Under the pieces are notes generated by a model. That model was not told the origin of the DNA and made no database searches. It was given only the letters and a program-made list of their open reading frames with translations. The position numbers were made by a program, and so were the translations under genes. DNA of 33,710 nucleotides from Microcoleaceae cyanobacterium MO_207.B10 (GTDB lineage: Bacteria; Cyanobacteriota; Cyanobacteriia; Cyanobacteriales; Microcoleaceae), in assembly GCA_030064835.1 (NCBI GenBank), contig JASJEE010000013.1, forward strand, positions 1 through 33,710, given 5' to 3'. Positions 1 through 33,710 of this stretch are shown here, one piece after another (within the stretch, counting starts at the first letter, position 1; the number at the start of each line of letters is the position of its first letter).

Positions 1-1961
1 GTCAAATCTTCCAGACTTTCTGCCATCCGTTTGGCACAGAGAAACTCACCAAAACTCTTATGAAAAAACTCCACAGAATTTTCTGCCCCTGCTGCCGACT
101 TCAAATAAAAAGCAGCCAAAGCATTTTTCAACCCATCCTCTCGTTTATCTTGCCTCGCTTTTTCAATCAACGCCTGCAACTCCTTATCTCCCTGTTTTAC
201 CAGTCGGTCTTCAATCATTTTTATTGGAGCATATTCACCACCAGACTGCACCACACACAACCCCGCTTCTGCCAACAAAATTTCTAAATCTTCTGGCTCC
301 AACTCCGTAATTTCAGGATTAAGATTTTTACCCTCTTCGACTCGCTGTTTTTCCAGCACCCATTCCAACGCTTGCTCATAAATCAAAACTTTTGTACCAC
401 CAACATCAGCAGTAGTAAACATCTCTCCCTGCAACTGCTCATCCCGGTGCATGGCAGCTAGCAAATACAACAAAAGTGGTTCCCGCGCCAACTCTTTAAC
501 CTGCTCCGGACATTTTTCGCTGTGCAAAAATTCCCGAAACTTTTCTGTTTCCGCTTCCCCCACAACCGTCTGCCATTTCTCAAACCACTGTTGCTGAATA
601 TCATCACCCATCGGCAAAATACTTACTCGCTCTAAATTAGGAGGCATCAACCTTTCAATGCCATAAAGTGCCAAAGGTCTACCCGTAATCAACACCCGAT
701 GACCGCGTTCCTTATTTTTTGTTGCTTGTTTCTGAAATTGCGCCACCTGATCTAAAAACACCTTCAACTCATTACTCGCACCCCGCTCCAACAACAACTC
801 ATCAAACCCATCCAGCAAAAACAGAAATTGAGTATTGCGGTCTGTCAACCAACCGCTATCACTCTTGACAAAATTCCAACCCACAGCATCAGCTAGAGTC
901 TCATCAATATTTGCTGCAAAATTTCTGACATCCCGCAACCGAATCAAAATAGGCGTATAAATAGGATGTAACTCCCGGCGCACCCAGTCAGCAAACATCC
1001 GGCAAAATACACTTTTTCCTCTTCCCGGCCCTGCTTGAATAAATAACACCTTATTGTCTTTGTTTTCATCCAACAAAATTGTTTTTGCCCACTCCTCAAT
1101 ATTCTGAGGTGTTGCTGTTTCTTCAATCTTCCCATCGGAGTTAACAGGTTTAACTTTTAGTGGTACATAAATTTGCCGAAAAGAGAAACTTTCATCAAAT
1201 ACTTTTTCCCGTGGTTTAGTAGCGATATTATCTTTCAAATAATTATCAATACTGCCATAAACTTCCAAATCTTGCTGCCAACCATCCCCATAAATTCCAG
1301 CTAATTTTTTAGCATCATCCTTCACTTCTGACACCGCTTCTTTCATATAACGGTGGGTACTGCGAGAAATTCTTTCTGTGACTATTATTGCAGTATTTTT
1401 AGGTAAACCAGATTCTTGTAGACGTGTAAATAAAATATCATTAAATTTTTTTCTCAAGGGTGAATCATAAAAACAGATCAAAGTATCTTTAGCATTTCGG
1501 TTATTAAAATCAATATCTTCATCCAACTTATTAATCTGTTGTTGTACCGCTTCCGATGCCTCAGTTTCTGTTAGTCTCTCCGATATTTCTGGATGTTCTA
1601 TAAAAAATTGTCTAATACTTTCTAAATAAGCCACCTGAGCTACCAACTGCACTTCATCTTCTAACCTTGGCTCCTGACGACTTTCTTTAACAATATAAGC
1701 AATAATTCCTGTTGCAATAGGCAAAAAAGGTAAACCCGCCCCGAAAACTTTTCCCAGGGGAGAATTTAACATATCTAAAACAGAATCAATATTTTCAATA
1801 AAAGGTTTTAATTCCTTAGCATCCTTATTTTCTTGTATTGCTTTTGCTATTTCAAAAACCGCCTTAGCAGACTCAACCCCACCCTTAACAGTTTCCGATA
1901 AATTTAACTCTATTTCCGTGTAGAGAACTCGCCAAATATTCCGCCAAAGTTTGCTTGCCAT
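1..1961 (-). CDS. NACHT-domain STAND NTPase, 3' end cut by window edge
   Basis: The frame is open from an ATG at 1959-1961 to the window edge with no stop: 653 codons, C-terminus missing. A P-loop GPGRGKS lies at residues 311-317 after the strand VLFIQA, and a Walker B LLDGFDEL at about 382-389. This LDGFDE form is typical of NACHT NTPases. A later motif FFHKSFGEFLCAKR (about 632-645) matches the helical region after NACHT in cyanobacterial family members. The first 300 residues have no domain I can name with certainty; there is a hydrophobic stretch around residues 65-90. STAND proteins are ATP-driven signalling switches: an N-terminal effector, the NTPase, then a C-terminal sensor. The sensor would lie outside the window. 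Many bacterial NACHT proteins are anti-phage, but this one's role is inference. No clear Shine-Dalgarno is seen before the ATG, and no partner gene is visible upstream. Confidence 0.9.
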   Translation of the reverse strand, partial: MASKLWRNIWRVLYTEIELNLSETVKGGVESAKAVFEIAKAIQENKDAKELKPFIENIDSVLDMLNSPLGKVFGAGLPFLPIATGIIAYIVKESRQEPRLEDEVQLVAQVAYLESIRQFFIEHPEISERLTETEASEAVQQQINKLDEDIDFNNRNAKDTLICFYDSPLRKKFNDILFTRLQESGLPKNTAIIVTERISRSTHRYMKEAVSEVKDDAKKLAGIYGDGWQQDLEVYGSIDNYLKDNIATKPREKVFDESFSFRQIYVPLKVKPVNSDGKIEETATPQNIEEWAKTILLDENKDNKVLFIQAGPGRGKSVFCRMFADWVRRELHPIYTPILIRLRDVRNFAANIDETLADAVGWNFVKSDSGWLTDRNTQFLFLLDGFDELLLERGASNELKVFLDQVAQFQKQATKNKERGHRVLITGRPLALYGIERLMPPNLERVSILPMGDDIQQQWFEKWQTVVGEAETEKFREFLHSEKCPEQVKELAREPLLLYLLAAMHRDEQLQGEMFTTADVGGTKVLIYEQALEWVLEKQRVEEGKNLNPEITELEPEDLEILLAEAGLCVVQSGGEYAPIKMIEDRLVKQGDKELQALIEKARQDKREDGLKNALAAFYLKSAAGAENSVEFFHKSFGEFLCAKRMAESLEDL

Positions 1962-2376
1962 AGTTAATATTTTGTTGTTGTTTATCTGTATTTCTACAAT
2001 GAAAAATTTGTCAATTCCTAATATTCTGGAAGTGTATTTTATTGAAAAGACTCTACTTGTAGGGTGCCTTGCAACGCACCTTATACCAATTCCATCAAAT
2101 TTAGCTTAAAAATAGCCATATTTGTAGTGGATTAACACATCTAAAATGGTGCGTCACGACGGATTGCTTAATCCCTTTCATCATCTGATTTTAAGCCGTC
2201 TAACGCACCCTACAATTTTGTACTATACCTAACCCCCAACCCCCCTTTGAAAGGGGAATGAGGGAAGGGGGGGCAGTTCTATCCCCTCTCCTTGCAGGAG
2301 AGGGGTTGGGGGAGAGGTCTTTGAACGTTAATTTAACAATCTATCGCAACGCACCATTTTAAATGGTAAAAGCCAA
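1962..2376. repeat. Repeat-rich intergenic block with inverted repeats
   Basis: No gene is seen in these 415 bases. They hold a 12-bp perfect inverted repeat, AAAATGGTGCGT at 2143-2154 and ACGCACCATTTT at 2349-2360. Inside it are two hairpins: CCCCTTTGAAAGGGG at 2242-2256, and a 10-bp perfect stem CCCCTCTCCT/AGGAGAGGGG at 2283-2305 with loop TGC. Bases 2121-2180 are a copy of a dispersed repeat that recurs inverted at about 20422-20480. The block separates the NACHT gene from the glycosyltransferase gene and may have arisen by insertion of short non-autonomous elements (inference). Confidence 0.7.
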
Positions 2377-3312
2377 TTAAATCAAAACCTCTTTCCGCAC
2401 ATTCTCATTTTCTTTAGGCTGTTTCCGAGAAGCAGTAGCCTCTAAAAAAAGTTGCCATGCTTTGGGAGAAAAAGCTGCTGGTAATGTCAGATTTATAGCC
2501 GTTGAAATTTGTTTTTGTTTGAGAGCGACCATACCCCAATGTAAATTCATATATTGGCGAATATTCTCAATATTTGGAATCTTATCCTGATGCTTTTCAT
2601 TAACTCTGGCATGAATTTTTTCCTTCATCAAGATATTAGTATTGCACCGCTTTTGTAAAGGTATTTTCTGGTCATATCCCCCAGGCCAAACCGTGCGATA
2701 AGTTAAACATTGATTCAGAAAAATCGCATCGCCAAATTCAGCAATTCTAATCCAAGAATCAATATCATCACAACTAGTTAAATTCCTATCCCAACCGCCA
2801 GAATTTAAAAAAGCATCGCTACGAAAAGCTACTTGAATAGGAGTGCCAAAAGGTACTAATTCTAATAACATTCCATAGTGAATATCTGCTTGGGGAATAT
2901 AAAATGCTGTACCGGGTCCTGTTTTGCGAGTGCGACTTATTTCTACCCCATTACTATCAACTTGTGCTGCTTGACAAGACAAAATAACTGCTTCAGGATG
3001 GAGATTAATTGCTTTAGTCATTTCCTCAATACAGTTAGGCGCGAGATAGTCGTCATCATCCACTGGTTTTATCCATTCTCCCTGTGCATTTTGTACGCCT
3101 ACATTCATGGTGCCCGCGTGACCTTGGTTAGTAGAGGTACGTTGGTAAATTACCCGATCACCGAGACTTTTTACATATTCTTCTGTGCCGTCTGTCGAGC
3201 AGTCATCAGCTACAATTATTTCACATTCAACTGTTTGCTGAAGAGCTGAATTAATTGCCCGTTTCAACAAGTCTAAGCGGTTATAAGTTGTAATTACAAT
3301 AGTAAATTTCAT
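2377..3312 (-). CDS. Family 2 glycosyltransferase
   Basis: This 311-residue protein has a GT-A fold signature. It starts with the first beta strand FTIVITTYNR (residues 3-12), followed by VADDCSTDGT (34-43), the nucleotide-sugar binding part, and by VDDDDYL (84-90), which carries the metal-binding DXD-type acidic cluster. The family transfers a sugar from a nucleotide donor to a glycan, lipid or protein. The acceptor cannot be read from sequence. The protein has no membrane segments, so it is probably cytosolic. The C-terminal part (about residues 230-311) is not diagnostic. AGAGGAAAA lies about 12 bases before the ATG as a plausible ribosome site. No other polysaccharide genes lie next to it, so the pathway is open. 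Family call sure; substrate unknown. Confidence 0.9.
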   Translation of the reverse strand: MKFTIVITTYNRLDLLKRAINSALQQTVECEIIVADDCSTDGTEEYVKSLGDRVIYQRTSTNQGHAGTMNVGVQNAQGEWIKPVDDDDYLAPNCIEEMTKAINLHPEAVILSCQAAQVDSNGVEISRTRKTGPGTAFYIPQADIHYGMLLELVPFGTPIQVAFRSDAFLNSGGWDRNLTSCDDIDSWIRIAEFGDAIFLNQCLTYRTVWPGGYDQKIPLQKRCNTNILMKEKIHARVNEKHQDKIPNIENIRQYMNLHWGMVALKQKQISTAINLTLPAAFSPKAWQLFLEATASRKQPKENENVRKEVLI

Positions 3313-3360
3313 TGGTAATTTTTCCTCTATAAGAAGGTTTTAGGTTGTAGGTGATAGGTA

Positions 3361-3388
3361 AATTATTAATTATTAATTATTAATTATT
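3361..3388. repeat. Heptamer short tandem repeat (AATTATT)x4
   Basis: Four exact copies of the 7-mer AATTATT occur in a row. This is the short tandemly repeated type known from filamentous cyanobacteria. It overlaps the end of the neighbouring minus-strand gene and supplies that gene's last two Asn codons and its stop. Similar tracts occur at about 6103-6136, 20204-20237 and 22305-22340. Confidence 0.85.
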
Positions 3389-3751
3389 TCCTGGTTGTTG
3401 TAGCTCTTCTAATTTTGACTTATATTCTGGGCATAAAGAATTTACACCTGCTGCAATAACTTTACCTGTATAAAGAGCCGCCGTTTGTAATTGTTCTTGT
3501 GTTAATCCTTGTTGAAGTAATGACAGAGCTGCCTGTAGTGAAAATTCTTCGACAGAGATACCAGCATCGAAAGCACTACAAGCATTACGACCAACTTCTA
3601 CAGCTTTTTCACTACCCAAAATATTATGTATTTTTGCCTCTGCTTCACTTAATGAACTTTCTAATAATATTTCAAAATTTTCAGCTTTTGCTGAGGCAGA
3701 GAATAATATATTTAATATTATTGTGATGCTGATAATTAAATTTTTCTGCAT
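3380..3751 (-). CDS. Small exported protein of unknown function
   Basis: This is a 123-residue product. The first 23 residues look like a Sec signal peptide: Lys at position 3, a hydrophobic core IISITIILNILFSAS, then AKA before residue E24, a good signal peptidase I site. The mature part of about 100 residues is mainly helical with two Cys, in NACSAF and SLCPEY, that could form a disulfide in the periplasm. I recognise no family. Its last residues (GNN) and stop codon are written by the AATTATT heptamer tract, so the true ancestral C-terminus may have been different. It lies 67 bases downstream of the start of the glycosyltransferase gene on the same strand, but repeats in the gap argue against tight coupling. 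Confidence 0.7.
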   Translation of the reverse strand: MQKNLIISITIILNILFSASAKAENFEILLESSLSEAEAKIHNILGSEKAVEVGRNACSAFDAGISVEEFSLQAALSLLQQGLTQEQLQTAALYTGKVIAAGVNSLCPEYKSKLEELQQPGNN

Positions 3752-3968
3752 TGTTTTGTTGCCTCAAATATTTGTTTTTGACATAAAAAATATTTGCTCA
3801 ATATGAGCAAATATCTATGATAAATTCAGTATTGTTACTATCAACCAGTAAGTATATATTGGCGATGGAATTTATCTGGAGCTGAAGCATATTAAATTAT
3901 TCCCTTGAATTGATAAAAGCCAATGTCAAAAGTATGAATCAACTTTTGACTTTTGACTTTAGAGTTAA

Positions 3969-4982
3969 CTAGATCGATACACTCTTTAAATGACTACGAG
4001 GATCAAAAGTGCGATTATCTCTAATTTTCTCGTAACATTCTCTTTCCACAGAACTAATATTTTTTGGTGCAGCGATCATAATTCGCGCTAATAAATCGGT
4101 ACGCCCCCCTGACTTAGGTTTAGGCCATCCTTTACCCCGTAACCGCAGAGACTGACCAGAACGAATACCCGCCGGAATATTTACACTGACTGCTCCATCT
4201 GGAGTAGGCACTTCAATAGATGTACCCAATACCGCTTCGTCCGGAGTAATAGGTACATCACAGACCAAATTATCTCCTTCAAACTGGAAAAAAGAGTGGG
4301 GCTTAATGTCTACATTAAGATACAAGTCTCCTCTTTTTTGAGTATAGGGGTCCACCTGACCTCTACCCTTTACCCTAATTTTACTGCCAGATTTGACTCC
4401 AGGAGGAATTGACACTTCTCCACTAGCGACACGCCTTTGAGTCCCCCGAAAAGCCTCTCCAAAGGTAAGGCTAATATTAGCTTCTAAGTTGAGGGAAGCT
4501 GTTGATGAACGACCATCGAAGCCCGAAAAATTGTCAAATCCACCGAATCCGCTTGGTCTTCCTCCCCCTGTATTTGTACGGTAGTAGGTTTGTCGCCCAC
4601 CACCACCAGTATTACCAGCATAACCACTACGTCCTAATAGACTGTTAATAAAATCATCAAAACTGGCATACTGGCCAAAATCAAACCCATTAAAGTCTAC
4701 TGTTGTCCCTCCAGTACCTCCAGGCCATCCACTACCAGCGGTACCTGCTTGTTTCCAATACTGACCAAATTGGTCATATTTTTTCCGTTTTTCTGGGTCT
4801 GATAAGACCTCGTAAGCTTCATTGACTTCTTTGAAACGTTCTTCTGCTTTGCGATCGCCAGGGTTCATATCTGGATGATATTTCCTGGCTAATTTACGGT
4901 AGGTTTTTTTGATTTGTTCTGAACTAGCGCTTTTATTTAAACCTAAAGCAGCGTAGTAGTCTTTAAAATCTGTTGCAGCCAT
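3969..4982 (-). CDS. DnaJ/CbpA-like type II (class B) J-domain co-chaperone
   Basis: This 337-residue protein has an N-terminal J domain (about residues 8-74) with the HPD tripeptide at 36-38, which stimulates DnaK ATPase. A Gly/Phe-rich linker follows (about 80-160). Two beta-barrel substrate-binding domains follow, with [17 protein letters not shown] (first) and [19 protein letters not shown] (second). The CXXCXGXG zinc-finger repeats of true DnaJ are absent, so it is a class B co-chaperone like CbpA. It would act with Hsp70 in the cytosol. A strong GGAGGG lies about 7 bases before the ATG, which fixes the start. The gene stands alone; no dnaK or grpE is in the window. A HIP1 octamer sits inside the J-domain coding region at 4851. 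Confidence 0.93.
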
Positions 4983-6380
4983 TAGTTTCCCTCCTTTTTT
5001 ATATTATTGATTAATTGATTAATTGATTAATTAATTGATATAGCAGTTCTTTAATCTATGAGGTAAAGTTTTATATCTCCTCTGCCCCCTTTATAAGCTA
5101 TGCTTTATAAACATCTTTACTTAACATAAAACCTAGACATTAGATGCAAGTTATGTATTTGCCGTTCAATCTAGATTTCAGGAGAGTCAACCGATTTAAT
5201 TAGAGGCTTTTCTCCCCCCATCTCCCCACTCCCCTACCTCCCGCTTCAGAAAAGGGTTGTGCGGAGTTCCTGATCAGGGATAGCTTTATAATATATAAGA
5301 GGGGAGCCTTCAAAGTCCCCCTGACAAAGGGAGATTTAGGAGGATTGTCAATGTACTTCATAACTGTGAGAATTGCTATAAGTAATATTATGATTACCCA
5401 TAACGAAATAATTAGTAATGCAAAAATTAGAACATAATGGGCTATGATTTACTATTATCTCTCAAGTTATCAAAGCTTAACATTTGGTCAAGTTCGGTTC
5501 TTCCTGAATGAGTCATGGCAATTGCCGTACCTAATTTTAAGTCAAAATTTAAAAGTCAAAATTTGATTTCTTGAATTTATTTTGCACGGGCAGGTTTTCA
5601 GATAGCCTGATGCCACACTTAGATAGTTTTAAATAGTTTTATAGCATTCCTATTTTTGTTCTGAAAAAAATCTCCTAGAAAAAGGGAAAAGGGAATACGG
5701 AACAGGGGTAATTTCATTTATCAGTTATCAGTTAATAGTTGTAAAAGTTTCAGAATTTTTATCTATTTTTTGATTGATTACAAATAATTGAGAATTGCTA
5801 TATTAGACAAATAATTTATCTATAGTTAAAACCTGACTTCCAGTATTAAATAATTACGGTTTTCGGTATCAAAATTTATATCAAATTCCGATAATCATTA
5901 TACCAGTTTGAAAAAATCCATGCCCCCGCGCTGGCAGGGGAATTTTACAAATCAATTGGATAATTGACAAACAGAATTCAGCTATAAATATCTGATGAAG
6001 ATTTATTCCCTACCCAAAAATTCTGGTCTAAAGCATCTCCCTTTTCAGGGTAAATTAGAAAAAATTTTCCTTTTAGTCAATCTTCTTATTTTCAAAGAGA
6101 GGTAATTAATAATTAATAATTAATAATTATTAATTGTTGACCTAGCACCCTTCTCAGAAACTGTTTGTAAAACAAGTATTAAGAGAGCTTAGAGTGACTA
6201 AAATCTAAAAGAGGTAAGACTTCAAAAGCTTAAAATCTGGTAAATACCAGAGGTGGAAAGGTACATATATTCCCTAGATTCTTAAGTGAAAAATAGTTAT
6301 CTTGATTTCTTCTTTCTTATTACCTGTTCCGAGTTAAGTGTTCCCTGTTCCCTTTTTATATTTTCTTTACAAACAATCTC
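4983..6380. other. 1.4-kb non-coding repeat-rich gap
   Basis: I find no convincing gene here. Contents: three exact copies of the octamer GATTAATT at 5009-5032; purine- and pyrimidine-rich stretches of kinds common in cyanobacterial spacers (around 5205-5350); a run of GGGAA/GGAACA words near 5680-5712 that recurs inverted as TGTTCC/CCCTGTTCCC near 6325-6355; and a copy of the 120-bp dispersed repeat at about 6008-6136. The promoter of the DnaJ-like gene should lie in the first few hundred bases, but I cannot place it. Confidence 0.6.
6008..6136 (-). repeat. Dispersed 120-bp repeat family, copy 1
   Basis: Read on the minus strand, this begins with AATTATT-type heptamers, then TTACCTCTCTTT, then AAAAGGAAAATTTTTTC, then CCCTGAAAAGGGAG, and ends near GACCAGAATTTTTGGG. 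The same order of blocks is found at 20204-20345 and 22302-22437, and in more degraded form at 27457-27575, 27857-27972 and 31800-31925. It has no coding potential. It may be a MITE-like or retained palindromic element. Confidence 0.7.
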
Positions 6381-6842
6381 TCAATCAGTAATTCGTTTTA
6401 GTTCATCTAATCCTTCTTCACAACTAGGAGGAGCATCACTTAACTGACGATACATCTTCATTATTACTTCTTCTGGAACTTGGCGACTTCGTTGTTTATT
6501 TCTTTCTAAGCATAATTCTAGTGATTTGTCAAGCCATAAACCAATTATGTAACTAAATCCAGTTTCTTTAGCAAATTCAATTACTTCTTTTCGATGCCGA
6601 CGTTGGGCATTAGTAGCATCATATATAGCTAGAGATGTTTGACTTACAGCTTGGTGAAATTGCTGTTGTACTTCCTGCCAAACTTGAAGCCAAGACCCTT
6701 GAATTGCTTCATCACCAAATAATTGAGCGCGAATAACATCAGTAGAAATTAATTTATATCCAGGGTATCTAATAATTATTTTCTTTGCTAGAGTAGATTT
6801 TCCACTACCTGGAAGTCCAATCATCATAAATAGTCTAGTCAT
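6381..6842 (-). CDS. Small P-loop kinase (polynucleotide kinase/zeta-toxin-like fold)
   Basis: This 153-residue ATP-binding protein has a Walker A GLPGSGKST at residues 9-17. STDVIRAQLFG (about 33-43) is the acceptor-side Asp region of the PNKP/gluconate-kinase type. YDATNAQRRHRKEVI (about 94-108) resembles the DATN..R..R motif of the T4 polynucleotide kinase group. A basic lid region with LERNKQRSRQVPEEVI follows. The family phosphorylates small molecules or nucleic-acid 5' ends; the substrate is not predictable. It follows glgC on the same strand with a gap of 77 bases, so co-transcription is possible. The Shine-Dalgarno before its ATG is weak. Family call firm, function open. Confidence 0.8.
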   Translation of the reverse strand: MTRLFMMIGLPGSGKSTLAKKIIIRYPGYKLISTDVIRAQLFGDEAIQGSWLQVWQEVQQQFHQAVSQTSLAIYDATNAQRRHRKEVIEFAKETGFSYIIGLWLDKSLELCLERNKQRSRQVPEEVIMKMYRQLSDAPPSCEEGLDELKRITD

Positions 6843-6919
6843 AAACTAGCAATTAGCATTAAGTGGTTAGCAGTATTTAACAACCACTAACCAACTAACT
6901 ACTAACACTCAAAAATTTA

Positions 6920-8206
6920 CTAAATCACCGTGCCATCTGGAATAATAGCATTTTTTAAGACAACAACAATACCACTGCGAATAATGAACCCTTCATCCTC
7001 GCGTTGGGCTTCTTCTATCTTGTCTTTATTAATTATTTGGACATGACGACCAATCCGAGCATTCTTATCAATAATTGCTCCACGAATTGTTGTTTCAGCA
7101 CCAATACCCAAAGGTACATTACCCTTTTGTAAGCCAGATTGACGTTCAGCGAAAGGCTCATAGTAATCAGAACCCATCAGTAAAGAATCCTCAATTATAC
7201 AGCCAGCTTCTACACGGGAGCGGACTCCTAAAACACAATGGTCAATCCGACATTGTTTCAGAATACAACCTTCTCCCACAATTGACTCTGTAATCTGACA
7301 GTCCAAAAGTTTACTTGGAGGTAAGTAGCGGGAGCGAGTATAAATAGGAGCCTTTTCATCATAGAAACTAAATGGAGGTTGAGGCTGTTGGGTCAAAGCC
7401 AAATTAGCCTCATAGAATGACCTGATAGTTCCGATGTCTTCCCAGTAACCTTCAAATGGGTAAGCTTGAACATTGTAGTCTTTAGCCGAACTGGGTAAAA
7501 TTTCCTTACCAAAATCTGTATGGTCTGATTCTTCTATAAGTTTGATCATTACGTCCTTATTAAAGACATAAATTCCCATAGAAGCAATGTAAGGTTGTTC
7601 TTTAGCTATTTCTGGACTGACTCCTAAAATAGAAGTATCAACGGCCATAGCTTTCAGAGCATCTCCTTTAGGTTTTTCACTAAATTCAATAATTCGGCCA
7701 GATTCATCAGTTTTCATTAAGCCAAAGTCGGACGCCCGTGCTTCATCAATGGGTAAGACAGAAAGAGTAATGTCTGCCTTCGTGTCAATATGACGTTGGA
7801 CGAACTCTCCGTAGTCCATACGATAGAGATGGTCTCCAGAGAGAATTAGGTAATAATCAATATCCCACTCCTTGAATAACCAAATATATTTACGGACAGC
7901 ATCCGCTGTACCTTGGAACCATTCTGGATTATCTTTAGTTTGTTGGGCAGCGAGAACTTCAACAAAACCTTCACTGAAACCAGGGAAATTATAGGCACGA
8001 GTGATATGACGGTTTAGAGAAGCTGAATTAAATTGGGTCAGAACATAAATTTTCTGGATATCTGAATTGATGCAATTACTGATGGGAATATCTATCAACC
8101 GATATTTCCCTGCTAGGGGTACTGCTGGTTTGGCCCGCAGTTTTGTTAATGGATAGAGACGGGTACCTGCGCCACCGCCTAGAATTATACCTAGTACATT
8201 TTTCAC
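6920..8206 (-). CDS. glgC: Glucose-1-phosphate adenylyltransferase (ADP-glucose pyrophosphorylase)
   Basis: This 428-residue enzyme makes ADP-glucose from glucose-1-phosphate and ATP, the committed step of glycogen synthesis in the cytosol. The N-terminal signature [12 protein letters not shown] is at residues 10-21. [10 protein letters not shown] (96-105), SGDHLYRM (123-130) with the metal-binding Asp, and EFSEKPKG (174-181) with the glucose-1-phosphate Lys are all present. The C-terminal left-handed beta helix is complete and ends [18 protein letters not shown], including the conserved Lys associated with 3-phosphoglycerate activation in plant and cyanobacterial enzymes. Length is normal for cyanobacteria. 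The start is GTG (8204-8206), with GAGG about 9 bases upstream; the in-register KNVLGI sequence fits other family N-termini. The short P-loop kinase gene follows it. Confidence 0.97.
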
Positions 8207-8364
8207 GGTTGAACCTCACTGCCAAGAATATTCACATTCTCAGTGTCCAACAGGAGGGGATCATTGGCAAGGGGTTAGATATTTAGATATATTCAGGTTA
8301 AATTTTGGTTATGGGTGGGCGATCGCTAGTGATTGTCCTTTTACCCACCAAATACGGAAATTTT

Positions 8365-10335
8365 CTATAAGCCAAGAAGTGTAGTGAGAGTTGGCAGATA
8401 AGTTTTGAGAGTTGTTGCTAGTTTGCTAGCGTCTGTCACTGCTGCTGTTAGACCTTTAAGAGCATTCAAAGCCATTGAACAAAGCTTTAGGATACGTTCT
8501 CCTGGTGTTTTTTGAGCTTCTTCTGCTATGGTTTCTACAGCTTCAAGAGCTTCCTTTTTTTGAGCTTCTGATAGTATAGAATCATCATTAATTGATTCTT
8601 GTAAGGCAGTTAAAATAGTTGCTAAATCTTCGCCTTTTTCTGTTTTAATATCCTGAATTTGTTGGATAGTGTTGTTAATCTGACCGTTGAGGTTTACTAA
8701 TGCCATACTTCCAGAATTCGTCAGATTAACGCCACTAAGATTAACATCTCCAGATGTGGTTTTATCTCCACTAACTAAATCGCCACTAACTTGAGGATTT
8801 TCATTTTTGCTTTCCATAATTTCTACCTTTTCTGAAGGGTTTAATAATATATTAGCTTTATGACCTTGAATGGATAATTCATTATAATAGTTATTTGTAA
8901 TGCTCTGATGAATTGCTGGTTTGTCTGCGGTTGGTGAAACACCAATTTGTGCGAGAACTACATTCTCATCTTTTTGCTCTATTTTCCAGCGACTTTTATT
9001 GATTCCTTGATATTTATTTGCTGTTTTATCTAGAGCAATACCTAGAGCTTGCCAACCACCAAAATCAAAATTGTGTAAAAGTACATCTACAGTTTCTTGA
9101 AGTTCATCTATCCATCTTTCAAATTCACCATCTTGAAATTCTCCACTGTCTGGTTTAGGTTCTAAAAAACCGTGTTTTCCTTGCTTTATATAAATTCTTT
9201 TACAGTCAACTTTATCAAAGCAAGTACGACTATTTATACTCCAATCTTCTATACAGGTTTCTGTTAGGTTGGCTCCGGAAAAATTTACATCTAATAGTTG
9301 AGTTTTAGATAAATTTGCTGCTTCTAAATTAGCATCTGTTAAGTCTGCACCGTTTAAGTTTGCTCCTATAAGAATAGCTCCTGCTAAATTAGCCCCTTTT
9401 AAGTTAGCACCACTAAGATTTGCTCCAGTATAATCTTTGCCGGCGCCATCTTCTGGATTTGTAAGTAGTTTTCTGACATGGGGTTCTTCTAAAATTGTAT
9501 CTTGCAGTCTAGATAATTCTAATCCTGTAACATTTTTAAAACTAGCACGAGTTAATATAGCTTTTCTAAAATCTGTGTGGGGTAAATGTGAATTATCGAA
9601 ACAAGCATCTGTTAAATCAACACCGTAAAAAGATGTTCCACCTGTGGCGGATAAAAATATAGCTATTTTTTTTATCCATGCAAATTTTGGTGAACCTCTA
9701 ATAGCTTTTTTGCCAATAATATAACCTGTGAAAATTATAGCTATTGTGAAGATGTTTATGAAAACATCTTCTAGTAAAACTTTTTCTTCCTTAGTTAAAA
9801 CTATAGCTGTAAAGACGACACTAGCTAAAGTTAAAAATTGACTTAAAGTTCCACTGGTAGTATATACAGTAGTTATCAGTAACGCAATAATTGTTGTACC
9901 TAAATATGCTAAAGTAATACTAAATCCAAGAAATGGTAGGGATTCAATAATTATATTAGTTTGATATTCGCTGATAAATAAGAATATATTCGGAACAATG
10001 GTCAATATAAAAATTATAGAAATTCCAACTTTTTTAAAACCATTAATTGCTATATAATATAGGGAAAAAAAATAAGGCATTGAAGTTATTAAGATAGCTT
10101 CCTTTGTGTTTATATTAAAATCACCTATCTTTTGTAGCTCTCTCAAAACTTGACTTGCCACAAAACCTGAAACTAGAGGTATCACACTTGATAAAACACC
10201 CACTAATATTCCCCATAGTGTTATTAGTAACTTATGGATGTTTTTATGTCCTGCAGATGCATTACTAAATTCTTTATTTTGAATACTACCTTTAAAAGTA
10301 ATACTACAAATATTCCTTGAGTCATACTTATTCAT
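8365..10335 (-). CDS. Membrane-anchored pentapeptide-repeat protein with C-terminal helical tail
   Basis: This 656-residue protein is built of several parts. Residues about 35-208 hold five or six hydrophobic segments. Residues 232-270 are degenerate and 302-360 clear pentapeptide repeats (runs of A(N/D)L as in GANLSGANLKGANLAGA), which fold as a right-handed quadrilateral beta helix. A domain around 395-470, with FERWIDELQETVDVLL, resembles the segment that follows pentapeptides in other cyanobacterial proteins (from memory, not searched). Next comes a Gly/Ser/Asn-rich linker with SGDKTTSGDVNLSGVNL (523-539), an acidic helical region (560-610) and a hydrophobic tail (615-656) ending LPTLTTLLGL. 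It has no enzyme motif. It starts 25 bases after the XRE-like gene and is probably co-transcribed with it. The tail resembles those of cyanobacterial signalling or membrane-acting proteins, but that is inference. Function unknown. Confidence 0.85.
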   Translation of the reverse strand: MNKYDSRNICSITFKGSIQNKEFSNASAGHKNIHKLLITLWGILVGVLSSVIPLVSGFVASQVLRELQKIGDFNINTKEAILITSMPYFFSLYYIAINGFKKVGISIIFILTIVPNIFLFISEYQTNIIIESLPFLGFSITLAYLGTTIIALLITTVYTTSGTLSQFLTLASVVFTAIVLTKEEKVLLEDVFINIFTIAIIFTGYIIGKKAIRGSPKFAWIKKIAIFLSATGGTSFYGVDLTDACFDNSHLPHTDFRKAILTRASFKNVTGLELSRLQDTILEEPHVRKLLTNPEDGAGKDYTGANLSGANLKGANLAGAILIGANLNGADLTDANLEAANLSKTQLLDVNFSGANLTETCIEDWSINSRTCFDKVDCKRIYIKQGKHGFLEPKPDSGEFQDGEFERWIDELQETVDVLLHNFDFGGWQALGIALDKTANKYQGINKSRWKIEQKDENVVLAQIGVSPTADKPAIHQSITNNYYNELSIQGHKANILLNPSEKVEIMESKNENPQVSGDLVSGDKTTSGDVNLSGVNLTNSGSMALVNLNGQINNTIQQIQDIKTEKGEDLATILTALQESINDDSILSEAQKKEALEAVETIAEEAQKTPGERILKLCSMALNALKGLTAAVTDASKLATTLKTYLPTLTTLLGL

Positions 10336-10360
10336 TTAGCTAATTCAGAGGTATTTTTGA

Positions 10361-11023
10361 TTAACAACCAAAGTTACAATATTTACACCATACTTTTCTG
10401 TAATTTGAACGTGAATAAAAATCATTGGTTCTCGATCCTGTAATAAGATAAATGTCTACGTACTGAGTTCTCAGTAAATCTATCAATTCTGCTGAAGTAC
10501 CTGTCTGTTGAATAAAATCAGCTTCAGTTTTATATTTTTTCCTAATATAAAAGTCTATATCAAACTTAAATAGAGGTAAATCTACTTCCCTTTTCTCCAG
10601 AGTATCGATATTACAATCTAAAGCACTACAAATTTTGTCAAGTTGTTTCTTAGTAGATGGCTCTTTTAATTTTTCTTTGCTTATAGGTTGAGTGCTATAA
10701 AAAGTTAATACTGATAAATCTACTCCAGATTTTTGACTCAACTCTTTCAACTTTTCAGATACATCACTACCTGGATACAACTCCTCTAGCCTGTATAATA
10801 TCTTAAGTTGAATTGCTCCCTTTTCAATACTTTGTGGCTCATACTCATTATTAGAAATAATCATAGTTTTTGGTGCATCTTCACCCTCAAACCATCTTGT
10901 AGGAAATTCTTCTATCCAATCTTCTGTAGAGTTATCTGGATAAGATTCAACTTTAACTTCTTCTATCGTACTATTTTGCTTCTTTAACTGTAGAGCTTTT
11001 TTTGTCAGTTTTAGCCATGTCAT
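10361..11023 (-). CDS. Uncharacterised protein with degenerate XRE/Cro-like segments
   Basis: The product is 220 residues. Residues about 82-142, with LKELSQKSGVDLSVLTFY and then LDKICSALDCNIDTLE, resemble a Cro/C1-type helix-turn-helix: the latter is close to the LDKICKALDCQPGDLLEY end of many such domains. A second similar start, FDIDFYIRKKYKTEADFIQQ, follows at about 153-172. The first 70 residues are acidic and unassigned. The last 30 residues, rich in Cys, Arg and Tyr (for example YRKVWCKYCNFGC), look unlike the rest. A neighbouring frame (10455 down to 10348) carries 36 codons with a better protein-like tail, so a frameshift near 10455 is possible. The gene is directly upstream of the pentapeptide membrane protein, divergent from the GH13 gene. 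A DNA-binding or protein-protein role is inference. Confidence 0.65.
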   Translation of the reverse strand: MTWLKLTKKALQLKKQNSTIEEVKVESYPDNSTEDWIEEFPTRWFEGEDAPKTMIISNNEYEPQSIEKGAIQLKILYRLEELYPGSDVSEKLKELSQKSGVDLSVLTFYSTQPISKEKLKEPSTKKQLDKICSALDCNIDTLEKREVDLPLFKFDIDFYIRKKYKTEADFIQQTGTSAELIDLLRTQYVDIYLITGSRTNDFYSRSNYRKVWCKYCNFGC

Positions 11024-11158
11024 AGTTATCTATCCTGAGACTAATTAATTCACTCATTATACTAAGCTTAAATATAGAAATAGAGGATACTGTTACATAA
11101 TTTTACAACAAGTTCAATATCTGGTAACTTTGAGTAGAATAACTTAACTCAATTATCT
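11024..11158. promoter_or_regulatory. Divergent intergenic region, XRE-like gene / GH13 gene
   Basis: This AT-rich 135-bp gap lies between two genes transcribed away from each other, so it must hold the promoters of both unless transcription starts inside a gene. I see no single convincing -35/-10 pair and no strong operator-like palindrome. If the XRE-like protein autoregulates, its site would be here. Confidence 0.4.
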
Positions 11159-12634
11159 ATGCAAATTCAAACACCAGAATGGGTAAAACACGCTGTATTT
11201 TACCAAATTTTTCCAGACCGTTTTGCTAAAGGTGAACCACCCACTGAAACAAGAAAAGGAATAGATAAAGGTTGGTATCCCAGCACCGTAGAATCTTGGG
11301 ATGAACCTCCTACTCCTCAAGGTTACAAAGGAGGAAACCTCTGGGGTGTCATTGAAAAACTTGATTATATTCAATCTCTGGGTGTTAACGCTATTTACTT
11401 CACCCCAATTTTTCAATCAACCTGCAACCACCGCTATCATACCCATGACTATTATCGAGTCGATCCAATTTTAGGAGGTAATGAAGCTTTAAGAGTATTA
11501 ATAGATGCTGCTCACGATCGCAATATTAAAATTGTTTTGGATGGAGTTTTCAACCACGCTAGTCGGGGTTTCTATTTCTTCAACGACATATTGGAAAACG
11601 GTCCTCATTCTCCCTGGTTACATTGGTTTCGCGTTGAAGATTGGCCTCTGTCTGCTTACGATGGTAGTTTACCTGCAAACTATGTGGGATGGATAGGCAA
11701 CCGCGCTTTACCTGTATTCAATCACGATAACCCGGAAGTGAAAGAATACATTATGCAAATTGGCGAATATTGGTTAGAATTTGGCATTGATGGTTGGCGG
11801 TTGGATGTACCGTTTGAGGTGAAGACTCCTGGGTTTTGGCAAGAATTTCGCGATCGCGTCAAAGCTATTAACCCAGAAGCGTATATTGTGGGTGAAGTCT
11901 GGAGTAACTGCGTACAATGGTTAGATGGGACTCAGTTTGATGGAGTGATGAATTATTTATTTACTGGTCCGACTATTGCATTTACCGCAGGGGAGCGCGT
12001 AGATATTGAAAAAGTTAAACACTGTGACTATATAGCATCTCCGGCTTTATCTGCTATGGAATATGGTCAGAAAATGCAGGAGTTGCTGCAACTGTATCCA
12101 TGGGAAATTCAATTAACTCAACTCAATTTATTAGATAGTCACGATACTGCTAGATTTTTAACTATTGCTCAAAGTGATAAAGCAAGTGTGGAGTTAGCTA
12201 CTATATTATTGATGACGTTTCCTGGTGCGCCAAGTATTTATTATGGTGATGAAGTTGGTTTACCAGGTGCATTCGATCCTGACTCTCGTCGTGGTTTTCC
12301 TGCTCCTGCAAAATGGGATAATCAAGTTATGGAATATCACAAACAGTTGATAGTTATTCGACATCAATATCCGGCTTTGCGTACAGGTGCTTATGAAGTG
12401 TTGTTTGCTGAGGGAAACGTTTATGTTTTTGCCCGTATTTTAGGAGATGAGGAAATTATTGTTGCTGTTAACATTGGTACAGAAGCAGTGACAGCAAATG
12501 TTATTGCTAGCAAGCTCAAATCTCAACCCAACAAAGTTATTTATGGCAGTTGTGAAATATCTTGGCAAGGAGAAGGTGATGCTAGTCAGTTACAGTTGAG
12601 TTTGCCATCTAGAAAGGGTTGTATTTTGAGTTGA
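11159..12634 (+). CDS. GH13 alpha-glycosidase (cyclomaltodextrinase/neopullulanase-like)
   Basis: This 491-residue glycoside hydrolase family 13 enzyme has all four conserved regions: DGVFNH (128-133), GWRLDVPFE with the nucleophile D216, GEVW with the acid/base E246, and LLDSHD with D329. It begins with VFYQIFPDRFAKG (about 13-25), typical of neopullulanase, cyclomaltodextrinase and maltogenic amylase groups. The N-terminal carbohydrate-binding domain of classical neopullulanases is missing, giving the shorter form common in cyanobacteria. The protein has no signal peptide, so it is cytosolic. It probably hydrolyses short malto-oligosaccharides or cyclodextrins arising from glycogen breakdown, which fits with glgC 3 kb away, though the two are not in one operon. 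The exact specificity is not predictable. The ATG has no strong Shine-Dalgarno. Confidence 0.92.
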   Translation: MQIQTPEWVKHAVFYQIFPDRFAKGEPPTETRKGIDKGWYPSTVESWDEPPTPQGYKGGNLWGVIEKLDYIQSLGVNAIYFTPIFQSTCNHRYHTHDYYRVDPILGGNEALRVLIDAAHDRNIKIVLDGVFNHASRGFYFFNDILENGPHSPWLHWFRVEDWPLSAYDGSLPANYVGWIGNRALPVFNHDNPEVKEYIMQIGEYWLEFGIDGWRLDVPFEVKTPGFWQEFRDRVKAINPEAYIVGEVWSNCVQWLDGTQFDGVMNYLFTGPTIAFTAGERVDIEKVKHCDYIASPALSAMEYGQKMQELLQLYPWEIQLTQLNLLDSHDTARFLTIAQSDKASVELATILLMTFPGAPSIYYGDEVGLPGAFDPDSRRGFPAPAKWDNQVMEYHKQLIVIRHQYPALRTGAYEVLFAEGNVYVFARILGDEEIIVAVNIGTEAVTANVIASKLKSQPNKVIYGSCEISWQGEGDASQLQLSLPSRKGCILS

Positions 12635-13319
12635 AAATTTGATATTTAGGGTTTGCGTATGGAAAGTCTTTTTGTTGAGGTAGGGAGTAGGGAATATTTA
12701 GAAGTCAGGAGTTAGAGGAGTTATACAGAAGTTCCTTGACACAATAACAAGAAGTGATTTTTCTGCCATATTATATTGGATCGGTAAGCCCTATTTAATT
12801 GTTTAATTGTGATATCCGCTTAATTAATCTTCTTGCAAGAGAATTATAGGAGCAAATTTTACTGTGGCTACATAGTCTAAGGTAGTATCTAGAGTATATT
12901 GCAGATTTAAGATTTTAGGGAGTTGTTTACAAAGTCTTTAAACAACTCTCTTTTTTTTAGAGCGAGTTATATAAGGTTTACTTATTTTTTTTCCCGAAGT
13001 AGCTAATTTTCGGCTTTTTATTGCTGCGGTTATTAACTAAATTTTTTCTACTTCTTATCACTAAGTAAAAAATATCGAGTATATTTACGGTTATCAAAAA
13101 TCCTCAGTTTTATTTGATTATCAAAGCTTTAGCTGTTTTATTTCGCTTAAAAAAAGTTTTGTAAAAATTAATACTTTAGATATAATAAAAATTTAACTGA
13201 CTACAAATATTAACAAAATTAAGTGTTGATGAAGTAGTTAGTCTACCTGTTATCTTTTCTAACTAAAGAGCTATGATAAAAGTATCAAACCAGCAAAAAC
13301 TTTCTGGAGTCAAACTATT
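12635..13319. other. 685-bp gap with terminator and possible small RNA
   Basis: No ORF is supported. The gap holds a strong intrinsic terminator (12920-12958) about 290 bases after the GH13 stop, and a weaker hairpin, CCGAA/TTCGG at 12994-13013, followed by CTTTTTA. The distance from the GH13 gene leaves room for a separate short transcript ending at the terminator. The promoter of the PEP-CTERM gene should lie between about 13020 and 13310, but no box stands out. Confidence 0.5.
12920..12958 (+). terminator. Strong intrinsic terminator
   Basis: A 10-bp perfect stem, GAGTTGTTTA (12920-12929) with TAAACAACTC (12939-12948), encloses a 9-base loop and is followed by TC and eight T residues. The U-tract is only on the plus-strand side. 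It would end either a long GH13 transcript or an independent small RNA. Confidence 0.85.
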
Positions 13320-14054
13320 ATGAAAACTTTTAAATCTTATCTTCCTATACTATTAGCTACAGTAGGATTTGTTTCTCTACCAACAGCAGCTAGTGCGATT
13401 AGTTTCAAAGCAATGGGTGATAGCTACACAGACAACGTTTTTAGGTCAGAGTTAGAGTCAAATTCGTTCACAGAATTATTTGTTGCAGAAAGTCGCATTG
13501 GTCTAGCTGGAACTGGAGAAAAAGAATTGAAGATAAATGGTGATGTCGAAGATGGCGCTCCGGTTGCCGAACAAACAGATTTCAACTGGCAGAATGGGCA
13601 AGCTGTAGACTTCTCTCTAGACTATGATGGTAATGCAGTTACCTACACAGTAGGTGGCGTAACATTAAGCAGTAATGCTTTTAGTGGAAATGTGAATAAA
13701 ATTTATCTACGGACTACTGGTTCTGGTGGAAATAAACAAGGAACTATGAGTTTAACCAATCTGACGTTTAACGGTGTATCACATTCTGGCTTGTCTTCTA
13801 CTGGTACTTCTGACGGTCGTGATGTAGACTATTTAGCAATTACTGATATTAGTTCTCCTTTCAGATTTACTGGTACTTCAACTATGAGTTGGACAGGTAA
13901 CAAACCCCAACGTAGTCACCTCGCTTATCAAATTAAGGTTGGTACATCCAGTACAGAGGAAGTACCCGAACCTCTGACTATTCTTGGTACGGTTGCAGCT
14001 CTGGGTTTTGGAGTTGGTTTCAAGAAAAAGCATTCTCAGCAGAAAGACAACTAG
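13320..14054 (+). CDS. PEP-CTERM sorting-domain protein, secreted
   Basis: This 244-residue exported protein has a signal peptide of about 26 residues (MKTFKSYLPI start, hydrophobic core, ASA before I27). At the C-terminus, EVPEPLTILG (about 214-223) is followed by a hydrophobic stretch and FKKKHSQQK. This is the VPEP-hydrophobic-basic tripartite PEP-CTERM signal, processed by an exosortase in systems with exopolysaccharide. The middle (30-210) is rich in Gly, Ser, Thr and Asn, with beta-strand character and no catalytic motif I can name. It is likely a surface or matrix protein. GGAG lies about 10 bases before the ATG. No exosortase gene is in the window. Confidence 0.88.
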   Translation: MKTFKSYLPILLATVGFVSLPTAASAISFKAMGDSYTDNVFRSELESNSFTELFVAESRIGLAGTGEKELKINGDVEDGAPVAEQTDFNWQNGQAVDFSLDYDGNAVTYTVGGVTLSSNAFSGNVNKIYLRTTGSGGNKQGTMSLTNLTFNGVSHSGLSSTGTSDGRDVDYLAITDISSPFRFTGTSTMSWTGNKPQRSHLAYQIKVGTSSTEEVPEPLTILGTVAALGFGVGFKKKHSQQKDN

Positions 14055-14189
14055 TACCACATCTTGGGGGTGTAGGGCTAACAACAGAAACCGAATAATT
14101 AGACAAAGTTTGACATAATTAGACAATTCTGGGAGTATGATTAAATTCCTGTCTAACTTATTAACTGTTTGAAAAACTATGTGTATCAG

Positions 14190-14320
14190 TAGCTTGAGTT
14201 CCAAGCGAATTTAAGCCTGTGGAGAGAATAAGTAACAGACTGCGGTCAGTGGTTCTCACAGAAGCAGGAAGCTAGCTCCAAAGCTTATGCAATCGTGTAT
14301 GGGTAAGTTTGGGTAAGTTT
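14190..14320 (+). mobile_element. Probable IS200/IS605-type right-end relic
   Basis: The stretch GGTTCTCACAGAAGCAGGAA (about 14250-14269), followed by GCTAGCTCCAAAGCTTATGCA and a GGGTAAG run, resembles the right end of cyanobacterial tnpB elements, where the end of tnpB runs into the structured omega-RNA region. That likeness is from memory and is not a search result. No intact transposase gene is attached. About 60 bases further on, GTTGGGTT (14380-14387) and AACCCAAC (14401-14408) form another short inverted repeat. Confidence 0.4.
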
Positions 14321-14426
14321 AGTAGAACGGGAGATGAAATAGCTACTCAAGATAGCATGACTATTCAGAAAACGTCTACGTTGGGTTTCACTTTTGGTTC
14401 AACCCAACCTACAATTTTAGGTGTGT

Positions 14427-15407
14427 TTAATTACTAGAAAATATTCCCCGCTCTCTTAGTTGCTGCATAAAAAATTCTTCAAGACTAACTCTTTCTATAT
14501 TCATTGTCATCAATTGAGCTTTCATTAAACCTAGACTTAGTAAAAATTCTTTGGGGTCTCCCTGCAAATGACCTTGCCAAAAATTATTCTCAAATTCTAA
14601 GTCTGGAATCCATTGTTTAAGTACCTTAAGATTGCCACTTTTGCCTTTGACATAATAGGTCTCATTTGGACCTAATATTTCATCTAAAGTTCCAATACAA
14701 ATTAGTTCTCCTTCTGCTAAAATGGCGATGCGATCGCATATTTTTTCTACATCTGATAAAACATGACTGTTAAAGAAAATTGTCTTGCCTTGTTTTTTTA
14801 GAGAGACAATAATTTCTCTGATTTGATAGCGACCCATTGGGTCTAAACCTGACATTGGTTCATCTAAAAAGACTAAATATGGGTCGTTAATTAAGGCTTG
14901 CGCCATACCGACTCTTTGCAACATTCCTTTGGAATATTGGCGGAGTTGCTTTCTCATAGCTGTGGATTTAGATAACCCCACTAAGTCTAATAATTCGGGA
15001 ATTCTTTGTCGTTTGATTGATTTGGGAATTTGAAATAATCCTGCTACAAATTCGAGGAATTCCCATCCGGTTAAATAGTCATAAAAGTAGGGGTTTTCTG
15101 GTAGGTAACCAATTTTTTCTTTGACGGCGCGATCGCCTATTGGTTGCCCTAATAACATACCTGTTCCAGAGGTAGGGCGTACTATTCCTAATAAAGTTTT
15201 GAGTAGGGTAGTTTTACCTGCACCATTTTGTCCTAAAAGTCCAAATGTTTCTCCTTGATAAACGGTTAAGGTAAAGCTTTTTAGGGATTCAATTTTTTGG
15301 TTCATCCAGAAACCAGTGCGGTAGAATTTACCTAAATTGGTAGTTTGCACCACTGGCAATTTTTCTGGTGTCTCTGCTTCAGTTGGAAAATTGACAACGG
15401 ACTCCAT
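14427..15407 (-). CDS. ABC transporter ATP-binding protein
   Basis: This 326-residue nucleotide-binding subunit has Walker A GQNGAGKTT (59-67), a signature loop YSKGM (158-162, in place of LSGGQ), Walker B LVFLDEP (178-184), a D-loop SGLDP and an H-loop NSHVL. The C-terminal 90 residues form the extra regulatory region common in ATPases of the multidrug/Nod-factor/gliding exporter type (CcmA-like, ABC-2). Such proteins pair with an ABC-2 permease at the inner membrane. None is next to it here, so the partner is elsewhere. It lies 83 bases after the zinc-ribbon membrane protein gene on the same strand. The substrate is unknown. Confidence 0.92.
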   Translation of the reverse strand: MESVVNFPTEAETPEKLPVVQTTNLGKFYRTGFWMNQKIESLKSFTLTVYQGETFGLLGQNGAGKTTLLKTLLGIVRPTSGTGMLLGQPIGDRAVKEKIGYLPENPYFYDYLTGWEFLEFVAGLFQIPKSIKRQRIPELLDLVGLSKSTAMRKQLRQYSKGMLQRVGMAQALINDPYLVFLDEPMSGLDPMGRYQIREIIVSLKKQGKTIFFNSHVLSDVEKICDRIAILAEGELICIGTLDEILGPNETYYVKGKSGNLKVLKQWIPDLEFENNFWQGHLQGDPKEFLLSLGLMKAQLMTMNIERVSLEEFFMQQLRERGIFSSN

Positions 15408-15490
15408 AAATATTCAGTTTATATCTATAATTATGATTATGATAAACTGAATTTGAAATTTTATACAAATCCTGAATAGTTGAGAAATTA

Positions 15491-15907
15491 TTATTTTTGG
15501 CGTTGCTGATGTTTTGCTATTAATTCACCTTTCCTTCGCCTTGTCTCGGCCCACACAATACCACTAAATAATCCTATTAACATCATTACTAACCATAAAA
15601 AACGCCATAAATTGTCAAAGAAATTGAGGGAAAAGATAATTATTAATAACATTCCTAAAAGCTGCATCAAAGCTATTCCGATAAAAGCGTACAATGAGTA
15701 AATTGATACTAAACTTAAGTATCCAAAAATAGCTGTAATAATTCCCCGTTCGCCTGTGCTAAGATTAGTTCCACAGACTGTACATGATGATGGGTTTCTA
15801 GGATTACGAAAGAAGGAATTCCATCCTGTATAACGGACGTTTAATTGTTTACAGTGAGGACAATGTATTTCTTGTCTTGCCATGATTTTCAGAGAGTCTA
15901 TTTTCAT
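15491..15907 (-). CDS. Zinc-ribbon membrane protein, function unknown
   Basis: This is a 138-residue product. Four Cys in two pairs (C16-P-H-C19 and C42-T-V-C45) form a zinc ribbon near the N-terminus. About three hydrophobic segments follow between residues 55 and 122, then a basic tail (TRRRKGELIAKHQQRQK). The N-terminus is probably cytosolic. A second ATG at residue 9 (MARQEIHCPHC, start 15883) is an equally good start; neither has a clear Shine-Dalgarno, and the first begins only three bases after the preceding stop, suggesting translational coupling. It sits between the PD-(D/E)XK-like gene and the ABC ATPase gene. I do not recognise the family. Confidence 0.75.
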   Translation of the reverse strand: MKIDSLKIMARQEIHCPHCKQLNVRYTGWNSFFRNPRNPSSCTVCGTNLSTGERGIITAIFGYLSLVSIYSLYAFIGIALMQLLGMLLIIIFSLNFFDNLWRFLWLVMMLIGLFSGIVWAETRRRKGELIAKHQQRQK

Positions 15908-15910
15908 AGC

Positions 15911-16528
15911 TCAACTAAATATTTGTTCTGAGTTAATACAAAATTTTAAAATGCCGATTATTTTACCAATGTTATCTATAAAATAATCGTTCAAGTCTAC
16001 TTCAATAATTTGATTAGATAATTTGATAAATTTCCAGTTCGTTCCTGTAGTAACAGTGCCATAAATTTCTGTAATCTGATTATTTCTTTGTTGGTTAAAT
16101 AATTGTGCTGCTATCATTTCTGCTATACATTGGGGTAATCCTGTTTGAATATTATCATTTTTAGCTTCTACTAAAGTAACTACTGGTGCTTTAATTAGAA
16201 GTTGTTCGGCAGAACGACTAATCAGAAAGTCACAAAAACCGTTTAATCCTTTCTCAAAATCAACGTTAAATTCTTTCCCAGAAAATATACTAATTTGGTA
16301 TTGAAATTGTTTTCTCAGTTCTACTAAAATAGGGGTTACTATTAGCTCAGAACGAGCTTTTTCTGTATTGATAGCTAAAGCAAGTGGGATATTTTCTTGG
16401 AGGGTTTGGGCGAGTAGGTCGCTATATTTGGATTCTGGTATGTTTGCAAAAATGCCTATTTTGTCAGAGATAGTGATGCCAAATGTGGTTTCTAAGGTTT
16501 CTAAATTAGTGAATTGACTGTATGACAT
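15911..16528 (-). CDS. PD-(D/E)XK-superfamily-like protein
   Basis: This is a 205-residue product. Residues ELIVTPILVEL (61-71), GFCDFLIS (97-104) and VTLVEAKNDN (117-126) give the E...D...ExK pattern of PD-(D/E)XK nucleases, with D100, E121 and K123 as candidate catalytic residues. Then GLPQCIAEMIAAQ (130-142) fits the helix with a conserved Gln that follows in HSDR_N-like and related folds. YGTVTTGTNWKFIKL (156-170) resembles a strand pair seen in this group. Proteins of this type are common as stand-alone genes in cyanobacteria without known function. I infer a nuclease fold, not proven activity. The gene is first in a minus-strand run with the zinc-ribbon and ABC genes, spaced by 3 and 83 bases. 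Confidence 0.7.
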   Translation of the reverse strand: MSYSQFTNLETLETTFGITISDKIGIFANIPESKYSDLLAQTLQENIPLALAINTEKARSELIVTPILVELRKQFQYQISIFSGKEFNVDFEKGLNGFCDFLISRSAEQLLIKAPVVTLVEAKNDNIQTGLPQCIAEMIAAQLFNQQRNNQITEIYGTVTTGTNWKFIKLSNQIIEVDLNDYFIDNIGKIIGILKFCINSEQIFS

Positions 16529-16875
16529 TTGAATACAGTTTCATATATGTTGAATCAGGAAAAAGGAATATAACTTCAGTGGTATAGAAAAGGCGTAGGT
16601 TGGGTTGAAGAATGAAACCCCAATTAATTTTCGCTAAGGCTACCACTCAACTCAACCTACATTTTCAGGTGTTGGTCAATCAAGGTATGAAAATAAAAAT
16701 TGAACAATCTCAAATATTTGTTATTCAATACTTTAGCAATTACCAAAAAATACAAATCATACCCTAATTTACCAACGCCCATTTTCAGATGTGTCACTTA
16801 AATAGAATTAGTCGAAATATCACAGTTTTAAGACAGAATAGTGATAGTTTAAGTAGACTAAATTAATGAAATTAG
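16529..16875. repeat. 347-bp gap with inverted repeat
   Basis: GTAGGTTGGGTTGA (16595-16608) and TCAACTCAACCTAC (16647-16660) form a 14-bp inverted repeat with one mismatch, of the GTAGGTTGGGTT type common in cyanobacterial spacers. Bases 16768-16805 (TTACCAACGCCC, then GATGTGTCA) resemble part of the dispersed repeat at 20431-20480. No gene is seen. Confidence 0.65.
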
Positions 16876-17835
16876 TTAAATTAATTTGATGTCTGGATAC
16901 TCAGCTACCATATCATCAGATGTTAAAGTATCACCACTAGCTTGAGGAGTCCACAAAACTTCTACTGCTAATAACTGTTCGCTAGAAATAGAACCCATTT
17001 GACTCAAGGCTCGTCTCAAATCTTCTGTACTATTTATAGTAGGCAGTTGTACTTTTCCTTGGGTACCAACAACAATGGTAACTACAATATATGCACCAGG
17101 TCCTTCTAACTGTTGAGTTACGAGTTCGCCATTAGTTTGATTTGTTGGCAAAGAGGTTTGAACGTCTTTAGTTGTTAGTTGATTATTGTAGTTAGAAAGG
17201 GTTTCTTCTGAAAATTTACTTCTTTCAGCTAACGCCCACTGATTAAATTTTGCTTCTGCGGAGTCTAACCTTGCTTGTTCGCTTTTGGCAACACCATAAG
17301 CCCAATATTCGGGGTGGCGTAATAAAGATAATGTAGCTTCTTGGAGAACTTGGGCTCTACCTGCAGCCGAACCTGTGTCTGCATTTTCTGCTATTCTGTC
17401 TAGGTCTGTTTGTAGACTGCGGGCTTCTGCTAATAAACCTACTTGTACGCGAGCAATGGAAACTATGGGGTTATTGCTATACCCATAACTTTCTGACTCA
17501 TCTCCTTGAGTAACTTTTCGGAAAGTGTTGACTACGAAGTTAGCGATCGCAATGACAATCAAAATTGTGAATAAACTACCAAACCCACCAAACCCGAAGA
17601 ATGGTAACAAGAAGGGAAAACCAAAACCGCCACCTGGGTAGTAACCTCCTCCAGGACTGCGAGTGGGTGGTGCATAGGTACGACTGGGCGCTCTAAATGA
17701 CCCACCGCCAATACGACCTCCACTACGAGCTGCTAAAGCTCCATCTGCATGACTAAAGGCTAGGGTGAGGATGAGTCCAAGAACAAATACTGATTTGAGA
17801 ATTCGTTGGATATTTGAAACCAGTTTTTTATTCAT
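16876..17835 (-). CDS. DUF1517 family membrane protein
   Basis: This 319-residue protein has an N-terminal signal or anchor (about residues 14-36, ending GALAARSGG). A Gly-, Ser-, Pro- and Tyr-rich stretch follows (37-75) with RSGGRIGGGSF, then a hydrophobic segment of about 40 residues (about 72-105). A soluble C-terminal domain (about 125-319) contains VSIARVQVGLLAEAR, LLRHPEYWAYG and YIVVTIVVGTQGK. This arrangement is that of DUF1517, found in cyanobacteria and chloroplasts; the plant relative FLAP1 is linked to acclimation to fluctuating light (family knowledge). A thylakoid or envelope location is likely. The gene appears to be transcribed alone. Confidence 0.85.
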   Translation of the reverse strand: MNKKLVSNIQRILKSVFVLGLILTLAFSHADGALAARSGGRIGGGSFRAPSRTYAPPTRSPGGGYYPGGGFGFPFLLPFFGFGGFGSLFTILIVIAIANFVVNTFRKVTQGDESESYGYSNNPIVSIARVQVGLLAEARSLQTDLDRIAENADTGSAAGRAQVLQEATLSLLRHPEYWAYGVAKSEQARLDSAEAKFNQWALAERSKFSEETLSNYNNQLTTKDVQTSLPTNQTNGELVTQQLEGPGAYIVVTIVVGTQGKVQLPTINSTEDLRRALSQMGSISSEQLLAVEVLWTPQASGDTLTSDDMVAEYPDIKLI

Positions 17836-18154
17836 AAAATAACTATTATTATTGTTCTACTTCTTTAATTTATCGCTTTCTCTGCAAACTTAGCAGCGAA
17901 TTAGAGATGTTTGGTTATTGGGATATCCGTACTTGAGTAGCTGAGGTTGTGGCAAAGACACGAAACAATTTCCTATCTTAAATTTTGGTAGTGGTGTACA
18001 AGTTGTACAAGTAGTGATATCCTCAAAAAATTCAAGTAGTCAAGGGAATAGGATTTTTTTGAAACTAAGAATTTAAGGTACTTTTTTTCCCAGTTAAGTT
18101 TTCCTCACTTCTACTCTAAATCACTACATCTACAGGACTACCTTAAATTCAAAC
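17836..18154. other. Upstream gap of the DUF1517 gene
   Basis: These 319 bases hold the probable promoter of the DUF1517 gene and the left flank of the MITE-like element. I see a short direct repeat, GTACAAGTTGTACAAGTAG near 17996-18014, and no gene or terminator. Confidence 0.4.
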
Positions 18155-18530
18155 AGGACTTACGCATTGAGATTATTTTGGCGTTGGTAATTGGTGGGAT
18201 GATTTTCTACGATGGGTGATACCCACCAGTTAATCTAGTTAAATATTTAGAGGTATTAAAAACAGATTACTTTTAAATTTTCATCTCTTGATTTACCAAC
18301 GCCATTATTTTCAATCATATTTATAGCAGTATAGTTTTTAGTATGCTCTATAAAACCGATATAGAACGTCACTATGTGACATTTTAATTTTTACTTCCTG
18401 CTATCCTACGGAATGCTACGCAAACAACTGAGACCGTAGGTGGTTACTCATCCACAGGTATTAACTACCTAGCCGACCGCATTCCTTAAATTTATATTCT
18501 ATATCTATAAAAATTAAATGCGTAAGTCCT
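18155..18530. mobile_element. 376-bp MITE-like element, 14-bp TIRs, AAAC flanks
   Basis: AGGACTTACGCATT (18155-18168) and AATGCGTAAGTCCT (18517-18530) are perfect 14-bp terminal inverted repeats. The four bases on each outer side are AAAC (18151-18154 and 18531-18534), as expected for a target-site duplication. The interior has no ORF. It contains a second 12-bp inverted pair, TGGCGTTGGTAA (18179-18190) and TTACCAACGCCA (18293-18304), a smaller hairpin TGGTGGG/CCCACCA, and at 18409-18425 the word CGGAATGCTACGCAAAC, related to repeats at 28067, 28100 and 31638. Similar AGGACTTACRCA ends mark many cyanobacterial insertion sequences, so this is probably non-autonomous. It sits 45 bases downstream of thiS. 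Confidence 0.75.
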
Positions 18531-18575
18531 AAACTATTAACTCAACATCTACAATCGAATAGTGACAAAATTCAG

Positions 18576-18788
18576 CTAACCTCCTCCAACAATGGTGACT
18601 ATCTCTAAATTGTCCCCTTCTTGCATTTCAGTTTTGTCCCAAAATTGCCGATGCAGGATTTCGCCATTGTATTCTACAGCCACTAACCGGGGGTTTAATC
18701 CTAACTGTTCGAGAAAATTGGGTAAGACTGTATGAGGTAAACAACTACGAGTTTCTCCGTTGACTTTAAGTATAATTTGATTTGACAT
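18576..18788 (-). CDS. thiS: Sulfur carrier protein ThiS
   Basis: This 70-residue ubiquitin-like protein ends in VGGG, with the Gly-Gly tail that is adenylated and turned into a thiocarboxylate, the sulfur donor for the thiazole half of thiamine. It begins IILKVNGE and has the family's usual length and VAVEYNGEIL segment. GGGAGA, 6 bases before the ATG, lies inside the end of thiE, and the gap between the thiE stop and thiS start is three bases, so the two are co-translated. It works in the cytosol with ThiF/MoeB-type and ThiG proteins, which are not in the window. Confidence 0.95.
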   Translation of the reverse strand: MSNQIILKVNGETRSCLPHTVLPNFLEQLGLNPRLVAVEYNGEILHRQFWDKTEMQEGDNLEIVTIVGGG

Positions 18789-18791
18789 TTT

Positions 18792-19883
18792 CTATCTCCC
18801 TGATGTTTTTTCAGGTAATACATTATGGGAACGTAGGGTTTGATAACGATTTAGTTGGGAAAGAAAATATTGGGTAACTAGGGTTGGTTGCTCTGCTTGC
18901 ATAATAGCCCTAACTACAGATACACGCTCCGCACCAGAAGATAGAACTTCATCACAGTTCTGCATATCAATTCCGCCAATGGCAAACCAAGGAATGGGGC
19001 AGTTTTGAGCTGCATAACGAATATATTCTAGACCTGCTGGAGCTTTACCTAATTTAGTGGGCGTTTCATAGACTGGTCCCACTCCAATATAATCTGCTCC
19101 TTCTTCAATTGCTCGTCCCATTTCTTCTTGGTTTGTGGTAGAGCGACCAATTAATTTTTGCGGACCAAGTAGTTCTTTGGCAAGGTTAACGGGTATGTCT
19201 TCTTGGCCAAGATGGACTCCATCTGCATCGACGGCGATCGCTAGATCTACTCGGTCATTTACTATAAATAGAGCGCCGTAGCGATGGCAAATTTGAGAAA
19301 GTTTTTGGGCTTCTGTCAACTTTGTGATGTCGTCTGCTGTTTTGTCTCGGTATTGGACTAATGTTAGTCCTCCTTGAAGGGCAGCTTCTACTATTTCGGT
19401 TAATTTATCGGTAGGTGAGGTAATTAGGTAGAGCTGGGAGTTTTGTAATTGTTGATTTCTTTGGTATGCTAGTAGTCCACTTTCTATGGTGTAGACTCGA
19501 TAACGTATTTGTTTAGAGGCTGAACCCATCTGTGGGTTGTAAATTTTTCCGTATTCTTCGAGAACTCGTAATGCTTCTTCTAGGCGACAAAAGTTGACTT
19601 GTAGAAGTTGTTGAACGTCTGCTCGGTATTCTTCTTGGGGATGGGTTAATTCTGTACCTGGGTCTCCTGGAGTGTTTCGGGACATTCTTAATTCTGTAGC
19701 ATGCCAACTAGCTATTTCTTGACGTAGTTGTTTACATTCATTGGCCAGTTGTATACTGTTGAGACCAAAGCGACACCATTCTTCTATAATTCTCAAGCCT
19801 TCTCGCGCCCGGTCTAAGTTGGCATCTAGAATTCGGCGAACGGCAGGCTGCACTTTTTTATCCCAATTATATTTATCGCCCAT
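18792..19883 (-). CDS. thiE: Thiamine-phosphate synthase with cyanobacterial N-terminal domain
   Basis: This is a 363-residue protein. The C-terminal part (about 148-345) is ThiE, which joins the pyrimidine and thiazole phosphates into thiamine phosphate: LVQYRDK, FIVNDRVDLA, DGVHLGQED, GVGPVYETPTK and FAIGGID are all present, covering pyrophosphate and Mg binding. The first 145 residues are an extra helical domain (RRILDANLDRAREGLRIIEE, then CRLEEALRVLEEYGK) typical of cyanobacterial ThiE and absent from the roughly 210-residue E. coli enzyme; its role is unclear. The gene is followed by thiS with a three-base gap. No TPP riboswitch was recognised in the 100 bases before the start. Confidence 0.95.
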   Translation of the reverse strand: MGDKYNWDKKVQPAVRRILDANLDRAREGLRIIEEWCRFGLNSIQLANECKQLRQEIASWHATELRMSRNTPGDPGTELTHPQEEYRADVQQLLQVNFCRLEEALRVLEEYGKIYNPQMGSASKQIRYRVYTIESGLLAYQRNQQLQNSQLYLITSPTDKLTEIVEAALQGGLTLVQYRDKTADDITKLTEAQKLSQICHRYGALFIVNDRVDLAIAVDADGVHLGQEDIPVNLAKELLGPQKLIGRSTTNQEEMGRAIEEGADYIGVGPVYETPTKLGKAPAGLEYIRYAAQNCPIPWFAIGGIDMQNCDEVLSSGAERVSVVRAIMQAEQPTLVTQYFLSQLNRYQTLRSHNVLPEKTSGR

Positions 19884-20619
19884 AATAGCTATCCAATAGA
19901 TTTTAATCCTAACTTTGTCAACATAACTATAACTTTGCTCCCTTAATTATTTTGGGAACAGACTATGACAATTTTTGCCATTAATTAATATAGATCGTTC
20001 TATAGTATAATATTGGCTGCAATAATCTTGAAGTTGGTTGTTGTCAAGGTAATTTTGAAGGGATTTGAGCTATGGGCATAATGGCTGAAGGACAAAGATA
20101 AATTTTTTTTAGGCCATTTATAGTGGGCTTTGATGAATTAGTTTTTTGGCTTTTTTGTGCGATCGCTAGGGTGGTAATCAAATTTTTAGGATGTATGTTC
20201 AACAATTAATTATTAATTATTAATTATTAATTATTAACAAATACCTCTCTTTACAAGGGATAGGATTGATGCTTAAGGAAAATTTTTCTTATTTCCTTTA
20301 TCTCAGGGGAGGCTTTAGACCTGAATTTTTCGGTAAATTATGATTTTGGGTCAGATTTTTTGGTTGATAATTGCTCATCACAACAAAATTTTAGGGTGGG
20401 TACTTACGGCTTAAATTTAGACTATGAAAGAGATTTACCAATCCGTTGTAACGCACGATTTTAGATGTGTCAATCCACTAAAATAGCTTAAAGTTTTGTT
20501 TGGTTTGTTAGACCTGAATTTTTCGGTAAATTATGATTTTGGGTCAGATTTTTTGGTTGATAATTGCTCATCACAGTAGATAAGAATAGTTATATTTTTT
20601 TGTATAAATTAAGGATATT
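19884..20619. other. 736-bp divergent gap with layered repeats
   Basis: This lies between thiE (minus) and the ankyrin gene (plus). It contains a HIP1 octamer near 20159, an AATTATT heptamer tract (20204-20237), a copy of the 120-bp dispersed repeat (20204-20345), a 68-bp perfect direct repeat (20315-20382 and 20508-20575), and between the two copies a 125-bp insert that includes the dispersed repeat shared with 2121-2180. No gene is seen. Promoters for both flanking genes should be here. Confidence 0.65.
20315..20575. repeat. 68-bp perfect direct repeat flanking a 125-bp insert
   Basis: Bases 20315-20382 and 20508-20575 are identical over 68 positions, from TTAGACCTGAATTTTTCGG to TAATTGCTCATCACA. 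The first copy continues the 120-bp dispersed repeat that starts at 20204, so the second is a duplicate of its tail. The 125 bases between hold, at 20422-20495, an inverted relative of the 2121-2180 repeat. Confidence 0.85.
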
Positions 20620-22071
20620 ATGCAAAAATCAAATCAAATGCCAAAGTCAATCCACAAAAAAAGTACAAAATTAAGTACAAAATTATTTTTATCTAAACGA
20701 GTAAATTTATTGTTTAGTGCCAGTATTGGTGTATTTATATTTGGCATTACTGTCAATTATTTTAATGATAATTTGATAATTAATAAGGGAAGCAGAGCAA
20801 TATCTAGAATTAGAGATTTGTTAGTTGTATCAACACAAGGTATTAATGCTGGGGATGAAAATGGAAATACACAACTACATAATGCAACTCTGGATAATCA
20901 ATCTGAAATAGTTGATTTACTAATTACTAATGGTGCTGATGTTAATGTTAAAAATAATTCTGGTAATACGCCGTTACATTATGCAGGTAAAAGTCAAAAA
21001 ATTACTGAGTTCCTGATTAACAATGGAGCAAATGTTAATGCTAAAAATAACCAGGGAATTACTCCTTTACATTATGTGCGAGAAGTAGAAGTAGCTAAAG
21101 TTTTGATTGCTAATGGAGGGGAGATAAATATTCAAAATCAAGCTAACCAAACTCCTCTACATTATTTGGTTGCTAATAATAGTTACTCTGCAGCAAAATT
21201 ACTCATTTCTCAAGGAGCAAATATTAATGCTAAAGATAGTAAGAATCAAACTCCATTAGATTATGTGCAAACTGCAGAAATGGCAAAAATAATTATTGCT
21301 AATGGGGGAAAGTTTGGCGATAAAAAAGTTATTTCAAATGATGGTAAATATACTTTGCTACATGAAGCAGTAGCACTTGGGAAGAAGAGTTTAATAGAGC
21401 TACTACTTGCTAATGGAGCAAATGTTAATATTCAAGATGAAGATGGTAGTGTGCCTCTACATTATGCTCAGGATAATCCGAAAGTGGCTGAAATTTTAAT
21501 TGCTAATGGTGCTAATGTTAATGCTCAAGATTGGGAAGGCAAAACTTTATTACATAAAACTAATAATCAGGAAGTTGCTAAATTATTAATTGCTAATGGT
21601 GCGGATATTAATGTTCAAGATAAATGGGGATTTACTCCTATTTTTACAAGTTCTGAGTCAGTGGCAAAACTACTATTTATTGAGGGTGCTAATCTGAAAG
21701 TGAGAATAGTTAATGCTGAAGATTCTGATGGTGCTACTCCATTACATTACGCTAAGTTAACTAAATTAGTTGAAGTTTTGATTGCTGATGGAGCTGATGT
21801 TAATGCTAGAGATAATTATGGTGATACACCTCTACATTATGCTAAAAATAATACTGTAGTTGAAATTTTGATTGCGAATGGGGCAGATGTTAATGTTAAA
21901 AATAATCAAGGTAATACACCTCTGCATCAGGTTGATAATCAAAAGGTAGCTTTATTATTGGTTACTCACGGGGCAAATATTAATGCTAAAAATAACTATG
22001 GTGAAACACCTCTAAATACTATAGAAAATCAGGAGGTAATAGAGTTTATTCAGGGTCAATTCAACAATTAA
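20620..22071 (+). CDS. Ankyrin-repeat protein with N-terminal membrane anchor
   Basis: The product is 483 residues. A basic N-terminus is followed by one hydrophobic segment (about 28-47), a signal anchor or uncleaved signal. From residue 82 on, about a dozen ankyrin repeats follow, each with TPLHY and (L/F)LI-NGA-(D/N)-(V/I)N motifs. Many repeats are 29-31 residues, shorter than the canonical 33, because the loop between the two helices is trimmed. The repeats should form a curved protein-binding surface, most likely outside the cytoplasm. Closely similar DNA words (for example ATTGCTAATGG, GTTAATGCT) show expansion by duplication. AAGGA lies about 9 bases before the ATG. The partner is unknown. 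Confidence 0.92.
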   Translation: MQKSNQMPKSIHKKSTKLSTKLFLSKRVNLLFSASIGVFIFGITVNYFNDNLIINKGSRAISRIRDLLVVSTQGINAGDENGNTQLHNATLDNQSEIVDLLITNGADVNVKNNSGNTPLHYAGKSQKITEFLINNGANVNAKNNQGITPLHYVREVEVAKVLIANGGEINIQNQANQTPLHYLVANNSYSAAKLLISQGANINAKDSKNQTPLDYVQTAEMAKIIIANGGKFGDKKVISNDGKYTLLHEAVALGKKSLIELLLANGANVNIQDEDGSVPLHYAQDNPKVAEILIANGANVNAQDWEGKTLLHKTNNQEVAKLLIANGADINVQDKWGFTPIFTSSESVAKLLFIEGANLKVRIVNAEDSDGATPLHYAKLTKLVEVLIADGADVNARDNYGDTPLHYAKNNTVVEILIANGADVNVKNNQGNTPLHQVDNQKVALLLVTHGANINAKNNYGETPLNTIENQEVIEFIQGQFNN

Positions 22072-22302
22072 TATAGCAATCCTATTTGATTTTTGTATAA
22101 AAATCTTACCGTTTTTACAGCGGTTTTCCTGCACGGTAGACCAGATTAGGGATGTTGCATGGAAGGTCCCTACTGGGTTTTGTTTATGGCTCCGGTGGTT
22201 CATCAAGAGCGAAAAGTGTTGTAGGGAACATGGAACAGGTGGGAGTTTCAGTTTTTTTTATCTACTTTTTGATTACCCGCAACCTATGGGCGGATTTCTA
22301 TA
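22072..22302. mobile_element. MITE-like element with TATAGCAATCC ends, copy 1
   Basis: The left end TATAGCAATCC (22072-22082) and right end GGATTTCTATA (22292-22302) are inverted repeats with one mismatch. The left 60 bases and right 70 bases match those of the copy at 28178-28302; this copy carries about 100 extra bases in the middle. It begins on the base after the ankyrin stop codon. No ORF is present. Confidence 0.65.
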
Positions 22303-22437
22303 GTTAATAATTAATAATTAATAATTAATTATTAATTATTATCTTTCTTTATAAAAAAAGAGCATTCACTAAAAGGAAAGTTTTTTATTTTCCCTGAAAA
22401 GGGGTAGTTTGAGACCAGAAATTTTCGGTAAATTTGC
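22302..22437 (+). repeat. Dispersed 120-bp repeat family, copy 3
   Basis: An AATTA-type tract is followed by CACTAAAAGGAAAGTTTTTT, CCCTGAAAAGGGG, GAGACCAGAAATTTTCGG and TAAATTTG, in the same order as at 20204-20345 and, on the other strand, 6008-6136. It directly follows the MITE-like element. The rest of the gap up to 22645 shows nothing recognisable except the ribosome site of the next gene. Confidence 0.7.
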
Positions 22438-22645
22438 CATAGATAATAATTTGGGGTTATTGCAAAGTTCCTTTTATAGCTGAAAAAATCTGTTTTGCTT
22501 GATGTAGTAATACTTTTCCCTAATCCTCTATCTATATCCCCTCTTTACAAAAGTTAAAATATCTGTTCAAAAGACCTCATAATGAGAGATACTTGACAAA
22601 ACTATAATCATTACTTGTATATTACAATTTCCGAGGTGGAAAGCC

Positions 22646-24487
22646 GTGATTCCAATAGCTGTCATTTCTTCAGATGGGAATAATCATACATATTTACAAG
22701 GTCAAATCAACTGTTTATCGCCTGTTTTAGCTATAGCATTAGTGGGGCTATTCACTTCTACAAGTTTGGCAGTGCCATTAACACAAAATAAGGCCCAATC
22801 TCCTGAGACTCACGCTCGTTCTCAGATGAATGTTATTTATGTTAGTTCATCGATTGGTAATGACTCAGGAGATGGTAGTAAAACAGTTCCTTTGAAAACT
22901 ATTAGTTCTGCTCTGAAAAGAGCTGAACCTCATACAGTAATTTTACTTGCTCCTGGCAATTATACTAGACAAACAGGTGAAGTTTTTCCGTTGATTTTGC
23001 CGCCAAAAATTACTATTAAAGGTAATTATATTAATCGTGGGCAAAATGTTTGGATTGAAGGTGGAGGTGATTTTGACAGCCCTACTTTGAATCGTAAAAA
23101 TGTGACAATTGTAGCTAGTAATGGCTCGAATTTAAGCGGTATAACGGTAACAAATCCTAATTTTCAAGGTTATGGTTTATGGATAGAATCTAATGGTTGT
23201 GTTATTAGTAAAAATACTTTTGTGGGAAATACTTTGAATGGTATTTCTGTGGTGGGTAGTAATTTGGCAATTATTCAGGAAAATGATTTTTCTGAAAATG
23301 GCGTAAGTGGGGTGACTATTTATGATAATTCTCAACCAGAAATTAGAGATAATTTATTTCAAAATAATGGAGTGGGAGTTAAAATATCTGATGATGCTGC
23401 CCCAAAAGTAGTAGGAAATCGTTTGGTTCAAAATAATAATGGAATTGTGATTCAAGGAAATTCACGACCTATTTTACGGGGTAATTATATTGAGGGTAAT
23501 AGACAGGATGGAGTTGTAGCGATCGCTCAATCACTGCCAGATTTAGGAAACTCTCAAGCACCAGGTCGTAATACTATTCGTAATAATGGTCGGTATGATA
23601 TTTATAATAATGTTGTCGGTAAAATTATTCCTGCTTATGGAAATGTTTTAGGAGGCGATCGTAATTATGGTAGTATTGACATCGCTGGAAAGATTCCACC
23701 CCCATCACCTATTCCTCCTATTGCTGTTCAAAATGATTCTAATTCTGTTGTAAATTCAACAAAAAGGAATTCAGAAAAAGAGCAAGATGGAGTAGAAATT
23801 GTCTCTACTGAATCAAACTTTTCTAACTCTGAAGAAAAAGCCAAAAGCCGAGATATATCTATATCTATATCTAATAATATTCGTTCCCAAACTATCTCAG
23901 AAAATTCAGCTACGGAGATGGTAATTATTCCGGTGCCTCCTCCAGATACCCAAATAAAATCTAGAGGTAATTTACAAAGTTTATTGCAAAATAATTCCAA
24001 CTACCAAAATACAGGAGCAATTGAAGTTCCTGTATCATCTCCTGAGTCGCGGGGTGGTATTTGGGAACGTTTGCGTAATTTACCGCCAAGAAATTCTATC
24101 CCTAGTTTTGAGGAGACAACTCCACTTAATTCTGCTGCAATATTACCGGTACCTACAGCTAATATTCCTCTTGGAAGTGGTGGTTATATACCTCCTGGTA
24201 TTAGCAGAAATCGAAATTCTGCACCTACTATGTCTAGACTTTCTTTAGGGTCTAATTCTCAAGATAGAGCTGTTGCTTTAGGATTACGTTTTCGGGTAGT
24301 TGTTAATTTAATTGGTTTTAATCAAAGGTTGAAGTTACGAAGGTTGGTGCCTGATTCTTTTCTGACTAATATTAATGGTAAGTCTTTAATGCAAGCTGGT
24401 GCTTTTCGCAGTCGTTTGGAGGCAGATATACTCTTAAGAAAACTCAGAAATAATGGTTTGAATGCTGAGATTTTACCTGTGAAGTAA
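22646..24487 (+). CDS. Exported DUF1565-like beta-helix protein with SPOR-like C-terminus
   Basis: This is a 613-residue protein with a GTG start. GAGGTGG lies 8-14 bases upstream, and only this start includes the signal-like segment LSPVLAIALVGLFTSTSLA (24-42). Residues about 62-340 form a DUF1565/NosD-type right-handed parallel beta helix (IYVSSSIGNDSGDGS, then VILLAPGNY, then many turns with N-G-(I/V) and N..N ladders). A Pro-, Ser- and Asn-rich low-complexity linker follows (about 345-540), with a SISISIS run written by a 6-bp microsatellite near 23853. The last 70 residues, with LMQAGAFRSRLEADILLRK, resemble a SPOR domain, which binds bare glycan strands of peptidoglycan. It is likely a cell-wall-associated beta-helix protein; the ligand is unknown. 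It has no lyase catalytic set that I can identify. Confidence 0.87.
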   Translation: MIPIAVISSDGNNHTYLQGQINCLSPVLAIALVGLFTSTSLAVPLTQNKAQSPETHARSQMNVIYVSSSIGNDSGDGSKTVPLKTISSALKRAEPHTVILLAPGNYTRQTGEVFPLILPPKITIKGNYINRGQNVWIEGGGDFDSPTLNRKNVTIVASNGSNLSGITVTNPNFQGYGLWIESNGCVISKNTFVGNTLNGISVVGSNLAIIQENDFSENGVSGVTIYDNSQPEIRDNLFQNNGVGVKISDDAAPKVVGNRLVQNNNGIVIQGNSRPILRGNYIEGNRQDGVVAIAQSLPDLGNSQAPGRNTIRNNGRYDIYNNVVGKIIPAYGNVLGGDRNYGSIDIAGKIPPPSPIPPIAVQNDSNSVVNSTKRNSEKEQDGVEIVSTESNFSNSEEKAKSRDISISISNNIRSQTISENSATEMVIIPVPPPDTQIKSRGNLQSLLQNNSNYQNTGAIEVPVSSPESRGGIWERLRNLPPRNSIPSFEETTPLNSAAILPVPTANIPLGSGGYIPPGISRNRNSAPTMSRLSLGSNSQDRAVALGLRFRVVVNLIGFNQRLKLRRLVPDSFLTNINGKSLMQAGAFRSRLEADILLRKLRNNGLNAEILPVK

Positions 24488-24594
24488 TTTAGTTTTTTTA
24501 ATTGGTTTTCTGATTGGTATTAGCGGATAAGGGCGAAAGTTTTGAGCGACAATTTTTTGTACTATTTGCTCTGTAATAGTTCATAAAAATATAG

Positions 24595-25257
24595 TCAAAT
24601 ATGACATATTTTTATTTTGCCAGTTTTACCTTGACTGGGTGTTAGCGTTTGTGTAGGATTCCGTAAGGAAAGCTCCTCCGAAGGAGGCACTACAATACCC
24701 TCTATCCTATGGTCAAAGACATTTGGGATTGCTTTTCTCATAATATTCAAAGAACCATTAACATCAGTATTAATCAATCTACCAAAACCTGTGCGATACA
24801 AACCCCTTTTCACCCTTTTTCCACTAAAAGTTGACTGATTTTTCTCACCGTTTAAGTACACAGGAATTGCATCATTATCCATAAAACTTGCAATTGAAGT
24901 ATAAGATTCTTCGGTTAAAATTACCTTAATTCCTACCATTTTGGCTTTATAAGATAACATTTCTATTAACTTAGTATGGGGAATTTGAACAAAATTTTGA
25001 TTGTTCTTTTTTCCTAAATTAATCTCCTGTTTCCACTCCTGATTTGGGCCAATTATCAGAATTCCTATTTTCTGAGTGATGAGGCTATTAATAATCAAAC
25101 GAGATGTTTTATGCAGATAATCATTGATTTTAAATTCTCTTTTATTCGCTAGTTTTCTTAGTCTCTGACTTGATTGATTTTCTCTTAGCAGACCTTGAAG
25201 ACTGCTTCTAACCTTCTTATAGTATTGATTGATAGATTTTAACGGTCTGCTTCCCTT
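24595..25257 (-). pseudogene. tnpB: 5'-truncated tnpB (IS200/IS605-family RuvC-like nuclease gene)
   Basis: The frame is open from an in-frame TAG at 25258-25260 to the stop at 24595, 220 sense codons with no ATG at the start. It begins in the middle of TnpB (RPLKSINQYYKK, then INDYLHKTSR). It keeps RuvC-like parts, KVILTEESYTSIASF and GRLINTDVNGSLNIMRKAIPN, of the zinc-finger-less type. The N-terminal half, including the first catalytic Asp region, is missing. A TTG at 25096-25098 could be read as a start but lies inside conserved sequence. The C-terminal codons contain a hairpin CCTCC-TTC-GGAGG at about 24676-24688. No tnpA and no left end are visible. It is surely inactive as a nuclease. 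Confidence 0.85.
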
Positions 25258-25505
25258 CTATCTATACTTCTTTTTATATAGAATCCGGTTCAACGAGTGT
25301 ATGTTCATAATTTGATAATTACTTCAAGGCTTCAATATCCTCACCCCCCCCATCTCTCCCAACTATATAATAAGTATTCAAGCGGATTTGATATTATGTT
25401 TCCTTTACAAAAAGTCTCTAAAACAAATTACCTCAAGTTTTTGAGAATTGCTACATCAAAAACTGTGAGGTATAGCTATCAACTAATTTTCAACTAACAT
25501 TTATT
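25258..25505. other. Gap between tnpB relic and feoB
   Basis: About 250 bases with a C-rich patch (CCTCACCCCCCCCATCTC near 25338) and no convincing gene. The 66-codon frame on the plus strand has no ribosome site and no recognisable motif. Confidence 0.4.
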
Positions 25506-27332
25506 TTAGAAACCTAAAGCTAAAGCTCCTTGATAGAAAATGAAACTACCAACCCAAGCTAAAACTAATGGAAATACTAAAGAAAGTAGAGAAAATTTCC
25601 ATGATTTTGCTTCTTTAATTAAGGTGGCTAAAGTAGATAAACATGGGGTATAAAGCAAACAAAAAATACAGAAACTATATCCTTGAATAAAAGTAACTGT
25701 CTCGGCAATATTGGTACTAACATTTTGTTCGCTCATGCTGTAAATAACTGCTAATGAACCGACAACAACTTCCTTAGCAATGAAGCCAAAAAATAGAGAT
25801 AATGTTAAATAAGGATTGATGCCAATAGGGTCCATAATAGGACTCATTAATTGACCAATTTGACCACCAATTGTATCTAATCCTGTTGCCCCTGGAGGTA
25901 AACTTGTAAGTACCCAAATTGCAATACAACCAGCAGTAATAAAGCCAGATGCTCTAAATAAAAATTCTCTGACTTCTCCCCAACTTCTCAGAAAAACTTG
26001 TTTTAATGTAGGTAAACGATAAGGAGGTAGTTCTAAAACGAAAGGTTCTTCATTCTTATATATTCCTTGAAATAATGCTGCGGTGAGAATAGCAACCAGA
26101 AAACTGAGGATATATAGAGAGAATAAAACAAAGGCTCCATTGCCATTAGGAAATACTGCGGCAATGATAAATACAAATACTTGAAGTCGTGCCGAACATA
26201 AACCAAAAGGAATAATTAACATGGTTAATAGTCGTAAAGCACGGGAACGCATTACCCTGGTTCCCATTAATGCTGGAACATTACAACCAAACCCCATTAT
26301 ATGCAGTACAAAACTACGTCCGTCTAAACCCATTTTTGCCATTAAAGCATCCATTAAATAGGCGGAACGTGATAGATATCCACTATCTTCTAGCACTGCC
26401 ATAATTATAAAAAATACGATAATTAAAGGCACAAAAGAAGCGACTGTAGTTACCCCCGCCCAAACCCCATTCATTAGAAAGTCTTCAACTAGCGGTGGAA
26501 AAATTTGAACTATAGGTTCAACAATTGATGATTGTAACCATTCAACCACAATTTCTAACAGGTCTATTGAAGGAAGTGCAATATTCCAAACTGCCCAAAA
26601 AACTAGGAACATTCCGAGGAAAAATAAAGGCAAACCCCAGACAGGATGAAGCAGAATTTTATCAACTTGAGCTGTGAAATTTTTTGCTATTTCAGAGGGA
26701 ATAACCACAGCTCCATTTAGGACAGTATCTATTTCCTGAACCGAAATATTTTCGTCTGCTTTTAAGATATCTAGTTTTGTTGAATTTTGACTCTCTTTTA
26801 ACTGTTCGGAAATTGCCATATATGCGTTCATATAACCTTTGCCATATTTAGCACTGATTAGAAATACTGGCATTTCCAAACGTTGAGATAATTCTTCGGT
26901 GTTTATTTTAATTCCATATTTTTTGGCTTCATCTGACATATTCAGCATTAAAACTGCGGGTAAACCAAAGGCTTTTAGCTGCAATGGAAGGAGAATTTGA
27001 CGGTCAATTTGTGAGGCATTAATAACGACTATTACTAAATCAACAGGATTATTTTCTAGAAATCTTTGAACGACTTTTTCATCTTCGGAAAAACCGTTGA
27101 GATTATAAACTCCTGGCAAGTCTACAAATTGTGTTGTTTCGTTATTTATTTTGACCTCAGCTTGTAAGATATCGACTGTTATTCCCGGCCAATTTCCTAC
27201 ATGAGCAGAAACTCCTGTAATTCGATTAAAAAATGTGGATTTTCCAGTATTTGGCATCCCTATTAATGCAACTCTTTTTGTTGGATTAGTGGATGATTTA
27301 GAGATTGTTGCTGTATTGTTATGACAAGTCAT
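25506..27332 (-). CDS. feoB: Ferrous iron transporter FeoB, short cyanobacterial form
   Basis: This 608-residue inner-membrane Fe(II) importer has an N-terminal G domain with GMPNTGKST (G1, 25-33), GITVD (G2), DLPG (G3, 71-74), NMSD (G4, 131-134) and SAK (G5, 160-162). The membrane domain from about 232 has the gate segment MGFGCNVPALMG (346-357, Cys350) and further Cys near 379. It is shorter than the roughly 770-residue E. coli protein mainly because the C-terminal cytoplasmic FeoC-like part is absent; this length is usual in cyanobacteria. The ATG is preceded by AT-rich heptamers (TTATTAG) with no clear Shine-Dalgarno. A FeoA-domain fusion gene lies 1.08 kb upstream on the same strand. Confidence 0.96.
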   Translation of the reverse strand: MTCHNNTATISKSSTNPTKRVALIGMPNTGKSTFFNRITGVSAHVGNWPGITVDILQAEVKINNETTQFVDLPGVYNLNGFSEDEKVVQRFLENNPVDLVIVVINASQIDRQILLPLQLKAFGLPAVLMLNMSDEAKKYGIKINTEELSQRLEMPVFLISAKYGKGYMNAYMAISEQLKESQNSTKLDILKADENISVQEIDTVLNGAVVIPSEIAKNFTAQVDKILLHPVWGLPLFFLGMFLVFWAVWNIALPSIDLLEIVVEWLQSSIVEPIVQIFPPLVEDFLMNGVWAGVTTVASFVPLIIVFFIIMAVLEDSGYLSRSAYLMDALMAKMGLDGRSFVLHIMGFGCNVPALMGTRVMRSRALRLLTMLIIPFGLCSARLQVFVFIIAAVFPNGNGAFVLFSLYILSFLVAILTAALFQGIYKNEEPFVLELPPYRLPTLKQVFLRSWGEVREFLFRASGFITAGCIAIWVLTSLPPGATGLDTIGGQIGQLMSPIMDPIGINPYLTLSLFFGFIAKEVVVGSLAVIYSMSEQNVSTNIAETVTFIQGYSFCIFCLLYTPCLSTLATLIKEAKSWKFSLLSLVFPLVLAWVGSFIFYQGALALGF

Positions 27333-27360
27333 TTTAGTTATTAGTTATTAGTTATTAGTA

Positions 27361-27990
27361 TTTCCTACTATCCTAGAGGTTTGTTTTCCTAATCCATTTT
27401 TAGTTAGGTTTGGAGACCAAACCCCTACAGTTTTGTTTGACAAATCATTGACCGAATAATTAATAATTATTAATTCAATAATTCCGGTTGAAAGCTTCCT
27501 CTTTCCAGGGAGAAAATGCTATTATATTTCCTTGTTTTCAATTCCATTACGGTTTTAACCAGAGGTAATTATCCATTATCAGTTAACAGTATTTTCTACT
27601 ATCGTAGGAGTTTGGTCTCCCAACCCATTTTTAGTTAGGTTTGGAGACCAAACCCCTACAGTTTTGTTTGACAAATCATTAACTGAATAATGAATACTTA
27701 TTAATTCAATAATTCAGTAGGTAATTATCAATTTCCATTATCAATTATCCATTATCAATATTTCCTACTATCGTAGGGTTTTGGTCTCCTAATCCATTTT
27801 AACTTGGGTTTGGAGACCAAAACCCTACAGTTTTGTTTCACAAATCATTGACTGAATAATGAATAATTATTAATTCAATAATTCCGGTTTAAAGCATCCT
27901 CTTTCCAGGGAAAAAAATTGCTAGGATATTTCCTTAGATTCAATTCCGTTACGGTTTTTCTTGAGGTAATTATCAATTATCAATTATCCA
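27361..27990. repeat. Three tandem hairpin-bearing repeat units
   Basis: Units start at about 27361, 27593 and 27761, each with TTTCTACTATC, an inverted pair around TTGGTCTCC/GGAGACCAA, CTACAGTTTTGTTT and AAATCATT. In unit 3 the stem is 17 bp and perfect: GTAGGGTTTTGGTCTCC (27773-27789) with its complement at 27812-27828, loop 22 bases. Unit 2 keeps the stem with one mismatch; unit 1 is eroded on its left arm. Units 1 and 3 also carry minus-strand copies of the 120-bp dispersed family (27457-27575 and 27857-27972), which unit 2 lacks. Confidence 0.8.
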
Positions 27991-28066
27991 TTATTATCAG
28001 CTATAACCTTGAAAAAATAAGGACTAGAAAAGTAAGGATTCAGCTATTAGCTAGCCTTTTTTCCTT

Positions 28067-28116
28067 CGGAATACTCCGCAAACAGAGGAGCTTTCCTATC
28101 GGAATACTGCGCAAAC
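28067..28116. repeat. Two close copies of CGGAATACTSCGCAAAC
   Basis: The 17-base word occurs at 28067-28083 (S=C) and 28100-28116 (S=G), and again at 31638-31654 and, with two changes, at 18409-18425. The sequence around it can fold into short hairpins and lies just left of the second MITE-like element. Confidence 0.7.
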
Positions 28117-28177
28117 GCTAACAGCGTCAGCTTTTTAATCAAAAAAGAAAACATTTGGTTAATTTCTACTATGCTAC

Positions 28178-28302
28178 TATAGCAATCCTCCGCATATTCG
28201 TGGCAAAAATCTTACTGCTTTTTAGGAAACACTTAACTGCTGGGAGTTTAAACTTTTTTATTGACTTTTTAATTACCCCCAACATAAGGGCGGATTGCTA
28301 TA
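28178..28302. mobile_element. MITE-like element with TATAGCAATCC ends, copy 2
   Basis: TATAGCAATCC (28178-28188) and GGATTGCTATA (28292-28302) are perfect 11-bp inverted ends. The interior of about 100 bases matches the outer parts of the copy at 22072-22302, including GGGAGTTT, a T-rich run, GACTTTTTAATTACC and GGGCGGATT at the right. No ORF is present. Confidence 0.72.
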
Positions 28303-28416
28303 TATTTTTAATCAGAGAATTGAAGCACAATAGCGACTAGCTCTAGTTATCAACTAAAAGTAATGAAGCTATTAGCTGATAGCTGACCGCTGACTACTGA
28401 ATGCTTACCTATAAAA

Positions 28417-29334
28417 TTACTTTGGTTCTATCTCCAGATTACCATCTTCATAAAGTAAGATAGCAAACTCAGTCCATTCTGTTTGATTAGTAAAATTATT
28501 AGGCTTAACTAAATTTGGCAGTGGTGTACTACTCAGATGATTTTTTGCTATTTCATTAAACGCTTCATAAGAAATAATAGTTCCGTTTTTATCTACTTTA
28601 ACTATATAAATTGCTGTCTGTTTGACTGGTTTTTTCCAGTTGTTATCAATATTAGTATAGAGTTTTTCTTGTAACCTGCTAATTTCTTGTTTGTCAGTAA
28701 TTTTTTTACCAATTGACTCTACACTTTCGCTACTAGAATTAGTTGTTATTGTTAGTTGATTGCTGGTATTTTCAGTAGGAGCTTTAGTTGTCGTTTCCGG
28801 GGAAGTAGATTCGTTATTTGCTGGAGCTATTGTTGGCGCAACTTTGTCTACAACTACAGTCTCTAATGTTGGATTTTCTGTTAATTCTGTGGTTGAGTTA
28901 GCCACAATATTAGCAGCATTTTGAGGTTGATTAGCTTGCTCAATATTACTATTATTTAGGAGTTGATAAAGTTGACCAATAACCAAGAATATAATAGAAA
29001 TTAATATGAGGAATGAGATAGTTTTAACTTGTGAGATTAACTCTATTATAGAGTTGGGGACTATTTGAGAACCTTGGTAATAATTTATCTCATCATCCTC
29101 ATCTGTCTTAATAACTATCATTTCTGCTTCATGGGATCGGATAGCTATTTCTGTAGTTGCTCCCACTCGAATGTGTAACGGCCCATTAAACCCAGCCTTT
29201 CGTAAAACTTGCACTGGTTTATCAGAAATTACTCCCATTGCTGCTAGTCTCTGAACTATTCCTTGTTCGCGACCAATACTTAGGACTTGATCGACTATTG
29301 CCATTTGTCCTGTTCTCAAATCAGCTACATTCAT
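28417..29334 (-). CDS. FeoA-domain protein fused to a membrane segment and periplasmic TonB-C-like domain
   Basis: The product is 305 residues. Residues 1-76 are a FeoA (SH3-like) domain: MNVADLRTGQMAIV, then VQRLAAMGVISDKPVQVL and IRVGATTEIAIRSHEAEMI. A linker is followed by one membrane span (about 106-124, ISFLILISIIFLVIG). Residues 125-215 are low-complexity, rich in Asn, Thr, Ser and Glu. A C-terminal domain (about 220-303; LQEKLYTNIDNNWKK, IVKVDKNGTIISYE, AILLYEDGNLEIEP) resembles the TonB-C-like end of some cyanobacterial proteins. FeoA alone is about 75-85 residues and binds the FeoB G domain in the cytosol; here it would be tethered to the inner membrane with a periplasmic arm. GGAGGT about 9 bases before the ATG fixes the start. 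feoB lies downstream on the same strand. Periplasmic function is inference. Confidence 0.85.
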   Translation of the reverse strand: MNVADLRTGQMAIVDQVLSIGREQGIVQRLAAMGVISDKPVQVLRKAGFNGPLHIRVGATTEIAIRSHEAEMIVIKTDEDDEINYYQGSQIVPNSIIELISQVKTISFLILISIIFLVIGQLYQLLNNSNIEQANQPQNAANIVANSTTELTENPTLETVVVDKVAPTIAPANNESTSPETTTKAPTENTSNQLTITTNSSSESVESIGKKITDKQEISRLQEKLYTNIDNNWKKPVKQTAIYIVKVDKNGTIISYEAFNEIAKNHLSSTPLPNLVKPNNFTNQTEWTEFAILLYEDGNLEIEPK

Positions 29335-30248
29335 TTCTATTACCTCCGATTTTATGATTATTTTATTTATTAAAATTATTAGTATATTATCTTAGCTACT
29401 GTCCCATATTGTAGTTATGAAATATATAATAATTCGCATTTCGATACATCAGCGATCGCCTAGTTTTGCTTGTGTGAGTGGGAAGTTAGTTTGTCTTATT
29501 CATAGTTAACTAAGTTCATGGTCGTTCTCCTTTTCCTAAATCTAGCTATTGTCTCCTAAAAATATAAATTCCCGTACTTTCTCTTTATTTATCTGTATTT
29601 TAATTTTGGCATAACCTATTTTGATAAGTATGCTCTATTATTTTTTTTTAACTATTGAGATTCTTTTTTATTAGATTGAATTTTAATTACGGTGTACTCC
29701 AAGTTAGCTCACGGGGTAACAAGCACCTCGAAACTATTGTTGGATAAGGGTTTAACTATCGTTCAGGAGGGTGAAAAATTGCCGGATTTTTTGAGAATGA
29801 TAGTTATTATGTGGTGAATTTACTTGAATAATGAGTCAATCTAAGCCAGCTCAGAAAACTTAATTGAGCTTTAATTAAAAATTTTTTGAGCATCAATTAA
29901 AAATTTCAGCCCTCGAATAGATTGTCACATTTACCAAATAATTAAAAGTTAGGATAGCTAAGGCTTTTAGAGCTTTTTATCTTCAATTTATCTCCTAGTT
30001 ATTGGCTCTTATTGGCCTCAAAATACGAAAATTTTCTGCTGAAATTCCAGAAAATTTCTTCACATAAAATGGCCGAAACCGTCGCCTGTTCCCCACACTT
30101 CTCTGTCTCCGCATCTCCGCGTCACCCTGTCCTACTCCTACCAACCAATTTTTTCAGCAGACCCTAATTAATTATGTTTATGTACCTAGCTACTCATTTA
30201 AGAATAAAAAAATAAATTATATATTTTATCCGTAACTTATCAGTTTAA
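29335..30248. other. 914-bp gap without gene
   Basis: It holds the AT-rich promoter region of the FeoA-fusion gene, a HIP1 octamer near 29451, and a near-direct repeat of TTAATTAAAAATTT around 29870-29905. TCTGCTGAAA at 30035-30044 and TTTCAGCAGA at 30152-30161 form a 10-bp inverted pair around a short C-rich segment and may be another small element. No ORF or RNA gene is supported. Confidence 0.5.
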
Positions 30249-31616
30249 TTATTTCCCGACAAATAGAAACTTCAATATAAATACAATTGCTAATACCCAC
30301 ATCGCAATAGTGGTTTCATGGAATTTCCCTTGAAAAGTTTTGAGAATAGGATAAGTAATTAAACCCATGGCTAATCCATCGGCTATAGAATAACTTAAAG
30401 GCATAATTATAATTGTTAAAAATGCGGAAATAGATTCGGCTGGATCGTCCCAATTAATATTACGAATACTTCCCATCATTAATACTCCTACAATTAATAA
30501 AGTAGGTGTAGTTGCAAAGGAAGGAATTGCTGATAATAAGGGAATAAAAAATATAGATAAAATGAATAAAAATCCGACAACAACAGCAGTAAATCCACTA
30601 CGTCCTCCCTCAGAAACACCGGCAGCAGATTCAATGTAACTTGTAACTGTAGAAGTACCCATTATTGCGCCAAATGTTGTGCCGAGTGCATCTGCCATAA
30701 ATGCTTTATTTAAGTTTAATTCCTCTCTTCTTTGATTAAAATATCTGGCTTTTATTCCTAATCCTGTTAAAGTACCTACTGTGTCAAATAAATCAACAAA
30801 TATCAAAACAAAAATAATAGTAATTAATTCCCAAATATTAGTTTTGACTATATTTTCTAAACCAACAAATGCTTGACCAAATAAATGTGTTGGTAACTGC
30901 GGTAAACTAATAATTCCTTGAGGTAAAGGTGCAATTCCTAAAATCCACGCTAGTAATGCTGTTGCTAATATTCCCCATAGTAATGCTCCAGTAATCCGCC
31001 GAGCAACAAAAGCTGAGGTAATTATTATTCCAGCGATCGCTACTAAAGTTTCTGGTTGATTTAGATTACCTAAAGTGGTAGTTGTAGCTGCATCAGTGAC
31101 AATTATTTTGCTACTTGTTAGACCTATATAAGCAATAAATAAACCTATTCCTGATGTGGTCGCTTGTTTAATACATTCGGGAATATTATTAACTATTTTA
31201 GTGCGAATTTTGCTAGTAGTTAAACCAATAAAAATTAAGCCTTCTATAAAAACAGCAGCTAAGGCAACTTGCCAAGAAATTCCTAACTTTAAAACTACTG
31301 AAAAAGTAAAGTAAGCATTTAATCCCATACCTGGTGCTAGAGCATAAGGATAATTCGCATATATTCCCATAATTAGGGTTGCAAATGCTGCCGATATTGC
31401 TGTAGCAATTACCAATTCTCCAAATAGATCGCCAGAGCTTTCTAAAAAAATTGCTTTGGATAATATGTCAGGATTTACTACTAAGATATATGCCATTGTG
31501 ACAAAGGTAGTTATTCCTGCGATTATCTCTGTGTAGAAATTGGTTTGGAGTTGATTAAATTGAAAAAAATTAGTAATAATTCCTAATTTATGTGACTGGT
31601 GATTCTCTGAAGTCAT
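30249..31616 (-). CDS. NCS2-type purine (guanine/hypoxanthine, AzgA-like) permease
   Basis: The product is 455 residues from the ATG at 31614-31616. A longer reading from a TTG at 31650-31652 is unlikely because those codons lie in the dispersed CGGAATACTGCGCAAAC repeat. The protein has 12-14 hydrophobic segments. It begins in the AzgA style (FYTEIIAGITTFVTMAYILVV), has APGMGLNAYFTFSVV for the substrate half-helix and a later VDLFDTVGTLTGLG, and ends with WVLAIVFILKFLF. This subfamily imports guanine, hypoxanthine or adenine by proton symport at the inner membrane, serving salvage or use of purines as nitrogen. A perfect NtcA-type box lies 640 bases upstream. Exact base specificity is not readable. 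Confidence 0.93.
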   Translation of the reverse strand: MTSENHQSHKLGIITNFFQFNQLQTNFYTEIIAGITTFVTMAYILVVNPDILSKAIFLESSGDLFGELVIATAISAAFATLIMGIYANYPYALAPGMGLNAYFTFSVVLKLGISWQVALAAVFIEGLIFIGLTTSKIRTKIVNNIPECIKQATTSGIGLFIAYIGLTSSKIIVTDAATTTTLGNLNQPETLVAIAGIIITSAFVARRITGALLWGILATALLAWILGIAPLPQGIISLPQLPTHLFGQAFVGLENIVKTNIWELITIIFVLIFVDLFDTVGTLTGLGIKARYFNQRREELNLNKAFMADALGTTFGAIMGTSTVTSYIESAAGVSEGGRSGFTAVVVGFLFILSIFFIPLLSAIPSFATTPTLLIVGVLMMGSIRNINWDDPAESISAFLTIIIMPLSYSIADGLAMGLITYPILKTFQGKFHETTIAMWVLAIVFILKFLFVGK

Positions 31617-32603
31617 TTCAGTTAGTCTCTTTTCCTGCGGAATACTGCGCAAACAGAGGAACTTCGTTAACAGTTATAGTGTTTCTCCAGAAGGGTGAGG
31701 TACAGTTTTTTTCTGATTTTATTCTCCACTCCCCATCTTCCCTACTCGCTACTCCCAAAACAAAGGAATTTTGTACCTCACCAGTACGGGAATTGCTATA
31801 TAAGTTATCAATTATCAATTATCAATTATTAGTTAACAGTACCTCCGAATGAAGCTAAAGGCTTGAAATACTGAATTTGATTTTTTTTCATTCCCGGAAA
31901 AGGGGAAGTTTAAGACCTTAGTTTGTGGTCATATTGCTACCTAATAATTGATAATTTGGATGATTATTATATATTGTTTTGTCTATTTTGTCAAATAAAA
32001 AAATCTTAGTTTCTGTGATAGTAAAGACTGTTTTTATCAACCGAGAATACTTTGATATCTCAGTCTTTCAAGATTTTGAAAATATTATTATACCTCCACT
32101 TTAGTAATATTTAGCAATTTTTGATTTGTCTTTGCATAAATACATAAACCTTTGTATTATTATCATTTTTTTCACATTGAATTTTTTCAGAGAAAATTGC
32201 TCTTGTCAAAACCATGCTGTATAATTGTTTATATATTCATAATTTATTTAGAATTCTTGTAGTAATTACTACAAAATACTAATAATTGATCGGGCTTGGA
32301 AAAACTAATATTTTTTTACTACCTCCTTATACCATAAAAGTTCTTTTTTCCGAACAGTAAATCAAAAAAATACTTAGTTACAAGTTACTTGAATAGGACT
32401 TACACAAAACAAGATTTTTCTGTCATTACAAACAACAGTCAAGGCATCTCAAACTTATAGTTGGTATTACAGATTTGTCAATCTTGTTTAATGCTCATAT
32501 CTAAAAATATCAAATGACTAAATAAGTTTTAGTTAGTCTAGAAAATCAGACAAATATCTAAGTTTAGTTTCTAACTGGTACAAAATTACAAGGTAAATTT
32601 AAC
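31617..32603. other. 987-bp divergent gap, permease / DMT exporter
   Basis: Contents: a copy of the 17-base repeat (31638-31654), a degraded copy of the 120-bp dispersed family (about 31800-31925), a perfect 18-bp palindrome (32257-32274) matching the NtcA consensus, and a single AGGACTTACACAAAA (32395-32409) that resembles one end of the 18155-18530 element with no partner. No gene is seen. Promoters of both flanking genes should be here. Confidence 0.6.
32257..32274. promoter_or_regulatory. Candidate NtcA binding site
   Basis: TTGTAGTAATTACTACAA is a perfect 18-bp palindrome that contains TGTA-N8-TACA, the full consensus for NtcA, the global nitrogen regulator of cyanobacteria. On the plus strand the nearest TANNNT box (TAATAT, 32306) is 32 bases after the site, longer than the usual 22-23. 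On the minus strand a TATATAAA run begins about 22 bases away, towards the purine permease. The site could serve either gene. Confidence 0.45.
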
Positions 32604-33554
32604 ATGACAAGTCAAATACAATTACTCCCTCAAAATTCAGCACAAAAATCTACATTTTTCTCTTTAATAGCATTATTAGTAGGATTATTAGCTGTATCCT
32701 TAGCAGCAATTTTCATTCGATTAAGTGAAAGAGAATTAGGACCTGCTAGTACAATATTAGACCGCTTTGTTATCTCTGGTTTAGTCTTGTGGTTTTGGAG
32801 TAATTTCCAAGCTCAAAAAAATCAATCATCCGCTAATAAAAACAATTCAACTTATACATTTCGTGAGTGTATTTGGTTATTAGCTGGCGGTTTTACTTTT
32901 GCTCCTAGTTTAGTTCTTTGGGCATGGTCTTTAACCCAAACTAATGTAGCGAATTCAACTATACTTCATAATATGATTCCCATCTTTACTGCTCTGGGAG
33001 GATGGATGTTTTTAAGTCTTCGTTTTGACCGTAGATTTTTAATAGGAATGGCAATAGCTATAGTCGGAGCAATTGCAATTGGAGCAGATGATATACAAGT
33101 AGATTTACAGCATTTTGCTGGCGACTTAGCAGCATTTTCATCTGCAATTTTATTTGGTGCTTACTACTTATTAATTGAACAACTTCGCTCGAAATTTTCT
33201 GCAACAACTATCTTATTATGGACTTGTATAGGTGGTAGTTTATTTACTCTTCCTATTGCTTTATTGACGGAAGATCATATTTTACCTTTTTCTTGGGAGG
33301 GATGGTTATCAATTATTGGTTTAGCAGTAATTGCTCAAGTTTTAGGTCATGGATTTGTTACTTATAGTCTGAAAACTTTTTCCTCTGGTTTTGTTGCTTT
33401 ATGTTTTTTATTGGAACCTGTAATTACTGCTTTAATTGCTTGGGGATTATTCTCAGAACAACTTACTATAATTAGTTGGTTAGGATTTTTTATTGTGTTA
33501 TTAGGATTATATTTAGCTCAATCAAGTCCTTCAATTCAGAAAGCTAGTCATTAA
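32604..33554 (+). CDS. DMT-superfamily (EamA) transporter
   Basis: This 316-residue inner-membrane protein has about ten hydrophobic segments in two EamA repeats (about 18-160 and 165-307). The first repeat begins LIALLVGLLAVSLAAIFIRLSE and includes GPASTILDRFVISG. Each half ends near motifs usual for the family (TNVANSTILHNMIPIFTALGG; GFVALCFLLEPVITALIAW). Members export amino acids, nucleosides or drugs; the substrate cannot be told. AAGG lies about 10 bases before the ATG. It is divergent from the purine permease across a long gap. Confidence 0.92.
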   Translation: MTSQIQLLPQNSAQKSTFFSLIALLVGLLAVSLAAIFIRLSERELGPASTILDRFVISGLVLWFWSNFQAQKNQSSANKNNSTYTFRECIWLLAGGFTFAPSLVLWAWSLTQTNVANSTILHNMIPIFTALGGWMFLSLRFDRRFLIGMAIAIVGAIAIGADDIQVDLQHFAGDLAAFSSAILFGAYYLLIEQLRSKFSATTILLWTCIGGSLFTLPIALLTEDHILPFSWEGWLSIIGLAVIAQVLGHGFVTYSLKTFSSGFVALCFLLEPVITALIAWGLFSEQLTIISWLGFFIVLLGLYLAQSSPSIQKASH

Positions 33555-33710
33555 AGTAGCACTCAGCAGTCAGCTATTAGCTATCAGCTTTTCAAGGTTT
33601 ATTAAAACTCCTATTAACAAGCACCACTATATTTGAAAAATTAGTGGAATGAGGAACTTAAACCCTTGGATTTTTAGCTGTTAACGTAGTTCCTCCGCAG
33701 GAGGCTAGCT
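33555..33710. repeat. Gap at the window edge with dispersed short repeats
   Basis: CAGTCAGCTATTAGCTATCAGC (about 33566-33587) is an inverted relative of AGCTATTAGCTGATAGCTGAC near 28367-28387. CCTCCGCAGGAGG at about 33692-33704 is a short perfect hairpin (CCTCC/GGAGG). No gene is seen before the edge. Confidence 0.5.

Follow-up and report, generated by a model that had tools for sequence, protein, structure and literature searches.

We identify in Microcoleaceae cyanobacterium MO_207.B10 a gene, fusion A, whose product FusA combines a FeoA domain with a single transmembrane (TM) helix, a disordered linker and a C-terminal domain (CTD) which, from profile comparisons and structure models, we conclude to be a divergent TonB_2-like domain. 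It lies upstream of feoB in the window, by which we mean the whole 33,710-nucleotide stretch of DNA that was analyzed. As judged from sequence comparisons, this FeoA fusion is one use of a recurrent periplasmic module associated with importers. Taken as a whole, the data are best explained, with slightly better than even confidence on our part, by FusA being a membrane-anchored FeoA whose tail would passively dock the importer in the cell envelope.

Ordinary FeoA is a free cytosolic partner of FeoB of about 80 residues, from which FusA departs in its length of 305 residues, its TM helix and its CTD (Table 1). The FeoA region scores 58.3 bits against a cut-off of 23 bits with the Pfam FeoA profile (E = 8e-16), and a whole-genome search recovered it in the same place. 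In a full-length model built on a 13-sequence alignment this region is of low confidence (pLDDT 30-47), and the assignment and fold of the FeoA domain accordingly rest on the Pfam match. A hydropathy scan placed the top hydrophobic segment of the protein at residues 108-126, and the full-length model contains one helix, at 94-128, after which the chain is disordered to about residue 205, with a pLDDT of 21-28 across most of the linker. Thus, the architecture described in the earlier note from the letters alone, namely a FeoA domain, a tether, a disordered linker and a folded TonB-like domain with feoB downstream on the same strand, is upheld, with a linker of about 80 residues in place of the 90 first estimated. 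A simple scan of the coding strand found no terminator-like site in the spacer between FusA and feoB, Rfam searches over positions 25000-33710 gave no matches, and an alignment of upstream regions contained no motif callable as a Fur box. Beyond feoB, an open reading frame at 24595-25098 on the minus strand was judged by eye to resemble the C-terminal part of an IS200/IS605-type OrfB transposase.

Table 1. Features of the fusion gene and its surroundings in the window
Feature	Position	Strand	Basis
feoB, 608 aa; 1.08 kb downstream of FusA, same strand	25506..27332	-	Pfam, TIGR00437
Spacer between FusA and feoB, 1.08 kb	27333..28416	-	
FusA (fusion A), FeoA-TM-linker-TonB_2-like fusion gene, 305 aa	28417..29334	-	ATG start, ORF
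Predicted TonB_2-like C-terminal domain (CTD), about aa 211-305	28420..28704	-	AF2, hhalign, sub-cut-off Pfam match
Disordered S/T/N/P-rich linker, about aa 127-210	28705..28956	-	pLDDT, dN/dS
Single TM helix, about aa 106-126, no His/SHLS motif	28957..29019	-	Hydropathy scan and full-length model
FeoA domain, aa 1-76	29107..29334	-	Pfam PF04023, E 8e-16; whole-genome search
Shine-Dalgarno GGAGG, 5' of the FusA ATG	29343..29347	-	Read directly from sequence
Possible remnant of a separate feoA, 49 aa, 45% identity	29452..29586	-	tblastn, E 4.7e-4

Modelled alone with AlphaFold (AF2), the CTD folds with high confidence (pLDDT 92.4, pTM 0.84) into a helix, two strands, short helices and two further strands. 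The window CTD matches Pfam TonB_2 (PF13103) below the gathering cut-off (20.3 versus 22 bits; E = 6e-4); 25 of the 41 members collected for this domain are matched by that family (best E = 9.5e-5), and every other Pfam family matches at most three. Comparison using hhalign of the CTD profile with a TonB_2 profile, comprised of 22 domains of the cyanobacterial phylum from a TonB_2 search together with E. coli TolA and TonB, gave a probability of 77.5 and a score of 33.4 over 84 aligned columns, while 150 column-shuffled controls reached at most 23.6, the reversed profile 17.1 and a FeoA profile 11.2. The resemblance to the TonB C-terminus suspected earlier is thereby borne out. Single-sequence hhalign comparisons with the CTDs of E. 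coli TolA and TonB detected nothing (probabilities 1.2 and 0.6), querying PDB sequences with the CTD profile returned chance matches only, and a Foldseek search of the PDB gave no match at E <= 0.001. The weak Foldseek matches include the CTDs of TolA (2x9a_B, probability 0.57, TM-scores 0.46/0.49; also 1lr0 and 3qdp), HasB (2m2k) and pectobacterial FusB, all of them short of that threshold. Four columns are invariant among the 41 aligned members, namely W24, A54, P62 and G89. As typical metal ligands are missing from this set, we suggest that the domain binds a protein and not iron or nitrate.

The feoB gene of the window encodes the only full FeoB in its genome, as a separate ORF and not as a single chain of FeoA and the FeoB G domain. 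The assembly is fragmented (465 contigs, 83% complete) and contains a second, separate FeoA gene on another contig (C375). An intact version of the possible feoA remnant of Table 1 lies on that contig, and Okeania likewise has a separate feoA before its fusion gene. Across 391 genomes of the order, full-length fusions are limited to a set of marine filamentous Microcoleaceae, namely the genus of the window genome, Okeania (g7) and Trichodesmium (g8); a sample of 390 genomes from across the class, which included the window genome and in its listed rows no other genome of these genera, yielded none at E <= 1e-28 outside the window genome. The fusion gene, intact or decayed, accompanies this type of feoB in 12 of the 13 family genomes that have it, and is upstream of feoB on the same strand wherever the two share a contig. 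In Okeania, as read at two loci (L048 and L043, the latter with fusion A decayed), the cluster has the order AAA - separate feoA - fusion A - feoB - fusion B - cobA - mobA. The window genome has the same genes split between the window (fusion A and feoB) and contig C375 (separate feoA, fusion B, cobA and mobA). Given that fusions A and B align from end to end at 42% identity and that the CTDs of FusA and FusB form one clade (support 98/90), the most parsimonious history is one fusion and a later duplication. A pair that may resemble the pre-fusion state is found in the genome G003 (L166:6001-8157), where a canonical feoA with an 88-residue open frame directly precedes a feoB of 73% identity. 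Search matches had raised the idea that feoB was recently acquired from Betaproteobacteria, which cyanobacterial relatives at 73% and 57% identity made unnecessary. In Okeania sp. SIO2F4 (L043:8188-9389) the fusion gene is disrupted, and its CTD end is repeated in tandem as several partial copies next to a stretch of N.

Intact full-length orthologs of 308 residues occur in five relatives, so FusA is not a chance frame. Between the window gene and its Okeania orthologs FeoA has a dN/dS of 0.20-0.26 and the CTD one of 0.16-0.23, compared with 0.65-0.70 in the linker; the two end domains are both under purifying selection, and the linker is relaxed and free to vary. Trichodesmium and its close relatives provide a natural comparison, as the tail has been shed there in the first copy: fusion A has its tail gone or broken in this group, with several Trichodesmium genomes and a further relative retaining FeoA and the helix in frames of 136-154 residues that have lost the CTD, and T. 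erythraeum retaining FeoA alone, without helix or CTD. Fusion B of Trichodesmium MAG_R02 (G024) has undergone the converse loss, of FeoA, and keeps the helix and CTD. The single FeoA match in each of T. erythraeum, MAG_R02 and a third genome (G031, 81% complete) is the remnant of fusion A next to feoB, and in T. erythraeum feoAB expression falls with added iron, with a putative Fur box at feoA (PMC12090762). On these two grounds the FeoA part of FusA is very probably the FeoA of FeoB, and we have good confidence that it serves that importer. Since the tail was lost there while FeoA and FeoB persist, it is dispensable in the Trichodesmium lineage, where docking cannot be essential. Besides the fusion gene, Okeania and several relatives have additional FeoA genes. 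The earlier note had named as grounds against its reading a separate canonical feoA that was always present together with a fusion gene that did not track feoB; the window genome and several relatives do encode a separate FeoA, but in T. erythraeum the sole FeoA is the fusion remnant, and the tracking with feoB holds.

What the earlier note overlooked is that the tail represents a module found widely among cyanobacteria, in many cases beside or fused to nitrate and iron importers. The helix-linker-CTD unit occurs across cyanobacteria both as a stand-alone protein and fused to others, including nitrate NtrCD-type ABC ATPases and DUF4335, and at the end of WD40 and TPR proteins. The gene contexts related to importers are: 1) Nitrate assimilation clusters, where a stand-alone module gene separates nirA from nrtP-narB in the window genome (L171) and in G027, G003 and G005, precedes nrtP-narB in G015, and is represented by two copies at the nitrate locus in G142, G244, G208 and G196. 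2) nrtABCD operons containing the ATPase/CTD fusions, as in G011 (nirA-nrtA-nrtB-nrtC-nrtD/CTD-narB); in the CTD tree these fusions are spread over two or more separate clades. 3) Iron loci, where in genus g11 a stand-alone module gene occurs with ferritin and the FTR1 iron permease, adjoining cbiMQO, and where in G003 the closest outside relative of the fusion CTDs adjoins a som-type porin carrying the NCBI name "iron uptake porin".

Several individual loci illustrate these arrangements. The window genome's nitrate copy (L171:10915-11547, contig C319) is a 210-residue protein, and its nirA/nrtP setting recurs in other genera (L182-L184, L196, L197, L199 and L202), some with two copies. At L185:6156-8066 an NtrCD-type nitrate ATPase carries a C-terminal helix, a long S/T/P-rich linker and the CTD, and further such fusions are found at L031, L131-L133, L205 and L206. 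The FTR1 - ferritin - helix-linker-CTD cluster next to cbiMQO is seen at L193:288-4148 and in its relatives (L188, L189, L192, L194 and L198), and also has two unnamed membrane proteins. Proteins with an N-terminal helix, WD40 repeats and a C-terminal CTD (L125-L127, L129, L136 and L140) are present in the window genome and several family genomes. Nineteen informative module loci, picked from CTD matches blind to their neighbors and not constituting a random sample, comprise six nitrate clusters, six loci with ferritin and/or FTR1, three with the flanking genes of the ferritin/FTR1 cluster and no FTR1 in the stretch covered, two DUF4335 loci and two others, of which the one with genes read (L200) has unrelated neighbors. 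This association suggests a common means by which nutrient importers may be tethered within the cell envelope. We tentatively extend it to the proposal that one TonB-derived, unenergized periplasmic module might be a general importer dock in cyanobacteria, tying inner-membrane uptake to the outer envelope, whether joined to cytosolic subunits of unrelated importers (FeoA in the case of FeoB, the NrtD ATPase in that of nitrate) or encoded next to them (NrtP, FTR1).

Because FeoA and NrtD must face the cytoplasm, we infer that with a single helix the CTD comes to lie on the periplasmic side, in FusA and the NrtD fusion alike. The FeoA domain of FusA would then act at the cytoplasmic face of FeoB like ordinary FeoA, with the helix keeping it in the membrane near FeoB and the flexible arm of about 80 residues reaching into the periplasm to end in the TonB_2-like binding domain. 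The arm would most likely dock, unenergized, on a periplasmic or outer-membrane partner, for which peptidoglycan or a porin are candidates, and so hold the importer in place within the envelope, with whatever effect this might have on transport. TonB and TolA bind their motors through an SHLS motif (PMC12204202), and a scan of the helices of 38 proteins found no S...H pattern in any; without this motif the module is probably a passive tether and not an energy transducer. For the CTD itself, passive docking is the reading that we favor, at about even odds. The suggestion of the earlier note that the fusion links outer-membrane state to FeoB gating fared less well, as Trichodesmium has a missing or disrupted tail and the helix is without the motif that binds the motor. 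In Bacteroides fragilis FeoA stabilizes GTP-bound FeoB (PMC8980893), and a movement of the tail could therefore in principle reach FeoB; regulation of FeoB gating from outside nevertheless appears unlikely to us.

The losses in Trichodesmium also bear on an anchor-only reading, in which the helix is the useful part of the tail, concentrating FeoA at FeoB much as in FeoA-FeoB fusions, and the periplasmic domain is a relic of the fusion event. In its favor are the genomes that kept FeoA and the helix while losing the CTD, along with T. erythraeum, which lost the helix too, and the FeoA-FeoB fusions, which make up about 8.5% of FeoA architectures (PMC8980893). Against it, the CTD is conserved as strongly as FeoA between the window genome and Okeania (0.16-0.23), as a relic would not be. 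We view this reading as a minority possibility. The FeoA domain could instead be a cytoplasmic sensor of iron or of a protein that steers the periplasmic domain, sending a signal outward with FeoB not a partner, in line with the fusion of FeoA-like domains to DtxR-type regulators (PMC8980893) and the additional FeoA genes of the window genome and Okeania; the constant linkage to feoB, and the survival of the FeoA of fusion A as the only one left in T. erythraeum, render this improbable. We rejected a true Ton system, with FusA driven by ExbB-ExbD and coupling outer-membrane iron entry to FeoB, on the absence of the SHLS motif from the helix, and consider it very improbable. It would accommodate the TonB_2-like CTD and disordered periplasmic linker, the presence of an ExbD homolog in the genome, and the link drawn in Synechocystis between ExbB-ExbD and the uptake of inorganic iron (Jiang 2015, as cited in PMC5776111). 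Against it, the N-terminal part of FusA is FeoA and not a helix, the genome's only ExbD match is on another contig (C389) with no exbB/exbD or tolQ/tolR recognized among the ORFs read around FusA, and T. erythraeum is reported to be without known TonB-dependent receptors (PMC4642986). Finally, although the assembly is fragmented and the gene is decaying in a sister lineage, the five intact orthologs already refute a chance frame, assembly join or pseudogene, and the paralog of the same architecture in the same genome, the selection on both end domains and the intact ribosome-binding site and frame leave such an artifact scarcely credible.

How inorganic iron and nitrate, once at the outer membrane, reach the inner-membrane importers of cyanobacteria is poorly understood, and for iron in Trichodesmium the outer-membrane step has been described as unknown (PMC5776111); a periplasmic module recurring on or beside nitrate and iron importers offers a concrete, testable handle on it. 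The InterPro survey of PMC8980893 lists FeoA alone, FeoA repeats and FeoA-FeoB, to which FusA adds a further architecture, and PMC8749426 mentions FeoA joined to a further domain in a passage that gives no detail of it. In the literature searched, which mostly excluded subscription journals, we found no description of a FeoA-TonB fusion, of a C-terminal extension of NrtD or of an importer-associated CTD family, and NCBIfam has no model for either fusion protein.

Compared with known systems, FusA is like FeoA (PF04023) in its full Pfam match, its place beside feoB and its role as the sole FeoA of T. erythraeum after tail loss, and unlike it in being a predicted membrane-anchored protein of 305 residues with a periplasmic domain. 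With the FeoA-FeoB fusions of B. fragilis and others (PMC8980893) it would share a FeoA physically kept at the membrane importer, though here FeoA is joined to its own helix and periplasmic domain and not to FeoB. The helix, disordered periplasmic linker and TonB_2-like CTD recall the TonB/TolA transducers (PF13103, PF03544), from which FusA is set apart by a helix without the SHLS/His motif, a large cytoplasmic N-terminal domain and no linkage to exbB/exbD. Anabaena SjdR, TonB2 and TonB4 (PMC8262864, PMC8597729) are likewise described as cyanobacterial TonB-like proteins, and are without an attached FeoA or importer subunit. A further parallel in design is the cyanobacterial NrtD-type ATPase fusion, which likewise joins a cytosolic importer subunit to a helix, a linker and the same CTD family, and differs in belonging to an ABC transporter and in serving nitrate in place of ferrous iron.
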